From: Fibrobacter sp.
Lineage (GTDB): Bacteria; Fibrobacterota; Fibrobacteria; Fibrobacterales; Fibrobacteraceae
Direction: 5' to 3'
Length of the DNA stretch: 64,000 nucleotides
Assembly (NCBI GenBank): GCA_024398995.1
Contig: JAKSIE010000008.1
Coordinates: 1 to 64,000 of the forward strand
Numbering within the stretch: the first letter of the stretch is position 1; each line of letters starts with the position of its first letter. Positions 1 to 64,000 of this stretch are shown in pieces. The notes under the pieces were generated by a model. The model searched no databases and was not told the DNA's origin. It saw only the letters and a program-made list of their open reading frames with translations. The position numbers were made by a program, and so were the translations under genes.

Positions 1-111
1 ATCCATCACCTTCCAAGGTAAAATATCAAGTAAAACATGAGAAATCCAATTTTGTCCATAATTGTAACTAGCATCTCCAGGAACACTATTTCCATTTTTA
101 TCAAAGCTATG
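1..111 (-). pseudogene. gene fragment cut by left edge
   Basis: On the minus strand an open frame of 37 codons runs from just after a TAG (112-114) to the window edge. Its composition looks protein-like, with a motif reading DKNGNSVPGDASYNYGQNW. There is no start codon or ribosome binding site next to the stop, so this is more likely the inside of a broken gene than a new start. It abuts a second fragment on the other strand, which suggests a rearrangement junction near position 112. I do not recognise the family. Confidence 0.3.
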
Positions 112-119
112 CTAAACAA

Positions 120-236
120 GTGCTTGCGTGGCGCCAAAGCTACAATTTTACTGTAAAAACGCTTGTGAAACGAACCGACAGTGCAGGTTATAAGTTACAT
201 TTGTGCAGTAAACTTACAGCGAAGGCGCATTACTGA
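120..236 (+). pseudogene. short C-terminal gene remnant
   Basis: A plus-strand frame of 38 codons (GTG at 120, TGA at 234-236) has protein-like composition and is rich in basic and aromatic residues, for example AWRQSYNFTVKTLVKRTDS. There is no convincing ribosome binding site and the frame is closed just upstream at 69-71. It is probably the tail of a gene whose front is lost. The family is unknown. Confidence 0.28.
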
Positions 237-298
237 AATAATAACTTATTTGCTAAGCGCACGTTTATGTATAGTAGAGCTTTGAATATAAACAAAAA

Positions 299-330
299 TC
301 CAGCGCTTTTGCACGCCGGACTTTGTTTTT
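299..330 (+). terminator. possible intrinsic terminator
   Basis: CCAGCG and CGCCGG form an imperfect stem around an 8-nt loop, followed by a T-rich tract. It could end transcription of the remnant at 120-236. The stem has a mismatch, so the call is weak. Confidence 0.35.
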
Positions 331-419
331 AGGGTAATTTTTTTTCAAAAAAATAGCCAATATTTTGGGGCCCACGCGGGGGTAGCGGCACTAAAGTGCC
401 AATTGCTAGGCTCAACAAT

Positions 420-437
420 AATCAAGCAAGCTTGATT
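420..437. repeat. AAGCTTGA-type palindrome
   Basis: AATCAAGCAAGCTTGATT is an inverted repeat in the gap after the ABC-class ATPase. A close relative with the same GCAAGCAAGCTTGC core lies at 33298-33315, so this appears to be a dispersed intergenic palindrome rather than a chance hairpin. Confidence 0.45.
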
Positions 438-482
438 GCTGTATTCGCCTTACGCATTTGTTTCGCAGCGCAGACACCCCGA

Positions 483-2336
483 TTATTTTCGGCCTTGGTC
501 GCGGAGGCGGAACAGCACACAGGCAATATCCACGGGGCGTGCAAGGCTCATTTCGCGGCTCATGCCCTGGGGCAGATTACGGAAGCCCACGTTCTTTATT
601 TTGTCTGTAAGTGCCTGAATTGCCGCCACGATGGTCTGGGCAGAACCGGCCTGATTTGCGCCGGATTGCGCGGAATCCCCGTTGCTGATTGCGTTCTGGC
701 AAAGATTCAAGAGCATGAATCCTGCACCCAGACGCTGCTGCTTGTCGGCCAGAGTCACCAAGCGGCTGGTATCAGAAACCAGGAAACCCATCTGTAGCAA
801 ATAGTCGCCGGAAAGCTTTACCTTCACCTGACGTTCCACGGCAGAGGTGGGGCGAATACCGCCCTGAATAGGCTTGATGTATTCTGCGAAACCGCGGCAG
901 GCGGGAGCGATAAAAGTCGGGAGATTCTTCGACTCCGCTGCGCTACGCTCAGAATGACAACCCGCAATATCTACGCTGCGCTCAGAATGACATTCTATAG
1001 CATCACAGGGCTTGTCGGCCGTCTTGGCGCATTCGGCCTTGTAATTCGCCATGACAATTATGTTGTCTGCAAGGTCCAAGTAGTCACCGCATGCGCCCGC
1101 CACCAGGATAAAGCTTCGAACGGCGCACTTGTTTTCCGGGGCGTTCGCCACACTCAAGCCTTCCGAGGTGTTCGCAGTTCCATAGCAAATTTCTCTAATA
1201 CGATCCGTCAGCGGAATCAGCGGTTCGCGGTCATCGCCCAAGAGCTTGCGGACACGACTGTCACGAATCAAGAAGTTCACCGCGGAGGAGTCTTCGTCAA
1301 TCAGGTATGTAGAAGAACCCGCTTCCATGGCCTCCAGCAGATTGGCGGCTTCGCTGGTAGAGCCGGAGGCGCTTGCGGTCGTGAACTCGCGGGTGCTTAC
1401 ACCACCCGGAAGATCACGCACAAACTGGGACAGATCTGTTCCGCGTACGCTGCGGCCGTCTTCCACACCTACGCGCAGGGCCGATTCATCAATAACGATT
1501 CCTTCGCGGCCATCCCCAGGAACATGAGGATACACGGAACGGGTCAAGGCCTGCAACAGCGTAGACTTACCATGGAAGGCACCACCGGTAATAACAGTAA
1601 TGCCCTTGGGGATTCCCATACCGCGGACATCGCGACCGTTCACATTCAAGGTCACAGCCATTTCCTCGGGAGCCACAAAAGGAATCGCACCTTCCATAGG
1701 ATCTTCACTTATACCGGAGGCACGGGGCAACACGGCACCATCGGGCACAAAGGCACAAAGGCCACGGGCATCCAACTCACCTAAAATCGCAGATCGGTCC
1801 GCCAGCACCTGGTAATGGGCGGCCAATTCCGGACGAACACCGCCTTCGCAGCGGGCTCCATCATTATATAAGCATGCAGAAACCAGGTCCGGCAGGACCA
1901 TGGTCAAAATTTCGGCGGCAGCCTCGGACTGAATCTTTCGGCCCTCACCAGGCAGGCGCACCTGGAGGCAAACCCTGAGTTCCCCGTTATCAATCCAGAG
2001 GGAATTTCGCACCAGCATTTCAGGTCCAGCCACGTCAAAAACAACGGCCGCATCCCTATCCGGGTACTTTTCCTTTACCAAATCGCTCATACGGCGGAGC
2101 AAATAGTCGCTCAGGGCTAGTCGACGTTCAAAACTTCCACCCCATTCGGAGGGATAACCCAACATCTGGAGGTTGGCCTTTATCAAAATTCGGGAAGCCG
2201 GAGCAAAGGGATCCCCCTGCACGTGCAAAAATTCCAGGGAAAAGTCACCAAAATCCCAGTTTTTTTCGCCAAGGGACTTGTACAAACCATAGTTTTTGCC
2301 TGCCAAAGTGCGAATTTTTTGATAAAGTGCTTTCAT
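483..2336 (-). CDS. predicted ABC-class ATPase
   Basis: This matches the family of soluble, single-chain predicted ATPases of the ABC class, whose role is unknown. An N-terminal region (about residues 1-240) precedes the nucleotide-binding part. The P-loop reads GGAFHGKST at about residues 251-259, and the Walker B-like stretch is TYLIDED after a long glycine- and serine-rich segment. There are no membrane segments. The ATG at 2336 is chosen because AAGGAG precedes it; an in-frame TTG at 2384 has no such site. Residues near 470 (IECHSERSVDIAGCHSERSA) are not family sequence: they are two translated copies of a dispersed repeat. The C-terminal part resumes normally after the insert, so the gene is probably functional. 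Confidence 0.8.
   Translation of the reverse strand: MKALYQKIRTLAGKNYGLYKSLGEKNWDFGDFSLEFLHVQGDPFAPASRILIKANLQMLGYPSEWGGSFERRLALSDYLLRRMSDLVKEKYPDRDAAVVFDVAGPEMLVRNSLWIDNGELRVCLQVRLPGEGRKIQSEAAAEILTMVLPDLVSACLYNDGARCEGGVRPELAAHYQVLADRSAILGELDARGLCAFVPDGAVLPRASGISEDPMEGAIPFVAPEEMAVTLNVNGRDVRGMGIPKGITVITGGAFHGKSTLLQALTRSVYPHVPGDGREGIVIDESALRVGVEDGRSVRGTDLSQFVRDLPGGVSTREFTTASASGSTSEAANLLEAMEAGSSTYLIDEDSSAVNFLIRDSRVRKLLGDDREPLIPLTDRIREICYGTANTSEGLSVANAPENKCAVRSFILVAGACGDYLDLADNIIVMANYKAECAKTADKPCDAIECHSERSVDIAGCHSERSAAESKNLPTFIAPACRGFAEYIKPIQGGIRPTSAVERQVKVKLSGDYLLQMGFLVSDTSRLVTLADKQQRLGAGFMLLNLCQNAISNGDSAQSGANQAGSAQTIVAAIQALTDKIKNVGFRNLPQGMSREMSLARPVDIACVLFRLRDQGRK
921..992. repeat. dispersed repeat, two copies inside ABC-class ATPase gene
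   Basis: Two partial copies of the same unit lie in tandem (921-959 and 970-992). Both end with the core GCTCAGAATGACA and both read in frame on the coding strand as CHSERS peptides. Related intergenic copies occur at 24450-24493 and 33169-33213, where the core reads GCTCAGGATGACA. Confidence 0.8.
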
Positions 2337-2452
2337 ATTGCCAAAAGTAGCTCCTTTTTTAGAAGAGTTCAAAATTTTTTTCAATAAAAAAGATGTAAAT
2401 TCTCAAAAATCTTTGTATTTTAAAGCGTAAACAATAATTAGGAGTTAAATCC

Positions 2453-2989
2453 ATGAAGAAAATTTTCATTTTCGCATTGATGGTTGCCTTCCTCTTCACC
2501 GCAGCCGTAGCCGACGACGATCCACCTCCTCGCAACAAGCCGGCAGTGGTCACCATCATCACCAACCCGCCTAACAGCGACGTTTACCTGGGTGGCGAAA
2601 ACCTGGGTAAGAGTCCCATTGAAAATTTGAACGTTACCTCCGGCCGTCAGACCCTCGTGGTGATCGACCAGGGCTACGAACTTGTCAACCAGCGCGTCAA
2701 CATTTGGCCGGGCAACGACAAGCGCAACGTTTTCGACTTCGGCACCAAGATTCCTAAGGGCCACGTCAAGGTGACTACCAATCCTGGCAAGTGCATCATC
2801 TTCATCGATGGCGACCAGGCCGACAAGACCGATGGCGCACCCCTCACCGTCCACAACCTGGACGCAGGCGACCACATGGTCCGTGCTGAATGCTCCAACC
2901 GCAAGTCTGCAGAAGCTCTCGTTACCATCAAGGGCGAAGAAACTGTAGAAGTGACCCTGGACGCAACCGGCAAGAAGAAGAAGAAATAA
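2453..2989 (+). CDS. exported PEGA-domain protein
   Basis: The protein has 178 residues. A signal peptide (about 1-20, KKIFIFALMVAFLFTAAVA) is followed by two PEGA-type beta modules at about 34-95 and 100-170. Each opens with the pattern V-x-(I/V)-x-T-N-P-x-x-(S/K)-x-(V/I). PEGA modules are small beta folds of surface and cell-envelope proteins. The tail is a run of lysines. AGGAG lies 8 bases before the ATG. The gene stands alone, divergent from the ABC-class ATPase and closed by its own terminator. A structural or binding role in the periplasm or at the surface is likely, but no substrate can be named. Confidence 0.8.
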   Translation: MKKIFIFALMVAFLFTAAVADDDPPPRNKPAVVTIITNPPNSDVYLGGENLGKSPIENLNVTSGRQTLVVIDQGYELVNQRVNIWPGNDKRNVFDFGTKIPKGHVKVTTNPGKCIIFIDGDQADKTDGAPLTVHNLDAGDHMVRAECSNRKSAEALVTIKGEETVEVTLDATGKKKKK

Positions 2990-3018
2990 TTTTTCTCTCA
3001 CACTGTTTATACAGTAAA

Positions 3019-3048
3019 GCCTTCGGCGCAAGCCGGAGGCCTTTTTTT
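3019..3048 (+). terminator. intrinsic terminator after PEGA gene
   Basis: GCCTTCGGC and GCCGGAGGC form a 9-bp stem with a GCAA tetraloop, followed by seven T. Confidence 0.9.
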
Positions 3049-3142
3049 ATGCCCAAAATCCCCCAATATGGCAAAATGAAAATACTACTTTACGATTTTT
3101 TTATTTATTTTCAAAATGGAAATTTATCAGGGTAATGTAACT

Positions 3143-4027
3143 ATGAAATTAAAGTTTATTGCACTCGCTGCCGCAATGACGGTTGGCCAGGCTTTCGCCT
3201 ATTTTGGCTTTGGTGTACATTATGCACCGGCGTTTAACGCCAAGCTGCAATCCTCCGGCGGTTATTCCGAAGTGACCCCCGACAACATCAAGAGTCTCAA
3301 TTCCGATCTTTTAAAGGCAAAGATTGACTACATGCACGACGGCATGGAAGCCCCGATGATCCATGGTCTGGGTTTCAAGATCTGGGTCGACAGCCTTACC
3401 TTCGTGGACTTTGAAGCAACCCTCAACCTCCAGTACGGTTCCTACGATGCACGCATCCGTACCGAGGTGACCAAGCCCAACCTGAGCGACCCCACCAACC
3501 CGGCTCTCGCAGAAACCGCTGTAAACGAAAAGGACTTGCAGATTGACTTGTCTGGCACTCCCTTCGGCATGGCTAGACCTAAGTTCGTCACCATGAACGG
3601 CGACCTTTCCGTAACCTACGCTTTCCTGACCAACCTGATAACTATTGTCCGTCCCTACATCGGCGCAGGCGTTTCCGTATTCATGAACACCTTCGTTATG
3701 GATGACGACTTCATCAAGGATCTTGTGAACGACCAGGAAATCCAGGGAATGCTTATTGGTTCCCTCGATGGAACTGCAACCGAAGAGGCCGAGGCTGCCG
3801 CAGAAAAGAATGCCCAGTTGATCAAGGAAAAGATCAAAGACAAGGCTAAGGAACAGTCGCTGAACTACAGCATTGGTGGCCACGTTATCCTGGGCGCTCG
3901 TATCAGATTCCCCTACCTGCCCATTGCAGCATACATTAACGGCAAGTACTACTTTGGCAACGATATGCCCAAGGAAGTTACGACAAGCAATATTGCAGCA
4001 GAAGCTGGTATCGGCCTTTCTTTCTAA
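3143..4027 (+). CDS. outer-membrane beta-barrel-like protein
   Basis: The protein has 294 residues. A clear signal peptide (MKLKFIALAAAMTVGQAFA) is followed by alternating polar and hydrophobic stretches. The last strand ends EAGIGLSF, a C-terminal aromatic typical of outer-membrane barrels. A charged alanine- and lysine-rich segment (about 205-245) probably forms a long loop or helix. The ATG at 3143 is preferred over one nine codons upstream because the signal peptide starts there. The gene lies 40 bp upstream of the response regulator, so a shared transcript is possible. The precise family was not recognised. Confidence 0.6.
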   Translation: MKLKFIALAAAMTVGQAFAYFGFGVHYAPAFNAKLQSSGGYSEVTPDNIKSLNSDLLKAKIDYMHDGMEAPMIHGLGFKIWVDSLTFVDFEATLNLQYGSYDARIRTEVTKPNLSDPTNPALAETAVNEKDLQIDLSGTPFGMARPKFVTMNGDLSVTYAFLTNLITIVRPYIGAGVSVFMNTFVMDDDFIKDLVNDQEIQGMLIGSLDGTATEEAEAAAEKNAQLIKEKIKDKAKEQSLNYSIGGHVILGARIRFPYLPIAAYINGKYYFGNDMPKEVTTSNIAAEAGIGLSF

Positions 4028-4067
4028 ACATTTTTAATTAAGTGCGAATCTACAACAGGTAACCAAA

Positions 4068-4790
4068 ATGACTCAAAACACTTGCAGCACTAGTATCCTC
4101 ATCATTGAAGATGAAATCGCCATCGCCGAAGGCCTGGTTGATCTTTGCGAACTCAACGGCTACCGCGGTAAGAACGTTACCAACGGCGAAGAAGGTCTCG
4201 CAGAAGCCTTGACCGGCCAGTACGGTCTTGTCCTTCTGGACCTCATGCTCCCAGGCATGGATGGCTTTACCGTTTGCGATAAGATCCGTGAACAGGACAA
4301 GAGCCTTCCCATCATCATTCTTTCTGCAAAGAACGCTGACGAAGATATCATCAACGGCCTCAAGTACGGCGCCGACGACTACATTCCCAAGCCGTTCTCC
4401 GTTCCCATGCTCCTGGCCCGTATCGAAGCAGTGCTCCGTCGTAGCCGCCAGTCCCTGGAAAACGAAGGCAAGCTGGTAGCCGGTAACCTGAAGGTGAACT
4501 TCCGCGAATACACTGGTTTCCGTGGCGAAGAAGAACTGGCTTTCACCCGTAAGGAAATTGAAATCCTTGAATACCTGTGGAACAACCGCGACCACGCAGT
4601 TCCCCGCGCCGAACTCCTCCGCAAGGTCTGGGGTTACGAAAATGCAGAATCCGTGGATACCCGTACTGTGGACATCCACATTACCAAGCTCCGCAAGAAG
4701 ATTGAAGACGATCCCGCACACCCGAAGCTCTTGGTGACCTTCCGTGGCGAAGGCTACCAGATGCGTTCTGCCCCTGAATGCGCAAGGTAA
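4068..4790 (+). CDS. OmpR-type response regulator
   Basis: The protein has 240 residues. The receiver domain (about 10-125) shows the acidic pair in IIEDE (14-16), the phosphorylated Asp58 in LLDLMLPGMDG, Ser86 and Lys108 (YIPKPF). A winged-helix DNA-binding domain follows (about 140-235, ending LVTFRGEGYQM). The stop overlaps the start of the sensor kinase by 13 bases, the usual arrangement of a cognate pair under translational coupling. Its regulon cannot be read from the sequence. The outer-membrane protein gene directly upstream is one candidate. Confidence 0.93.
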   Translation: MTQNTCSTSILIIEDEIAIAEGLVDLCELNGYRGKNVTNGEEGLAEALTGQYGLVLLDLMLPGMDGFTVCDKIREQDKSLPIIILSAKNADEDIINGLKYGADDYIPKPFSVPMLLARIEAVLRRSRQSLENEGKLVAGNLKVNFREYTGFRGEEELAFTRKEIEILEYLWNNRDHAVPRAELLRKVWGYENAESVDTRTVDIHITKLRKKIEDDPAHPKLLVTFRGEGYQMRSAPECAR

Positions 4791-6742
4791 GTTTTAACAA
4801 ATTCAAAACTTATGTCATTAAGCACCAGACTGCTATCAAAGAACGTCTGGTGTTTATTTGCATTTTCCTTGCGCTGGCTATCCCCATGACAATCTTCATG
4901 GTCCGAAGCTACGAGCAGTCTAATGCACTGGAAGAAAAGAAGCTAGAAGAAACTATCAGCAAGGCCTATTCGGACCTCAACGATATCTTTGCCAACGACA
5001 TCAACAGAGAAAACAACCGCCCCTACAAGGACTACGGTATTCTAAAGTCCATCTCCGTTATCGGTGGTGACGCGGAACTTGTCTCTGAATTCGTGGCGTT
5101 CCCGGATACCAGCGGTCCGTTCTGCGCCTACAACCCGCAGCTCAACTACTGTCAGAAAGGTCTGGTTGGTCATTTCCAGATTTCTCACAACGGCAAGCTG
5201 CTGACACCGTTCTATCCGGATTCCGATACCGATGTGGGTCGTAGCTTCTGGGAAATCATCTCCCAGGATCAGCCCCGCGAACGTAAGGCGACCCACGACC
5301 TGATTCAGAACCTGCTGAACCAGCTGAACATCAAGAACAAGGCTGCCACGACCAAGATCCCGTTGCTTTCCGACACTACGGAAAACATTGACGAATTCAC
5401 CGAGAACTACGTCAAGGATTCCAGTAAGCACGTAGAAATAAAGATTCCCTCCCGTATCGAACAAACCTCCGAAGCGGAAGCCTTTACCTACTGGGCAGAA
5501 AACGCACGCATCGACAACGAAGTCTACCCCTACGAAGACGACGGTTACGAAACCGACACCAGCCAAGCTGAAATTACCCACATGGAATCCATACTGCAGC
5601 AGCAGATGCTGACCGGCGGTACAAAGATTCCCGTGACTGTCGAAAACATGCAGGTCAAGGCAACCGACGTTTACCTGGTGTTCTACCGCCAGATCTTCAT
5701 CGGTAAGCTGGCTGTGGTTCAGGGCTTTGTTGTAGACAAGGTCGTGTATCTGAACTACATGACGCAGGAACTTCATGACATGTACGCCCGACTGCCCTTC
5801 GCCATTGAACTTTGGGAAGGCGGAAGCCCCGTTCTCAATCTGGGCTTCAAGAGCAGCCGCTACGAGATGCAGGCCTCACGAAAGATGATGGCACCGTACG
5901 AACGCTTTACGTTCAAGATGTATACCGACAGCACCGAAAATTCATCTAACATTACAGTCATTCTTGCCGGTATTCTTCTGCTCATTGTTGTGGCAATTTG
6001 CATGGTCACCATCTACCGCTTTATGCAGAGCAAGGTGGCGCTAGCAGCAAAGCGTCAGGACTTTGTTTCCGCCATTACCCACGAACTCAAGACTCCGTTG
6101 ACCGCCATCAAGATGTACGCGGAACTGCTGCAGAACTCCTGGGTGGCAAGCGAAGAAAAGAAGCAGAAATACTACACCCAGATTGCAAGCGAAGCCGATA
6201 GACTTTCCCGCTTGATCCAGAACGTTTTGAACCTTTCAAAGCTGGATGGCAACCGCTGGAATGTGCAGCTCCGCAAGGAACGTCCCAAGGCCGTGCTGGA
6301 CGACTTCATCGCCACCTACAGCAGGAACGTTGAAAAGCAGGGCTTCGAACTTACAGTTTCTTCGGACACGGACGCAAGCAACGTCAGCCTGCTTATCGAC
6401 CGCGACGCCATTATGCAGATTTTGATGAACCTGGTGGACAACTCCCTGAAGTTCAGTAAGAATGCGGAATACAAGATGATCAACATCGAACTTGCCATCA
6501 AGGGAACCGACATGTACCTTGCAGTCCGCGACTACGGTCCGGGCATTCCGCCCTCCGAAATGAAAAAGGTGTTCCAGGAATTCTATCGTGTGGAAAACGA
6601 GATGACCCGTCAGACAAGCGGAACGGGTATCGGTCTTTCCATGGTGAAAAAGCTTTGCACTTTGTGTAATATGAAGATTGAAATTGAGAACGCAAATCCC
6701 GGTTTGAGGACAAAAATCCACTTCCCGTCGTTGTCAATCTAA
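4778..6742 (+). CDS. membrane sensor histidine kinase
   Basis: The protein has 654 residues. Membrane segment 1 lies at about 24-44 and membrane segment 2 at about 387-410, enclosing an unusually large exported sensor region of about 340 residues with no recognised fold. The phosphoacceptor box is ITHELKTPLTAIKMYAELL with the histidine near 436. The ATPase domain has NLVDNSLKFSK (N box), DYGPGIP (G1) and TSGTGIGLSMVK (G2). No HAMP linker is visible between the second membrane segment and the H box. It overlaps the response regulator gene by 13 bp and is its obvious partner. The ligand is unknown. Confidence 0.92.
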   Translation: MRKVSFNKFKTYVIKHQTAIKERLVFICIFLALAIPMTIFMVRSYEQSNALEEKKLEETISKAYSDLNDIFANDINRENNRPYKDYGILKSISVIGGDAELVSEFVAFPDTSGPFCAYNPQLNYCQKGLVGHFQISHNGKLLTPFYPDSDTDVGRSFWEIISQDQPRERKATHDLIQNLLNQLNIKNKAATTKIPLLSDTTENIDEFTENYVKDSSKHVEIKIPSRIEQTSEAEAFTYWAENARIDNEVYPYEDDGYETDTSQAEITHMESILQQQMLTGGTKIPVTVENMQVKATDVYLVFYRQIFIGKLAVVQGFVVDKVVYLNYMTQELHDMYARLPFAIELWEGGSPVLNLGFKSSRYEMQASRKMMAPYERFTFKMYTDSTENSSNITVILAGILLLIVVAICMVTIYRFMQSKVALAAKRQDFVSAITHELKTPLTAIKMYAELLQNSWVASEEKKQKYYTQIASEADRLSRLIQNVLNLSKLDGNRWNVQLRKERPKAVLDDFIATYSRNVEKQGFELTVSSDTDASNVSLLIDRDAIMQILMNLVDNSLKFSKNAEYKMINIELAIKGTDMYLAVRDYGPGIPPSEMKKVFQEFYRVENEMTRQTSGTGIGLSMVKKLCTLCNMKIEIENANPGLRTKIHFPSLSI

Positions 6743-6810
6743 TATGTGTTTATGTATTTTTTGGGCGCAAGGGCTAGCTAACAACCAGGCAACCAAAAAG
6801 GGATGCTAAA

Positions 6811-8148
6811 ATGACTCAAGAAGATATCCTGCAGAATCCGACTGAATACGATCTTTCTATCGAAACCGTTGGCCAAGGCACACTGAAATCCCCCATGAAG
6901 GGAATCCAGTTCGTGTCCGACAGCGAACAGGTTTGCTTGACAACCGACGTCAAACGCTTGAAGCATTTCTACGAAAACAATATTCCGGTCCCGAGCCTCG
7001 AAGCTGCAGGCCCCCGCGAAACCATTTTCCACGACCCGGCATGGACCCGCGCTGGCATTGTTACCTGTGGCGGCCTCTGCCCCGGTCTGAACAGCGTGAT
7101 CAAGGGCCTCGTTCAGACGCTCTGGTTTGACTACGGTGTCCGCAATATCTTTGGTATTCCCTACGGCTATCGCGGTCTCAATCCCAAGTACGGATACTCT
7201 CCCAAGGTTTTGAACCCGGATGTGGTCGACGCCATCCAGGAAGACGGCGGTACTATCCTAGGCAGCTCCCGCGGCGAACAGGACCCCGCCATCATGGTGG
7301 ACACCCTGATGCGTCTGAACATCAACGTGCTGTTCTGCATCGGCGGTGACGGAACCCTCCGCGGCGCCCACGCCATTGCCGAAGAAGTTAAAAAGCGTAA
7401 GCAGCCCATTTCTGTCATCGGTATTCCCAAGACCATCGATAACGACTTGAACCTGGTGGACAGAACCTTCGGTTTCGAAACCGCAGTTCTCAGTGCTACC
7501 GATGTAATTACCTGCGCCCATAACGAAGCCAACGGTGCCTTTAACGGACTTGGCCTTGTAAAGCTCATGGGTCGTGACTCCGGCTTTATCGCAGCCTACG
7601 CAGCACTCGCCACCACCGTGGTAAACATCTGCCTGGTTCCCGAAGTTCCCTTTACTCTGGAAGGCCTCTGCAAGGCTCTGGAAAGCCGCTACGACAACGG
7701 CAAGACCCACGCCGTGATCGCAGTCGCCGAAGGCGCCGGCCAGGAACTGTTCATTGGCCAGCCCGAACGTAAAGACGCCAGCGGTAACGTTCTAAAGAAC
7801 GACATTGGCGAATTCCTGACCCGCAAAATCAAGGAACACTTTAACAAGGTGGGCAAGGAAATCAACATCAAGTACTTTGACCCCAGCTACATGGTCCGTA
7901 GCACCCCGGCAAAGGGTACCGACGCCATCTTCTGCTTCCAGCTGGCCGAAGCCGCCGTGCATGCAGGTATGGCCGGCAAGACCGACATGGTGGTGGGCAG
8001 CATGAACAACGTGTTCTCCCACGTGCCTATCGAATACGCCGTCAACGAACGTAAGAAGATCAACCCCAACGGAACCCTGTGGCATGCTGTGCTGGGCATG
8101 ACCCGTCAGCAGGACTACTTCTCCGGTAAGGGCAAGGGTCACAAGTAA
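6811..8148 (+). CDS. 6-phosphofructokinase, atypical PfkA-family clade
   Basis: The protein has 445 residues and belongs to the phosphofructokinase family (fructose 6-phosphate to fructose 1,6-bisphosphate in glycolysis). The N-terminal extension of about 80 residues and the motifs GGLCPGLNSVIKG, GGDGT (178-182) and PKTIDND (206-212) place it with the clade found in spirochaetes, plants and trypanosomes. GGDGT carries the glycine of ATP-dependent enzymes, while the lysine of PKTIDND is the residue seen in pyrophosphate-dependent ones. Members with this combination are generally ATP users, so ATP is the likelier donor. A 47-codon ORF and a TPR gene follow closely and may be co-transcribed. Confidence 0.88.
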   Translation: MTQEDILQNPTEYDLSIETVGQGTLKSPMKGIQFVSDSEQVCLTTDVKRLKHFYENNIPVPSLEAAGPRETIFHDPAWTRAGIVTCGGLCPGLNSVIKGLVQTLWFDYGVRNIFGIPYGYRGLNPKYGYSPKVLNPDVVDAIQEDGGTILGSSRGEQDPAIMVDTLMRLNINVLFCIGGDGTLRGAHAIAEEVKKRKQPISVIGIPKTIDNDLNLVDRTFGFETAVLSATDVITCAHNEANGAFNGLGLVKLMGRDSGFIAAYAALATTVVNICLVPEVPFTLEGLCKALESRYDNGKTHAVIAVAEGAGQELFIGQPERKDASGNVLKNDIGEFLTRKIKEHFNKVGKEINIKYFDPSYMVRSTPAKGTDAIFCFQLAEAAVHAGMAGKTDMVVGSMNNVFSHVPIEYAVNERKKINPNGTLWHAVLGMTRQQDYFSGKGKGHK

Positions 8149-8156
8149 TTGGATCT

Positions 8157-8300
8157 ATGCTGAAAAAAGACGAAAAGATTCTGATTCGTACCGCCATGAT
8201 GGAATACCGCAGCTTGCTGTTCAAAACCTATCATGGCACCGAAGAGGAAAAGGCCAAAATCGCTCAAGTCAATCGACTGCTCCAAAACTGGAAAGTCTAG
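8157..8300 (+). CDS. small hypothetical protein, 47 aa
   Basis: A 47-residue frame starts with ATG 8 bp after the phosphofructokinase stop and ends 3 bp before the TPR gene. Its protein is charged and helical-looking, starting MLKKDEKILIRTAMMEYRS and ending VNRLLQNWKV. Its tight fit between two same-strand genes with codon use like theirs supports a real gene. TTGGATC lies upstream, a weak ribosome binding site. No family was recognised. Confidence 0.55.
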   Translation: MLKKDEKILIRTAMMEYRSLLFKTYHGTEEEKAKIAQVNRLLQNWKV

Positions 8301-8303
8301 AAT

Positions 8304-9056
8304 ATGAAAAAACTGTTTGTCATTCTACTGCTTCTCGCCGCCTGGGCTTGCGCAAACGAAGATCTTCGTGTTGCGGATTCCTGCTATGCAGCAAGAGCAG
8401 AAAAGGCAAACGGCGACAAGGCCAACAAGAAGAATACCGACCTGATGATCGCCAAGTACAAGGCCGCTATGGCAGATGCCGACGTGGAGGAACAAGCGAC
8501 CCTGGGTTACGTCAAGAGTCTCTTCTTTGCAATCCGATTTACCAACATCGATAAGAAGCAGCGCATGAAAACGTTGAACGAGATGAAGGTGGAAGTCGAA
8601 AAAGCCTACAACAAGTTCCCCAAGAACAAGGAAATCGCATTCTGCTACTTGTCCATTCTCTCCATGTGGGGTAACGAACGAGGCGCCCTTACTTCCGTAA
8701 AGGAAGGCGTGGCAAACACCGTTCGCGATGTGGCTGCCGCCACCGAAAACTGGCAGGTCCTGGGACGCGCCCACTTTGTGCTACCCTATGTGCCTCTGGT
8801 TCTTCCCTGGCCCGACAAGAAACTTGCGGACAAGTACCTGACCATGGCCATGCAGAAGGACCCTAAGGACTTGAACAACTATTTCTTCTTGGCAGAACTG
8901 CGCTTTGACCAGAAGCGTTACGCAGATGCCCTGGACCTGATCGACCGTGGACTTTCCCGCGGCGTCCGTACCAGTTTCTTCCTGGAAGATAAGCGCGGCC
9001 GCTGGCACCTGAAGGAACTGCAGAAAAAGATCAACGAAAAACTGGACAAAAAATAA
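8304..9056 (+). CDS. exported TPR-like protein
   Basis: The protein has 250 residues. A signal peptide covers about 1-17 (MKKLFVILLLLAAWAC). The cysteine at its end could be lipidated, although the lipobox AWAC is poor. The body is alpha-helical with TPR-like spacing, clearest near the C terminus (YFFLAELRFDQKRYADALDLIDRGL). The upstream region YLTMAMQKDPKDLNNY also fits a TPR helix pair. It is probably a periplasmic or envelope scaffold. It follows the 47-codon ORF by 3 bp and is closed by a terminator. Confidence 0.65.
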   Translation: MKKLFVILLLLAAWACANEDLRVADSCYAARAEKANGDKANKKNTDLMIAKYKAAMADADVEEQATLGYVKSLFFAIRFTNIDKKQRMKTLNEMKVEVEKAYNKFPKNKEIAFCYLSILSMWGNERGALTSVKEGVANTVRDVAAATENWQVLGRAHFVLPYVPLVLPWPDKKLADKYLTMAMQKDPKDLNNYFFLAELRFDQKRYADALDLIDRGLSRGVRTSFFLEDKRGRWHLKELQKKINEKLDKK

Positions 9057-9057
9057 A

Positions 9058-9088
9058 GCCCGGCATTTTTTTGCCGAGCCTTTTTTTT
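9058..9088. terminator. intrinsic terminator between convergent genes
   Basis: GCCCGGCA and TGCCGAGC form the stem and eight T follow. It sits between the TPR gene and the convergent flotillin gene. Confidence 0.85.
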
Positions 9089-9103
9089 GTTTAACGTTTT
9101 TGA

Positions 9104-10594
9104 TTACTTGTCGGAATCTTTCTTTTCTTCAGTAATCTGCTTGACACCACCCACACCTGCAAGCTTTGCACCGAACATGCTGCCCACAATGGTCTTCAAG
9201 TCGATACCTACGGAATCGGTAAGACCGTTGGTGATCTGAGAAAGAGTCTTGGTAATATCTTCTGTAAGCTTGGCGGTATTGCCTTCGCCGTACATAGTGA
9301 TGCTTCCAATCTTTTCCATGGGCTTTGCGATGTTGCTTGCCACAGCAGGGAGCTGTTCAAAGAATTTTTCCAAGGTCTTCAGCTGCATTTCCTGACGAGC
9401 GGCCTCACCATACTTCTTCATGGCTTCAGCCTTCTTGTCCAGAGCTTCAGCTTCTGCAATACCCTTGGCCTTCACGGCGTCTGCTTCAGCTTCACCTTTG
9501 GCCTTGATAGCAGCTGCTTCAGCGAATGCCTTTTGCTTTTCTGCTTCTGCCACCTTGGTGATTGCCACGGCGCGCTGTTCCTCGGTGTAACGGGTTGCTT
9601 CAGCATCCTTCTGTTGCTGGAACAAGTCGGCTTCAGACTTCTGAATCATGGCCTGGCGTTCAGCTTCGGCCTTCTTCTGAATTTCAGCTTCCAGTTCCTT
9701 CTGGCGGACAGCCACCATCTTTTCGCGAACTTCAATTTCCTTTTCCTGCTTAGCGATGTTTGCTTCGGCATTGGCAATTTCAATTTCGCGACGCTGCTTC
9801 TGTTCCTGGATTTTATAGGCAGCATCAGCAATAGCCTGTTCCGTATCAGAAATCTTTTGCAGGTTAGCCTTCTTCACTGCCAGATCATTTTGCTTCTGAG
9901 CAATTTCCAGGTCAGCGGCAACAGCAGCATCGTTAGCTTCCTTCTTGGCCTGAGACTGGGCAACACTAATATCACGTTCAGCATTAGCCTTAGAAATGGC
10001 GGCTGCCTTGCGGATAGCCACAGTCTTGTCTACGCCCAAGTTTTCGATAACACCATTGCTGTCTGCAAAATTCTGGATATTGAAAGTCTGCACAATAATA
10101 CCCAGCTTTTCCAAATCCGGAATAGCATTTTCAAGGACGCGTTCAGAAACCTGCTTACGGTCGCTCACCATATCAACCAGCTTCATCTGGCCCACGATTT
10201 CACGCATGTTACCTTCAAGAACGTCGACCACCATTTCCTTGATCTGTTCGGGCTTCTTGTTCAAGAAGTTCTGGGCAGAGGCCCTAAGCCTCGAAGGATC
10301 GTCAGAAATCTTCACGTTCACGACAGCATCAACAACCACATTGATGTAATCAGAAGTAGGGACTGCATTACGAGTCTTCACGTCAATAGGAATAAGCTGC
10401 AAACTCAGGTGATCCGCACGTTCAAAGAACGGAATGCAAAAACCTGCGCGACCAATGATAACACGAGGCTGTTTCTGGATACCAGATACAATCACGGCTT
10501 CATCCGGTGCAGCCTTGATATAGGCGGCAAAGAACAGGATGATGAAAAGTAAGACAAACACACCAACGATGGCGATGATTGTTTCAGTGGACAT
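9104..10594 (-). CDS. floT: flotillin-like membrane scaffold protein
   Basis: The protein has 496 residues. One N-terminal membrane segment (about 6-27) precedes an SPFH/band-7 domain (about 30-200). A long alanine-, glutamate- and lysine-rich coiled coil follows (about 200-410) with the repeated AEAEA/KAKGEAEA pattern of flotillins. A C-terminal glycine-containing tail ends the chain. Length and domain order match bacterial FloT (YuaG). Flotillins organise membrane microdomains. AAGGAG precedes the ATG. No NfeD-type partner gene is adjacent, unlike many floT loci. Confidence 0.88.
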   Translation of the reverse strand: MSTETIIAIVGVFVLLFIILFFAAYIKAAPDEAVIVSGIQKQPRVIIGRAGFCIPFFERADHLSLQLIPIDVKTRNAVPTSDYINVVVDAVVNVKISDDPSRLRASAQNFLNKKPEQIKEMVVDVLEGNMREIVGQMKLVDMVSDRKQVSERVLENAIPDLEKLGIIVQTFNIQNFADSNGVIENLGVDKTVAIRKAAAISKANAERDISVAQSQAKKEANDAAVAADLEIAQKQNDLAVKKANLQKISDTEQAIADAAYKIQEQKQRREIEIANAEANIAKQEKEIEVREKMVAVRQKELEAEIQKKAEAERQAMIQKSEADLFQQQKDAEATRYTEEQRAVAITKVAEAEKQKAFAEAAAIKAKGEAEADAVKAKGIAEAEALDKKAEAMKKYGEAARQEMQLKTLEKFFEQLPAVASNIAKPMEKIGSITMYGEGNTAKLTEDITKTLSQITNGLTDSVGIDLKTIVGSMFGAKLAGVGGVKQITEEKKDSDK

Positions 10595-10727
10595 TTGTTC
10601 TCCTTTTTTATTTTTCGTCCTTCTAGTTAACTTGTTCTCTTCCTTAATGAAGATACGATTTTTTTATCTCTTTGGATCAAAAAATCGGAAAAATCGTACA
10701 GGCGTAAACCTGCATAAATTTTTCCTT

Positions 10728-10764
10728 AAAAAAAGACTCGCCTACTGACAAGCGAGTCTTTTTT
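10728..10764 (-). terminator. intrinsic terminator after pta
   Basis: AAGACTCGC and GCGAGTCTT pair around a short loop with A and T runs on both sides, so it can act on either strand. It ends the phosphate acetyltransferase transcript. Confidence 0.85.
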
Positions 10765-10783
10765 GCATTAGCCAAACTAGCTT

Positions 10784-12175
10784 TTAAGCTTGGGCCTGGA
10801 CAGCAGTCAGAGCGATGGTATAGACAATATCTTCCACCAAGGCGCCACGGGACAGGTCGTTCACCGGCTTTGCCAAGCCCTGAAGCATGGGGCCGATAGC
10901 GATGGTACCGCGAGCGGAGCGCTGCACAGCCTTGTAACCGATGTTGCCGGCGGAAAGATCCGGGAACACGAATACGGTAGCCTTGCCAGCCACAGCGGAA
11001 CCCGGAGCCTTCAGAGAGCCTACACTGGGAGTAGTTGCTGCGTCGTACTGCAGCGGGCCATCCAGGGCCATGTCGGGGCGGGCAGCCTTGGCGATGGCGG
11101 TAGCTTCCTTCACGAGGTCAGCGTCGGGACCCTTGCCGGAATTGATGGTGCTGTAGGAAAGCATGGCGACGCGGCTGGGCAGGCCGAATGCCTTGGCGGT
11201 GTCGTCGCACTGGAGGGCGATACCAGCAAGTTCTTCGGCGGTGGGGTTCAGGTTGATAGCGCAGTCACCGTAGACGTAGGTCTGACCGGGGAGGCACATA
11301 AAGAACACGGAGCTTACAGACTTGACGCCGGGAGCGCACTTGATGATCTGGAGAGCCGGACGGAGGGTATCGGCGGTAGAATGGATGGCGCCAGAAACGA
11401 GACCGTCCACTTCGCCCATCTTCAGCATCATGGTAGCGAGGGTAACGTTGTCCTTGAGGGCTGCGCGAGCCTGTTCCTCGGTCATGCCCTTGGACTTGCG
11501 GAGTTCCACCAGAGTCGGGACATACTTTTCTGCAAGAGCTTCGGAGGGTTCGATAATCTCGATGCTTGCGGGGAGGGTTACACCAACGGACTTGGCGGTA
11601 GCTTCGATTTCAGCCTTTGCACCCACCAATACAGGAACTGCAATGTTGCGTTCAACGGCGAGAACTGCAGCTTGGACGGTACGGGGTTCGGAACCTTCGG
11701 GGAGAACGATGCGCTTTGCGGCCTTGGAAGCCTTGATGAGAAGGCCGGCGCGGAACATTGCCTGAGAAGTCTTGCGTTCTGCAGCGGGCTCAGCCAGGTC
11801 GCGAGCAATGCACTTGGGGCAGTGCATGATGCGGCTGGGGCAGTACAGGTCTGCATCTTCGTCACCGCAGAAGATCTTTGCGTCGAGGGCGGTTGCAAGC
11901 TTGTCGTTATACTTGTAGGCGGCGGCACCGCTCATGTCCTGTGCGCCTTCCACAACAACTACGTCCACAGCGTCAAAGTCCTGGGCGATGAAGTCGGCGG
12001 CGATCTTTTCCATAAGCACGGCGCTATCGCCGGACTTGAGCATTTCCACAGCGGCGGAACCATTGAGGCAGGGCTTGTAAGTAGCGGTCTTGAGACCGGC
12101 CTTGGCTACGGCGTCAATTGCAACTTGAACCTTGGCGGCCATGTCGGCAGCAGCAACGAGATATACACGATTCAT
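10784..12175 (-). CDS. pta: phosphate acetyltransferase
   Basis: The protein has 463 residues. The C-terminal catalytic domain (about 140-460) has typical Pta features such as [43 protein letters not shown] and the ending [24 protein letters not shown]. It converts acetyl-CoA and phosphate to acetyl phosphate for acetate formation. The N-terminal 130 residues resemble the BioD-like P-loop domain of long Pta proteins, but the phosphate-binding loop is gone ([12 protein letters not shown]) and the DRTGG-type region of the long form is absent. That region carries cysteines ([12 protein letters not shown]). Acetate kinase is not adjacent. TTGGAG precedes the ATG. Confidence 0.9.
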
Positions 12176-12493
12176 AAAAACTCCAATTTTATTTAGTTTT
12201 TTCTTGTTTTACACCCTAAAATTAAGATTTTACCCCCCTCTGTGGCACCCCAAAAATTCAAAAAAACACTTATTTTCCCTTTCATTTCCACATCAAAAAA
12301 CACACTTGCGATACAAATTCGTAACTCTTTGATATCCAATAAGATGTAAAACACCCTTCATCGGTGGCTTTTCATTCAAAAGTTTACAAACCTTTAACTT
12401 TTGCCCCCTTTCGCCTTTTGTAAAAAAAAATTATTTTTAGGCCCGTATTTGGTTTGTTTTTGGTCTATTAGGGAAACCTATAGGAGAGAATGG
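12176..12493 (+). other. intergenic promoter region between divergent genes
   Basis: This is 318 bp without a gene, very A- and T-rich, between pta (minus) and the first fibro-slime gene (plus). It must hold both promoters, but no clear -35/-10 pair can be named. AGGAGAG at 12482-12488 is the ribosome binding site for the ATG at 12494. Confidence 0.5.
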
Positions 12494-15400
12494 ATGAGGT
12501 TCAGCAACCTTTTCCGGGGCTTGGCTTGTGGCCTAGCTCTGTTTGTTGTTTCTGCAAATGCCCAGACCGTGGCAAAGGCCCATGTCGTGTACAAGGGCGA
12601 AGGTCTTTATTACGCAGACAACGAAGAGAATTTTAAATTCCAGGCTGCCGATCGCGAACGAAACGGCACCTACACCATTGATTTTACGGAAGAACGTCTC
12701 AAGCCTTCGGCTATTGAGGCGAGAAAACTTCGTTTCGGCCTAAACTGTACCGAAGGTAAAAAAGATTGCGAAACCTACCTGTACAAAGACGAAACAGTTC
12801 TTCCCACCCTGAAGGAGTTGTTCCCCGACTACGTCTATCAGGAAAAGGACCAGCCCGTTTATGAGGTATGGATTTCTGTGGACGCAACCGGCGTTACCAT
12901 CTTGCCAGGCATTCCCGAAGAATACATAGTTCCCGATCCTGTGGAAAAAGTCATTATGCTGTTCCCCTCCTGGGACAATACCTCCGCGATCATGAGCGTT
13001 GACGGTAAGGAACACACCATGATTTCCGCCGGCACATACTGCGGCTGGTTCGGTACAACCGTAAAGATCGTTCCCAAAGATGCCTACGTTTCCTTTAAGC
13101 AAACTATTGGCGATACATACATCGGCGCCGACGGCATTTCTCACCAGCCCATCGCCATTGAAGACGAAATCAAGCTGGATTCCATCCTTGCTACAGGAAC
13201 CGACACCGTCTGGATTCTGGCAAAGCACGGCTATCCCGACCTTTACAGCGAATATACCGGCGACCTTAAGGACTGCCCCATCAAAAAGCTCCCGGTCATG
13301 ATGTTCGACTGGCTCCATGGTCCAGAAGGAGACGGCATTGAGGGCAACGGAAATCCCAAATATGGCGTAAGCGCAGACTTTGGTTCTGGCGGCTGTAAGG
13401 GTGAAAATGACGCTTACGGCGCACGAAAGGGCATGGTAGAAACTCAGCTGGGTCCCAACGGTGTTCCTGTACGAGCAGCAAACTTCCCCAAGGACTGCAA
13501 GCTTACCGAGCATCTTGACAACTGGTTCCTCCCCGAAGTGATCGCCAAGGTAAACGGCAAGGAATACACAAACGTCACCTGCCGCGAACTGGAACTTGTT
13601 CTGGATACCGCAGGTTTCTGGCTAGGTCAGCAGGACCTGGACAGCCCCGAACACGGCATGTTCCTCCTGGACGATTTCGACTACCTGGACAGCGCAAAAA
13701 CCGTCAAGAATCCCTATTACGACCAGCTGAGCGGAACCGCCCACGATAAGAATGGCAACGAAATCAAGCTTGAAAATCACAACTACGGCTTTACCATGAA
13801 GGTCCAGGCCCAGTTCGAATACGTGCCTGGTCAAAAGTTCGAGTTCTTCGGCGATGACGACGTTTGGGTTTTCATCAACAACAAGCTTGTGGTGGATATC
13901 GGCGGCCAGCACCACCGTGTCACCGGCAAGGTCAACCTGGACACTATCGGCCAAAACACAGGCGACACCCTGGTGCCCGGCCAGACCTACCCCTTCCATA
14001 TTTTCTATGCAGAACGTCACAAGGTAGAATCCAACTTCAAGATGCGCACGTCTATCGACCTGCGCTCTGACGCCAGCATGTTCCTTGCCGACCTGGGCAG
14101 CACCGACGAAGTGATCAAGAAGGAAGTATGGCAGATTGTTCGCGAACGTGCCCTGGCCTGCGATTTTTCCAGCAGCCCCGAAAGCGAGAAGACGGAACGC
14201 GGCCCCTCCAACTTTATCCTCTACGGCAAGAGCCTGCCTAAGGGTGGCGTGGAATTGAAGACCCTTGACTCCCTTTACTACAAGGGCATCAAGGTGCAGA
14301 ACAACTTCACCATGCTGACCGTCGATCTTTTGGCTATCGAGCACGCCCAAAGCCTGCCGCCGGGAACCTACTACGTTCGCGTGTCCCTGAAGGAAAATCC
14401 CGACGAGTATAAGGACGTCTACTTTACCATTCCGCCTTACGCACTGCCGAACCTGGCATTTGCAACCGTCAAGGATTCCAACTACAAGGTTATCGACTTC
14501 GACACCCAGGACACTACCTACTATACTCAGTACTGGTCTCCCCTCGGAAACGATGTAAGCCGTAACGTTTCTAGCGACACCTTGCCCATCAACCTGGACA
14601 AGAGCGAAAAGATGTGGGCCGGCCGCTCCTACCCGGTAAACATCATGTACGCCGAAGAATGGGCAACCATCTATAGCGACATTGCCGTAAAGCTTACAAC
14701 ATCTACAGACTCCCTGATTCCCTGCGACTCCATGGGCAACCCCATTAACGAAGTTGTCCTAATGGCAGGCCATGCACACTTCTTCGTGAAGGCAATCGGC
14801 GAAGTGGTGAACGGAACCCTTACGGCAAGTACCGACGGTTCTACAAACAAGTCTGTGGACTGGACAAACATCAACATCGCAGTACCCCCTGTACCGCAAG
14901 TTGAAGTGGCATACATTTTCGACCGCACCGGTGACGGACGCGCCGACAGTATCTGGATTCACTTTAACAAGCCTCTGGGCGGTCAAAGCGTCTTGGACTA
15001 TCTGAAGTTCACCTTCGGTACATCCTACAAGACCGAATACCTGATGAACGGCGACACCTCCGCAACTAGCTACGTAGCAAAGTACAAGGACGGCGACAGC
15101 GTTGCAGTGCTCTACACCAAGGATGGCGAAGGCTTCGGAACATCCATCTTTACTGGTGGCGCCACCAAGCCTTACTCCGGCAAGCTGAATCTCTGGTACA
15201 CCTATACCGATGACGCCGGCAAGCAAACCATCTTCCCCATTGAAGGCGCCCTTACCGATAAGGTAGGCCCTGTTGTCGTTGCTGCAGAAATTTCCTACAT
15301 GACCGACGGAAACACCATGCTGCTGCTCTCCTTCAGTGAAGGCCTCTTCGGCGAAAACGCCAACACCGAGTTCTTCAGATTCCATTGCTGGAAATCAGAC

Positions 15401-16420
15401 ATTCTCGATTCCAACGTCAAGCGAGCAAGCGACATCGGAACCACTCCCGCAAACCAGTGGAAGCTGGTGTTCCCCAGAGGTCTTGAAACCGAGGTGATTC
15501 CGGCTGTAGGCGACTCCGTGCGCCTGACTCCGCCGTCTCAGTTGGGCGAGGCCGTTGACCTGCTGGCAATCGCCCCCCACGAGAACAATCCCTTTGTTCG
15601 TATCACCGGCGAACAGAAGATTACCGTTTCCAGCCCCACCTTGGTTGAACTGGATCCGTCGAGCCCCGCGTTCGAAGAAGCCCGCGAAATCATCAAGAGC
15701 GAAAACGCCACTGTTCCCAAGCTTGTGGATAACGAAAAGCCGCTCTCTGTGGACCAGGTGGCCGAAAAGTACGGCACCCAGGGCCATTACCTGAGCGACT
15801 TGGATATGGGAACCTTGGTTGAAAACGAAATTGCCGAAATCGTAAAGTCAATCCAGTCTACTCCCAGCTACGTAGACAGCAAGGCTAAGGGTGAAAGCGC
15901 CGCAACCCAGACCTATACCATCGAGCAGATCATAGGTATGGTCAGCAAGGGCGAACTGAACATTGACCAGGCCAAAAAGAGATTCAATCTTGACGATACC
16001 ATCGTAAAGGCCTACAAGAACGGGCTTCTCACCCCCCAGAACGTCCACAACTATGCAAGCGGCAGCGAAGCCCAGATTCAGTCAATCATTGAAACTGTGG
16101 CAAACCAGACCGAACTGCAGTACAAGACGATCTACTACACCAGCCTGGGCCAGTTCGTCAACGAAGACTCCGGCATCATCCGCTGTAGCGACAAAATCTT
16201 CGAAGATACCGACAGCAAGACCTGCCGCGGTAGCAAGGGTCGTTTCTACCTGGCTTGGAACATGCGCTCCGCAGACAAGCGTCTGGTTGCCACCGGCGTG
16301 TACATCGCCCGCCTGGTTCTCCGCGTCAAGGTAAACGGCAAGATTCTTACCGACAGGACCCGCGATTTCCTCTGGGGCGTTCGCCACGGCCGAATCAATA
16401 TCTTTGATATCGACTACTAA
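12494..16420 (+). CDS. large exported fibro-slime domain protein
   Basis: The protein has 1308 residues. After the signal peptide (ending about SANAQ, 22) comes a beta module shared with the next gene (about 150-250, CGWFGTTVKIVP). The fibro-slime (PA14-like) domain lies at about 265-530, from MMFDWLHGPEGDG through FFGDDDVWVFINNKLVVDIGG to MRTSIDL. A long tandem beta region follows, then a helical linker with repeated short motifs (about 1090-1200). A C-terminal FlgD-type beta module ends it (AWNMRSADKRLVATGVYIARL). Such proteins are known from cellulose-adhering Fibrobacter and are implicated in attachment; cellulose binding here is inferred. AGGAGAG before the ATG decides the start against an in-frame ATG at 12401. 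Confidence 0.87.
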   Translation: MRFSNLFRGLACGLALFVVSANAQTVAKAHVVYKGEGLYYADNEENFKFQAADRERNGTYTIDFTEERLKPSAIEARKLRFGLNCTEGKKDCETYLYKDETVLPTLKELFPDYVYQEKDQPVYEVWISVDATGVTILPGIPEEYIVPDPVEKVIMLFPSWDNTSAIMSVDGKEHTMISAGTYCGWFGTTVKIVPKDAYVSFKQTIGDTYIGADGISHQPIAIEDEIKLDSILATGTDTVWILAKHGYPDLYSEYTGDLKDCPIKKLPVMMFDWLHGPEGDGIEGNGNPKYGVSADFGSGGCKGENDAYGARKGMVETQLGPNGVPVRAANFPKDCKLTEHLDNWFLPEVIAKVNGKEYTNVTCRELELVLDTAGFWLGQQDLDSPEHGMFLLDDFDYLDSAKTVKNPYYDQLSGTAHDKNGNEIKLENHNYGFTMKVQAQFEYVPGQKFEFFGDDDVWVFINNKLVVDIGGQHHRVTGKVNLDTIGQNTGDTLVPGQTYPFHIFYAERHKVESNFKMRTSIDLRSDASMFLADLGSTDEVIKKEVWQIVRERALACDFSSSPESEKTERGPSNFILYGKSLPKGGVELKTLDSLYYKGIKVQNNFTMLTVDLLAIEHAQSLPPGTYYVRVSLKENPDEYKDVYFTIPPYALPNLAFATVKDSNYKVIDFDTQDTTYYTQYWSPLGNDVSRNVSSDTLPINLDKSEKMWAGRSYPVNIMYAEEWATIYSDIAVKLTTSTDSLIPCDSMGNPINEVVLMAGHAHFFVKAIGEVVNGTLTASTDGSTNKSVDWTNINIAVPPVPQVEVAYIFDRTGDGRADSIWIHFNKPLGGQSVLDYLKFTFGTSYKTEYLMNGDTSATSYVAKYKDGDSVAVLYTKDGEGFGTSIFTGGATKPYSGKLNLWYTYTDDAGKQTIFPIEGALTDKVGPVVVAAEISYMTDGNTMLLLSFSEGLFGENANTEFFRFHCWKSDILDSNVKRASDIGTTPANQWKLVFPRGLETEVIPAVGDSVRLTPPSQLGEAVDLLAIAPHENNPFVRITGEQKITVSSPTLVELDPSSPAFEEAREIIKSENATVPKLVDNEKPLSVDQVAEKYGTQGHYLSDLDMGTLVENEIAEIVKSIQSTPSYVDSKAKGESAATQTYTIEQIIGMVSKGELNIDQAKKRFNLDDTIVKAYKNGLLTPQNVHNYASGSEAQIQSIIETVANQTELQYKTIYYTSLGQFVNEDSGIIRCSDKIFEDTDSKTCRGSKGRFYLAWNMRSADKRLVATGVYIARLVLRVKVNGKILTDRTRDFLWGVRHGRINIFDIDY

Positions 16421-16486
16421 CAAAAGAACGCCGTTCTAAAAAAAACGGAACCGATTGTTCCACGAAGCGCGTTTTACACGAAATTA

Positions 16487-16517
16487 CCCTATGCAAGCCC
16501 TTTTGCATAGGGATTTT
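16487..16517 (+). terminator. intrinsic terminator after first fibro-slime gene
   Basis: CCCTATGCA and TGCATAGGG form a perfect 9-bp stem, followed by ATTTTT. The two fibro-slime genes are therefore probably separate transcripts. Confidence 0.85.
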
Positions 16518-16649
16518 TACACTTTGCAGACACTAGCATATTGTGATTTTCATCATAATAAGGTATTTTAAACCTTATAAGACTTAACACTCTGGTGGCG
16601 ACAAACCGTGAATAAGGAGATTCGGTTGTCCCCAGAAGGAGAAAGATGG

Positions 16650-19600
16650 ATGTGGATTAGAAATTTGGTCAAGGGATGTTCCCTTGTTCTCGCTTTTTGT
16701 GCCTCTTTTGTCATGGCACAGCAAAATGTCGAATACAAACTTACAGTCAACTATAGTGGCGAAGCCCTTTACTATAGGTATAGCGGTTCAAACTGTCTAA
16801 ATGCAGGTACGGCAGACCCTAGTGGCTCCTACACGCTCAAATTTACGACTAGAGCGAATTCTACCGTTACCTTCTATACCGACAAGAACTGCAACAAAAC
16901 ATTGCAGGCAGCCAAAAGGCTAAGCGAAATCTGCCGACCGGGTGAAACATCCGCCGTCATAAGCATTGAGGCTCCCGCCGCACCGACAAGTTCCTCAAGT
17001 GTACCTAAGTCCAGCTCCAGCCAGTTTGGCACCCGCTCCAGCTCCAGCAAGAACCCTGGCGGCGGACAGCCCGGTGGTAACCAGCAGCCTTCCGGCAAGA
17101 CTGTCATTCGATTCCTTACTCCCTGGACAAACACTTCCGCCGTCCTTTTCGTGAACGGCGACTCCACCTCCCTTATGACCCCGGTAAAGAACTACTGCGG
17201 CTGGTTCCAGACCACTCTTAACGCTCCTGCAAGCGGATTCAATGTCCACTTCAAGCAGACCATCGGCTTGAACTATGTGGGCAGCGAAGGCATGGTCTCC
17301 AAGGCTCCCACTTCGGCAACCGAAATCAGTCTGGACTCTATTGCAGCCCTTACCGATACCATTTGGATTCAGGGTTACAAGAACGACGTTCCCGCACTTT
17401 TCGCAAAGTATCCCGGCGTTCTGGGTGAATGCCCCCTCAAGAAATTCCCTGTGACTGTTTTCGACTGGCTCCACGGCAACAAGGGTGACGGTGCAAACGG
17501 AAACGGTGCCTCTACCAACGGCGTAAGCGCAGACTTCGGCTCCGGCGGATGCGGCGGTAGCAATGCCAGGGACAGCAAAGGCAACGGCTACATGAAGGGT
17601 ATGGTGGAATACAAGCTGGGCGCCAACGGTGTTCCCGTTCCCGCAAATCCCTTCCCCGCCGACTGTAAGCTCACAACCCATCTGGACAAATGGTTCCTGC
17701 CCGAGGTCATTGCCAAGAAGAACGGTGTTGAATACACCAACATGACCTGCCGTGACCTCTATATCTCCATGGATAACGAAGGTTTCTGGCTTGCCGAAGT
17801 CTCCTCCGACAAGATTTCCGAAGGTAACGAAAAGAACAAGGGCGGCATGTTCCTTGTAGACGACTTCGAATTCCTGGATGACGCACAGACCATCAAGAAT
17901 CCCTACTACGACTGGCTGAATGGCAGCGGCGGAAACCACAACTTTGGTTTTGCAGTAAAGATCCAGGCAACCTTTGAATACGTTCCTGGCCAGTACTTCG
18001 ACTTCTACGGCGACGACGACGTATGGGTGTTCATCGACAAGCGCCTCGCTGTAGATATCGGCGGTCAGCACCGTCAGGTTGCAGGTGCCGTAGACCTGGA
18101 CACCATGGGCCTGAAGGTCGGCGAGACCTACGACTTCCACATCTTCTACGTAGAACGTCATGTAAGTTCCTCCAACTTCCGTATGCGTACTTCCATCGAC
18201 CTGCAGGTAGACGCCTCCATCTTCGTCACCTCCAACAAGCGTACGACTTCCACCGACTATAACGTCTGGCAGATCAACAAGAAGAACAAGCTCTCCTGCG
18301 GTTACGACCCCAACAACACCGAAGTGGACACCACCGGCGGTGCCTCCACCTTCAGGCTCACAGGCGGCAACCTAGAAGAACCCGAAATCCTGGGTGTCGG
18401 AACTCATTTTGAAGGCCTCAAGATTACCAGCGACTCCACCTTCTCCATTGACTCCGCAGCAATCGTTGATGCAGCCGCCTTGGCTCCGGGCCACTACTTC
18501 CTGGAAATCTCCTTGAAGTCCGACCCCAGCCAGACCACCACTATTGAAATCGTTATTCCGTCTTACCCGCTGCCCACCATCGCCTTCGCAGACGACAAGT
18601 GGAAGGTCATCGGTAACGGTACTGAAATCTCTGGCAACCAGGCAACCATCAGCACCCTGGCCTACGAAATTTATCCGGTGAACATCACCTTCCTTGAAGA
18701 AACCGCTACGGTAAACGACTATAACAGAAAGATTACCATCAGTGCTTCTAGCCCCCTGATCGACATCATCGACAAGGATGGCAACGTTATTTCCAAGGTT
18801 ACTCTGAACGACAAGGCACAGGCAACCTTCTACATTCGAGCAAACGGCGCCGTTAGCGGTGCAACCCTCCTCATCAAGGGTACGGCAGCCAAGGCCTCCT
18901 ACTGGAAGGAATTAAGCTTTATCGAACCGCCTATTCCTCGCGTAACTTTCGCCATGATCGGCGACCGCAATGGCGATGGCCGCGGCGACAGCCTCTACGC
19001 TGAATTCGACAAGAACTTTGACGATTCGAACATTCTGGATTCCGTGCAGTTCACCTTCGGCGAAACCTTCGCAGTAGTGAGCAGCAAGAACATCAAGAAA
19101 ATCGCTGCCAATAAGATTGTCATTACCACCGAAGGCGCCTGCGACTCCGCATCCGCTTGCGGCTTCGGCAGCAGACAGTTTACCGGTGGCGAAAACGGCC
19201 TTTACACCGGCAACATCGGGACCTGGGTAACCTACAAGGAAAACGGTAGAACCCATAACCTTAAGACCACCAACGATCCTGTAGAAGACGGTATCGGCCC
19301 TATCATCGTTAAGGCAACCAAGGAAACCATGAGCGATGGTAACCGCAAGCTCACCCTGACCTTTAGCGAAGCCATTACCGACGAATCCCGCAAGGAATTC
19401 TACACCCAGATGTTCCAGTACATCTGTCCCCGTAACGGCGAAGACAAGCAACCCGAAGACGCAGTACAGCAGGGCGGCAACGGCAAGACCGCCACCCTGG
19501 TGTTCAGCCCCTCTACCCTGGAATCTGTTTACCCCACCGATGGCGACCAAATCCGATTCACTCCGAACAAGTTCGCTGTAGACCTGAACGGTAACAATCC

Positions 19601-20609
19601 TCATCAGTACAACCCCTGGGTAATGATCATCGGCGACCAGGAACTTTCCAACGAAAGCCCCAAGGTTATTGACATCACTACGGACAATCCGATCATTGCA
19701 AAAACCAAGGAAACCACACAGCCCATCCTGATTACCGATACCAAGAAGGATGCCCAGGCTGTCGGTGAAGAACTTGGCGTGCAGGGTAACCTGATTGACT
19801 TTGACATTTCCAAGAACATGGCCGAACAGACCACCAAGGACATTGCAAAGCTCGACGCCTACATTACCAAGCTGACCGGATCTACAAGCGCCGACACCAC
19901 CTACGAGGTAACGGAAAAGACCCAGGCCGAAGCTGAACAGCAGCTGTTCGCCGACATTACTACCGACGTGATTGGTGAAAGCTACGGTATTCCCGATGAA
20001 ATCGTCCAGGCAGTCAAGAACGGCGACATCACCGCAAGCAACTATAAGGATAAGATCAAGGACAAGACAGTCCTTGGCGTCATCAATAGCCTGATCAGCG
20101 AAAGCATCGAAAACAGCCGCGACTCTACCATGACTGTAACACCGGGCACCGTCACTGGCTACGACGAAATCTTCGATAAGATTGCTAGCGGTGAAATTAC
20201 CGAAAAGGATCTCAAGAAGGCCGGCATTAGCGATGTAGTCATCCAAGCTATCAAGGATGGCAACTTGAACACCTCCAACATCGAGGACTACCGCAGTGGC
20301 AACGCTTCCCTGATTTCCGAAAACGCCGTGGTCCTGGTCTATCGCACCCGCTACTACGACCACCTGGGCAACTACGTTGGCGGCAAGTCCGGCTCCATCA
20401 AGTGCACCGACGAAATCTACGGAACCGGTGGCTGTCTGGAGAACAAGGGCAAGCTGTTCCTGGCCTGGAATATGCGAGGCGACAGCGGCCGCCTGGTTGC
20501 TACAGGCATCTATATCGCCCGTCTTGAAATCAAGATCAAGATCAACGGCAAGGTCACCACCGAGCAGACACGCGACAAGCTCATGGGCGTACGCCGCGGA
20601 AAGAACTAA
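16650..20609 (+). CDS. large exported fibro-slime domain protein, tandem paralogue
   Basis: The protein has 1319 residues and is a paralogue of the preceding gene with the same module order: signal peptide (ending SFVMAQ), N-terminal beta module, fibro-slime domain (about 262-525, VFDWLHGNKGDG to FYGDDDVWVFIDKRLAVDIGG), long beta region, helical linker and FlgD-type end (AWNMRGDSGRLVATGIYIARL). It differs by a serine/glycine linker at about 110-150 (SSSSQFGTRSSSSKNPGGG), a style common in Fibrobacter surface proteins. AGAAGGAG lies 9 bases before the ATG at 16650. The context around both start codons is similar (GGAGA...ATGGATG), consistent with duplication of the whole gene with its leader. 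Confidence 0.87.
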   Translation: MWIRNLVKGCSLVLAFCASFVMAQQNVEYKLTVNYSGEALYYRYSGSNCLNAGTADPSGSYTLKFTTRANSTVTFYTDKNCNKTLQAAKRLSEICRPGETSAVISIEAPAAPTSSSSVPKSSSSQFGTRSSSSKNPGGGQPGGNQQPSGKTVIRFLTPWTNTSAVLFVNGDSTSLMTPVKNYCGWFQTTLNAPASGFNVHFKQTIGLNYVGSEGMVSKAPTSATEISLDSIAALTDTIWIQGYKNDVPALFAKYPGVLGECPLKKFPVTVFDWLHGNKGDGANGNGASTNGVSADFGSGGCGGSNARDSKGNGYMKGMVEYKLGANGVPVPANPFPADCKLTTHLDKWFLPEVIAKKNGVEYTNMTCRDLYISMDNEGFWLAEVSSDKISEGNEKNKGGMFLVDDFEFLDDAQTIKNPYYDWLNGSGGNHNFGFAVKIQATFEYVPGQYFDFYGDDDVWVFIDKRLAVDIGGQHRQVAGAVDLDTMGLKVGETYDFHIFYVERHVSSSNFRMRTSIDLQVDASIFVTSNKRTTSTDYNVWQINKKNKLSCGYDPNNTEVDTTGGASTFRLTGGNLEEPEILGVGTHFEGLKITSDSTFSIDSAAIVDAAALAPGHYFLEISLKSDPSQTTTIEIVIPSYPLPTIAFADDKWKVIGNGTEISGNQATISTLAYEIYPVNITFLEETATVNDYNRKITISASSPLIDIIDKDGNVISKVTLNDKAQATFYIRANGAVSGATLLIKGTAAKASYWKELSFIEPPIPRVTFAMIGDRNGDGRGDSLYAEFDKNFDDSNILDSVQFTFGETFAVVSSKNIKKIAANKIVITTEGACDSASACGFGSRQFTGGENGLYTGNIGTWVTYKENGRTHNLKTTNDPVEDGIGPIIVKATKETMSDGNRKLTLTFSEAITDESRKEFYTQMFQYICPRNGEDKQPEDAVQQGGNGKTATLVFSPSTLESVYPTDGDQIRFTPNKFAVDLNGNNPHQYNPWVMIIGDQELSNESPKVIDITTDNPIIAKTKETTQPILITDTKKDAQAVGEELGVQGNLIDFDISKNMAEQTTKDIAKLDAYITKLTGSTSADTTYEVTEKTQAEAEQQLFADITTDVIGESYGIPDEIVQAVKNGDITASNYKDKIKDKTVLGVINSLISESIENSRDSTMTVTPGTVTGYDEIFDKIASGEITEKDLKKAGISDVVIQAIKDGNLNTSNIEDYRSGNASLISENAVVLVYRTRYYDHLGNYVGGKSGSIKCTDEIYGTGGCLENKGKLFLAWNMRGDSGRLVATGIYIARLEIKIKINGKVTTEQTRDKLMGVRRGKN

Positions 20610-20639
20610 CCAACAACAGTTGCAAAATTCTTCATAAGA

Positions 20640-20665
20640 AACCTCCCTTTGCAGGGAGGTTTTTC
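20640..20665 (+). terminator. intrinsic terminator after second fibro-slime gene
   Basis: AACCTCCC and GGGAGGTT form a stem around TTTGCA, followed by TTTCTTTT. Confidence 0.85.
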
Positions 20666-20693
20666 TTTTGAACCAATAGTCAAAATTCAAAAA

Positions 20694-20724
20694 AAAGAAC
20701 CCCGCCGAATAGGCGAGGTCCTCT
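20694..20724 (-). terminator. intrinsic terminator after RNase G gene
   Basis: Read on the minus strand, CCTCGCC and GGCGGGG pair around TATTC, followed by TTCTTTTTT. Confidence 0.8.
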
Positions 20725-20750
20725 TCAAGTCCAGCGACTTCAGCAAGGAA

Positions 20751-22286
20751 TTAAACGAAGTTGTACAAGTCAGTAATATCTTCGTTGTTCTTGTCGTACA
20801 TCCAGAACTGGTTGAGATGAGCATGTTCGTCTTCCACCAGGTTGATCTTCATGCTGTGCTTGTGTTCCAGATAGTTGTACATACGGTTCAGGTCCTTGCA
20901 AAGGACATCGATAACGTAGGGGCTCACCACCAGGGTAATTTCGCGGAGCTTGCCCTTAGCCTTGGCACGGGCCATCCAGCGGTCAATCATACCCAGGGTG
21001 CTTTCCAGCGTTGCAATGCGGCCACCGCCACAGCAGACCGGGCAGACCTGAGTCTTTTCGGTCATGAGGTTGACGCGGACGCGCTTACGGGTCACTTCCA
21101 TAAGGCCGAACTGGCTGATGGGGGCCGGCGTAATCGGGGCCTTGTCGCGGCGGATTGCCTTGCGGAATTCCTGATAAACCGTTTCGTTGTCGGCGTCGGT
21201 TTCCATATCGATGAAGTCGATGATGATAAGACCGCCCACGTCACGGAGACGCAACTGCTTTGCAATTTCGTGGCAGGCATCGATATTCGTTTCCAGAATG
21301 ATCTTGGCCTGGTCCTTGCCATGAACCTTGGGACCGGTATTCACGTCGATAGAGACGAGAGCTTCGGTCTGTTCGATGACCAGGTTACCACCGCGGGGCA
21401 GCGGAACGGTACGCTGCAGGGAGCGAGCGTAGTCGTTTTCAATCTTGAAGTATTCGAACAGGCTTTCGTTACTGCTCCACAGCTTAACCTTGTCCAGCTT
21501 GTCCGGAGACAGAACCTTCAGGTATTCACGGAGTGCAAAGTATTCGTCGCGATTGTCGATATACACGTAGTCGGTGTTATCGCTGAAGTATTCGCGGACA
21601 GTCTGTTCGATGGAATCGGATTCCTCGTAGATGCAGGTTTCGGCAGGCTGGTTCTCGAAGTTGTACTTCGTCTGTTCCCACTTGCTTTCCAGTTCACGCA
21701 TCTGCTTGTTGATTTCGAACTCGGATTCGTTCAAGCCATTGGTGCGCACGATATAGCCCACGTCGCGACCCTTCAGGCGCTTTACCACCTTCTTGAATTC
21801 GCGGCGCTTGGCCGGATCACGTTCGCGCTTGGACACGCCAACAAAGTTGGTACCCGGCATGCATACCAAAAAACGGCCTGCAAAGCTCAAGTGCGTGGTC
21901 AAACGGGCACCCTTGGTGCTAATAGGTTCCTTAACCACCTGGACCATGATTTCCTGGCCCTCGTGGAGGATTTCATCAATCGAGATCTCCTTGGAGGCAC
22001 CGCCCTCGTCATCATCGTCGCCGTATTCGCGACGAAGCAACTCGTTGCGATCCATAGCGTCTTCCTGATGGAGGAAGCCGGCCTTCTCCAAGCCGATGTC
22101 AATGAACGCAGCCTTCAGTGCCGGAAGCACCTTCTGGACCACGCCCTTGTAAATATTGCCCAGAACTCGAGTAGAAGAAACACCTTCAACAACCAATTCC
22201 ACGAGTTCGCCATCTTCCATGATGGCGATTCGCTTTTCGTACGGTGTCTTACTAATCAAAATTCCGCGCTTACTCTTATTTGCCAT
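20751..22286 (-). CDS. rng: ribonuclease E/G family endoribonuclease
   Basis: The protein has 511 residues. The S1 RNA-binding domain (about 35-125) begins after RVLGNIYKGVVQKVLPALKAAFIDIG. The catalytic region has GGLIIIDFIDMETD, whose aspartates bind Mg2+, and LMEVTRKRVR. CPVCCGGG is the zinc-link cysteine pair that holds RNase E/G dimers together. The length fits RNase G or a catalytic-only RNase E, since there is no long C-terminal scaffold. It would process rRNA and mRNA in the cytoplasm. AGGAG precedes the ATG at 22286. An acidic, glycine-rich insert (GDDDDEGGASKE) interrupts the S1 domain, a variation seen in some lineages. Confidence 0.92.
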   Translation of the reverse strand: MANKSKRGILISKTPYEKRIAIMEDGELVELVVEGVSSTRVLGNIYKGVVQKVLPALKAAFIDIGLEKAGFLHQEDAMDRNELLRREYGDDDDEGGASKEISIDEILHEGQEIMVQVVKEPISTKGARLTTHLSFAGRFLVCMPGTNFVGVSKRERDPAKRREFKKVVKRLKGRDVGYIVRTNGLNESEFEINKQMRELESKWEQTKYNFENQPAETCIYEESDSIEQTVREYFSDNTDYVYIDNRDEYFALREYLKVLSPDKLDKVKLWSSNESLFEYFKIENDYARSLQRTVPLPRGGNLVIEQTEALVSIDVNTGPKVHGKDQAKIILETNIDACHEIAKQLRLRDVGGLIIIDFIDMETDADNETVYQEFRKAIRRDKAPITPAPISQFGLMEVTRKRVRVNLMTEKTQVCPVCCGGGRIATLESTLGMIDRWMARAKAKGKLREITLVVSPYVIDVLCKDLNRMYNYLEHKHSMKINLVEDEHAHLNQFWMYDKNNEDITDLYNFV

Positions 22287-22681
22287 TAAAACTCCTAAAA
22301 GTCGACAAAAGCATGTTAGACACGATAATTGATTTGGCCCCAAGACCGATCCAAAAGTATGGACCCTGTCCGAGCCACAAGCGCTTCTTGACGGAAAGTA
22401 CCGCCCGCCCACCACCTGAGACCTGGGGACTATAAATATATAATATGATTTTTATACGGGGGAAGCCTCCCCCTCGCTCAAGCCCTTTTTAAGGTCTTTT
22501 GCTACCCCCTCTGCGGGGGAACACCCCCGCAACGCCCCCACAGTCCTCTTTGTCATCCCCGACTTGATCGGGGATCTCCCTGTTGACAAATTGTACAACA
22601 TATTTTTCAGCCAGCGCATCAAAAAAGTTTCGCCAAAATCTATATTCTAACCGTAAGGAATTTGGGAAACCAGGAGGCTCT
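22287..22681. other. intergenic region with GC-rich hairpins and a dispersed repeat
   Basis: This is about 395 bp without a gene between divergent transcripts. It holds an A/T stretch near 22430-22450, a G5/C5 hairpin near 22457-22475, C- and G-rich runs at 22503-22530 and the dispersed repeat at 22551-22580. TTGACA at 22583 could be a -35 element for the lipoprotein gene, but no well-spaced -10 is obvious. Confidence 0.5.
22551..22580. repeat. dispersed palindromic repeat
   Basis: GTCATCCCCGAC followed by TTGATCGGGGATCTCCC has an inner hairpin (CCCCGA...TCGGGG). It resembles the GTCAT-initial dispersed repeats elsewhere in the window and in many bacterial genomes. Confidence 0.6.
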
Positions 22682-23200
22682 ATGTCCATCAGGAAACATT
22701 GGGGAAAAATCACCTTGAGTATCGCCGCCAGCTTCTGGGCCGGCTGTAACGAAACCACAGAGCCGGAATACATCCAGGGCGGCGAAAACATCTGCACGAA
22801 TGAGCAAAATAAAGAATGTGTCGCCGGTGCTGTCATTGCCCTCTACGGCGTTCAGCCCAATTTCGACATCAGCTCAAGCAGCATAACCGGGGAATGCGAA
22901 TCCTCTTCCAGCGTCAATAGCGAATATCCCTACGTGCTCTATTCCGATCCCTCGGTACACTGCAAGGACAGCACCGTATACGTTCCGTCTCCATGCGAAA
23001 ACGCCTCCAAAAGCTACGCATCCACTGATGAAAACGCCCCTCTGTACGGCATCGTTCCCATCGTCTGCAATACACCGAGCCGTTACGATCCCATTTTCAA
23101 GTGCGACAACGGCGATTCCCTCCCCACATACCGTTACAAGGAAAAGGACGGCATCATCTACACCAACAAAGAGTACGATGAACTATTCGGCTCCAACTAA
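22682..23200 (+). CDS. serine-rich lipoprotein, hypothetical
   Basis: The protein has 172 residues. A signal peptide ends in a lipobox-like WAGC with the cysteine near 20, so it is probably an outer-membrane lipoprotein. The mature part has two serine clusters (SSSSIT, SSSSVNS) and eight or so cysteines that could form disulfides. AGGAGG sits 5 bases before the ATG at 22682, which decides the start against an ATG 33 codons upstream. No family is recognised; the style matches Fibrobacter surface lipoproteins. Confidence 0.65.
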   Translation: MSIRKHWGKITLSIAASFWAGCNETTEPEYIQGGENICTNEQNKECVAGAVIALYGVQPNFDISSSSITGECESSSSVNSEYPYVLYSDPSVHCKDSTVYVPSPCENASKSYASTDENAPLYGIVPIVCNTPSRYDPIFKCDNGDSLPTYRYKEKDGIIYTNKEYDELFGSN

Positions 23201-23226
23201 GCCAATAATTTAGTAGATTGCCCTGC

Positions 23227-23424
23227 ATGGCCCTGCTCCTCACCATCATTTTCTTCGCCTGGTTTATCAGCAACATTGTCCGCGGAACCATTTCCCACCA
23301 GGGCAGCGACTACCATTTCAGGGAGCACCCGATACCGTTCATCATCATCCAGATTTTTATTCTAGGATGCGGACTATTCTGCCTGAACCGCTTTTTAAAT
23401 GACCTGGGAATTTACCTGATTTAA
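23227..23424 (+). CDS. small two-helix membrane protein
   Basis: The protein has 65 residues. Membrane helices lie at about 1-20 (MALLLTIIFFAWFISNIVRG) and about 38-62 (PFIIIQIFILGCGLFCL). It follows the lipoprotein by 26 bp on the same strand. Its stop overlaps the stop of the convergent HAD gene: both use the TTAA at 23421-23424. Function unknown. Confidence 0.5.
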   Translation: MALLLTIIFFAWFISNIVRGTISHQGSDYHFREHPIPFIIIQIFILGCGLFCLNRFLNDLGIYLI

Positions 23425-24428
23425 TTCAAATGCGTAGGCGGGGCGCCGGCACTGTTCTTGATGGCAGCCTGCTTGGTTGCCACGATTTTGTCGGCGATGG
23501 AGCGGGCCTTTTCTGTAAGCCAAAGCCAAGAAGTTGTGGCTTCACTGTAATCGGCTTCGCCATACATCTGCACGCGGCCATCACGACGAAGCGATTCCAC
23601 TTGACGCATTCCCTTGACATCGCCCTTGGGATACACAGCAAAAGTACTTCCGCCATTATAATTCAAGATGCTGAATGCAGGAACATCGCTGGGACCGTCG
23701 GCAATGTACACCATATTCTCGAAGGGAACACGGCGGCTGGCGCGGGCTATGGAGGAATTCACATCGATGGTTTCGGGATACTTGTTGGAGCCCTTGTTGA
23801 TTTCGAAAAGGTAGCGGGTCTTGGAAGTGTTATCCAAGGCGCAAGCTACTTGAGAAATTTCCGGTACTGCGGCAGAGCCTGCTTTGATTGCTTCGCCCTT
23901 CGGGCTCGCAATGACATTAGAAGAAACATCGGCGATTTCCAGGAAGCCGGGCTGCAGAACATCTTCGATAAATTCGCAACCGAAGATCCCGTCAACGAAA
24001 GGAGCGATGGCGCTGCCGCGAATGGTTTCAGCAAAGCCAGTACTAACAACATAATGTTCCAGACGGATATCGAAAGCTTTGTACTTCGGGTCTTCTTCAA
24101 TCAGTTTCTTGATTTCGCCAAAGAAATCAGGAAGCCCCGGATAGAACTTCAGTTCCTTGCCGAACTCTCGAAGCAGTTTGTTATTCAAGCCCTTGAACAA
24201 TCCCGCCTTAACATAAGTGAGGATGTGGTTCAAGTAGCTGGTGTCCGCATTGACAGAAATACCCTGGGCGCCGTAGCGGACCTTGAGGGCGTTGACTTCC
24301 TGCCAGAACTTCGCACCATCCACATTGTAATGGCGGAACAAAGGTTCCTGCATATAGGAACTGATGAGGGTCTTGTCGCAGTCCCACACCATGGCGATGA
24401 TATTTTGTTCAAATGCAGAATTTGCCAT
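23421..24428 (-). CDS. HAD-superfamily phosphatase
   Basis: The protein has 335 residues. HAD motif I is WDCDKTL near residue 16 (nucleophile Asp). A helical cap follows, then motif II in VVSTGF and motif IV in YIADGPSDVPAF. There is no signal peptide, so it is cytoplasmic. Residues around 170-185 (NVIASPKGEAIKAGSAAV) are the translation of a dispersed repeat (23881-23920) inserted in frame between cap and core. The rest of the domain is intact. AGGAGAAGG precedes the ATG. The substrate is unknown. Confidence 0.8.
   Translation of the reverse strand: MANSAFEQNIIAMVWDCDKTLISSYMQEPLFRHYNVDGAKFWQEVNALKVRYGAQGISVNADTSYLNHILTYVKAGLFKGLNNKLLREFGKELKFYPGLPDFFGEIKKLIEEDPKYKAFDIRLEHYVVSTGFAETIRGSAIAPFVDGIFGCEFIEDVLQPGFLEIADVSSNVIASPKGEAIKAGSAAVPEISQVACALDNTSKTRYLFEINKGSNKYPETIDVNSSIARASRRVPFENMVYIADGPSDVPAFSILNYNGGSTFAVYPKGDVKGMRQVESLRRDGRVQMYGEADYSEATTSWLWLTEKARSIADKIVATKQAAIKNSAGAPPTHLN
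23881..23920. repeat. dispersed repeat inside HAD gene
   Basis: On the coding strand it reads GTCATTGCGAG followed by CCCGAAGGGCGAAGCAATC. This is the same family as the copy in the glycosyltransferase gene at 50608-50645 (GTCATTGCGAG...GAAGCAATC). It is translated in frame. Confidence 0.75.
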
Positions 24429-24449
24429 ATCCTTCTCCTAAATTTTCTA

Positions 24450-24493
24450 GATCCTCCGACTTCGCCGCACTACAGCTTCGCTCAGGATGACAC
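24450..24493. repeat. dispersed repeat, intergenic copy
   Basis: The unit runs from GATCCTCCGACTTCGCCGC to GCTTCGCTCAGGATGACAC in the gap between the HAD and M23 genes. It is nearly the same as 33169-33213 and related to the translated copies at 921-992. Confidence 0.75.
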
Positions 24494-24503
24494 TTCCTAG
24501 TTG

Positions 24504-25334
24504 TCACTTCGTGATAAAGAAACTTTCCGGGTTCACGGAGTTGCCATCCAGACGAATCTCGTAATGAAGTCCGATGCTAGATTCCGTTCCGCTTTCGCCG
24601 ATGATGGCGATAGGCTGGCCACGCTTCACAGAGGCCCCCTGGTTCACCAAGGTCCGGCCCAGGTGAGCATAGAATGTTCGCACACCCTTCATGTGTTCCA
24701 CCTTCATGGAAAGACCGAAGCCACGGTGTTTGCGGACTTCCGTAACAGAGCCTGCGCCCGTCGCATAAACCGTATCGCCTTCTACAGCCACGTAGTCAAT
24801 ACCGCGGTGAGGCAAGTCCTGGTCCGTAAAGGGATCGTGAACCATTTCAAAACGTTTCTTAATGGCATGGCCGTTCTTCATAGGATGAAGAATGGGAAGC
24901 TTTGCGGCCAGCGCGGAATCTCGTTCCAAGGTATCAATCAGCTGGCGAAAGGAATGCTCGATTTCCTTGAGGCCCTTGCGCTTTTCCAAAGTCTTTTCTT
25001 CTTCGAAGATTGCAGATTCCAAGGTAAAGCCCAGGCCGCCGGATTTCAAGGTGCTATCACGGAGAATACGGGTTTCTTCGGCCTTGAGGATAGTCTCATC
25101 TACAGAGGCGCGGATCGTAGAAAGTTCCTTCTTGATAGCCACATTCTGACGATGGATATCTGTAATGTTTCCGCTCGTTATGTTGTTCAAAATGCTCACC
25201 GGGGAGAACAACAGGAATCCCGCCACGCCAGCTACAACGCAGATCACAGAAACGATCGCCCCTGCCAGGGAAATCTTGTAGTTCTTGCCCGAAGTGGTCT
25301 TACTCGGGAATACATGTATCTCAAGCTTTTTCAT
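24504..25334 (-). CDS. membrane-anchored M23 peptidase-family protein
   Basis: The protein has 276 residues. One membrane segment (about 22-45), a periplasmic coiled coil (about 55-140) and a C-terminal LytM/M23 domain (about 170-275) are seen. The domain has HRGIDYVAVEGDTVYATGAGSVT, TFYAHLG and GLHYEIRLDG. The zinc pattern is H-x3-D in HRGID, then H-x-H reduced to a single histidine in TFYAHLG, and HYE. It probably cuts or binds peptidoglycan. The ATG at 25334 overlaps the upstream gene by 14 bp, so the two are translationally coupled. An in-frame TTG at 25352 is less likely. Confidence 0.8.
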   Translation of the reverse strand: MKKLEIHVFPSKTTSGKNYKISLAGAIVSVICVVAGVAGFLLFSPVSILNNITSGNITDIHRQNVAIKKELSTIRASVDETILKAEETRILRDSTLKSGGLGFTLESAIFEEEKTLEKRKGLKEIEHSFRQLIDTLERDSALAAKLPILHPMKNGHAIKKRFEMVHDPFTDQDLPHRGIDYVAVEGDTVYATGAGSVTEVRKHRGFGLSMKVEHMKGVRTFYAHLGRTLVNQGASVKRGQPIAIIGESGTESSIGLHYEIRLDGNSVNPESFFITK

Positions 25335-25599
25335 TTTCGTTCGGATTTTCAATTCGGTTTTCCAGAGCCTTGATGCGGCGTTTGCGCTCTTCGATAGCGC
25401 CCAGCAATTCTACCACGGAAGGGTCGTCCTTGATGGCGGCCAGAAGGTCTTCCTTGACAGCCATATGGAGCTTCTGACCCAGGGCCTGGAAGTTCTTTTT
25501 CAGTTTGGATTCCTCTGTAGCCAGTTCCACACGCAATACAGCGGAGGAGGCCGCGGACATAGCCTTGTTTTTAAGCTTATTTAGAGGTGTTTCGTGCAT
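25321..25599 (-). CDS. small coiled-coil protein
   Basis: The protein has 92 residues and is almost wholly helical and charged, with a coiled-coil C-terminal half (EERKRRIKALENRIENPNE). There are no membrane segments. GAGGAAA precedes the ATG. It overlaps the M23 gene by 14 bp, which suggests the two proteins work together at the envelope. The family is not recognised. Confidence 0.6.
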   Translation of the reverse strand: MHETPLNKLKNKAMSAASSAVLRVELATEESKLKKNFQALGQKLHMAVKEDLLAAIKDDPSVVELLGAIEERKRRIKALENRIENPNENEKA

Positions 25600-25662
25600 A
25601 AAAAATTTCCTCGTTCAATAAATAAATTAGTTTTTTATCCGTTAATTAATTGGAGATTTTCT

Positions 25663-25812
25663 ATGAGCCGTCGTGATCGTAGACATGCTAAGCAAGAAGT
25701 CAAGAAATTCACACCGAAGAAGAACAACGCACTGAACAAGTGGGTGATTGTAGCAATGTCTGCAGTCGCAGTAGTTTTCTTTGTCGGAACCATGTTAATC
25801 CAGAGAGGGTAG
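25663..25812 (+). CDS. small membrane protein upstream of dnaN
   Basis: The protein has 49 residues. A basic N-terminal half (MSRRDRRHAKQEVKKFTPKK) is followed by one membrane helix (WVIVAMSAVAVVFFVGTML). TTGGAG precedes the ATG. It ends 1 bp before dnaN, and its last codons contain the dnaN ribosome binding site (AGAGAGGG), so the two are co-transcribed. Function unknown. Confidence 0.65.
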   Translation: MSRRDRRHAKQEVKKFTPKKNNALNKWVIVAMSAVAVVFFVGTMLIQRG

Positions 25813-25813
25813 A

Positions 25814-26929
25814 ATGAAGTTCGAAATCAAGAAGTCCGTGTTGCAGGAAGCTCTGCAGACTGCAATTACTGCAATTCCTAACAAGTCCACTCTTCAGATT
25901 TTGAACAACTATTCCCTCCGCCTGGAAGGTAATATTCTCGAAATCTGCGCTACCGACTTGAACCTTGGCATTAGGACCAAGCTGGAAGTCAACGGCGAAC
26001 GTGACGGCGAAGTCGTCATCAACGCACGTAAGTTCTCCGAACTTATCAAGGCTCTTGTTGACCCCGCTATTGAAAACATCAGCATCGACGTTCAGGACTA
26101 CCTGACCAAGATCAAGTGGAGCGAACGCGGTCAGGCTTCCATCATGGGCTTTGACGCAAGCGACTTTCCTCCGTTCCCGGAAGTAGAAGGTACCACTCTG
26201 ACCTTCGCAGCAAGCGAACTGGCATTCCTCGTCGAAAAGACTGCATTCGCAGTTTCTAACGACTCTACCCGCCAGAACCTGAACGGCGTCTATCTCGAAG
26301 CAGTAGACGGCAAGGTCTCCATGGTTGCAACCGACGGTCACCGCATGGGCCGCGCAAGCATCGACCAGGAAGGCGCAAGCCTCGCCAATGGCGTGATCAT
26401 TCTGCCCAAGGTTCTCCAGCAGATTTTGCGCATGGCAAAGAACGATGAACAGATCGAAGTTCGCACTACCGAAACTCACATCCTGTTCAGCACCGGTTCT
26501 ACCCAGATTATTTCCAAGCTGTACGAAGGACCGTATCCTAACTACCGCGCCGTGATCCCGCAGAACTTTGAACGCTCCGTTCAGGCTAACGCTGTCGAAC
26601 TGCAGAACAAGGTCCGCAGCATCCTGCCTATGGCAAATCCCCGCACTCACCAGATCCGTTTCCAGATCGATGGCAACCTCATGGAACTCTCCGCAACTGA
26701 CCCGGATGTCGGCGGCGATTCCCGCGAAGCATTGGCTGTTACCCACAGCGGCGAAGGCAGCTTCAGCATCGGTTTCGACGGTCGCTACATTTCCGAAATC
26801 CTCGGTATGTGCAAGAGCGAAGAAGTTGTTCTTAAGATGAACACTCCCATTGGCGCTTGCATTATCGAACCGGTTGGCGACAACATGGGCTTCAGCTTCC
26901 TGCTGATGCCGCTCCGCCTGACTGATTAG
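25814..26929 (+). CDS. dnaN: DNA polymerase III beta sliding clamp
   Basis: The protein has 371 residues, the usual length. Three clamp folds are seen, with VVINARKFSELIKAL, ATDGHRMGRA and the C-terminal MPLRLTD that forms the partner-binding cleft. It is the ring-shaped processivity factor of the replisome. dnaA and recF are not beside it here and I see no cluster of DnaA boxes, so this need not be the origin region. A strong terminator follows. Confidence 0.97.
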   Translation: MKFEIKKSVLQEALQTAITAIPNKSTLQILNNYSLRLEGNILEICATDLNLGIRTKLEVNGERDGEVVINARKFSELIKALVDPAIENISIDVQDYLTKIKWSERGQASIMGFDASDFPPFPEVEGTTLTFAASELAFLVEKTAFAVSNDSTRQNLNGVYLEAVDGKVSMVATDGHRMGRASIDQEGASLANGVIILPKVLQQILRMAKNDEQIEVRTTETHILFSTGSTQIISKLYEGPYPNYRAVIPQNFERSVQANAVELQNKVRSILPMANPRTHQIRFQIDGNLMELSATDPDVGGDSREALAVTHSGEGSFSIGFDGRYISEILGMCKSEEVVLKMNTPIGACIIEPVGDNMGFSFLLMPLRLTD

Positions 26930-26998
26930 TAAGGACGCAAAGGAAGGGCATCCCTACCTTTGGAATCTTTCCCTTAGATTCTAATGCAAAATTAAAAG

Positions 26999-27026
26999 TC
27001 CCGCCCACAAGGCGGGATTTTTTTTG
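26999..27026 (+). terminator. intrinsic terminator after dnaN
   Basis: GTCCCGCC and GGCGGGA(T) pair around CACAA, followed by eight T. Confidence 0.9.
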
Positions 27027-27034
27027 TTTGGGAC

Positions 27035-27066
27035 GCATTCGTTTTGGGGATGCATTCGTTTTGGGA
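27035..27066. repeat. 17-bp tandem duplication
   Basis: GCATTCGTTTTGGGG is followed at once by a second copy with a period of 17 bp. It lies at the edge of the accessory island, between the dnaN terminator and the SLOG-like gene. Confidence 0.7.
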
Positions 27067-27102
27067 ACGCGCACGGCTCATTAGTTAATTTATATGTAAA
27101 AT

Positions 27103-27588
27103 CTAAAACCGTTCCACCCATTTTCCCTTGGTGCAGGCCTTGTTATAAATAGGAGCGATCATTCCGTTCTCCTTCATGGACCATATCACCAAATAGCTGG
27201 AGCACATATCCACCAGGTGGGCGCAATAGCGGGCAGTGGCATAGGAATGATGCTCGCAGTTAAAGCACGACACAATGAGCAACTTTCGAAAACGGATAGC
27301 ACGCTTGCAAAAATCCGGAAGCTTGGCAGGAAGGCTGCAACCCATGAACCACACCGCATAACCACCGCTCTTAAGAACGAAATAAAGGATTTCGCATTCC
27401 GCCTTGGAATGAAACGTCCCTACAATGCAGCGGTGTTCGCGACCCTTTTTCATGGCCCACTGTTCACGAATAATCCCAACCGCAGGGTCATCGGAACGTG
27501 ACGCAAAAACACCAATGCGCGACAGTGGTTCCGTAAGCAATTTCATATTGCCCACACATTTCATTCCAACCATTTCAAGTCCCTTCAT
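27103..27588 (-). CDS. DprA/SLOG-like Rossmann-fold protein
   Basis: The protein has 161 residues. The order of motifs fits a stand-alone DprA-like SLOG domain: RIGVFASRSDDP near the N terminus, CIVGTFHSKAECEILYF (the GxFxSxxE turn), LPDFCKRAIRFRKLLIVSCF and a C-terminal CSSYLVIWSMK strand. The family binds nucleotides or single-stranded DNA, and SLOG domains recur in conflict systems. No HTH or DprA C-terminal domain is present. AAGGAGG precedes the ATG at 27588. Upstream on the same strand lie a leader with a terminator (27689-27755) and three phased inverted repeats (27825-28050), an arrangement shared with two nuclease genes. The family call comes from motif order only. Confidence 0.5.
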   Translation of the reverse strand: MKGLEMVGMKCVGNMKLLTEPLSRIGVFASRSDDPAVGIIREQWAMKKGREHRCIVGTFHSKAECEILYFVLKSGGYAVWFMGCSLPAKLPDFCKRAIRFRKLLIVSCFNCEHHSYATARYCAHLVDMCSSYLVIWSMKENGMIAPIYNKACTKGKWVERF

Positions 27589-27688
27589 TTTTCCTCCTTG
27601 TGTAAAACCTCGCGATGTGTCGCGACGATCATTGAAAACACATTTGATTAAATGGTCGTCTGTTTCAACATCGCAAGGAAGCATGAAT

Positions 27689-27755
27689 AAAAAAAGACCG
27701 CCCTGCGGTCCTCCGACAAATTACGGATTCTAGCAGAAAGCGATCTATGAACTAT
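27689..27755 (-). promoter_or_regulatory. conserved leader with intrinsic terminator, locus A
   Basis: Read on the minus strand, a conserved block (ATAGTTCATAGATCGCTTTC, then TGCTAG) is followed by a small hairpin (TCCG...CGGA) and then GACCGC-AGG-GCGGTC with seven T, a textbook terminator. It lies between the repeat array and the SLOG-like gene, about 100 bp before its ATG. The same block occurs at 32716-32785 with a different first stem that still pairs. It could be an attenuator or a short stand-alone RNA of about 65 nt. Confidence 0.65.
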
Positions 27756-27824
27756 GTGAATGTGCAGAATAATATAGCAAATGCTACACGACGCAAACCA
27801 GAAAGCTCTTTTTTCGGGAAAAAT

Positions 27825-28050
27825 TGTCACCAAATGGCAAAAGAGCAACGTTTAGTGACACAAATATTAATTTGTCTGCAACAAATATTCAAACCAAGGC
27901 ATTTATCCTTACTCAAGAATGCCACCAATCCAAGATATATACATCTTTGGTGACAAGAAAACTGCTCTTTTCTTGCTAATCATCCGGCAAACTTGTTAAT
28001 TTATTCGAAACTTTTGTCACCAAATAAAAAAAAGCAAACGATTAGTGACA
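27825..28050. repeat. array A: three phased inverted repeats
   Basis: Three 36-bp units lie at 27825-27860, 27920-27955 and 28015-28050. Start-to-start spacing is exactly 95 bp both times, close to nine helical turns. Each unit has a left arm TGTCACCAAA (TGCCACCAAT in the middle unit), a 16-bp unrelated spacer and a right arm TTTAGTGACA (TTTGGTGACA and ATTAGTGACA in the others). The DNA between units is not repeated. It stands upstream of the minus-strand SLOG-like gene and begins 45 bp beyond the end of a FISUMP gene. Confidence 0.85.
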
Positions 28051-28095
28051 AAAAAAGTTAAAAAAGCTATTTAAAAAAGCAGTTTCTTTCAAAAA

Positions 28096-28773
28096 CTAGT
28101 TCTTAACGCATCTTACAGAGCGGGCGCTGTTTTTGTCAAAGGAATTTAATCCTGCAACAGGGCTGCTGAAATCCAAAAACAGATATTGGGCGAAGGCAGG
28201 TTCCTGGGCGTCTGTGGTAGCGCTCCAGAAATAGGCGTAACCGCCGATACCGTCGAACTTACCAACTGCGGAGTTTCCGTTGGTGGATTCCGCGGCAGAC
28301 ATGTAGCCCGCAGGCAATGCCGCGAAACCCACAGCGTCTGTACCATTACCGTTCTTGAACCAGCCACTGGTGGATTTGAGAAGCCTACCTACAGTGGTAA
28401 CGTTTGCAGCCTGCGCCATTGCTGCACCACGAACATCTGCGGCCATGACCGCCATAAGCATGGCGTCAAATTCCTCTGCAGTAGGCAAGTGCCAGCCTGC
28501 GGGACATGCCTTCTGCGCCGCATCCCAAGTATAGAGGCGACCATACTTTTTGCAATTGCGATCGTCTCCATCGGGGCAGAAACTTGTGGAATTGCCAGCA
28601 GCATCAACGGAGGCAAAATTCAAGTTCTCTGCCATCCAAACTTGTTCGCCGATTTTCACCATACTATAGGATTGGCCGTCGCGATCATCCGTAAAAGATT
28701 CCGAGCAGGCAACGATTGCTAACATCGCCATCGTCATAGACACGGCATAAATCATACCCACTAGTTTGTTCAT
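28096..28773 (-). CDS. FISUMP-domain lipoprotein
   Basis: The protein has 225 residues. A lipoprotein signal (lipobox IVAC, Cys near 23) leads into a FISUMP domain. It starts DDRDGQSYSMVKIGEQVWMAENLNF, contains KKYGRLYTWDAAQKACPAGWHLPT and ends SARSVRCVKN. FISUMP domains are expanded in Fibrobacter and also found in Bacteroidetes. They are beta-rich surface modules of unknown ligand. GGAGTGAAG lies before the ATG. It is divergent from the AAA ATPase gene. Confidence 0.85.
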   Translation of the reverse strand: MNKLVGMIYAVSMTMAMLAIVACSESFTDDRDGQSYSMVKIGEQVWMAENLNFASVDAAGNSTSFCPDGDDRNCKKYGRLYTWDAAQKACPAGWHLPTAEEFDAMLMAVMAADVRGAAMAQAANVTTVGRLLKSTSGWFKNGNGTDAVGFAALPAGYMSAAESTNGNSAVGKFDGIGGYAYFWSATTDAQEPAFAQYLFLDFSSPVAGLNSFDKNSARSVRCVKN

Positions 28774-28855
28774 TCTTCACTCCGATTTTATTATTCTACA
28801 TTCTATATATAATTTTTTAAGCGATTCCTGTATATTTGAGGAGCCCGTCTATAGT

Positions 28856-30580
28856 ATGACTTTTCTTATTATCTCATTTATCATCGTGTCCTTCATTATT
28901 GTGGGATCCGACGTTTTCGTCGCCAGATTCAAAAAAGAAAAGTTAAAGCAAATTGAAGAAGGTTCCCATAGAAAGGCTGCCGAAAAGGCCCTGAAGGACT
29001 TGATGAAGGACGTGCAGACAGAAACCAAGGTCGCATCGGAAGTCGCTATCGATCCAGTACTTGCCAAGTACATGCAAAAACTGGAGCCCACCGTTTCTGC
29101 CTTGGTCAATTTCTTCAAAGACTTTATGTTGTTTAACGGGTTGGGCGAAAAGTTACGTATGCACATTACAGAACAAAACAGCAGCACGCCTTCTAACGAA
29201 CTTGCCACTGTTTTTCTCACAGACCTGGCCTACATTTCAAAAAAGCTCGATCATCCCGTAAGCATGCAGAACAAGGAATCCTGCGGCTTTATGTCACTGA
29301 TGCTGCGCCTGCGCGCCGACACACCTTGTGAAATTGACTGGAAGCGTTTGACAGCACAGACTATGGCCAACAAAGAAATTGATCTAGACGCTATCGTAGC
29401 AAATCTTGAAAGGAATCACGAAGCCTTGAAGCGCTATGGAGACCATTTTCTTTTCCCTTCTGTCTTTGCGGATTTCTCCCCGGATGCCACAAGAAGGTAC
29501 ATGCGCCTGATGTACGATTATTCCGCAGCCCTAGCAAACATCGACGGCAAGCTTACCGTTGCTGAAATCCAGTGGCTGCAATTCATGGAAAGGTACATTG
29601 GCGGCAGCCTCTTTGCAAACGCAGCCCGAAACATCAAGTTCTCGCCCCACGAAGTCAAGTACAGGGAAGAAGGCGATTCTTGCGCCGAGATAGATGACGC
29701 AGCAGGCGCCGCCCTGGGAACCGCTGTTACCGCAAAAATTTCTGGACTCGGCGACAGCGCCAAACTTTCTGCAGAGCAGTGCGGCGAAGAGGCGGAAAAA
29801 CAGTTGAATGCATTGGTGGGCCTCGCTTCCGTCAAGCAAGAAGTCATCACCTTCCGCAACTTCCTGAAGATCCAGAATGAACGTCGCAAGAAGGGTTTGT
29901 CCGTTCCGCCCACATCCTACCATCTGGTTTTCTCCGGAAATCCTGGCACCGGCAAGACCACCATCGCCCGCATCATGGCGCAGATTCTCAAGTCATTGGG
30001 AGTGATTTCCAGCGGGCATCTGGTGGAAGCTTCCCGCAGCGACCTGGTGGCAGGCTACATGGGGCAAACCGCCATCAAGACAAACAAGGTCATCGACAGC
30101 GCATTGAATGGAGTGCTGTTCATCGACGAAGCCTACACCCTTTCTCGCAGCTCCGAAAACGATTTCGGGCAGGAAGCCATCGATACCCTGCTGAAGCGCA
30201 TGGAAGATGACCGCGATCGCCTGGTGGTGATTATCGCAGGCTACACCGACGAAATCAAGAATTTTGTGAATTCCAATCCGGGCCTTGCATCTCGTTTCAA
30301 TAGGTACATTGAATTTCCGGATTACACCGAAAGCGAGCTGGAAGAAATTTTTGAATTGCTAGTGGACAAGTACGATTACGTTTTGAGCGACTCTGCACGA
30401 ACTGCCCTGAAGCAGACCATCGCCAAGGCCGTCCGTGAAAAGGATTCCCATTTCGGTAACGGTCGTTTTGTCCGCAACCTCTTTGAAAAGACCATCGAAC
30501 GCCAGGCCAATCGTTTGGCAAAGGTGGAAAACCTTGGCGCCGTGAACATCAGCCAAATCGAAGGTGCTGATTTTGTCTGA
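28856..30580 (+). CDS. CbxX/CfxQ-type AAA ATPase with membrane anchor
   Basis: The protein has 574 residues. An N-terminal membrane segment (about 1-20, TFLIISFIIVSFIIVGSDVF) precedes a helical middle region (about 30-330). A CbxX/CfxQ-class AAA domain follows (about 340-570). Walker A is FSGNPGTGKTTIAR, Walker B is GVLFIDEAYTL, and the arginine-bearing SRFNRYIEFPDY comes next. Relatives remodel Rubisco or sit in secretion and mobile clusters; here it is probably a general remodelling ATPase. GAGGAG is 12 bases before the ATG at 28856. The stop overlaps the PLD gene, so the two form an operon. Confidence 0.8.
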   Translation: MTFLIISFIIVSFIIVGSDVFVARFKKEKLKQIEEGSHRKAAEKALKDLMKDVQTETKVASEVAIDPVLAKYMQKLEPTVSALVNFFKDFMLFNGLGEKLRMHITEQNSSTPSNELATVFLTDLAYISKKLDHPVSMQNKESCGFMSLMLRLRADTPCEIDWKRLTAQTMANKEIDLDAIVANLERNHEALKRYGDHFLFPSVFADFSPDATRRYMRLMYDYSAALANIDGKLTVAEIQWLQFMERYIGGSLFANAARNIKFSPHEVKYREEGDSCAEIDDAAGAALGTAVTAKISGLGDSAKLSAEQCGEEAEKQLNALVGLASVKQEVITFRNFLKIQNERRKKGLSVPPTSYHLVFSGNPGTGKTTIARIMAQILKSLGVISSGHLVEASRSDLVAGYMGQTAIKTNKVIDSALNGVLFIDEAYTLSRSSENDFGQEAIDTLLKRMEDDRDRLVVIIAGYTDEIKNFVNSNPGLASRFNRYIEFPDYTESELEEIFELLVDKYDYVLSDSARTALKQTIAKAVREKDSHFGNGRFVRNLFEKTIERQANRLAKVENLGAVNISQIEGADFV

Positions 30581-31097
30581 AATTTTTACCAAGTACATCG
30601 CCAACGAAGAGCATTACAGCGAAGTCATCGAGCGCATCGCAAAAGTTCGCGACACCCTGTGGATCGGTACCGCCGACATCAAGGACTTGTATGTAAAGCA
30701 GAACGGCGAGGCCATTCCCCTGCTGGGGCAAATTGCGGGCCTGCTGAAAAAAGGCGTAGGCGTGCGCCTGGTTCACGCCAAGGAACCGGGCCCAAACTTC
30801 CGCGAAGATTTCGACCGGTTTCCGATTTTGGCCACAGACCTGGAACGAGTACTTTGCCCCCGCGTACACTTCAAGATGGTAATTTTCGACCTGGAGGTGG
30901 CCTACATCGGATCTGCCAACTTGACAGGCGCCGGCATCGGCATGAAAAGCGCCCTAAAGCGTAATTTTGAAGCAGGCATTCTCACCAACGACCCGCAAAT
31001 CGTCGAAGCCGCCATCAACCAGTTTGACACCCTATGGATGGGCGCCCACTGCAAAAACTGCGGAAGGCAGGAATATTGCGGGGATAGGATTAAGTAG
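30564..31097 (+). CDS. PLD-type phosphodiesterase with one HKD motif
   Basis: The protein has 177 residues. A single HKD motif reads HFKMVIFD (about residue 102), followed by GSANLTGAG. One-motif members act as homodimers, as in Nuc and some nucleases. A C-terminal cysteine group (HCKNCGRQEYC) could bind zinc. The start is GTG at 30564 inside the AAA gene, or TTG at 30573; either way the genes overlap and are coupled. It could cut phosphodiesters of DNA, RNA or lipid. Pairing with an AAA ATPase in an accessory island favours a nucleic-acid role, but this is inference. Confidence 0.75.
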   Translation: MLILSEIFTKYIANEEHYSEVIERIAKVRDTLWIGTADIKDLYVKQNGEAIPLLGQIAGLLKKGVGVRLVHAKEPGPNFREDFDRFPILATDLERVLCPRVHFKMVIFDLEVAYIGSANLTGAGIGMKSALKRNFEAGILTNDPQIVEAAINQFDTLWMGAHCKNCGRQEYCGDRIK

Positions 31098-31099
31098 GG

Positions 31100-31717
31100 C
31101 TAGGGATTTTTGACACAGCGAACCGAGAAGCCGAAATTCTTATTGTCGTAGTACACGAGGGCGCCCTCGTAGCCGTAGCGCAAACCCAGGTAGTACGCGT
31201 TGTTACTATCGTACACCGTAGAAGACCAGAAGGTCGCGCCGTCGCCCTCGTAGACGAAGCCGCCGCCGATGCCGCTGAGGTACTCGCCAGCGGGCAACGC
31301 CCCAAAGCCGAGGCCGTCAGTCCCATTGCCTCTCTTGCCGTCATTATCTTTCCAGCCAGTAGTGGACTTCAGCACGGTTCCTGCCTTGTCGATATCACCA
31401 GCCTTTTGACCGGCAAGTTTTTCTAATTCCTCAAATTCTTCCTTGCTGGGCAGGTGCCAGCCATCCGGGCAAGCGGTAACGGCTTCTCTCCAAACATAAA
31501 GGCGGCCATACTTGTCGCAGTTTTCGGGTTTGTTATCGTAACACTTGCTTTCATCGGTCTGATAATTCAGATTCTCCGCCATCCATTCCTGGTTGCCAAT
31601 CTTTACAGTCTTGTAGGTCTTGCCATCGCGGTGATCCTTCATTGTCCCGGCATAACTTGCCGATGCCGCTAGAAACACAATCAGAACAGCACCCATCTTC
31701 GCAATAAAATTCTTCAT
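31100..31717 (-). CDS. exported FISUMP-domain protein
   Basis: The protein has 205 residues. A signal peptide (about 1-23, ending ASASYAG) is followed by a FISUMP domain: DHRDGKTYKTVKIGNQEWMA, KYGRLYVWREAVTACPDGWHLP and the end FGFSVRCVKNP. It is a paralogue of 28096-28773, but without a lipobox. It is convergent with the PLD gene, with 2 bp between stops. Confidence 0.85.
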   Translation of the reverse strand: MKNFIAKMGAVLIVFLAASASYAGTMKDHRDGKTYKTVKIGNQEWMAENLNYQTDESKCYDNKPENCDKYGRLYVWREAVTACPDGWHLPSKEEFEELEKLAGQKAGDIDKAGTVLKSTTGWKDNDGKRGNGTDGLGFGALPAGEYLSGIGGGFVYEGDGATFWSSTVYDSNNAYYLGLRYGYEGALVYYDNKNFGFSVRCVKNP

Positions 31718-31839
31718 AACATTTTCTTTGTTTTGTACAAGGTTATAATAGAAATTTTGTCTAAAATTCCATTATCGTTTCATAATTTCGGCAAAAAAAA
31801 TCATGCTGACTACTTTCAACATGGATTGATCCAAATACA

Positions 31840-32694
31840 TTACAGCAAATACTTCCTCGCCAGCGCCTCCACGGTGGCGGGGTTCAGCGGGCGTTCCTGT
31901 GTTTCCATTGTAAAGATGAGGGATTCGCCAGGGAAGATTCCGTTGGCGGTGTAGGTCTCGAATTTTCCAAGAGTTTCTGCGATGTATTCGGGATCGTCCA
32001 TTCGCCCGAAATGCTCCCAGATGAATTCGCGACGGGTGCGAATGTTGAGGCAGGTGAAATCGGGATGGAATGTTACGGTGCGGCGGGAGCTGTCTCGACC
32101 GCGGCTGTTCCTGCGGACTTTCAGCTGGTGGGGAAATTCATAGCGGTAGGGAATTTTCAGGCGATCAAGGGTATCCGCGATGATGACCTCTGACTTGGAG
32201 CGCACCCGCTCCCCGCGGGAGGTTTCCAGCAGAGGCGCGTCGACAGCCATCCCCTTCCCGCTATACTTTACCGTAAGCCACTGCTCCGCAAATTCCTCGT
32301 CAGGAAGACGCACTGGCTGCAAGAATCGCTGACGTTCCGGGGCAAGATTGCTGTAAACCGCATTGAGACACTCCGGTTGGTATTCCTTAAGAAACTTGTC
32401 AATTACGAAAAGCTCTCGCTGAAGTTCCTTGAGGGCGCATTTATCATAATCTTTCTGCGCCAAAGCCTTGATGGTCGACACATCTGACTGAGGAATATAA
32501 TCGCCAACAATATCGGCAGGGCTCTTTACATGAAAGTAATGTACCGAATTTTTACGGCGGGCCATACGGAGGCGCCCTTCTATTGATTTTCTCAAACGCT
32601 TATCAATTGTGGTAATTGCGGCAAGTAACTCTTCTGCTTTTGCCTGAACAACAGCCACAAGCTTATCCGGCGAGATCAATTCTTTAAGTTGCAT
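31840..32694 (-). CDS. PD-(D/E)XK-like nuclease, accessory
   Basis: The protein has 284 residues. The N-terminal half is helical with a shared block (YFHVKSPADIVGDYIPQ, ALAQKDYDKCALKELQ). The C-terminal half fits a PD-(D/E)XK core: GERVRSKSEVIIADTL (helix-borne Glu), PYRYEFP, FHPDFTCLN (the PD aspartate) and EFIWEHFGRMDDPEY. A paralogue with the same blocks lies at 45732-46598. AAGGAG precedes the ATG at 32694. Upstream are the leader at 32716-32785 and array B. The catalytic lysine is not where the simplest pattern puts it (WEH in place of ExK), so activity needs testing. Similar stand-alone proteins are, to my memory, common in gut Firmicutes, so transfer is possible. Confidence 0.6.
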   Translation of the reverse strand: MQLKELISPDKLVAVVQAKAEELLAAITTIDKRLRKSIEGRLRMARRKNSVHYFHVKSPADIVGDYIPQSDVSTIKALAQKDYDKCALKELQRELFVIDKFLKEYQPECLNAVYSNLAPERQRFLQPVRLPDEEFAEQWLTVKYSGKGMAVDAPLLETSRGERVRSKSEVIIADTLDRLKIPYRYEFPHQLKVRRNSRGRDSSRRTVTFHPDFTCLNIRTRREFIWEHFGRMDDPEYIAETLGKFETYTANGIFPGESLIFTMETQERPLNPATVEALARKYLL

Positions 32695-32715
32695 CAGCAC
32701 TCCTTTTTAGGACAT

Positions 32716-32785
32716 AAAAAAAGACCGCCTCTGCGGTCCGCTGGAAAATTCCAGTTTCTGGCAGGAAAGCGATCTATTAACTATG
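32716..32785 (-). promoter_or_regulatory. conserved leader with intrinsic terminator, locus B
   Basis: Read on the minus strand it has CATAGTTAATAGATCGCTTT, then CCTGCCAG, a hairpin (CTGGAATTTTCCAG) and the terminator GACCGC-AGAG-GCGGTC with seven T, ending 22 bp before the nuclease ATG. It matches locus A base for base across the conserved block. The first hairpin differs in sequence but keeps pairing (CTGG/CCAG against TCCG/CGGA), which suggests an RNA structure under selection. It may limit expression or yield a short RNA. Confidence 0.7.
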
Positions 32786-32854
32786 CCCTAAATATACAAA
32801 TAGTTGGTGGTTTAGCCAATTTTGTTGCCATGCAAAAGGACTTTTTGTCAAAAT

Positions 32855-33084
32855 GGGTTACTAAATGGGTAATATAAAAGCATCTAGTAACCCGATTATT
32901 ACTTTATACGCAAACAAAGGGTTAAAAAAAGGAACGTCTTCTTAATTACCCATATCCCAAAGGTTACTAAAACAGGGATTTTCGGCTAGTTAGTAACCTA
33001 ATTTCTAACTTAACCATGGTTTTGTAATTAGTTTGTTTGTAAAATAGGTTACTAAAAAGATGTTTTTCGGCCGTTTAGTAACCT
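32855..33084. repeat. array B: three phased inverted repeats
   Basis: Three 39-bp units lie at 32855-32893, 32961-32999 and 33046-33084. Spacing is 106 then 85 bp, about ten and eight helical turns. Each unit has an 11-bp left arm (GGGTTACTAAA or AGGTTACTAAA), a 17-bp unrelated spacer and the right arm TTTAGTAACCT (TCTAGTAACCC and GTTAGTAACCT in the others). Pairing is perfect over 9, 10 and 11 bp. It lies upstream of the nuclease gene on the minus strand, in an A/T-rich gap after aspartokinase. Confidence 0.88.
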
Positions 33085-33125
33085 TTTTTCGTAATTTGAC
33101 CCCTCCGGCGACCAAAAAAGGCATA

Positions 33126-33161
33126 CAAAAAGCCCGCAGCGTTGAACTGCGGGCTGTTTTT
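33126..33161 (-). terminator. intrinsic terminator after aspartokinase
   Basis: AGCCCGCAG and CTGCGGGCT form a 9-bp stem around CGTTGAA with A and T runs on both sides. It can stop transcription from lysC before it reaches array B. Confidence 0.85.
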
Positions 33162-33168
33162 CGTCACT

Positions 33169-33213
33169 GGATCCTTCGACTTCGCCGCTTTGCGGCTTCG
33201 CTCAGGATGACAC
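33169..33213. repeat. dispersed repeat, intergenic copy
   Basis: It runs from GGATCCTTCGACTTCGCCGC to GCTTCGCTCAGGATGACAC, with an inner hairpin (GCCGC-TTT-GCGGC). It is close to 24450-24493. Confidence 0.75.
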
Positions 33214-33297
33214 AGAGGGGCAGGCGCTTTGATCACCCGCTGCATCCCAATGTACTATTTCATGGCTTCGCCATAGAGTAAACTTCGCCTCGGTTAT

Positions 33298-33315
33298 GAG
33301 CAAGCAAGCTTGCTC
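33298..33315. repeat. AAGCTTGC-type palindrome
   Basis: GAGCAAGCAAGCTTGCTC, next to the end of lysC, is related to the palindrome at 420-437. Confidence 0.45.
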
Positions 33316-33333
33316 GCAACTCTCGGCTTACGT

Positions 33334-34653
33334 TTACTTCGTGAATGCGTCATAAATAGCCTTGATGGCCTTGTTCATGTCGTCTTCATCCACACCGGTG
33401 ATGATGTTGATCTGGGAAGAACCCTGGTCGATGATTCGGACGTTGACGCTGTTTTCTGCAAGGGCGGTGAAGAGCTTTGCAGCAACACCGATCTTGTTGG
33501 TCATGCCATGGCCAACGGTAGCGATAAGGCTGATGCCCTTGAAGATCTTGATGCGGTCCGGATGCATCTGCTGAGTGATGTCTTCCATGACCACGTGTTC
33601 AACGGCTTCCAGCTTCTTGGTATCCACAACGATGCTCATGGAGTCGATGGCGCTGGGGCACAGTTCGTAGGAAAGGCCTTCGCCTTCGAGAACGGCAAGC
33701 ACGCGGCGGCCGAAACCAACTTCCTTGTTCATCATGGACTTTTCGATGTAGATCATGGAGAAGCCCTTACGGCCGGCAACGCCGGTGATGGGAAGCTTGG
33801 TGGATTCCGGAGTGGGGCCGATGATGGTACCGGCGTCTTCGGGGCGGTTGGTGTTGCGGATATTGATAGGAATCTTCTTGGCGCGGCAAGGAGCGATGGA
33901 TTCGTCGTGAAGGACGCTTGCGCCGGAGTAGGCCAGTTCGCGGATTTCGCGGTAGGACACGTATTCGATGGGCAGCGGGTTTTCGACGATGCGGGGGTCA
34001 GCCATCAGCATGCCGGAAACGTCGGTCCAGTTTTCGTAGGTTTCGGCGTCGATTGCGTTGGCGAGAATTGCGCCGGTAATGTCGGAGCCGCCACGGCTGA
34101 AGGTCTTCAGTTCGCCACGGGTGTTGGAACCGTAGAAGCCCGGAAGAACGTAGAGCTTGTTCTCGTCGGAAAGGGCCTTGGCGATGGTTTCGTAGCTGGA
34201 AGGCAGAATGCGGTACTTTTCATCGAAGGTGATGATGGGGAAAGTATCCACGAATTCGGCACCCAGGTACACGGACATGACGCGAGCGCTCAGGTATTCG
34301 CCACGGCTTACGAGGTAGTCGGTGGTGATGCTTTCGACGTCGTCGCGAAGCTGCTTTTCAAGCTTGTCCAGGTCTTCGGCAACCTTGGGTTCGATACCCA
34401 GGTCGGAGCAAATTTCGAGATAGCGGTTGCGGATCAGGTTCCAGGGTTCGGAGAAGTCCAGGTGCTTGGAAGCAAGATCATAGGTGCTGTAGAGGAGGTC
34501 GGTCAGCTTGGTTTCCTTGGGATTGCGCTTACCGGGAGCGGATACCACTACGACCTTGCGCTTTGCATCGGAGGAAACGATGTTCTTGATTTTACGGAAC
34601 TGACCTGCGTCGGCGACGGAAGAGCCACCGAACTTACATACGATTCTAGACAT
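33334..34653 (-). CDS. lysC: aspartokinase
   Basis: The protein has 439 residues. It phosphorylates aspartate, the first step to lysine, threonine and methionine. The N terminus has VCKFGGSSVAD (ATP and aspartate site) and FSRGGSDITGAI. The C-terminal 150 residues form two ACT-type regulatory folds (GVAGRKGFSMIYIE, ATVGHGMTNKIGVAAK), so feedback control by an end product is likely. It is not fused to homoserine dehydrogenase. The ATG at 34653 starts the conserved MSRIVCKFGG; an upstream ATG 12 codons away is unlikely. Confidence 0.95.
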   Translation of the reverse strand: MSRIVCKFGGSSVADAGQFRKIKNIVSSDAKRKVVVVSAPGKRNPKETKLTDLLYSTYDLASKHLDFSEPWNLIRNRYLEICSDLGIEPKVAEDLDKLEKQLRDDVESITTDYLVSRGEYLSARVMSVYLGAEFVDTFPIITFDEKYRILPSSYETIAKALSDENKLYVLPGFYGSNTRGELKTFSRGGSDITGAILANAIDAETYENWTDVSGMLMADPRIVENPLPIEYVSYREIRELAYSGASVLHDESIAPCRAKKIPINIRNTNRPEDAGTIIGPTPESTKLPITGVAGRKGFSMIYIEKSMMNKEVGFGRRVLAVLEGEGLSYELCPSAIDSMSIVVDTKKLEAVEHVVMEDITQQMHPDRIKIFKGISLIATVGHGMTNKIGVAAKLFTALAENSVNVRIIDQGSSQINIITGVDEDDMNKAIKAIYDAFTK

Positions 34654-34876
34654 GTGTTTTCCTTTGGGCTGCCGGCCCCTGGGTCCCAAGCCTCGCGCCC
34701 CGTTCGGAGCGACAAACCTTCGACTCGGACCTACTTGCCTAAGCCAGCCACTTGTGAATACCCTGAAGCGCCTCCATCCTACGTACTTGAATGTAAAATC
34801 TTCAAGGCGGGCGTAAAATTAACAAAAAAGGGGGTGCGTTTAAAGGGATATCTGCGTGTATAGTGCGGGAGGCCTT

Positions 34877-35848
34877 ATGATAATCAAGGAAAATCTGTTA
34901 AAAATCGCTGCAAATTCCAACATTTCGGTGCTGCTCCAGGGGGAATCGGGCTGCGGCAAAGAAGTAGCCGCACGTTTTATTCACGGCAGGAGCGCTAGAT
35001 CCAGGGGACCGTTTATCGCGGTGAACTGCGGGGCTATCGCGCCCAATCTGGCGGAAAGCATCCTGGAAGGGGCGCGTAAAGGCGCGTACACGGGGGCGGC
35101 CTCGGAGCAAGTGGGTGTGGTGCAGGCGGCCAGCGGGGGAACGCTGTTTCTGGACGAGATTGGCGAAATGCCCCTGGACCAGCAGCGCAAACTCTTGAGA
35201 ATCCTGCAGGAGCGATCCGTCACCCCAATCGGCGGCACCAAGAACATTCCCGTAGACTTCCGCCTGATTTGCGCCACCAACCGCAATCTCCGTCAGGAGG
35301 TGGCCGCGGGCCACTTCCGTGAGGATCTCTACTTCAGGCTAAACGTATTCCCCATACAGCTTCCCGCACTCAGGGACCGCGGCGACTTCGAGAACATCGC
35401 CCAGGAACTTTGGGCAGAAGCAAACATGTCCATGACGCGCCCGCTACCCAACTACAAGCCCCTACCGCTAGCGCCCGCGGAACTCTACAAGCTTAGAATG
35501 CAGCACTGGCCCGGCAACGTTCGCCAACTTAAGAACGTGCTACAACGCTACGCCTTGCTTAAACCCTACAGCGTCCCACTGAACGAAATCCTCCACGAGG
35601 AGTTTTGCGACAGTACACTTGGGCAAAGCTGCAATTTCGTCAGCAATACAAACAACCTAAACGAAAGTACACGATTCTACAGTACCACCCATCGATGGCA
35701 GATCATCCAGGAGGAACTACACAAGAATAACTGGAACAGAAGCCGTACCGCCCAAAAGCTCGGTATCAGCCGAGGTTCCCTAAACTATCAAATAAAAAAA
35801 CACAGCCTCAAGGAAGACTGTGTTAACCAATTGTCTCAATCCGGTTGA
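34877..35848 (+). CDS. sigma-54 activator without sensor domain
   Basis: The protein has 323 residues. It starts almost directly in the AAA+ domain: Walker A GESGCGKE (about 24-31), the sigma-54 contact loop GAYTGA, Walker B GGTLFLDEIGEMP, and RFRLN-type sensor FREDLYFRLNVFP. A Fis-type helix-turn-helix ends it (WNRSRTAQKLGISRGSLNYQIKKH). No receiver, GAF or PAS domain is present, so it must be controlled by level or by a partner, as PspF is. GGGAGG precedes the ATG. No sigma-54 promoter could be assigned with confidence in the window. Confidence 0.9.
   Translation: MIIKENLLKIAANSNISVLLQGESGCGKEVAARFIHGRSARSRGPFIAVNCGAIAPNLAESILEGARKGAYTGAASEQVGVVQAASGGTLFLDEIGEMPLDQQRKLLRILQERSVTPIGGTKNIPVDFRLICATNRNLRQEVAAGHFREDLYFRLNVFPIQLPALRDRGDFENIAQELWAEANMSMTRPLPNYKPLPLAPAELYKLRMQHWPGNVRQLKNVLQRYALLKPYSVPLNEILHEEFCDSTLGQSCNFVSNTNNLNESTRFYSTTHRWQIIQEELHKNNWNRSRTAQKLGISRGSLNYQIKKHSLKEDCVNQLSQSG
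35794..35824 (-). terminator. intrinsic terminator inside the convergent gene
   Basis: On the minus strand AACACAG and CTGTGTT pair, followed by a T run. It would end the PorV-like transcript, but it lies within the last codons of the sigma-54 activator gene, so those codons serve two purposes. Confidence 0.7.
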
Positions 35849-35866
35849 CGTCCGCGACGTTCCTAG

Positions 35867-36790
35867 CTAGAACTTTAAGCCAATGGAAACGTTGTGATTG
35901 CCACCATCAAAGGCAGGGCGGGGGCTGTAGCCATAATCAAAGACGACCATACCGAAGGAAACGCCAAGACCACAGCTAATGCCGTTCTTCGTGTCGGGAC
36001 GAATGGCATAACCCAAACGGAAAGCCAAGGCATCGCGGTACAGGATTTCGCCACCAAAGAGCCAGAACGCATCCGTGTCTGCTCTACGGTAGGCATCAAC
36101 GGAAACGTGGGCGCTCCACTTTTCTGCAAACGGGATGAAACCGGTTACACCTGCCTGCAAGGCCATAGGCTCGGCCTCGTCAACGCCATCGTAATCGCCC
36201 ATGTAACCAAAGTTGGTCAAGGTGGTACCGAAAGCCAAATACTTGTTCACCTTGAAAGAGCCGCCAATGTCGCCAAGGACTGCAATGGCGGACTCGTCAT
36301 CAATGGTTTGGCTTGCAAAACGCACAGAGAGAGCCCAGTTGAAAACGTTATTGCGGCTACCAACACCAGCCTGCAAGCTCCAGGCGTAGGCTCCGTAAGA
36401 GCCAAGAAGGGCTCCATTTTCATCGCGGCCTTCAATATCACCGTAACCAATGAAATCCACAGCACCGGTAACAGCCAATTTGTAGCCCTTGACTTCCAAA
36501 GGATAGCCATAGTAGGCGGAAAAGAAATTATCTGTGGCGCCGTCACCGAACATCAGATGGTTAAGGCCCAGTTCGGCTTCGTTGACGGTGCTCATAGCAA
36601 GCGGGTTACGGGAAATTTCTGCAGTACGGGAGGGGTCAGCCACACCTGCGCCAGACATGGCGGAAGAGCGACCAGAAACCTGCATAGAAAGAAACTTCAT
36701 GGTCACGCCACCAAGGTCAACGTTCCAATGTTCGCCAGCAAGGGCGATAGAACTTAAGATTGCGGTTGTTGCAAGAAGTTTCTTTATCAT
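35867..36790 (-). CDS. PorV/PorQ-like outer-membrane protein
   Basis: The protein has 307 residues. A signal peptide (about 1-18, ending SSIALAG) is followed by the early block SGRSSAMSGAGVADPSRTAEISRNPLAM. This matches the start of PorV/PorQ-type barrels (long-chain fatty-acid-transporter fold), where sequence of the type G-R-x-x-A-M-x-G-A-x-x-A is followed by an N-P-A-like turn. The rest is beta-barrel, ending NVSIGLKF. Such proteins are linked to type IX secretion in Bacteroidetes; a secretion role here is inference. The ATG at 36790 starts the signal peptide. There is no clear ribosome binding site. Confidence 0.65.
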   Translation of the reverse strand: MIKKLLATTAILSSIALAGEHWNVDLGGVTMKFLSMQVSGRSSAMSGAGVADPSRTAEISRNPLAMSTVNEAELGLNHLMFGDGATDNFFSAYYGYPLEVKGYKLAVTGAVDFIGYGDIEGRDENGALLGSYGAYAWSLQAGVGSRNNVFNWALSVRFASQTIDDESAIAVLGDIGGSFKVNKYLAFGTTLTNFGYMGDYDGVDEAEPMALQAGVTGFIPFAEKWSAHVSVDAYRRADTDAFWLFGGEILYRDALAFRLGYAIRPDTKNGISCGLGVSFGMVVFDYGYSPRPAFDGGNHNVSIGLKF

Positions 36791-36888
36791 AGCGTTAAAA
36801 TACAAAAAAAGATTTAGAGCAATCAAAAGGACTACGGTCAAGGAAGAATAAATTCAGCCTCTTTAACCTTTATCCTTTAAACTATACA

Positions 36889-38463
36889 CTACTTACGCCA
36901 GCCTTCCATCACCTTGAGGCAGTCAGCCAGCAGTTCTGCGGAGCGTTCCTTGCCTTCGGTTTCCACGTAGCAGCGGAATTCCGGGGCGTTGCCACTGGGG
37001 CGCAGATGCACGATGTCGCCGGAGTCAAATTCCATACGGTAGCCATCCACCTCGTTGAGGCCAACCATCTTGCCGTGGAAAATGGGAGCGGGGCCGTCCT
37101 TGGGCTTGAACTTGCTGGGCTTTGCGGTGAACTTGCCGAAGAGCTTTTCGCCCAACTTCTGTTCACGGATTTCGGCAAGCTTGGCCTTGGAAATTTCGGT
37201 GGGGAATTCCTTGAGGCGGTCGCTAACGGTAAAGCGCTTGGGAAGCTTGCGTAGCAAGTCCACGACGCACATCTTCTGTTCGCGGACCATGACCATCACT
37301 GCAATCATAGGCAGCAATGCGTCGCGGGTGGGGAGCGCAGGCAGCGTGCGGGTAACGCCATCGTAGGCGGTGCGTTTCAGGTCGGTCTGCAGCAAAAAGC
37401 CGCCATTTGCTTCGTAACCTGCGACGGACACGCCTGCGGCAGCGCTTGCGGCGAGGCGGTCTTCTACGGAACTGGATGCGTCGCCTTCCATCAGGCTCTC
37501 CATGCCGGCGATCACATACGGGGAACCGATGCGGGTACGTTCAATCTTTTCGAAGCTGCCGCACTTTTCAAGGGAGGTGTTGCAGCTGACGGGAGTCGCA
37601 ATGCGCTTGATGCCCAAAGCCTGGGAAGCGAGAATGCCAAGAACGTCACCGCGAAGCCACATGCCCACGTCATCTGCCAGAAGCGGGCGGTCGCTATCGC
37701 CATCGGTACTGAACACGGCGTCCACGTAATCCTTGTGGGTAAACTCGCGGGCAAGTTCTTCATCTTCGGGGCGGATAGCTTCGGTATCCACAGGAACGAA
37801 AACGTCACTGCGGCCAAAAGGCTTGACACAGGCGCCAAGGCTTTCAAGAACGCGGACCACGATATCGCGGCCCACAGCGGAATGCTGGTACACACCGATG
37901 GTCAAACCCTGCAGAGCCTTTTCGCCAAAGAACTTGGGATAGCGCAGGCAGTAGTTTTCTTCCGCTTCCTTTTCGACTGCAGGAAGTTCCGGAGCGGCGA
38001 CGAGCATTCCGGAAGCATCAAACATGGCTTCGTCAAAGTCAACAGACTGGGAAACAATACCCTGTTCGTCGGCCTTGGTGATTTCGCCATTGGGATGGTT
38101 GAACTTGATACCATTACGATCAGCCGGAATATGGGAGCCGGTCACCATGATGGTGGGCAGCTTCTTGTCCAAGCCATAAAGAGCAATTGCCGGAGAAGGA
38201 ATGCGACCGCAGTAGGTTACCTTCCAGCCGGCATCCTGGCCAGCCTTTACCAGAGCCTGCAAGATGCGACCGGTACTGGGGCGAAGGTCGCCGGCGATGG
38301 CGATTTCGTGATCGCACTTGTAAGAAACTTCGCAGTACTTGATAAAGGAACGTGCATAGACATAGCACACGCGATCAGTCATTGCAGAAACCAGGCCTCG
38401 GGCACCACTGGTACCAAAAGCCACGCCGGACTGTTTCATTACATCTTGCATTGCAACGGACAT
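36889..38463 (-). CDS. phosphomannomutase / phosphoglucomutase
   Basis: The protein has 524 residues in the alpha-D-phosphohexomutase family. Key loops are all present: active-site TGSHIPADRNG with the phosphoserine (about 108), metal-binding STDGDSDRP (about 255), sugar-binding GYEANGGF (about 352) and phosphate-binding RPSGNAPEFR (about 492). It interconverts hexose 1- and 6-phosphates for polysaccharide and glycogen precursors. The ATG at 38463 follows GAGG. Glucose versus mannose preference cannot be told by eye. Confidence 0.9.
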   Translation of the reverse strand: MSVAMQDVMKQSGVAFGTSGARGLVSAMTDRVCYVYARSFIKYCEVSYKCDHEIAIAGDLRPSTGRILQALVKAGQDAGWKVTYCGRIPSPAIALYGLDKKLPTIMVTGSHIPADRNGIKFNHPNGEITKADEQGIVSQSVDFDEAMFDASGMLVAAPELPAVEKEAEENYCLRYPKFFGEKALQGLTIGVYQHSAVGRDIVVRVLESLGACVKPFGRSDVFVPVDTEAIRPEDEELAREFTHKDYVDAVFSTDGDSDRPLLADDVGMWLRGDVLGILASQALGIKRIATPVSCNTSLEKCGSFEKIERTRIGSPYVIAGMESLMEGDASSSVEDRLAASAAAGVSVAGYEANGGFLLQTDLKRTAYDGVTRTLPALPTRDALLPMIAVMVMVREQKMCVVDLLRKLPKRFTVSDRLKEFPTEISKAKLAEIREQKLGEKLFGKFTAKPSKFKPKDGPAPIFHGKMVGLNEVDGYRMEFDSGDIVHLRPSGNAPEFRCYVETEGKERSAELLADCLKVMEGWRK

Positions 38464-38600
38464 AAAAACCTCACAAAATTGCGCGGACCAAATCGTGCCA
38501 GCCTTCGTCAGACTTATTCTGCAACCAGGGCCACGCCATGAATTACATCCACAAAATAAAAAAAAATTCCCTATACTCGAAGAAAATATAAATTTGAGCT

Positions 38601-39470
38601 ATGTTCAAAGTGTTTGTACCCGATATCGCACTGGTTCTTGAAGGCGGTGGAATGCGCGGTGCGTATTCCGCCGGCGTTTTGGATGCTCTCTATGATGAAG
38701 GCATCAAGTTCGGGGCCTACGCAGGCACCTCCGCAGGCGCCACCCATCTGTGCAATTATCTCTCCGAGCAGCGCGACCGTAATTTTCGATTGGACACCAT
38801 CCATTCCCAGGACAAGCGATACATGAGTCTTGGAAACTGGCTGCGCACCGGAAACTACTTTGACTTGAAATTCTGTTACCACACGGTGCCCGAAGAAATC
38901 GACCCATTTGATTACGACACCTTTGCGAAGAATGCGGCGGAAACGCCCTTCTACGCCGCCGCAAGTAACGTAGAAACCGGAGGCGCCGAGCACTTGTTGG
39001 TTCGCGACTTACGAACCGATATGGACGCGATTCGCAGCTCTTCTTCGCTGGCGCTGGCAAGCAGCATGGTCCATTACCAAGGCAAAAAGATGTTCGATGG
39101 AAATACCGCCGACAGCATCCCCTTTGAATTCATGGACTCCATCGGCTACAAAAAGCAGGTGGTCATTACCGCTCGTCATCTGGGCTACACCAAAACCCCA
39201 AACAAGTTGGTTCCCCTTTACAAGCTGGTTTATGGCCGCTACCCCAAATTCGTCGAAGCCGTGGCCAACCGCCACATCCGTTACAACAAATGTCTCAAGA
39301 CCTTGGCCGCTTGGGAAAAGGAAGGTCGCAGTTTCGTATTCCGCCCCAGCGTGAACATGAAAATCGGCCGCGTAGAAAAGGATGCCGCGAAGATTACCGC
39401 CCTCTACGCCCTGGGTCTCAAAGACGCCCGCGAGCACATGGACGCATTGAAAAAATTCCTAGGCATTTAA
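38601..39470 (+). CDS. patatin-like phospholipase
   Basis: The protein has 289 residues. The oxyanion loop GGGMRGAYSAG, the serine elbow GTSAG (Ser near 46) and the aspartate of the dyad in DGNTADSIPF are in the usual order. It is related to the bacterial RssA/YjjU type. There is no signal peptide, so it is cytoplasmic or membrane-associated. It probably hydrolyses acyl ester bonds of phospholipids. The tail ends with a helical region. It lies 83 bp upstream of rsmA on the same strand. Confidence 0.9.
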   Translation: MFKVFVPDIALVLEGGGMRGAYSAGVLDALYDEGIKFGAYAGTSAGATHLCNYLSEQRDRNFRLDTIHSQDKRYMSLGNWLRTGNYFDLKFCYHTVPEEIDPFDYDTFAKNAAETPFYAAASNVETGGAEHLLVRDLRTDMDAIRSSSSLALASSMVHYQGKKMFDGNTADSIPFEFMDSIGYKKQVVITARHLGYTKTPNKLVPLYKLVYGRYPKFVEAVANRHIRYNKCLKTLAAWEKEGRSFVFRPSVNMKIGRVEKDAAKITALYALGLKDAREHMDALKKFLGI

Positions 39471-39552
39471 CCTCGTAACACCAAGCTCGCAAAACTGCGC
39501 GGTCTTGATACCTTTGATTTTGAACGTTCCTAAAATTTCTAGATTTTAAAAT

Positions 39553-40356
39553 ATGGATAGAGCACGTCGTCGTAAATTTGGCCAGAACTTTCTGGATGTA
39601 CCCACCGCCATCGCTATTGCAGGGGATCTGCCTGCTAATGAAGGCGAAGCCGTTCTGGAAATCGGCCCAGGCCATGGAGCCCTTACGGAACATCTGCTGA
39701 ACCGCGGCGTAGAACTTACCGCCGTAGAAATTGACGAACAGTGCGTTGAAGTGCTGAACGGCAAGTTCGGCGACCGCAAGAATTTCCATATCACAAACAT
39801 TGACTTTCTGAAGTTTGACCTCCAGGGATTTTTGGATGCTCACGAAAAGCCCTGGGTCACAGGCAACCTTCCCTACAATGTTTCTACCGCTATTATCGCA
39901 GGCCTCATGCCCCGCCTGTACCTGACCAAGGGCTTTATGGGCATGGTCCAGCTGGAAGTTGCCGAACGCATTTGCGCAGCCCCTTGCAGCAGCAATTACG
40001 GCAGCCTCTCCGTATTGGTTTCCGCCTTTGCAGATACCAAGATTCTCCGCAAGATCGGTCCGGAACATTTTACGCCGAAGCCCAATGTTGATAGCGCTAC
40101 CATGCTGCTGACCCCGCGTACGGTCCCTATGGATTTTAAAGGTGCCGATATAGACAAGTTCTTCGATTTTGTGCGCGCCGCCTTTACGCAAAAGCGAAAA
40201 ACCTTGAGCAATTCCTTTGGCAAAGCCTACGATAAAAAGAAAATCCAGGAGGCTATCGAGCTCCTGAATTATCCTGCTACAGTCCGCGCCGAGGAACTTT
40301 CCCCGGAACAGTTCCTGGAATTCTACAACGTCATTAGTCCCAAGTTTTCTTCTTAG
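39553..40356 (+). CDS. rsmA: 16S rRNA dimethyladenosine transferase
   Basis: The protein has 267 residues. KFGQNFL at the start, the SAM site VLEIGPGHGALTEHLL, catalytic NLPYNVST and the FTPKPNVDSA block are all present. It dimethylates two adjacent adenines near the 3' end of 16S rRNA during small-subunit assembly. It is intact; a shrunken copy lies at 44028-44252. It is convergent with the Fur-family gene, with 8 bp between stops. Confidence 0.96.
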   Translation: MDRARRRKFGQNFLDVPTAIAIAGDLPANEGEAVLEIGPGHGALTEHLLNRGVELTAVEIDEQCVEVLNGKFGDRKNFHITNIDFLKFDLQGFLDAHEKPWVTGNLPYNVSTAIIAGLMPRLYLTKGFMGMVQLEVAERICAAPCSSNYGSLSVLVSAFADTKILRKIGPEHFTPKPNVDSATMLLTPRTVPMDFKGADIDKFFDFVRAAFTQKRKTLSNSFGKAYDKKKIQEAIELLNYPATVRAEELSPEQFLEFYNVISPKFSS

Positions 40357-40364
40357 CTCCTAAC

Positions 40365-40772
40365 TTATTCAGCCTTGGAGCATGCAGCACATGTTCCCAC
40401 AAGCTTTAACTGCACTGCTTTTAGGGCAAAGCCTCGGGGAAGCATACCCGCGCAGTCAGGAGGGGCTTCCATAATGTCGAATACTCGACCGCAGCCATCA
40501 CAAATGAAATGGCAGTGTGGCGAGCAATCGGCATCGTAGCGCAAATAGCCTTCGCCAAAATCCAAAGTCAAAACAAGATTGTGTTCGCTGAGAAGTTCCA
40601 ATGTATTATAGACCGTAGTCCTAGAGAGAGACGGATTCCCAGGCAATAGGGCCTGGTAGATTTCGTCTACCGTAGGATGTGTCTTGACGCTACGCAGATA
40701 GCGAAGCACCGTCGTCCTCTGGACAGAAGGACGAATACCGTGCTGCGTCAGAATTTCTGCTGTAGCTTGCAT
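40365..40772 (-). CDS. Fur-family regulator, PerR-like
   Basis: The protein has 135 residues. A winged helix (about 10-80, with SLSRTTVYNTLELL) and a metal-binding C-terminal half are seen. It has HCHFICDGCGRVFDI and the end CAACSKAE: two CxxC pairs for structural zinc and a histidine-rich sensing site. It is downstream of reverse rubrerythrin on the same strand with a gap of 42 bp. Two PerR-type boxes precede the pair. It is therefore best read as a peroxide-sensing PerR that controls its own operon. The Asp/Glu residue that separates PerR from Fur was not resolved here. Confidence 0.85.
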   Translation of the reverse strand: MQATAEILTQHGIRPSVQRTTVLRYLRSVKTHPTVDEIYQALLPGNPSLSRTTVYNTLELLSEHNLVLTLDFGEGYLRYDADCSPHCHFICDGCGRVFDIMEAPPDCAGMLPRGFALKAVQLKLVGTCAACSKAE

Positions 40773-40814
40773 TGGAACCTCAAGGATAATCTTGTTCGAC
40801 CCGGAAATCTAGAA

Positions 40815-41399
40815 TTACTTATTGAAGTAGCGGTTCAGGAGACCTTCGAAAGCGCCACCGTGACGAGCTTCGTCCTTGCACATTTCGTGGACGGTGTCGT
40901 GAATAGCATCGTAGTTCAGTTCCTTAGCGCGCTTTGCGAGAGCGAGCTTGCCTTCGGTTGCGCCTGCTTCTGCAGCAACGCGGAGCTGGAGGTTCATCTT
41001 GGTGTCGGCATGGACAACTTCGCCCAGAAGTTCAGCAAACTTGGCAGCGTGTTCAGCTTCTTCGAAAGCGATACGCTTGTAAGCTTCAGCAACTTCAGGA
41101 TAGCCTTCGCGGTCAGCCTGGCGGCTCATGGCAAGATACATACCCACTTCGCAGCATTCGCCATTGAAGTTCTCACGGAGTCCCTGGACCACTTCAGGAT
41201 CCAAGCCCTTGGCGATACCAACCTTGTGTTCATCTGCAAAGACAGTCTTTACGACCTTTGCACCGTTGGAGGCAGCGGCAGCAGCGGATTCACCTTCGCA
41301 AACGAAAGCAGCCTTCTTAGCCTTGCAGAGGGGGCATTCTTCCGGAGCTTCTTCGCCCATGTGGATATAACCGCAAACTTTGCACTTCCATACCTTCAT
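40815..41399 (-). CDS. reverse rubrerythrin
   Basis: The protein has 194 residues. The rubredoxin-type iron site comes first ([20 protein letters not shown], about 6-25), followed by a four-helix ferritin-like diiron domain ([34 protein letters not shown]). That order is the reverse of classical rubrerythrin. The enzyme reduces hydrogen peroxide in anaerobes using electrons from NAD(P)H-linked partners. AAAGGAG precedes the ATG. It probably heads an operon with the PerR-like gene. Confidence 0.92.
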
Positions 41400-41509
41400 A
41401 TTCTACTCCTTTGGCACTTTGCCAAGGTTTGCGCAAGGCCTATTTGCCATAAAAACCGTCGCGCGGGGTTTATTTTTTAGGGGTTTGATTTGTGTCTTTT
41501 CAGCCCCAT

Positions 41510-41530
41510 TATTTGTAACGATTACAAATA
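41510..41530. promoter_or_regulatory. PerR-type box 1
   Basis: TATTTGTAA-CGA-TTACAAATA is a perfect 9-bp inverted repeat with a 3-bp centre. It matches the Fur/PerR operator style and lies between the divergent rubrerythrin and MBL genes. Confidence 0.75.
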
Positions 41531-41572
41531 TATAATAATTCCAATAAAAGTCAATGGGTAAAACAAAAATAT

Positions 41573-41587
41573 TTGTAATTATTACAA
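41573..41587. promoter_or_regulatory. PerR-type box 2
   Basis: TTGTAATTATTACAA is a 7-1-7 palindrome, the classical PerR operator pattern. It lies 43 bp from the end of box 1 and nearer to the MBL gene. Confidence 0.75.
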
Positions 41588-41702
41588 TTTTCTATAGAAA
41601 CACCTCTTTTTCGCAGAATATGACAAATTTTTCACCATCCAAGAAGACTAATTTCCAATAAATCTTACCTAAAGATGGCCCCTTTTTTATTATTAGCATC
41701 GT

Positions 41703-42587
41703 ATGAAGATCAAGGTGTTAATAGACAACCGGGAAAAGTGCGCAGGGTATTGTGCACAGGAATCGAGCCAGGCAAGCTGCAAGGCTCTCGTTCCCGAATG
41801 GGGCTTATCCGCCTTGGTGGAATTCAATGGTCACCAGGTTCTGTTAGATACAGGCGCCTCGGACAACTTCGCCTCCAATGCGGGCGCCATGAATGTGGAC
41901 TTGTCAAAAGTGGACGTCGCCGTTTTAAGCCACGCCCACTTTGATCATTCCAACGGGATGGAGGCGTTCTTTGCCGCTAACGATCGCGCCACATTCTATT
42001 TGCGTGAAACCGCCGGCGAGAACTGTTACCACACACACAAGTTTTTAAAGTTCTTCACCTATCAGGAATACATCGGTATACGCCGCGGCTGGCTCAAGCG
42101 CTACTCCAACCGCATCAAATTTGTGAACGGCACCGCAGAAATCCTGCCGGGAGTATTTCTGGTAGGGCACAACAACAATGTCTTCAGCGCAGAGGACCGT
42201 GCAGAAATCGGCTCACGCAACGGTCTCTCCATCAAGCAAAACGGCAAGTACCTTCCCGATAGTTTTGACCACGAGCAAAGTTTAGTACTTGACACTCCTC
42301 AGGGCCTGTTCATCATGAACAGCTGCAGCCACGGCGGAGCTGACAACATCGTAAAAGAAATCGAAGTCGCATTCCCCGGAAAAAAGATCTACGCCATATT
42401 AGGCGGCTTCCATTTGTACCGAACTCCCGAACAAAAAATCCGAGAATTTGCAGAGCGTCTCCGCGCTCTGGACGTGCAAAAAATCTATACCGGCCACTGC
42501 ACCGGTGAACATGGTTTTAAAATTCTACACGATATTTTAGGGGATCGCGCCCAGCAAATGCACACCGGAATGACTATAGAATTTTAG
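41703..42587 (+). CDS. MBL-fold metallohydrolase, dihydropterin-synthase-like type
   Basis: The protein has 294 residues. The metal site reads SHAHFDHSNG (HxHxDH) after LLDTGAS. A later histidine lies in NSCSHGG and the last in LGGFHL, with GHCTG near the end. This set matches the MBL subfamily annotated as DHPP-synthase-like (7,8-dihydropterin-6-methyl...phosphate synthase type), whose true substrates are unclear. It starts 115 bp from a PerR-type box and might share peroxide control. NhaC follows 31 bp later. Confidence 0.8.
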   Translation: MKIKVLIDNREKCAGYCAQESSQASCKALVPEWGLSALVEFNGHQVLLDTGASDNFASNAGAMNVDLSKVDVAVLSHAHFDHSNGMEAFFAANDRATFYLRETAGENCYHTHKFLKFFTYQEYIGIRRGWLKRYSNRIKFVNGTAEILPGVFLVGHNNNVFSAEDRAEIGSRNGLSIKQNGKYLPDSFDHEQSLVLDTPQGLFIMNSCSHGGADNIVKEIEVAFPGKKIYAILGGFHLYRTPEQKIREFAERLRALDVQKIYTGHCTGEHGFKILHDILGDRAQQMHTGMTIEF

Positions 42588-42618
42588 TTTTCATCAAAAC
42601 ATTTTTATCTTGGTTATT

Positions 42619-44007
42619 ATGCAAAACAAAGAAAGTATTTCCCTCGACCATCTTGAAAATATCAAGGGCAATCCCAAGGCCCTTTTGCCTATCGCCGTGT
42701 TCCTGGTTTTGTACCTGGGCATGGGCATCACCTTTGAATATGTTCTGAAGATTCCCATGGGCTTCTACAATATCCCTATTGTGGCGGCTTTTCTGGTGGC
42801 CATCTTTGTAGCATGCATCCAGAATCGCAAGCTGAATTTCGACAAGAAGATGAACGTGATGGCAGGGGCCATCGGCGATCGCAACATCTTCCTCATGATC
42901 CTGGTGTTTTTGTGCGCAGGCATTTTCGCAGGAATCCTGGGGCGATCTAGCGCCAGTGCGGCGGCCTACTTGCTTTTGGATTTCATTCCCGCGCAGTTTG
43001 CAGTGGTTGTACTTTTCGTGGTGGCAGCCTTCGTTTCTACCGCTATGGGGACTTCCGTAGGCACTATCGCAGTGGTGACGCCTATTGCCATTGAAGTTGC
43101 AGGAGCCGCAGGTTTTGGCATTCCCTTCTGTGTGGCTTCCGTCATTGGCGGCGCCATGTTCGGCGACAACCTTTCGTTTATCTCTGACACCACCATTGCG
43201 GCAACCTCTACCCAGGGCGTCGCCATGAAGGAAAAGTTCAAGGTGAATTTCTGGATTGCATTACCTGCCGCCTTGGCTGCCATCTTGATTATTGCGGCAA
43301 TCTCCTTCGCTACCGACGCCCGAGAAGTCGTTAGCAGTGATTACAATCTGATTCAGCTGGTGCCCTACGTTCTGGTTCTCGTTCTGGCGTTGACCGGCAT
43401 TAACGTGTTCACCGTTTTGCTGGTGGGCATCGTGGCCGCCGCGGTCGTCATGGTAGGTAGCGGTCAGTTGGATTTCGTCGGTCTTTTGACCCACGTGGGC
43501 AACGGCATTTCCGGAATGTACGAGACCATCATGGTGGCAGTTCTTGTCAGCGCCCTTTGCGGCCTTATCCGCATTCACGGTGGCTTTGCCGCACTGCTGG
43601 ATTTCATCCACAAGGTCTTCAAGGGTCATAAGAGCGGCCAGCTGGGCGTAGGCCTTCTGGTCAGCGCCATGGACGTTGCAACCGCTAACAACACCGTGGC
43701 CATCGTCATGGCAGCACCCATCGCCAAGCAGATGAGCGACGAATACAGAATCTCCCCGCAGAAGACCGCATCGCTCTTGGATATCTTCGGATGCATCGTA
43801 CAGGGCCTGCTCCCCTATGGCGCCCAGATGTTAGTAGCACTTTCCGCCGTAGCCGCCGCAGGGGCCGCAGTTGTAGCCGAAGGTGGAGCCGCACAGAACG
43901 TCAGCGCCTTCGATATCATCCCCTTTATGTTCTATCCCTTCCTGCTTCTGATCAGCGTGCTGGCATTCATCGCCATCTCGCCTAAAAGAAAGAAGAAGAA
44001 AGCATAA
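42619..44007 (+). CDS. NhaC-family Na+/H+ antiporter
   Basis: The protein has 462 residues and about 11-12 membrane helices. Family marks are the polar helix FVSTAMGTSVGTIAVVTPIAIEVA and the block GGAMFGDNLSFISDTTIAATSTQG, followed by VATANNTVAIVMAAPIAK. It exchanges sodium (or an organic substrate) for protons across the inner membrane. The tail is basic (SPKRKKKKA). The ATG at 42619 begins MQNKES; an in-frame TTG at 42610 is weaker. It follows the MBL gene closely. Confidence 0.88.
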   Translation: MQNKESISLDHLENIKGNPKALLPIAVFLVLYLGMGITFEYVLKIPMGFYNIPIVAAFLVAIFVACIQNRKLNFDKKMNVMAGAIGDRNIFLMILVFLCAGIFAGILGRSSASAAAYLLLDFIPAQFAVVVLFVVAAFVSTAMGTSVGTIAVVTPIAIEVAGAAGFGIPFCVASVIGGAMFGDNLSFISDTTIAATSTQGVAMKEKFKVNFWIALPAALAAILIIAAISFATDAREVVSSDYNLIQLVPYVLVLVLALTGINVFTVLLVGIVAAAVVMVGSGQLDFVGLLTHVGNGISGMYETIMVAVLVSALCGLIRIHGGFAALLDFIHKVFKGHKSGQLGVGLLVSAMDVATANNTVAIVMAAPIAKQMSDEYRISPQKTASLLDIFGCIVQGLLPYGAQMLVALSAVAAAGAAVVAEGGAAQNVSAFDIIPFMFYPFLLLISVLAFIAISPKRKKKKA

Positions 44008-44027
44008 ACAAAATTCCGCGAAAGCAC

Positions 44028-44252
44028 TTAGAGATAAGCGAGAACTTCCACATCACAAGCATTGATTTCTTGAAGTTCGACCTGAGCGGCTTTCTGATTT
44101 GCGCAGCCCCTTGCAGCAGCAATTACGGCAACCTCTCCGTGTTAGTCAGCGCCTTTGCCGACATCGAAAAGTTCTTTGAATTTGTTCGTGCCGAGGAACT
44201 TTCTCCGGAACAGTTCCTGGAATTCATGGTCCCCACCATGTCATGCTATTAA
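44028..44252 (+). pseudogene. rsmA pseudogene with internal deletions
   Basis: The frame encodes pieces of rsmA in the right order with gaps between them: ENFHITSIDFLKFDLSGFL, ICAAPCSSNYGNLSVLVSAF, IEKFFEFVR and AEELSPEQFLEF. They match residues about 77-93, 138-159, 192-200 and 247-258 of the intact rsmA at 39553-40356. The reading frame is kept across all three joins. At least two joins fall at short direct repeats in the parent gene. There is no start signal. The 3' end runs into a convergent membrane-protein gene. Confidence 0.85.
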
Positions 44253-44595
44253 CGACTATCCAGAAAAAAACAATCAGCAACACAAGGCTTGCAAAATACA
44301 AAGCGACTGGACCTACACTGATCGCTAGCCAGTAATAGGCAAGGAGTGCAAGCACTCCCAAAGGTAGTAACAGAACATATTTAGAAACTAGGCCGGTCAT
44401 GATAATGGCAGCAGCCAACAGTGATGATGCAACCACGGGATGATAGCCGGCAAGAATTGCATTTATACCCAGCAGAAAATTGCTTACGGTAATTGCCGTC
44501 AAAAGATAGGGAATCGCGGAATGACCTCTGTTGGTAAAAAATGTCGTAATAGACATAAGTACCAAAACAAGAGAGATCGATAAAATAATCCACAT
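44224..44595 (-). CDS. hypothetical membrane protein, about four helices
   Basis: The protein has 123 residues, nearly all hydrophobic, with four to five predicted helices (for example WIILSISLVLVLMSITTFF and LALLAYYWLAISVGPVALYF). Its end overlaps the rsmA pseudogene remnant. No strong ribosome binding site is visible. The family is not recognised. Confidence 0.5.
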   Translation of the reverse strand: MWIILSISLVLVLMSITTFFTNRGHSAIPYLLTAITVSNFLLGINAILAGYHPVVASSLLAAAIIMTGLVSKYVLLLPLGVLALLAYYWLAISVGPVALYFASLVLLIVFFWIVVNSMTWWGP

Positions 44596-44609
44596 AATAA
44601 AACGTAGGG

Positions 44610-45599
44610 TTATTTCTTCTTAGCCTTTTTCTTGGCAGCCTTGATGTCGTTGACTGCAGCCTTCAGGGCGTCCTTTTCGGCCTGCTGTTCTTCGGGAGTG
44701 GGCTTGGTGTCTTCGATCAAACGGTCAGCCCATTCGTCCCAGAAGCGGCAGCGTTCGCCGTCCAGCTTCATCTTGGCGAATTTCACCGGTTCCGTTTCTA
44801 CAGCAAGCGTCACCACGGATTCCTTGTAAGCCTGCGGCAGTCCAGAAACCTGGGACATACGCTGCTTCAGTTCTGCAACGGTTGCGTCGAGAATTTCTAC
44901 GCCAAAACGACGTTCAATATAGCGGCGGGTGATGAAACCCATGGACATAAAGTAGTCGCCCTGGTTACCTTCGGCAAGGTAATTGCGAACGCGAAGTTCC
45001 TTAAGAGCCAGCACCGCTTCCTCGTAAGGAGGCAAGCGCGGGGCCTCGCCCTGCTTGCGGAACTTCTTGTGCAAAAGCCATCCCAAAAGAACCAACACCA
45101 CACCGCCCATAACGCACAGCGCAATAATCAGCCACTGGGGTAAGCGCGGGTCCGCCATCGGTTCTTCCACATCGAGAATATCGGTTTCTTCGCCGGTAGT
45201 ACGGTTAGCGACCTTCACAGCCACCGGGTCCGTATTGGTCTTTACAGTATCCTTATCCACAATGGCCACCACTTGCTGGGGAGCAATCATGAAGTCGCCA
45301 CTGACGAAAGTATTCAGCGTGGCAAGCCAGGTGAACTTCGCTGTGCCCTTGGGCATGCCTTCGGTAATACGCTCGTTCTTCATTTCCTTGACTTCGAAAC
45401 TGCCAAGGTTACCCACGAAGCTAGGCAAATCCACAATGGCGTTTTCGGGAGCGGTCACTGCGATTTCGTAATTGAACATGTCACCGATAAAGACCTGAGC
45501 GTTATCTACGTTGGCTTTCACGCTAACATCAAAGGCAAATGAGGGCAACGCGCAAACCGCCGCCAAAACACACAAGCGAGAAACAAATGACTTAATCAT
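44610..45599 (-). CDS. BatD-like exported protein with membrane anchor
   Basis: The protein has 329 residues. A signal peptide (about 1-21), an exported beta-sandwich region (about 22-140), one membrane helix (about 155-176, QWLIIALCVMGGVVLVLLGW) and a cytoplasmic helical tail ending in a lysine-rich stretch are seen. This layout fits BatD-like proteins whose cytoplasmic part resembles DUF4381. Relatives belong to Bat operons with MoxR ATPases and VWA proteins, but none of those is adjacent. The ATG at 45599 is chosen because the signal peptide starts there. Confidence 0.6.
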   Translation of the reverse strand: MIKSFVSRLCVLAAVCALPSFAFDVSVKANVDNAQVFIGDMFNYEIAVTAPENAIVDLPSFVGNLGSFEVKEMKNERITEGMPKGTAKFTWLATLNTFVSGDFMIAPQQVVAIVDKDTVKTNTDPVAVKVANRTTGEETDILDVEEPMADPRLPQWLIIALCVMGGVVLVLLGWLLHKKFRKQGEAPRLPPYEEAVLALKELRVRNYLAEGNQGDYFMSMGFITRRYIERRFGVEILDATVAELKQRMSQVSGLPQAYKESVVTLAVETEPVKFAKMKLDGERCRFWDEWADRLIEDTKPTPEEQQAEKDALKAAVNDIKAAKKKAKKK

Positions 45600-45731
45600 A
45601 TCGGTAGGTAATATACAAAAAGGCGAGAGCAGCGACAAAAACATATATGTTTTTGGCATTGCCGAGCCGAAGTATATGCATGCGAAGCATGCAATATCAA
45701 AAAAGGCGAGAGCTGTGTCTCAACTCAACAA

Positions 45732-46598
45732 TCACTTTAAGTATTGCTCAATCGTCCGCACCACGGATTTCGCACTTAAAGGTTTCTCTGCCGTTTCCAT
45801 TGTCACCAAAAGATTTACTCCAAGGTAAAATCCAGAGGCATTGTAGCTATGAATTCGAGACACAGCCTTGGCACTATATTCCGACGAATCCATCATCCCC
45901 AAATGTTCCCAAAGTATGGTTTTCCGGGTACGCAAATTCAAGCAGGTAAAGTCTGGATGAATTTTTCCCATCCCCCGTATTTTACACGGGCACTCGTATT
46001 TAAAGGGTACACCCATACGGACTAGTGTATCCGCAATAATCACCTCGGACTTTGAGCGAACCCGAAGTCCATCTGCAGAAAAATATTCCGGCACATTCCC
46101 GTCAAAGGCTTTTCGAACATAAGGAATCGCGAGCCAACGCCTAGCAAGTTCCTTGTCAGAAAGACGAACCGGATGAACCATAGAACGACGACTAGGATGC
46201 AACCCCGCATAAAATTCATCGACTTTTGCAGGGGCATAAACATCCAGAAGCATCTCAACTTGGCTCAACTGTTCTTGCAATATGGCAAGCGTTTTTTCGT
46301 CGTAATCCCTCTGCGCCAGGGCGCGGACTATAGAATGCTTTTTCTTGGGAATGTACTCGCCCTTGAAATCATCCGGCGAACGCACATGGAAATATCTGGC
46401 ATAGCTGCCATTCATGTCGATTCGTAGGCGGCCCTCGACATTTTTATCAGGTTTGCCCTGACGCCCCTCAATAACTGCAATTGCGAATTTCAACTGGGAT
46501 TGACGCTCCCGCAGGGCATCCCCCAGGCGGTCAGCAGCAAGTACTTCAAAATCTTCAGAAAAATCAAATGAATCGCCTTTTTGTAAATCAGGCATCAT
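45732..46598 (-). CDS. PD-(D/E)XK-like nuclease, paralogue
   Basis: The protein has 288 residues and is a paralogue of 31840-32694 along its whole length: YFHVRSPDDFKGEYIP, ALAQRDYDEKTLAILQ, LRVRSKSEVIIADTL, PFKYECP, IHPDFTCLNLRTRK, ILWEHLGMMDSSEY. The putative catalytic set is the Glu of SKSEV, the Asp of HPDF and the Glu of WEH. The N-terminal 40 residues differ most between the two. GAGGAG precedes tandem ATGs (46598 or 46595). Array C lies 129 bp upstream. No twin of the loci A/B leader is found; only a weak hairpin (ACGAT...ATCGT, then CTTTT) is present. Confidence 0.6.
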   Translation of the reverse strand: MMPDLQKGDSFDFSEDFEVLAADRLGDALRERQSQLKFAIAVIEGRQGKPDKNVEGRLRIDMNGSYARYFHVRSPDDFKGEYIPKKKHSIVRALAQRDYDEKTLAILQEQLSQVEMLLDVYAPAKVDEFYAGLHPSRRSMVHPVRLSDKELARRWLAIPYVRKAFDGNVPEYFSADGLRVRSKSEVIIADTLVRMGVPFKYECPCKIRGMGKIHPDFTCLNLRTRKTILWEHLGMMDSSEYSAKAVSRIHSYNASGFYLGVNLLVTMETAEKPLSAKSVVRTIEQYLK

Positions 46599-46727
46599 TA
46601 CTCCTCAAAAGTGAGACATTAAAAAACTGATATACAAAAGACGATGTTAATCGTTCACCATTAAATCATACAAAACTATAAACCAGAAAACCAGTTTTTA
46701 CGATTGGGAGGGGCACAGCAGGCGGTT

Positions 46728-46936
46728 TGTAGGCTAAATCAGCAGCCTCCCGCCTTTTAGCCTATAAAATTTTTGACCACCGCATTTCATTTTTTAAACT
46801 TGCATTAAAATTTGTAGGTCAACGATTGGAACATATCCCATTTAGCCTACAATATTTATAACAAACTAACAATAAAATATTTTTCCTGATATTTTTTTGT
46901 AGGTCAAACATTGAGCTGAGTAGTGTTTAGCCTACA
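46728..46936. repeat. array C: three phased inverted repeats
   Basis: Three 39-bp units lie at 46728-46766, 46813-46851 and 46898-46936, with an exact 85-bp period (about eight helical turns). Each unit has an 11-bp left arm (TGTAGGCTAAA, TGTAGGTCAAC, TGTAGGTCAAA), a 17-bp unrelated spacer and the right arm TTTAGCCTACA (TTTAGCCTATA in the first). Arm identity outside the units is limited to T and A runs. It sits 45 bp beyond the end of the M48-like gene and upstream of the second nuclease gene. Confidence 0.88.
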
Positions 46937-46981
46937 AAAAACAGCTGTACAGGCATATTAGGGGCCCAAAAATCCAATAAA

Positions 46982-47533
46982 TTATTTTCCAAGAAGTCTT
47001 TTGCGGCGGATAGCCGCAGTAGGATGCTCGCGGTACATCAAGGCGAACACAGGCGTGTAGGGAATTTCGCACTCCACCAAATTGCGCAGCGCGTTCTTGG
47101 CAATATTTCTTTCCACATGTTCATAGGCAATGCGGTCTGCCTCAAGTTCCTGGCCCCAGCAATAAGTATGGAAAATAATGCGCCCAGGAATGGCAACCAG
47201 ATGGAGCCACAAAATCGCCGCCCAGAAGGGCATTTCGTAGCGGCCCACCACCAGGGCGATTACACCCAGCGAAAGCATCATCATAATGACCTTCACCAGA
47301 TTACGAAGGGCGGCGTGGTGCTGTTTCTTATGGGCGTCTTCGTGGGCGGCAGCGAACTTTCCCTTTTCAGGATCCTTGCGATGTTCTGGCAGGGGAATAA
47401 AATCATTCACCAGCGGAATAATGCGAAGGACAGCAAACACGCCCCCGCGAACCTGCGTTGCCCTGCGTTCACGAATTTCGAGAACGGCCTTAAGGACAAC
47501 TTCCATAATCAACAGTGTAATCATCCAGATCAC
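46982..47533 (-). CDS. M48-like membrane metalloprotease
   Basis: The protein has 183 residues. Zinc motif HEDAH (HExxH) lies near residue 64 and the third ligand is in ELEADRIAYEH. An N-terminal membrane helix and a hairpin of helices (about 78-120) surround the site. It is shorter than HtpX or Ste24 and the second half of the family fold is reduced, so it is a minimal form. The start may be GTG 47533 or ATG 47524. The active site probably faces the cytoplasm at the membrane. Substrate unknown. Confidence 0.7.
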   Translation of the reverse strand: MIWMITLLIMEVVLKAVLEIRERRATQVRGGVFAVLRIIPLVNDFIPLPEHRKDPEKGKFAAAHEDAHKKQHHAALRNLVKVIMMMLSLGVIALVVGRYEMPFWAAILWLHLVAIPGRIIFHTYCWGQELEADRIAYEHVERNIAKNALRNLVECEIPYTPVFALMYREHPTAAIRRKRLLGK

Positions 47534-47561
47534 GACAGCAACCTAAACCTTAAAAAAAATC

Positions 47562-49442
47562 CTAAAGTTCTGGCTTAACAGACTTGGAAATCACATTCAG
47601 ACGGCGGAGCTTTTCTTCGACGCGGGTCTTTTCCCATTCAGTAAAGCCCTTGTCCACCGGATGGGCATCGTCATAGTCATCGAAGATTTCGCGGCCCCGT
47701 TCATGATCCTTGTCCAGACCATGGGAGACTCTTTCGAACCAATCCTTCTCAAGCTGGCGATAACGCTTGATCAATTCCTCAAAGGTTTCCGGCAGGGGAA
47801 CCACACGGACGATATCCTTGTTGGAATCTGTGATAATCAAGCGGCGCAATTCCTTGACAGGCTGATTCTGCAGGGAGCTGTCACTTACAACCAAAGTAAT
47901 GATAGCTTCCAAGACGCGGCGTTCCAGATATTCGGCATAAGTGTGCAGGGCCTGCTGTCGCACGCGTTCGCGTAAGAAGTTTTCGCCAAGGCCGTCAATA
48001 TGTTCCTTGGTGTACACGTCGCGAATCACGCTGACCTGCAAACGGCAATAGGCATCATAGACAGCACGTACGGTTTCTGTATTAAAGATACTGCAGAACG
48101 TTGCGGGCACAATTCCCTTACCGCGAATAGAATACTTATAGGCATTGCGGTCCAGCGCGTAAGCATTTCGGGCGTAGTTCCAGCCCGGAACAATTTCATT
48201 CAGTTTGGCAGGTACACCATTGAGTTGAGGATCACCGGGGCGAATCAGGGAGAAGGGGAACTTCACGCGCTGAGGCAAAGTGGTAACGCCGGAAGCAATC
48301 AATGTGAAAGGAGATTCACGATAGTTGGCAGGGAACTTGATGTTCACCCCAAGGCCAAAGAACATACCCTGTCCAGGCATCACTTCCTGGTCCGGCATAC
48401 GACCGGTGTGGTTACTACCTACATTGGCACCGTAACCCAGGTTGCCGCAGCCCTCGGGCCACAAGGCGGCAATGAGCAGGGAATGGTGGTGCATCTGGGT
48501 CATGGGACCCACGCAAGAACTATTGACTTCACCCTCTTCAATATGGCAGCAAGGTGCAATAATAGAAGACTTGACAATCGCCTTGCAGGCAACCTTGGTT
48601 CGACTCATAATCAGAGAGCCCTGGACCTCGGCACCGGTGTGGATGGTCACGCCCATCTGCACATCGGAATTTTCAAGAATCACGGAATCGTAAATGTGGC
48701 TGGATTCTTCGAGAGAACTAAGGACCACGGAGTTACGAATCTTGGAAGCACCTTCAACACGGGCATGGGCTCCAATCCAGCTGTTGCGAATAATGTTGGT
48801 ATTGGAAATCACCGCACCCTTGCCCACCACGCCGAAGGGCAGGGCAGTCTCGTCGCGATAAATCTGCAACTGATCGTTAAAGGCCTTGGACACTTCCTCA
48901 TCAGCCTTATGGAACAACTGGGCTTCCACCAGGTCCATGGTCATTTCAGGGAACACCAACAGGCGACGGCCGCCCATTTCGTTACCCACACTCATGGAGG
49001 TACCGATCATGTAGTTGATCTTACCGCTGCTCACCAAGGAGCCCACGTTCTCGACCACGGCGCCCACACGGATCAACTCGTTGGACAACATAGCCACGCG
49101 ATAAATCAGGGCGTTCTCCACAATGCAGTTATGGACAAAGCTGTCGTAGATACCAGTTGGATAGGAAATGTCACCAGGCAAGAGCAGGGTGCCAAAGAAA
49201 CGGGGCAGGTAAACTTCACCAGCGAAAGTGGAGCCATGAATGCGCATGGGATCGAAATCCGGATCCACCATCACCTTGGACCAGGACTCGGAACGGTTCC
49301 CATTTTTGACCAGTACCTGAATTTCAGCTTCGGTCAGGGCACGGCATTTGACGGTTGATGCCTTGATAGCCTTGAAATTTTCAACGGCGGCGGCAAAAAC
49401 ACTGTTCTTAAGTACTTTTTTCAATTTCAACAATCGCTGCAT
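47562..49442 (-). CDS. DUF4954 protein with left-handed beta-helix
   Basis: The protein has 626 residues. A central stretch (about 75-330) shows hexapeptide-like repeats of a left-handed beta-helix (for example GAVISNTNIIRNSWIGAHARVEGASKIRNS, here spanning several turns). A domain with conserved GYGANVGSNHTGR and a helical C-terminal part follow. This matches the DUF4954 family from Bacteroidetes and Fibrobacter, often annotated as a nucleotidyl- or acyltransferase-like protein. The reaction is unknown. No signal peptide. Confidence 0.75.
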   Translation of the reverse strand: MQRLLKLKKVLKNSVFAAAVENFKAIKASTVKCRALTEAEIQVLVKNGNRSESWSKVMVDPDFDPMRIHGSTFAGEVYLPRFFGTLLLPGDISYPTGIYDSFVHNCIVENALIYRVAMLSNELIRVGAVVENVGSLVSSGKINYMIGTSMSVGNEMGGRRLLVFPEMTMDLVEAQLFHKADEEVSKAFNDQLQIYRDETALPFGVVGKGAVISNTNIIRNSWIGAHARVEGASKIRNSVVLSSLEESSHIYDSVILENSDVQMGVTIHTGAEVQGSLIMSRTKVACKAIVKSSIIAPCCHIEEGEVNSSCVGPMTQMHHHSLLIAALWPEGCGNLGYGANVGSNHTGRMPDQEVMPGQGMFFGLGVNIKFPANYRESPFTLIASGVTTLPQRVKFPFSLIRPGDPQLNGVPAKLNEIVPGWNYARNAYALDRNAYKYSIRGKGIVPATFCSIFNTETVRAVYDAYCRLQVSVIRDVYTKEHIDGLGENFLRERVRQQALHTYAEYLERRVLEAIITLVVSDSSLQNQPVKELRRLIITDSNKDIVRVVPLPETFEELIKRYRQLEKDWFERVSHGLDKDHERGREIFDDYDDAHPVDKGFTEWEKTRVEEKLRRLNVISKSVKPEL

Positions 49443-49473
49443 ACTGTAAAAATAGACTAAATTCTACCCACTG

Positions 49474-49935
49474 ATGAAAGAACTGCTTTTTAATTTGATT
49501 GGAAAACACAAGTATGATATTTCTATCTACACAGAGGAAATATTTGAACGTCGTTGCCAAGAGGAAATCATCCGCAGCGATGAAGACCAAAGTTCCTTCG
49601 TTTACATTGAATTTGACTTCGAAAACGTCAAAAAACAACTGGAAAGCGCCGAAGACAACAATACCTTCTGGGAAATGTTCCTGGAGTCCCTCCACAAGAG
49701 CAACCGCGGAAGCGATATCATTGGTCTGCTTGAACACGACTCCGGCATCGGCATGCTCCTTCTGGATTCCAAAATCGAAGGCTGGAACCGCGTCAAAGGA
49801 CGTATCGAACAAATGTCCGAAAGCCAGGGATTTTCCAAAGCCAAAGACGTTCTTGAAAACGCCGTTAAGCCCATTGTCTATCCGGCCTGTATCCAGGTGC
49901 CCGGTGATGAAAGCGCAAATGCAGCGGCACTGTAA
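49474..49935 (+). CDS. hypothetical protein, degenerate GGDEF-like
   Basis: The protein has 153 residues. The block NRGSDIIGLLEHDSGIGMLL aligns in spirit with the second half of a GGDEF domain (R-x-x-D-x-x-x, then the GGDEF turn and LLP), but the GGDEF residues are replaced by EHDSG. If related, it is an inactive or ligand-binding form. No membrane segment. It is divergent from DUF4954 and 71 bp upstream of the glycosyltransferase. Confidence 0.4.
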   Translation: MKELLFNLIGKHKYDISIYTEEIFERRCQEEIIRSDEDQSSFVYIEFDFENVKKQLESAEDNNTFWEMFLESLHKSNRGSDIIGLLEHDSGIGMLLLDSKIEGWNRVKGRIEQMSESQGFSKAKDVLENAVKPIVYPACIQVPGDESANAAAL

Positions 49936-50006
49936 TGCAAGCCCTGGAGCCCAGGAAAGCCTGCACTTTTGCAACCCATTTCTAAGCCCGCAACAGCACT
50001 ACTATT

Positions 50007-51287
50007 ATGGTTAAGAAAGTATTAGTCATCGGGTCCGTGTACCCTCGTTTTCATGAGGACGCCGAAGTCCCATGGCTCCGTGCCTCCGTTGCACATTTGC
50101 GCGCCGCCGGAGTTGAAGTCCAGGTTTTAGCTCCCACCTACAAGGGCCTAAAGAGCCACGAAATTGACGGCGTTAAAGTCAATCGCTTTAGGTACGCCCC
50201 CAAGGACTGGGAAATGCTGACCCACGAAGAAGGCGCCCCCAGCAAGATGGCTTCGAAACCCTGGCTGCAGTTGCTGGCCATTCCCTACATCATCAGCGGT
50301 TTCTTCCGTTGCTTGAGCCTGTGCCGCAAATGGAAGCCCGACGTAATTCACGCCCACTGGCCGTTCCCCCATGCGTTCATTGCATTGGGCGCCGCAAAGC
50401 TGTTCCGTATCCCGCTGGTACTGAACTTCCACGGGGCAGAACTGCTCCTGATCCGCAAGAAGAAATGGGTGAAGCCGTTCCTGAAGTTCGCCATCAGTCA
50501 GGCACAGGCTGTATTTGCAAATTCCAGCTTTACCGCAAGCAAGATCAAGGCGCTGCGCAACGTAGAAGTGGAATGGAGCCCCTACGGAACAACTCTTGGT
50601 TCTTCCCAATGTCATTGCGAGGAGCGAAGCGACGAAGCAATCCAAAGCGACCTCGCTCCAAACGTTTCAAAGAGCATTCATCCCGTAAACGGCAAGTTCA
50701 AGATTCTTTTCGTAGGCCGCCACATCGAACGCAAGGGCATCAACTACCTGATCGAATCCGCCATGTACCTGCCCAAGGAACAGTTCGAAATCCGAATCGT
50801 AGGCGTGGGCGACTTGACCGCAGAACTGAAACAGCAGGCTCACGAAGTAGCTACTTCCGACGAAGCCATTACCGGCAACGAATACGGCGGACCCTGCGAC
50901 ATCATCTTCACTGGAAAGCTTTCTCCCGCAGAACTTGAAAACGAATACCGTACCGCCAACGTCTTTACGCTGCCCGCCATCGTGGATAGCAAAGGCGATA
51001 CCGAAGGCCTGGGAGTCGTTTTGATTGAAGCCATGGAATTGAATTTGCCCATCGTAGCAAGTAACGTTGGCGGCATCCCTGATGTTGTAGTTGATAACGT
51101 CAGCGGTCTGCTGGTTCCTGAAAAGGATCCGGAAGCATTGGCCGAAGCATTCAAGCTGCTGGCTGCAGACCCCAACTTGGTAGGAGGCGTTATCGAAGGC
51201 GCCCGCAAGCGCATTGCTCAGTACTTCACCTGGGACGGAATCATCGAGCGCCAGATTGCAGTTTATAACAAAGTAATAAAGAAATAG
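50007..51287 (+). CDS. glycosyltransferase family 4 enzyme
   Basis: The protein has 426 residues with two Rossmann domains of the GT-B fold. The N-terminal acceptor domain has VIHAHWPFPHAFIA and LNFHGAEL. The C-terminal donor domain has FVGRHIERKGINYLIES and the E-x7-E motif in EGLGVVLIEAMELNLPIVAS. It transfers sugar from a nucleotide donor to a glycan or lipid. Residues near 200-212 (SQCHCEERSDEAIQSD) are a translated dispersed repeat placed in the interdomain linker, a site likely to tolerate insertion. Confidence 0.9.
   Translation: MVKKVLVIGSVYPRFHEDAEVPWLRASVAHLRAAGVEVQVLAPTYKGLKSHEIDGVKVNRFRYAPKDWEMLTHEEGAPSKMASKPWLQLLAIPYIISGFFRCLSLCRKWKPDVIHAHWPFPHAFIALGAAKLFRIPLVLNFHGAELLLIRKKKWVKPFLKFAISQAQAVFANSSFTASKIKALRNVEVEWSPYGTTLGSSQCHCEERSDEAIQSDLAPNVSKSIHPVNGKFKILFVGRHIERKGINYLIESAMYLPKEQFEIRIVGVGDLTAELKQQAHEVATSDEAITGNEYGGPCDIIFTGKLSPAELENEYRTANVFTLPAIVDSKGDTEGLGVVLIEAMELNLPIVASNVGGIPDVVVDNVSGLLVPEKDPEALAEAFKLLAADPNLVGGVIEGARKRIAQYFTWDGIIERQIAVYNKVIKK
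50608..50645. repeat. dispersed repeat inside glycosyltransferase gene
   Basis: CAATGTCATTGCGAGGAGCG followed by AAGCGACGAAGCAATCC is read in frame as CHCEERSDEAIQ. It is the same family as 23881-23920. Confidence 0.8.
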
Positions 51288-51321
51288 TTAGGAAATTCAT
51301 AAAGAATTAGTTGGAGGAAAT

Positions 51322-52200
51322 ATGTTGGAAAACAAAGAGATTATGAGCCTAGCTCGTCGCCGCCTTAGCGGTCACTGGGGCAAGGCAATTGGCTCCCTGT
51401 TCGCCTTTCTGGGAATCGAAATCGTCTACACCATTTTAATCAACACACCTTTGGAAGCAATCCTTGGCAAGAACCTCGCCACCATCCCAGATCTTGTCCT
51501 TCAGATTCTCTTCATCACTCCCATGACGCTAGGCTTTATTGTTTTCTTCAGAAAATTAGCAACTGATGGCTCCGAAAAAGTCAATGATGTTTTCCAGCCC
51601 ACCCTGGACCTCTTCAACGCTAACCGACGCAAAATCTACTGGCGCAACATTCGCGGACTTTTGCTGACGATGGTTATCTCCATAGCCATCTGTCTTGTTT
51701 GCGGCATCCCCGCAATCCTTCTCAAAGCCGCAAGCCAGAGCGAATTTGCCTTCGTCATTAGTGTCTCCATTGCAACTGTTCTCTTTTTCATAGTGTTCTA
51801 TCACCTGACCCCATTCCTAGCCATGAGTTATTACAAACTGGCCACCGACGAAAACATCAACGCCGTTCCCGCCATTAAATGGTCCTGGAATATTATCAAA
51901 GGCTATAAGCTCAAATTCTGGGGACTTAGCTGCCGCTTTATCGGCTGGTGGATTCTCGGTAGCATTCCCGCGATAATCGTCTTCCTGTGGACCATAGTCA
52001 ACTTTGCCCCCGTAAATGCTGACTACGCGGATATTGACTCTAGATATATCGTTGCATTTCTTCTTAGTGGCATCATCCTAGGAATCACCTACCTGTTACT
52101 CGCACCCTATATGTCTGTTTCCTGCGTCATCTTCGCTGACGAAATCGTCAAACAAAATGACCCCGCCGTAGACTCCATCCCGGCAGATCCCGCAGCATAA
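51322..52200 (+). CDS. DUF975-like integral membrane protein
   Basis: The protein has 292 residues and six or so membrane helices, starting after a short cytoplasmic N terminus with ARRRLSGHWGKAIG. That opening and the later KWSWNIIKGYKLKFWGL block match the DUF975 (YciC-like) family, whose function is unknown. TTGGAGGA precedes the ATG. It lies 34 bp after the glycosyltransferase, probably in one transcript. Confidence 0.7.
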   Translation: MLENKEIMSLARRRLSGHWGKAIGSLFAFLGIEIVYTILINTPLEAILGKNLATIPDLVLQILFITPMTLGFIVFFRKLATDGSEKVNDVFQPTLDLFNANRRKIYWRNIRGLLLTMVISIAICLVCGIPAILLKAASQSEFAFVISVSIATVLFFIVFYHLTPFLAMSYYKLATDENINAVPAIKWSWNIIKGYKLKFWGLSCRFIGWWILGSIPAIIVFLWTIVNFAPVNADYADIDSRYIVAFLLSGIILGITYLLLAPYMSVSCVIFADEIVKQNDPAVDSIPADPAA

Positions 52201-52218
52201 AAAATATTTGACCACATA

Positions 52219-52254
52219 AAAAAAACTCGTCGGCATAACCGGCGAGTTTTTTTT
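52219..52254. terminator. intrinsic terminator between convergent genes
   Basis: ACTCGTCGG and CCGGCGAGT pair around CATAA, with A and T runs on both sides. It can serve the DUF975-like gene and the convergent symporter. Confidence 0.85.
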
Positions 52255-52303
52255 GCATTTTCAGTCGCAAAACTGCGCGACGTTTAAACGCAACACTTAA
52301 TTA

Positions 52304-53539
52304 TTAAGAAGCGCTCTTTTCCAAATCCTTGTTGGTCATAGCGCAGACGCAGGAATCGGACCAGACGTTTTCTGCAGTTTCAATCATGTCGATGATTGCA
52401 TAAAGCGGAAGGATCACACCCATAACGCCGATGTTTGCATTCATGCCCACCATGAGGGAAAGGGTCAGGAAGTAGCAGCCCATAGGCACGCCTGCGTTAC
52501 CCACAGCGCTCACCACGGAAATCAGAACCCACATGAGCATGGTGCCGATGGAAAGCTCGATGCCGCTATTCTGCATCACAAAGAGGCTGGTCACCAGAAT
52601 GAAGGCTGCGCAACCGTTCATGTTGATGGTGGTGCAAATGGGGAGCACAAAGCGGGAAATTTCCGGATTCACCTTCAGGTTGTCTTCAGCAGACTGCATA
52701 GTCACAGGCAAAGTTGCAGCGGAGCTCTTGGTGAAGAAAGCCATCATCACAGCGGGGCTCATCTTCTTCAGAACATGGAGCGGGTTGAGGCCGCGAGCCA
52801 AAAGGAACAGCGGAAGCACAATGCAGAACTGAAGAACATTACCGCCCATCACCACAGCGAGGTACTTACCCAAGGAACCCACAACCACGCCAGCATTCAC
52901 CTGAGCGGAAAGCTGTGCGGCAAAGGCAACAACGCCAAGAGGCAAAGCCCAAACGAGAGCGCGGATCAAAGTGAAGAGGAGTTCGCGAAGTCCAAGGATA
53001 ACCTTCAAGAGAACGGACTTGTTTTCGGAATCCGGCATGAAAGCGAGACCAAGGCCAACAGCGGCAGCAACCATCAAGATACCGAGAACGTTACCACTCA
53101 AGAACGGCTGCACCATATTGTTGGGCACAACACTCAAGAAGTGATCATAGTAGCTCATGGCACTCAAGTTCTGAGGCACGTCGCCAGCGGCACCGCTCAC
53201 CACATCCATAGGCAAGTTACCCGGAGCAATGATCAGGTAAAGAATCAGGCCAACTGCAGCGGCAGCGAAAGTGGTAAGGAGGGTGTAAATGATAGTGCGG
53301 CCAAAAATGCGGCCAGTGTTCTTCTTGACACCGAGAGCAGAAAGGGTGGTCATCAAAGCGAGAGCGATGGTGGGAACCGCCACAAACTGGAAAAGGCGAG
53401 TGTAGACAGAAGCGATGAAGTTGATCAGGTTGGTGAGACCTTCGCACTTGATGAGGCCCAGAAGGGCGCCAACGACGAGAGCCACGATCCAAATGATGAT
53501 TTGCTTCTTGGGGAAAGATTTTACTTTAGGAGTTGTCAT
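52304..53539 (-). CDS. dicarboxylate/amino-acid:cation symporter
   Basis: The protein has 411 residues in the DAACS (GltP/DctA) family. Eight membrane helices and two re-entrant hairpins are expected. Family marks are the serine-rich hairpin FFTKSSAATLPVT, CTTINMNGCAAF (the NMDGT position reads NMNGC here) and GNAGVPMGCYF. It imports succinate-like acids or amino acids with Na+ or H+. The altered NMDGT-type motif suggests changed cation or substrate choice. Confidence 0.9.
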   Translation of the reverse strand: MTTPKVKSFPKKQIIIWIVALVVGALLGLIKCEGLTNLINFIASVYTRLFQFVAVPTIALALMTTLSALGVKKNTGRIFGRTIIYTLLTTFAAAAVGLILYLIIAPGNLPMDVVSGAAGDVPQNLSAMSYYDHFLSVVPNNMVQPFLSGNVLGILMVAAAVGLGLAFMPDSENKSVLLKVILGLRELLFTLIRALVWALPLGVVAFAAQLSAQVNAGVVVGSLGKYLAVVMGGNVLQFCIVLPLFLLARGLNPLHVLKKMSPAVMMAFFTKSSAATLPVTMQSAEDNLKVNPEISRFVLPICTTINMNGCAAFILVTSLFVMQNSGIELSIGTMLMWVLISVVSAVGNAGVPMGCYFLTLSLMVGMNANIGVMGVILPLYAIIDMIETAENVWSDSCVCAMTNKDLEKSAS

Positions 53540-53548
53540 TGTTTCCTC

Positions 53549-54178
53549 TTATAATAAGACGCAGCCAATGGCGGCCGCAACCACAATCATTTTGATAGGA
53601 CTAATTTTAATTTTAAAAGGTCCAACCGTAAAGCCCTTGGTCAGGACAAAAGTCAAAACAAACAGCGAAATGCTCACTGCGAAATGGAAAGTGTCATTGG
53701 GATCGCCACCCATGGGCTTTCCAAAAAGTTCCGTGAAAGGATTTCCGAAGTTTTCGTCAGTCATGAGCATCAAGGTGGCTGCAAGCAAAAGTCCCACCAC
53801 CGTGGGGCGCAAGCCCTTGAAAACAGATTGCACTGCAGGATGGTTCATGTGCTTCATAAAGAAGCGGCTAATGAGCAGCATCAAAATCAGGGACGGCAGC
53901 ACCACGGAGAAAGTGGCAACGCAACTTCCCAAAACGCAAACCCAGGGCTCTGCCCCAGAATTCTGCAAAGCCGTGTATCCCGCAAAAGTTGCAGAGTTGA
54001 TTCCGATGGGGCCCGGCGTCATCTGGCTAATAGCCACAATGTCCGTAAAGTCGGCAGCGCTCATCCAACTGTGATTATAAACCACCTCGCGCTGGATCAG
54101 CGAAAGCATGCCGTAGCCGCCGCCAAATCCGAAAAGGCCAATCTGGAAGAAGGTATAGAACAACTGGAGGAAAATCAT
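53549..54178 (-). CDS. chromate-transporter family half protein, second of pair
   Basis: The protein has 209 residues and is one CHR domain: FQIGLFGFGGGYGMLSLIQREVV, then DIVAISQMTPGPIGINSATFAGY, the typical first half of ChrA. Its ATG overlaps the stop of the upstream half gene by 4 bp (ATGA). Paired short CHR proteins form a heteromeric transporter. Chromate export is known for some members, but the real substrate of short pairs is uncertain. Confidence 0.87.
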   Translation of the reverse strand: MIFLQLFYTFFQIGLFGFGGGYGMLSLIQREVVYNHSWMSAADFTDIVAISQMTPGPIGINSATFAGYTALQNSGAEPWVCVLGSCVATFSVVLPSLILMLLISRFFMKHMNHPAVQSVFKGLRPTVVGLLLAATLMLMTDENFGNPFTELFGKPMGGDPNDTFHFAVSISLFVLTFVLTKGFTVGPFKIKISPIKMIVVAAAIGCVLL

Positions 54179-54756
54179 TTCGTGATCCCCTTACGGCCCA
54201 CCAAGTAGCCGCCCACACTAGCCGCAAGAATAATCAGAATTGGCGACACGCCCAAAAGCCAAATCAAAAGGGCGCTCACAATAGGAATCCAGAACGTGTA
54301 ACGGTTCAGCTTCGCCTTCTTCGCCAGATTAAATGTGGGCACCGCAATCAGCGCCACCACAGCGGGGCGAATCCCGCGGAAAGCCGCGGCCACCATCTGG
54401 TTGTCCTTGAACTGATGGAAGAAAAGCGCAATGAGCAAAATGATGATGAAGGACGGGAGCGCGGTCCCGATGCAGCAAGTCAACGCCCCCTTCACACGCC
54501 TCAGGCGGTACCCGATAAAGATAGCGATGTTCACCGCGAATATCCCGGGACAACTCTGTGCAATCGCCATCAGGTCCACGAACTCATCGTGACTCACCCA
54601 CTTCTTTTTCTCGATGATTTCCGCCTCGATCAGCGGAATCATGGCGTAGCCCCCGCCAATAGTAAACAGCCCAATCTTGAAGAACGTCAAGAAAGAATCA
54701 AGGTAAATGTTGCGGGAAGCCTGCGCGGCCTCTGACTGGTGAGAATTTTCGGGCAT
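54175..54756 (-). CDS. chromate-transporter family half protein, first of pair
   Basis: The protein has 193 residues and is one CHR domain: FFKIGLFTIGGGYAMIPLIEAEII, MAIAQSCPGIFAVNIAIFIGY and the C-terminal glycine-rich helix ending GGYLVGRKG. It partners with the next gene by the ATGA overlap. The ATG at 54756 is used; an in-frame TTG lies 2 codons upstream. Confidence 0.87.
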   Translation of the reverse strand: MPENSHQSEAAQASRNIYLDSFLTFFKIGLFTIGGGYAMIPLIEAEIIEKKKWVSHDEFVDLMAIAQSCPGIFAVNIAIFIGYRLRRVKGALTCCIGTALPSFIIILLIALFFHQFKDNQMVAAAFRGIRPAVVALIAVPTFNLAKKAKLNRYTFWIPIVSALLIWLLGVSPILIILAASVGGYLVGRKGITK

Positions 54757-54813
54757 GTGCAAAATTTAGAAAAAAACACCCTTCCTCTCTCCTGATGAAT
54801 ATATTTTATTTCT

Positions 54814-57219
54814 ATGTCCAAACAAGATTACGAAAATTTTTTAAAGAACCCCCTCAATATTAATGATCGATACCCTACCATAGAAGAAGTCCTGCTGTCA
54901 TTAGATTTGGTTCTACCTCACAATGACAAAGAGCGAGGCTATGGTGCCGAAAATAAAAATTCCTTCGACAATGTCAAAGCTAGGATTTTCAATAGCAAAA
55001 TCGGTCGACAGAACATAAACAAAACCGATATTACTTTGTATCTGAACTACTTCGGAATCAAAACAAAAACCTTTTTGGATGATTTTTCAAAGATAATCAG
55101 CGAACCATTATGCTATTGGAAGGATTCTTATATCCTTGGAATTCTTAATCTTTATTTTCGTGAAATCATGAATGTTCCTGACAATTGGGACAACTGTTAT
55201 GGAATGAAGCAAAAACCATTAAACACGGAACCATTCACAACCCTAGTAAAAGAACTTGACCTAAAATTTAGCGATAAAAATCTCTCCGACAACTACCGAA
55301 ACTGGTGTAACGGAACAACTCCTACCATTGACAACTTAATGACCTTTTTTGAGGCATTAGATAGCTATCCAGAACAAAAAAAGAAATTTTGGAGAGAAAC
55401 AGTCCTTAAAAAATGGTTTTGTCAAAAATGTCAGGTTTTTTCCATAAAATACGATCCCAACGAATCTGATGATGTTCGGGCAAGGACAAGTGAAGACATC
55501 AATAAAAAATTTGCTCAGATGCACACGCACGATGATCCAGGAACACTTGATGAAAACACATCTTGGATTGAACAGGCGAAAGAACAATTCTATCCCTTCG
55601 CCTATTCCGGTATTTTGTGTCTTGATATCATGCATTTGATTCTACAGCGAAAATTTAAGGATGCTTCAGAACTAGTAAAAAAAATTATTCCCTTAATTTT
55701 CTATTGCGCCGATAGTGCCTCCCATTTTTGGTACGGAACAATATTGTCACTATTAGCAGCCCAATGCCTAGACAAGAACGTAGATAAAAAGGACAAAATA
55801 TCCCTCAAAGGATATTTCAAAAAGGTCTATTCTATTGGATGTATTCTTGGGTACGAAAATGACGCTTTTAACCTAGATGATAAAGATAAAGAGAAGGTTA
55901 TCCATGAGAAATATGCCCGTCGTTTTAATGACTGGTGTTCCGAACTTCATTTTTACGATAAGGGATTAAGTGCTAAACGTTGTTTCCCAAAACCAAACTA
56001 TAAAAAAGCCAATCAGCAAAAGATTGATTTTGGAACAGCGGTTAGATGTCCACAAATTGTCTTCTTCTCTCAATTGAATGAGTATGAAATCGTTCAAAAA
56101 CTTTTAGAAAGTGGTGCCCAAATTACCAACACGCCATCAACGAACGAATCCGCACTATACTGGAGTTTGGTAACTTTAGGGGTCAACACTCATTTGTCTT
56201 TTGGTCGCACTACAATTATGACACCCAATTCTAATATTACAAGGGACTTTGGTGATTACGCTTATAAGGCAAAGGAAATTCCTTGTAGTGATTTTCTGCA
56301 ACATCTCAAAGCAGGTGTTTCTGTTGAAGATAGTCTTGAGTCATCATATAAGCTATTCAAGGAAATCAAAGATCAAGAACGCACAACAGCCCATAAGATT
56401 TACAACGCTCTCTTACCGCACTATAAGGATTCTAAAAATACCTATCCTGGTGTTATATTCCAGAAACAAACTGCTTCATTTGAAAGTATCTTAAACCGCG
56501 CAGTATGTACCGGCGATGTGGACATACTATCGGATGTAATAGACTTATATAAGGCTTACCGCAAGGATCCTCAAGCAGATTGGATAGACGAAATTGCTGA
56601 AAGACCTCAACCCCGAACGGCCCTATTCTGGATAGTACGATTATATAGATATATTGATGAATATGATGTTCATTTCGATCGTTTAGTCAATGAGCCATTT
56701 TCAAATTTCTTTGATATGTCTGATATAGAGCATTATATGGCGGAATACCGAACCATATCTTCTCCAAACGACCCAACCATGTATACTGAACATTTATTGA
56801 ACGTCAACCACGAACTAAACCACGTTGGAAATATATTCTATCAAAACCACCTGCAAGTATGCGAACATCGGTATATGGGTGAAATTCTTACAGAAAGCGT
56901 ACTAAGATCCATGCTCAAACTATTGCTGCATAATCACGCCAATCCATTAACTTTAATTGACGGAGAGCCTATCAATCGACGCAAAGAGTATAATTCCATG
57001 CTGGAAGCGATTGAAGTAGGATGGCTTGATGGTATAAAAATGATGGTTGAAACAATTTTACAGGACGATTCTTTCAAGGTCAACTTCAATATTAAGGACC
57101 TGAAAGAATATGCTTTGGATTGTGCGGTTATTTTGGAAGAATCAAAGATGGTAAACTGGAAAAAAAGAGCACAACGTTGCCGAGCAGTAGCTCAATACTT
57201 TGAATCACTCACAAAATAA
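54814..57219 (+). CDS. large orphan protein with ankyrin-like segments
   Basis: The protein has 801 residues with no signal peptide or membrane helix. It is rich in Lys, Asn, Tyr and Asp, and the gene is visibly more A/T-rich than its neighbours, a sign of transfer. The C-terminal half has two ankyrin-like stretches: EYEIVQKLLESGAQITN near 428 and LRSMLKLLLHNHANPLTL near 703. The N-terminal part (about 1-200) is helical and may resemble an HTH-like region. The family is unknown. It stands alone between the chromate pair (divergent) and its own terminator, which is a typical place for a defence or effector gene, but no domain proves that. Confidence 0.6.
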   Translation: MSKQDYENFLKNPLNINDRYPTIEEVLLSLDLVLPHNDKERGYGAENKNSFDNVKARIFNSKIGRQNINKTDITLYLNYFGIKTKTFLDDFSKIISEPLCYWKDSYILGILNLYFREIMNVPDNWDNCYGMKQKPLNTEPFTTLVKELDLKFSDKNLSDNYRNWCNGTTPTIDNLMTFFEALDSYPEQKKKFWRETVLKKWFCQKCQVFSIKYDPNESDDVRARTSEDINKKFAQMHTHDDPGTLDENTSWIEQAKEQFYPFAYSGILCLDIMHLILQRKFKDASELVKKIIPLIFYCADSASHFWYGTILSLLAAQCLDKNVDKKDKISLKGYFKKVYSIGCILGYENDAFNLDDKDKEKVIHEKYARRFNDWCSELHFYDKGLSAKRCFPKPNYKKANQQKIDFGTAVRCPQIVFFSQLNEYEIVQKLLESGAQITNTPSTNESALYWSLVTLGVNTHLSFGRTTIMTPNSNITRDFGDYAYKAKEIPCSDFLQHLKAGVSVEDSLESSYKLFKEIKDQERTTAHKIYNALLPHYKDSKNTYPGVIFQKQTASFESILNRAVCTGDVDILSDVIDLYKAYRKDPQADWIDEIAERPQPRTALFWIVRLYRYIDEYDVHFDRLVNEPFSNFFDMSDIEHYMAEYRTISSPNDPTMYTEHLLNVNHELNHVGNIFYQNHLQVCEHRYMGEILTESVLRSMLKLLLHNHANPLTLIDGEPINRRKEYNSMLEAIEVGWLDGIKMMVETILQDDSFKVNFNIKDLKEYALDCAVILEESKMVNWKKRAQRCRAVAQYFESLTK

Positions 57220-57227
57220 CAAAATAG

Positions 57228-57267
57228 AAAAAGTGGCGAAATTCAATGAATTTCGCCACTTTTTTAT
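57228..57267 (+). terminator. intrinsic terminator after orphan gene
   Basis: AAGTGGCGAAATTC and GAATTTCGCCACTT form a 14-bp perfect stem around AAT, followed by TTTT. Confidence 0.92.
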
Positions 57268-57442
57268 GAAATAATTTTCTTGAACTCTCTACACTAGGTT
57301 TCGCAGAGTCCAAAAGCTCTCTTTGTATGGCCACCGCAAAAGTCCGGAGCCTTCTTGTCCCTTTTTGTCCCTTTCATCAAATCTAAATCTGTAAAAGAAG
57401 GCGGGAAGGACGCCTCAAACCACTTTAACAAAGGAAATTGAA

Positions 57443-58207
57443 ATGAATGGCATCACCATTACCCAACGTCTGCGATTCGCAAAAAGTTACGGCACTCCCA
57501 TTGCCATCACAAGCGAAGATTGCGCAGCCAGTAAAATGGACCAAATGAAAAAAATCATTGAGCGGAATAATATTTATGACTTGCAAGTCCTAGAATTCTG
57601 CACTTTAAAAATACGCCAAATTCGCGAGCAATTTACCAGCTTACGCAACAAAGCGAATGATATGCTGCAGTTCATCGTAGCCCGTAAACCGGCGAACGCA
57701 AGAATATTATACAGCAACGTAACTGAAGGTCAGCGTTTCACTAGCGAATGGTGGGAGCGTGAGGCTAGTCGCAAGTTTGAAGTTCTGAACCCCAAGCTTT
57801 TCCAGGGGCAAACTTGCTCCAAGAAAAGAACGCAAAAGAGTTTGATACAACAAGCCATGCGTCCGGATTTGCGATGCGATATTCCCATCGTTTTAATTTC
57901 CGGAAGCAACTTCGACATAGAAGCCCTTGAAAATTCCTGTGGGTTCAAAATTGCACGCCACATCCCCGTAGAACGCAACGAAAAGGCAACAAAGAAACTT
58001 CAAGCCTTGTGGAATACCACCCACATGCTGGAATTTGGAATTATAGTCTGCCTGTGCAAGCATATTTCACATACTGCAACACAGACAATCGAAAGGAATA
58101 TTAAGGGTAGTTCTGATTGGGAAATGATCAACAGCTTCAACGACAACGTCCAAATGATTTCTGAAAAAATCAAGGATGCTATCGCGAGGCATGAAAGGGA
58201 AAAATAG
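57443..58207 (+). CDS. hypothetical protein
   Basis: The protein has 254 residues, basic and mostly helical, with no membrane segment. It holds scattered cysteines and a lysine-rich turn (SKKRTQKSLIQQAMRP). AAAGGAAA precedes the ATG. It is convergent with 58213-58641. The 175 bp upstream contains two copies of TTGTCCCTTT. Family not recognised. Confidence 0.5.
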   Translation: MNGITITQRLRFAKSYGTPIAITSEDCAASKMDQMKKIIERNNIYDLQVLEFCTLKIRQIREQFTSLRNKANDMLQFIVARKPANARILYSNVTEGQRFTSEWWEREASRKFEVLNPKLFQGQTCSKKRTQKSLIQQAMRPDLRCDIPIVLISGSNFDIEALENSCGFKIARHIPVERNEKATKKLQALWNTTHMLEFGIIVCLCKHISHTATQTIERNIKGSSDWEMINSFNDNVQMISEKIKDAIARHEREK

Positions 58208-58212
58208 TTCGC

Positions 58213-58641
58213 CTACCGGCCCCATTCCTCGTCGGCCTCTTCCTTTTCAACTCGATTGATAACTGCCTTTTGCGCTTCAGCCCAAAAGTCAACACCATAA
58301 TCCTTGATAATCAAACGTTTGGAAATGCAATTCTTTTTACCCACCACAACAGTACCATCATCAAGGAGGTAGTTCCGTAAATTAGTCAGATAGTCTATTG
58401 CCAACGAAAGTCGTGATTTATCTGGGCAGTCTTTTTCCAGTGCACTAGGAGAATCTGACTTGGGAGGCTTTTTCCAGAACTTCTTTACGCGTTCGTAATT
58501 GAATTCGTAATCGAAGTCATCTTCATGAAGCGTAAGTTCGTAACGCTCCGCAGCTTTGGCAAAAGTCAACTGACGTTCACGAAACAGCCCATGAAGTTCG
58601 TTTCGCAATCTTCGCCACTTTTCTACAGAATCTTCAATCAT
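58213..58641 (-). CDS. hypothetical protein
   Basis: The protein has 142 residues, charged and helical (SVEKWRRLRNELHGLFRERQ), with a Trp/Lys/Pro stretch in the middle (FWKKPPKSDSPS). The ATG at 58641 lies 4 bp after the stop of the upstream exported-protein gene, so translation is likely coupled. It appears cytoplasmic. No family. Confidence 0.5.
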   Translation of the reverse strand: MIEDSVEKWRRLRNELHGLFRERQLTFAKAAERYELTLHEDDFDYEFNYERVKKFWKKPPKSDSPSALEKDCPDKSRLSLAIDYLTNLRNYLLDDGTVVVGKKNCISKRLIIKDYGVDFWAEAQKAVINRVEKEEADEEWGR

Positions 58642-58645
58642 TGAA

Positions 58646-59032
58646 TTAACGGGGGCAACTAGAACTGACAATACTACCGATATCAGCAGCACTCATTTTT
58701 TTCTTGCATTCAAAATCCTGGATTGCCTTGGCACACTTTTCGGTACGAGCCGCAACGCTAGCCACTCCAGAACAGGAATTGAGGCAAGCATCCATCAATC
58801 TATACTCCACCACAATGTCAAAGCGCTCACAACTAAACTTTTTGTGCAAGAAAGCACCTGCCGCAGCAGCTGCCAGCGCTATACCGCCCTTTTCCACGAC
58901 TTCTTCCGTAGAAGATTCGCTGGCCTTAAGTTCCACACGGGATCCGCAATCACAGGGAGCACAAGTTGCAGCCGATTGAGCATAGGCAGAAACAAATGCA
59001 GTCAACAAAAATACAGTAAGGATCTTTTTCAT
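58646..59032 (-). CDS. exported cysteine-rich hypothetical protein
   Basis: The protein has 128 residues. A signal peptide (about 1-18, ending SAYAQ) is followed by CAPCDCGS, a glycine/alanine hydrophobic stretch (about 50-62) and a C-terminal region with paired cysteines (ACLNSCSG, EKCAKAIQDFECKK). Disulfides or a metal site are likely. No Shine-Dalgarno sequence precedes the ATG. No family. Confidence 0.5.
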   Translation of the reverse strand: MKKILTVFLLTAFVSAYAQSAATCAPCDCGSRVELKASESSTEEVVEKGGIALAAAAAGAFLHKKFSCERFDIVVEYRLMDACLNSCSGVASVAARTEKCAKAIQDFECKKKMSAADIGSIVSSSCPR

Positions 59033-59107
59033 ACAAACAAATATAATACGAAATTCACCAGATGTTCAAAAATGCATTAATCAATATTCAAAGTTACAGA
59101 GGTTTTT

Positions 59108-60568
59108 ATGTTTGGATTTAAAAGCAGAAAACAGAAAGAAGCAGAACGACTTGCCAAGGAGAAAGAACTTCAAGAAACGGAAGCCAAGCGCCTTGCTAAA
59201 GAGGCGAAACTTGAGGAACGAATCAACAACTCGGAGTCCCTCCAAAAGGCTAACGAACAGCTGCAACAAAGCGCCCAGGAGACCTTGAACGGTTCTCTCG
59301 CCCTGGCCCAGGAAAATCATCGTCTCTCAGTCGAAATGAAAGAGATGGTGGAAAGACACCAGCAGAAGGAAGCCAACCTCAACGCTAGAGAAAAACGCAT
59401 CAAGGACGATGAGGAGAAAACCCGCAAGTACCTTATGTCGGCAGAGGAAAAGTATGCGCAGGCAAGGCAAAAAGAAATCCTGCTGCAAGGCAGGGATAGC
59501 GAACTAAAGCGCAATGAACAACTCGTCCAGAAAAAGGATAAGGAACTCGACAAGGAACGCAAGGACATCAAGGAGCGCGAAAAAGATGCCCAGGAGACCA
59601 AGGAAAAATACGATGCGCTAAAAGCCAAGTTGGATGCTAAAAAAAGCGAAACTGAACGTTTGAATCAAGAGGCCAAGGAAAACGCAAAGGCCGCAGCAAA
59701 AGAACGTTCCGAAGCGGACTCCATTTTCGCAAAGGCAAAAACCGCGGCTGAGGATATGGCCGCCAAGGAAGAAGCCCTCCGCAAGGGCTACGAAGAGAAA
59801 AGCGACGCCTTGAATGAAAAGATTGCTGAATACGATCGTAAGATTGCAGAAATGGATCAGATCAAGGAGCAGTTTGAGGACATCAGCTTCGACGATACCG
59901 AAGATGGTCGCAAGGCAAAAATCGTTGTCAAGGAAACCATCCGACAGGGTATGAAAGCAGCCGAAGGTCTGATGGATTCATTTAAAGAACTGGACGAGAA
60001 ATACTGCAGCGGGACCTTCAAGGGATTCGCTGTACCTTTAAGCGAAATTGACGACGACCTTTCTGACCTTAAGGTCCAATACCAGCAAGTGGTAGATCAC
60101 GCCGAAGCAAGCGGAATACAGGCTCTCGTAGCAAAACTGATCGATTCCATTGAACAGTCCATCGTCAATGCAACCAACAGCAAGGACAAATGGGATTTCG
60201 CTGAATGCTACCGCAATATCCAGCAGGGGCTAACCACTTGCAAGAACTACGAGATCCTGGTGCAGATTCTTTGCAGCGGAGACACAGGCTCCGAAGAGGA
60301 GGCCGGCACTCCGGATGACTTTGAGGAATTCGTGGACTACTACGAAATTCTGGAAGTTGATGAAGACGCAAGCGAAAAGGAAATTCAGCGCGCCTACAAG
60401 AAACAGGCAAAAAAATGGCATCCGGACAAATTCGCATCGGCCTCTGAAGAAGACCGCCTCGCTGCAGAAGAAAAGATGCGCCAAATCAATAAGGCAAAGG
60501 AAGTTTTGCTGGACGAAACCAAACGAAACGAATTCAACCAAAGAAGAAACATGCGCAAAGCCGCATAA
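59108..60568 (+). CDS. long coiled-coil protein with C-terminal J domain
   Basis: The protein has 486 residues. About residues 1-260 form one long coiled coil rich in Glu, Lys and Ala. A helical middle part (about 270-400) follows, and the C-terminal end (about 418-486) is a J domain: DYYEILEVDEDASEKEIQRAYKKQAKKWHPDKF, described here in parts, with the HPD motif in WHPDKF. It would recruit and stimulate a DnaK-type chaperone. It is followed after 9 bp by a VWA-domain gene and then an asparagine-rich small gene, so all three form an operon. No zinc-finger or DnaJ C-terminal domain is present. The residue run above is a composite of adjacent motifs DYYEILEVD and AYKKQAKKWHPDKF. Confidence 0.82.
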   Translation: MFGFKSRKQKEAERLAKEKELQETEAKRLAKEAKLEERINNSESLQKANEQLQQSAQETLNGSLALAQENHRLSVEMKEMVERHQQKEANLNAREKRIKDDEEKTRKYLMSAEEKYAQARQKEILLQGRDSELKRNEQLVQKKDKELDKERKDIKEREKDAQETKEKYDALKAKLDAKKSETERLNQEAKENAKAAAKERSEADSIFAKAKTAAEDMAAKEEALRKGYEEKSDALNEKIAEYDRKIAEMDQIKEQFEDISFDDTEDGRKAKIVVKETIRQGMKAAEGLMDSFKELDEKYCSGTFKGFAVPLSEIDDDLSDLKVQYQQVVDHAEASGIQALVAKLIDSIEQSIVNATNSKDKWDFAECYRNIQQGLTTCKNYEILVQILCSGDTGSEEEAGTPDDFEEFVDYYEILEVDEDASEKEIQRAYKKQAKKWHPDKFASASEEDRLAAEEKMRQINKAKEVLLDETKRNEFNQRRNMRKAA

Positions 60569-60577
60569 GGAGTAAAT

Positions 60578-61507
60578 ATGAGCAAAGAACTGATCCTCCC
60601 CACCATAAAGAAAGGTGGCGCACTGGCCGCAGTCAAGGGCGGCACCCACAAGATTGCAACTCTAGACCTTTCCAAGAAAGCCGGGGTCATCAAGGCACTG
60701 AAGGATGACGCCAGCTCCATCCAGGAACAGATGCAACAGAAATACCACGGCCTCGACCTGATGCTGGTTGGAGACCTCACTATTTCTATGACGCCCTATC
60801 ATACCCTGTTAAAAAACAAGTTTCATGAAATATCCAAAACACTTTTCCCCCTCATCCCAAATTTGCGAATAGGAATTATGTTCTATCTGGATCACGGCTA
60901 TGACAATCCCTATGTAACCACCATATGCCAGCCCACAAACAGCCTGCAAGAAATCAAGGCATTCATTGACGCAACACATACTGGAAACGGCGGTGACGCA
61001 GATGAAGCTGTAGAAGACGCACTCAATGACCTACTTCATAATGTACAGTGGCACGAAGTTCACAACCGTTCCGTGGTTCTCTTCGGCGATGCCAAGTGTC
61101 ATAGACCGGAACAATGCCCGGATCATTATGATTTCTTTGAAATCACCAAGGGACTGTTCAACAAGCAAACAACCATTAATACTGTTTACTGCGGCCGGGA
61201 CCATATCCAAAACATGAATGTAGTTGAAATTGGTGACTTCAACAAACCATTTTATCTTAGTAATGATGCTGAATTTTTCGCATGGCTTGCTAACGTAACC
61301 GGAGGCATGGCAATTACCGTCGAAAACGTCGGTGATCTACTAGACATTATCCTTACCGCCGCCGCAAAGGATGGCGGCAAACTGGAAGAATTCGCTAAGA
61401 CCGTATCTCGCGAACCACAGAAACTGAAGCTCATTGAAATGGCCAAGAAGGCCGAAACACGCCTACTCACAGCTCGCAAGAACATGATGCTGGGCTACTC
61501 AAAGTAA
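60578..61507 (+). CDS. VWA-domain protein
   Basis: The protein has 309 residues. A von Willebrand factor A fold (about 55-270) has a MIDAS-like start (LMLVGDLTISMTPY, with D-x-T-x-S), then GNGGDADEAVEDAL (the conserved Thr/Asp loop) and SVVLFGDAKCH. It is probably a metal-dependent adaptor in the cytoplasm. AAGGAG precedes the ATG. It sits between the J-domain gene and the small NQLN protein gene. VWA and J-domain pairings are known from chaperone-like and stress modules, but this exact set is not one I recognise. Confidence 0.8.
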   Translation: MSKELILPTIKKGGALAAVKGGTHKIATLDLSKKAGVIKALKDDASSIQEQMQQKYHGLDLMLVGDLTISMTPYHTLLKNKFHEISKTLFPLIPNLRIGIMFYLDHGYDNPYVTTICQPTNSLQEIKAFIDATHTGNGGDADEAVEDALNDLLHNVQWHEVHNRSVVLFGDAKCHRPEQCPDHYDFFEITKGLFNKQTTINTVYCGRDHIQNMNVVEIGDFNKPFYLSNDAEFFAWLANVTGGMAITVENVGDLLDIILTAAAKDGGKLEEFAKTVSREPQKLKLIEMAKKAETRLLTARKNMMLGYSK

Positions 61508-61531
61508 ACACCAAAATACAAGGAGACATCT

Positions 61532-61681
61532 ATGTCCAAACAGTTGAACCTCAACAATCATGCCAACCAGCTTAATTCCAACAAGGGAACCTGTGGAATT
61601 AACAAGCAGTACAAAGCCGTCCTGGACAACCGTTCCAACCAGCTGAATCCTAACAACAAACTCTACAAGGGAGGCAAGTAA
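61532..61681 (+). CDS. small asparagine-rich NQLN-repeat protein, 49 aa
   Basis: The protein has 49 residues with two copies of the pattern N-x-x-N-Q-L-N-x-N (NNHANQLNSN and DNRSNQLNPNN). Small proteins with this NxLNPN pattern are widespread and unexplained. AAGGAGA lies 7 bases before the ATG. It is the third gene of the J-domain / VWA operon, 24 bp after the VWA stop. Confidence 0.75.
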   Translation: MSKQLNLNNHANQLNSNKGTCGINKQYKAVLDNRSNQLNPNNKLYKGGK

Positions 61682-62112
61682 CCTTTCGCACACCTAGTGC
61701 GTGCAAAACCCACGCCCCTTGGGTTTCGTCCTTTGGCGAGATCCATGATTTCTTGCACAGTTCGGTCATCAGGGAGACTGAAATCGGCTTTTTTTCACGC
61801 ACTTGATGAACCGGGCTGTGTTTTTTATTTATTTTTCTTTTACATAGCGGTTTACCGCGAACGGAAAATTTTAGAGCTTTGCTCCCTATCTTCTAGACTG
61901 AAAATCGGCAAAATTCTCAAACGCAGAAGATAACAGGCAAACGCTCGCGTCCCTATGGGGCGTGGGTTGTTGTTGTTATTTGTGCGTAATGGCTTTGCCG
62001 AGCCTCAGTCTGCAGATAGCGATGGACGACTCCACGCCTTTTTTATTGAAAATTGGCATCGAGAATTCCTCTGAGCAATCTCCAAAAGCAACCTCAATCA
62101 TTTGGAGTATAC
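61682..62112. other. gene-free region bracketed by 12-bp inverted repeats
   Basis: AACCCACGCCCC at 61707-61718 and GGGGCGTGGGTT at 61957-61968 are perfect inverted repeats about 240 bp apart. The DNA between holds no convincing gene. This could be a small non-autonomous insertion or a long RNA stem. The rest holds the promoter of the outer-membrane gene, whose ribosome binding site is TTGGAG. Confidence 0.5.
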
Positions 62113-63414
62113 ATGAGGAAGCCAACTTTTCTTTTAGTAGCCATTGCCGCAACTTCGTTGTGGGCAAATTCCATGTGCGTAGAACTATGCGTCCCCTGCA
62201 CAGAAAATAATGACGCGACCTGCGAAAAAGTTCAATCGCTTTGCGATTGCCCCGCAATTATAGACAGCCTTAAGGCCGCCGAAGTAGCCGCAGCTGAAGC
62301 CTCCAAGGCTGCAGAAGAAGCTGCAGCTGCAAAAGCAGAAGCAATTGCCGCAAGCAAGAAACAACTGACATTAAATTTACTCGAAGGTTGCGGAGCTAAT
62401 GTTTGCGAAAAGAATCTGTACTTCATAGACGAAGTTTTTCAAAAAAGTGAATCGATTGAGAGCGAAGCCTCTGCAAGCGATGTAGACAAAATCAGCTTGC
62501 TGGATGCAGCCGAAAATCTAGGCAACACTGCGGTCTCCATCTGTTCCGAGACATCCGGGGATTGCACAGTAAAGCTTTCCTACGAAAGCACAACCATGAA
62601 ATTGGTTTCAGTTCAGAAAATTGAAAAAACGGATGTTGCAACAACTGCTGCCGACAGCGACACAGAATCCCAGGAAATCCCACAAACCGTTAAAACAGAG
62701 GAGGTAGAGAAAGAGTCTACACCCAAAACCGAATCCTCTTCAATTTATGATCAATATCCTTGGCTAAAAGTAGACGGGAAACAATGGCGACTTGGTTTCA
62801 GCTTGAATTACGGTATGGGTGATGAAGTAGATTTCTGGAGAGTCAAGGGACTCAGTTCTAAAAATACTGACGAGGGGTTAAGCCTTGATGCAGGCCTAGG
62901 CTTTGTTTTCCGTTGGTATTTTACACCATTCCTTTCTTTCCAAACAGGCTTGAGTGTTTTCTTTTATTATGTCAATATCTATGATGAGAACTTCCGCGAA
63001 GTTCAGGTTATCTATACAAACAATTGGGGAAATAGCCAAACTGCGCGCGAAAATATCGAAGTTGATGCCGACAGTTGGAATATCTCATCTGAATTACCTC
63101 TTACCATTAGACTTGGAATTCCCTTGGGATTCCTACAACCCTATGCTAGTTTCACCCATACCTTCCGCAAACCCTATTTTGGCAGTACGTGGATGGACAT
63201 TGAAGGATATTACTGCTACAAGGAGTTGGGTAGCAATAGCGGTACCTACGCCCCCTCAGACTGGGAATTCGAGGGATGGTTTGGCATCGGCTTAGAGTTC
63301 AACCGCTTTATTTCCGCAGAATTCCAGTGGATGCTCTATTCCAAGGTGATTGAAAGTGAACGCGGACACAAGAACGAAAATTATTGGCGCACAAGCCTTC
63401 AGTTTGTCTGGTAA
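62113..63414 (+). CDS. outer-membrane protein with helical N-terminal part
   Basis: The protein has 433 residues. A signal peptide (about 1-19) is followed by a cysteine-rich stretch (CVELCVPCTEN, CDCPAI). An alanine- and glutamate-rich helix (about 55-80), an acidic linker (about 185-225) and a C-terminal beta-barrel-like domain (about 235-433, ending WRTSLQFVW) come next. The ATG at 62113 follows TTGGAG and starts the signal peptide, unlike an ATG 20 codons upstream. It is followed after 12 bp by a lipoprotein gene. Confidence 0.6.
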   Translation: MRKPTFLLVAIAATSLWANSMCVELCVPCTENNDATCEKVQSLCDCPAIIDSLKAAEVAAAEASKAAEEAAAAKAEAIAASKKQLTLNLLEGCGANVCEKNLYFIDEVFQKSESIESEASASDVDKISLLDAAENLGNTAVSICSETSGDCTVKLSYESTTMKLVSVQKIEKTDVATTAADSDTESQEIPQTVKTEEVEKESTPKTESSSIYDQYPWLKVDGKQWRLGFSLNYGMGDEVDFWRVKGLSSKNTDEGLSLDAGLGFVFRWYFTPFLSFQTGLSVFFYYVNIYDENFREVQVIYTNNWGNSQTARENIEVDADSWNISSELPLTIRLGIPLGFLQPYASFTHTFRKPYFGSTWMDIEGYYCYKELGSNSGTYAPSDWEFEGWFGIGLEFNRFISAEFQWMLYSKVIESERGHKNENYWRTSLQFVW

Positions 63415-63426
63415 AGGAGTTGCATT

Positions 63427-64000
63427 ATGAAAAAGCAAAATATTCTCTTTTCAGTCTTTGGCTCCATTGCAATCCTTTTCCTTATGGGATGTGGAAATGG
63501 AGGAGATCTTTTCACCGTAGATAACGCAAATGATGAGATTGACAACGTGGAATACAAATCCCAAATAAATCTTCGCGAAGATGTTTTGAGTAGTTCGTCT
63601 CGCTATAGCAGCTCATCACGTTATAGTAGCAGCTCGTCACGTTATAGTAGTTCTTCTAGTAAGAATGAAGTAAATGAATATCTATACAAGGCCTACACCT
63701 TAATTATTGACTTGAATTACTTTGAGCAGGTTTCTGACAACTGGGAAGCAATGAATTCCCATAAGGGGGACTATTCCGATGGAGATCCCCTGGTGTACTT
63801 TATCATTATAACGTATGCCGACGGAGAAACAGTGGATTCCGTAGTGACCGAAAAATTCAAGGTTGGCGAAGATGTTGGAATATGGAACGGAAGCAATCTC
63901 TACACCAATTACATGACTGGCGGCGCGAACAAAATTTCCATTTGCCCCGTAGTCTATGAACGAAACGTTATTGAGCTAAATGTCAACCATTCTTCAATGT
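63427..64000 (+). CDS. serine-rich lipoprotein, cut by right edge
   Basis: An open frame of 191 codons continues past the window. The signal peptide ends in lipobox LMGC (Cys near 22). Residues about 57-80 are a repeat of SSSSRY units (three copies), the serine linker style of Fibrobacter surface proteins, and a beta-rich domain follows. AAGGAG precedes the ATG. It probably forms a unit with the outer-membrane protein just upstream. Confidence 0.75.
   Translation, partial: MKKQNILFSVFGSIAILFLMGCGNGGDLFTVDNANDEIDNVEYKSQINLREDVLSSSSRYSSSSRYSSSSSRYSSSSSKNEVNEYLYKAYTLIIDLNYFEQVSDNWEAMNSHKGDYSDGDPLVYFIIITYADGETVDSVVTEKFKVGEDVGIWNGSNLYTNYMTGGANKISICPVVYERNVIELNVNHSSM

Follow-up and report, generated by a model that had tools for sequence, protein, structure and literature searches.

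A family of leader RNAs with a terminator hairpin in front of exchangeable accessory genes in Fibrobacter

Why should two genes of one bacterium that have nothing in common be preceded by similar leaders? The question is raised by two loci, A and B, on the minus strand of a 64,000-nucleotide stretch of Fibrobacter DNA (hereafter, the window). The original prediction held that the leaders are a structured RNA, either an attenuator or a short stand-alone transcript, that is not merely inherited with the open reading frame behind it. Here we compare the two leaders with their relatives across the genus and weigh the possible functions of this family.

The leader pair and its fold

The block ATAGATCGCTTT, noticed originally in both leaders, is found on the minus strand at positions 27737-27748 and 32766-32777 and nowhere else in the 64-kb window, even when one mismatch is allowed. 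The alignment of leaders A and B spans 72 columns (CATAGTTnATAGATCGCTTT to GCGGTCTTTTTTTAT), running from CATAGTTnATAGATCGC through the T run and the next AT, with a local score of 85, compared to a mean of 14.8 and a maximum of 24 among 1000 dinucleotide-preserving shuffles of the pair; the similarity is far beyond chance.

The promoter positions at the two loci are predicted from the sequence. Leader A is preceded by a -10-like box, TATATT (27771-27776, minus strand), which a strict sigma-70 scan misses and which relatives carry at a fixed distance, and the leader RNA of about 70-76 nt (27689-27764) is predicted to start about 7 nt past this box and to end within the T run. In front of leader B (about 67-69 nt, 32716-32784, minus strand), the -10 box TATATT (32791-32796) has the hexamer TTGGCT 17 bp upstream (32814-32819). 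Farther upstream, both promoters are accompanied by operator-like arrays of three dyads each, namely GTCAC(C/T)AA..TT(A/G)GTGAC in 95-bp steps at A (27826-28049; dyads at 27826, about 27921, where the dyad is degenerate, and 28016) and GTTACTAA..TTAGTAAC, spaced by 106 and 85 bp, at B (32857-33082).

The original prediction posited a first stem, TCCG/CGGA in A and CTGG/CCAG in B, followed by a separate terminator formed by GACCGC and GCGGTC with seven T. All these elements are present. Folding, however, joins GATCGC to GCGGTC and CTGC to GCAG, places the first stem at the tip and yields one long hairpin that extends up to the T run. In leader A, all on the minus strand, GATCGC occupies 27740-27745 and GCGGTC 27696-27701 (an arm with covariation in relatives), CTGC lies at 27733-27736 and its partner GCAG at 27703-27706, the apical stem TCCG..CGGA spans 27712-27727, and the T7 tract is located at 27689-27695; the respective positions in leader B, on the same strand, are 32769-32774 and 32723-32728, 32761-32764 and 32731-32734, 32741-32754 (CTGG..CCAG), and 32716-32722. 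Thus, what had been read as a near-identical flank contains the 5' arm of the terminator hairpin, GATCGC.

Pairing of GATCGC with GCGGTC excludes the short GACCGC hairpin (5' arm at 27705-27710 in A and 32733-32738 in B, minus strand), which requires the same 3' arm. Among 21 relatives of the window subgroup, the long hairpin is more stable than the GACCGC/GCGGTC fold, which leaves GATCGC free, in every case, by 3.9-9.1 kcal/mol, and in 5 of the 21, the GACYGC arm is missing altogether. Two separate hairpins are therefore probably not the main fold, although the short one with GACCGC may compete for the GCGGTC arm.

A leader family across the genus

Relatives of the two leaders share the order -10 box, 8 nt, a 5' hairpin (P1), the linker TATTAnnAGATCG, the terminator hairpin (P2), a U run, a Shine-Dalgarno (SD) sequence and a gene. 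In the canonical form, TATATT is followed after 8 nt by P1 with the sequence CACC-NNNAAN-GGTG, the linker nTATTA, P2, the T run, the SD and the start codon; the distance from the -10 box to P1 is 8 nt in 53 of the 60 canonical copies. Other subtypes carry different versions of P1 (GCCGG-GNAA-CCGGC, GCCGGTC..GGCCGGC, GCCAGAT..ATCTGGC and GCTGCGG..CCGTGGC). Leaders A and B, unlike the canonical copies, lack P1, and their subgroup has a conserved single-stranded 5' block, AUAGUUnAUAG. Upstream of homologs of gene A, down to about 40% identity, the layout is the same and the stem sequences differ.

The genus was sampled with draft genomes of about 80 species. An initial model built from nine copies had matches in 13 of 80 Fibrobacter genomes. 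The pattern TAGATCGC..GCGRTY-T5 was found in 25 places in 168 genomes, one of which places (in G066) is chance-like, as opposed to none in the reversed control; the pattern WAGATCG..CGRTC-T in 73 places, a few of which look like chance, as opposed to 5; and the pattern combining the -10 box, P1 and the linker in 53 as opposed to none, with every match within Fibrobacter. A covariance-model search across the genus, which the original prediction called for, extended the family: the model, built from the 42 distinct canonical leaders only, none of these from the genome of the window, yields 66 matches at E<=3.2e-8, and many Fibrobacter genomes are without strong copies. Some weak matches of the patterns and of the model (L304-L310, L411, L414, L416, L418 and L420) were set aside as lacking the -10 box and linker or as ordinary gene-end terminators. 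Within the window, this model ranks leader A first (27761-27689, E 5e-4) and leader B second (32789-32716, E 0.017); because the third match, at E 0.024, is an ordinary terminator, leader B is not significant by itself.

A search of the window with 4227 Rfam models at gathering thresholds returned no match at the leaders, and none was obtained for seven relatives at E<=1. The Rfam Fibrobacter-1 RNA (RF02983) does occur elsewhere in the window, at 22338-22438, and the window also encodes Fib_succ_major proteins; both point to Fibrobacter as the host. The leader family is Fibrobacter-wide and not in Rfam. A loose pattern run against GTDB contigs picked up about 80 stretches in other phyla, which look like chance or coding sequence, and no family member; two patterns gave no leader matches in the viral contigs of IMG/VR, and no leader was found in plasmids.

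The pairing of P2 is maintained as its inner sequences vary freely. Across the 42 canonical leaders, 94.5% of the P2 pair cells hold standard pairs, compared to 35-61% in the slid control. Compensatory pairs comprise A-U/G-C at columns 26-58, G-C/A-U at 31-53, C-G/U-A at 32-52 and A-U/C-G/U-A at 25-59. Double-compensated cells number 39, compared to 14.0 +/- 3.2 for 500 shuffles, which never reach 39; shuffling leaves relatedness in, so that sliding the arms and the independence of the subtypes weigh more than the shuffle count. P1 shows no double changes among the same 42 leaders, to which the covariation count was confined, and its support accordingly comes from the differing versions of this hairpin in other subtypes.

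The position of P2 and its covariation point to a cis-acting intrinsic terminator that has to be passed for the gene to be expressed. In 58 of the 60 canonical copies, the SD and start codon are located no more than 35 nt past the U run (median, 16 nt), too close for a second promoter to fit in between, which favors an attenuator over a stand-alone RNA, the two options that the original prediction had left side by side. A small RNA of about 70 nt acting in trans, next to the gene of which other genes became inserted, would account for the leader having its own promoter and terminator, for the conserved single-stranded AUAGUUnAUAG block of the window subgroup and for the repeated insertion of differing genes behind it. 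Apart from the close spacing to the gene, however, the copies are scattered in front of many genes instead of residing at one conserved locus, and many genomes lack strong copies, so we consider such an RNA improbable.

Whether the cis-acting terminator is switched is a separate issue. A candidate antiterminator, the helix between the 3' arm of P1 and AUCGC, is compatible with the sequence in 97.6% of the canonical cells; its columns are without covariation, and neither the other subtypes nor the window copies can form it. This P1-based antiterminator is compatible with the sequences but unsupported, and no antiterminator is common to all leader subtypes. With the only candidate restricted to the canonical set and not covarying, the strongest rival is an attenuator or insulator of fixed strength that has no switch and whose constant low read-through would make new genes tolerable. 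Such a device is a variant of the attenuator reading, compatible with it, and fits the data equally well as a regulated attenuator; the absence of a conserved antiterminator, the dispensability of P1, as exemplified by the window copies, and the free variation inside P2 speak for it, whereas the conservation of the canonical P1 and the linker TATTA, in both sequence and spacing, goes beyond what a plain terminator needs. On balance, we regard a fixed device as a serious contender, at somewhat less than even odds.

Genes behind the leader and their exchange

The genes behind leaders A and B are, as predicted, unrelated. Gene A (27103-27588, minus strand) encodes a 161-amino-acid stand-alone SLOG/DprA-like protein (AlphaFold2 pLDDT 90) whose best PDB matches in a Foldseek search are to DprA (E 5.6e-9), with ShosA and the SLOG domain of ThsA also matched, and is present in 39 of 80 genomes. 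Gene B (31840-32694, minus strand; SD AAGGAG at 32699-32704) encodes a 284-amino-acid protein of a different family, with a C-terminus that matches PDC-S68 of PADLOC (E 8.5e-22); the conserved positions RSKSE..D..WEH suggest a PD-(D/E)XK nuclease in this C-terminal part, and a fold search gave weak matches only, the best one to a restriction enzyme. At both loci, the terminator precedes the gene, as stated originally. At A, it is not directly in front: the ATG of gene A (27588) lies 101 nt beyond the T run, the ATG at 27684 being merely an upstream in-frame codon that is absent in the related genome G024, so that at this locus a promoter could lie between the T run and the gene start.

Pfam families encoded behind the leaders include DUF1016, ORF6N, PDDEXK_2, YhgA-like Transposase_31 (Rpn), RelB, RhuM, DUF4143/AAA_14 and DUF6169 as well as SLFN_AlbA_2 and a HicB-like antitoxin. 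In all, genes of about ten unrelated families, defence-, toxin- or phage-like in character, follow the leader. The association is not obligatory from the side of the genes: the ORF6N class is not always linked to the leader family. A scan for P2 at the 30 best ORF6N loci gave a match at L362 only; at L358, L350 and L352 at least, a leader is present beyond the scanned stretch or incomplete, and the other ORF6N loci have different leaders or none. We also considered whether Fibrobacter genes commonly have a terminator close to their promoter, an explanation that was discarded: the layout of -10 box, terminator and gene start was found at 8 of 278 open reading frames (about 356 kb, in stretches picked around leader copies, so that the count is no estimate of density), and 7 of the 8 are members of the leader family.

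The genes change behind a retained leader. At locus B, the window and G024 share 97% identity as far as the end of the leader's T run, where the T7 tract (32716-32722, minus strand) forms the exchange junction; the genes are wholly different (the putative nuclease B in the window, YhgA/Rpn in G024), and homology resumes 20 bp past the stop codon. Further swaps, recognized by comparing pairs of loci rather than on a species tree, involve ORF6N/Rpn, ORF6N/DUF1016, AlbA_2/RhuM, RelB/Rpn and ORF6N/AAA. In six locus pairs with different genes, upstream homology stops 0-37 nt past the T run, and between G000 and G040, the only homologous parts are the leader, 70 bp long, and the flank downstream. 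Conversely, the gene B orthologs of G009 and G025 are preceded by the same operator array and by a promoter but lack the leader. The swaps and the leaderless orthologs together identify the leader as a module separate from the gene, which makes the case against mere inheritance with the reading frame stronger than it was put originally.

The same junctions could be taken to indicate that the leader is a DNA recombination site that docks gene cassettes behind a resident promoter, in an integron-like manner; the sharp end of homology in the six locus pairs and the sharing of only the leader and the downstream flank between G000 and G040 would fit. The compensatory changes in P2, however, imply selection on a hairpin RNA with a U run, and ordinary homologous recombination at shared flanks could explain the exchange, so that a docking site, too, appears to be a poor bet.

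A putative attenuator and its relation to known systems

The terminator hairpin and the U run come after the promoter and before the SD, an arrangement expected of an attenuator. We thus propose, with a probability of roughly 0.7, that leaders A and B are each a promoter-proximal, cis-acting intrinsic transcription attenuator by which the expression of exchangeable accessory genes is held low or off. Under this scenario, RNA polymerase would start at the -10 box, which lies a few nucleotides before the conserved block, and make a leader of about 70 nt, in which GAUCGC and GCGGUC would form the long terminator hairpin followed by U7. Most transcripts would end at U7, and only those that read through would include the ribosome site and the accessory gene. 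Canonical members have P1 and the UAUUA linker ahead of the terminator, whereas the window copies have lost P1. The sequences establish the family, its structure and covariation, its position, the set of genes and the swaps; termination in vivo, read-through and any regulation are what we infer from them. The same leader stands before about ten gene families and is kept while the genes change, which makes a generic cis-acting brake on costly incoming genes the most likely role; release, if any, would come from a general factor or condition and not from the product of each gene.

An extension of the attenuator reading is a safety catch shared by a genus-wide pool of exchangeable anti-phage and toxin genes, whereby a common signal, for example, a change of RNA polymerase or antitermination upon phage infection, would open P2 for whichever gene is currently present. 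We consider this extension unlikely; if correct, a newly acquired gene would come under defence control at once. The attenuator reading addresses, in one genus, how bacteria may silence incoming toxin and defence genes without giving them up, and the leader by itself could provide a handle for spotting unknown defence genes in Fibrobacter.

Type III toxin-antitoxin systems (ToxIN, AbiQ, TenpIN and CptIN) consist of a single promoter, a short structured RNA, a Rho-independent terminator and a toxin-like gene, the same order of parts as in the Fibrobacter leaders (PMC5086642). From this similar layout, the leader could be conceived of as an RNA antitoxin that neutralizes the protein encoded downstream, and the terminator of a genuine ToxIN in the genus weakly matches the leader model (L410, L413 and L415, E about 0.007). 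That genuine system, L413, encodes ToxN (PF13958, E 8.8e-23) and has two 28-nt repeats about 35 nt apart. No tandem repeats were found in the transcribed leaders A and B, no endoribonuclease of the ToxN/TenpN/CptN fold is encoded behind A (SLOG/DprA) or B (another nuclease-like kind), and Pfam ToxN has no match in the window; failing on both repeats and toxin, A and B are not classed as type III. More generally, the leaders of the family are without tandem repeats, a single RNA that specifically matches some ten unrelated proteins is implausible, and the RelB and HicB genes behind the leader already encode antitoxins, which renders an antitoxin role very improbable.

Another RNA motif of Fibrobacter, the Fibrobacter-1 RNA (RF02983), is 102 nt long and unrelated to the leader in sequence and structure. 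In the put and nut leaders of phages, short 5' RNA hairpins govern the passage of polymerase through terminators, in processive antitermination. In the Fibrobacter leader, by contrast, the role of terminator falls to the second hairpin, and no antitermination factor is apparent.

The nearest known class is the leader attenuator. In the trp and pyr operons and in protein-dependent attenuators, transcription is controlled by intrinsic terminators in 5' leaders. The Fibrobacter leaders likewise place a GC hairpin with a U run close to the promoter and before the SD of the gene to be regulated, but they have no visible leader peptide, no conserved antiterminator and no common pathway. Instead, members of this one family precede many accessory genes that are unrelated to each other, and remain where they are when the gene is replaced. 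What is unusual, compared to the known attenuators, is that a single leader family is common to many unrelated, exchangeable conflict genes.

Dyad arrays upstream of A- and B-type genes

Arrays of two or three dyads, each a 33-35-bp unit of the form GTnAC(C/T)A..TRGTnAC, are located in the window at 27826-28049 (locus A) and 32857-33082 (locus B). The third bases of the dyads are complementary, with GTCAC at A and GTTAC at B, and the spacing between the dyads of an array is 85, 95 or 106 bp, that is, whole helical turns. Arrays of the same kind are also present in six other sequence stretches (L184, L185, L186, L189, L190 and L191). Altogether, 20 were detected in 356 kb, compared with 0.2 per 64-kb window in the shuffle control, and most of these are followed by A- or B-type genes. 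The arrays look like a phased operator for some regulator.

Terminators and other leader types

At locus B, the exchanged gene is bordered on its 3' side by a conserved gene-end terminator, ATGTTGAAAGTAGTCAGCATG followed by a T run (window 31784-31812), which is shared with L014, L031, L032 and L185.

Different leader types precede ORF6N genes in L346, L347, L353 and L355, with a long terminator hairpin between a TATATT box and the SD. These leaders are unrelated in sequence to the A/B leader family, and their presence suggests that several attenuator families precede a single gene class, ORF6N. In L321 (from 235), L329, L409 and L412, a deletion that removed both the terminator and the gene start joins P1-linker-GGATCGC directly to ORF6N-like coding sequence (fusion sequence GGATCGCGGATATATACC).

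Upstream motif and known systems

A recurrent, partly palindromic motif, CAACAGTTGTTTGCAAAATG, precedes several leaders of the Rpn, TA and ToxIN kinds at a distance of 60-130 bp (L038, L039, L044, L047, L049, L055 and L413). The window also contains the Rfam Fibrobacter-1 RNA (RF02983; 22338-22438, minus strand, 101 bits). A type III toxin-antitoxin system also occurs among Fibrobacter species, consisting of ToxN, two repeats GGTGCGTGGTCCTGCCTTAGTGGACAGT and a terminator (L413, 185-800; also L410 and L415).
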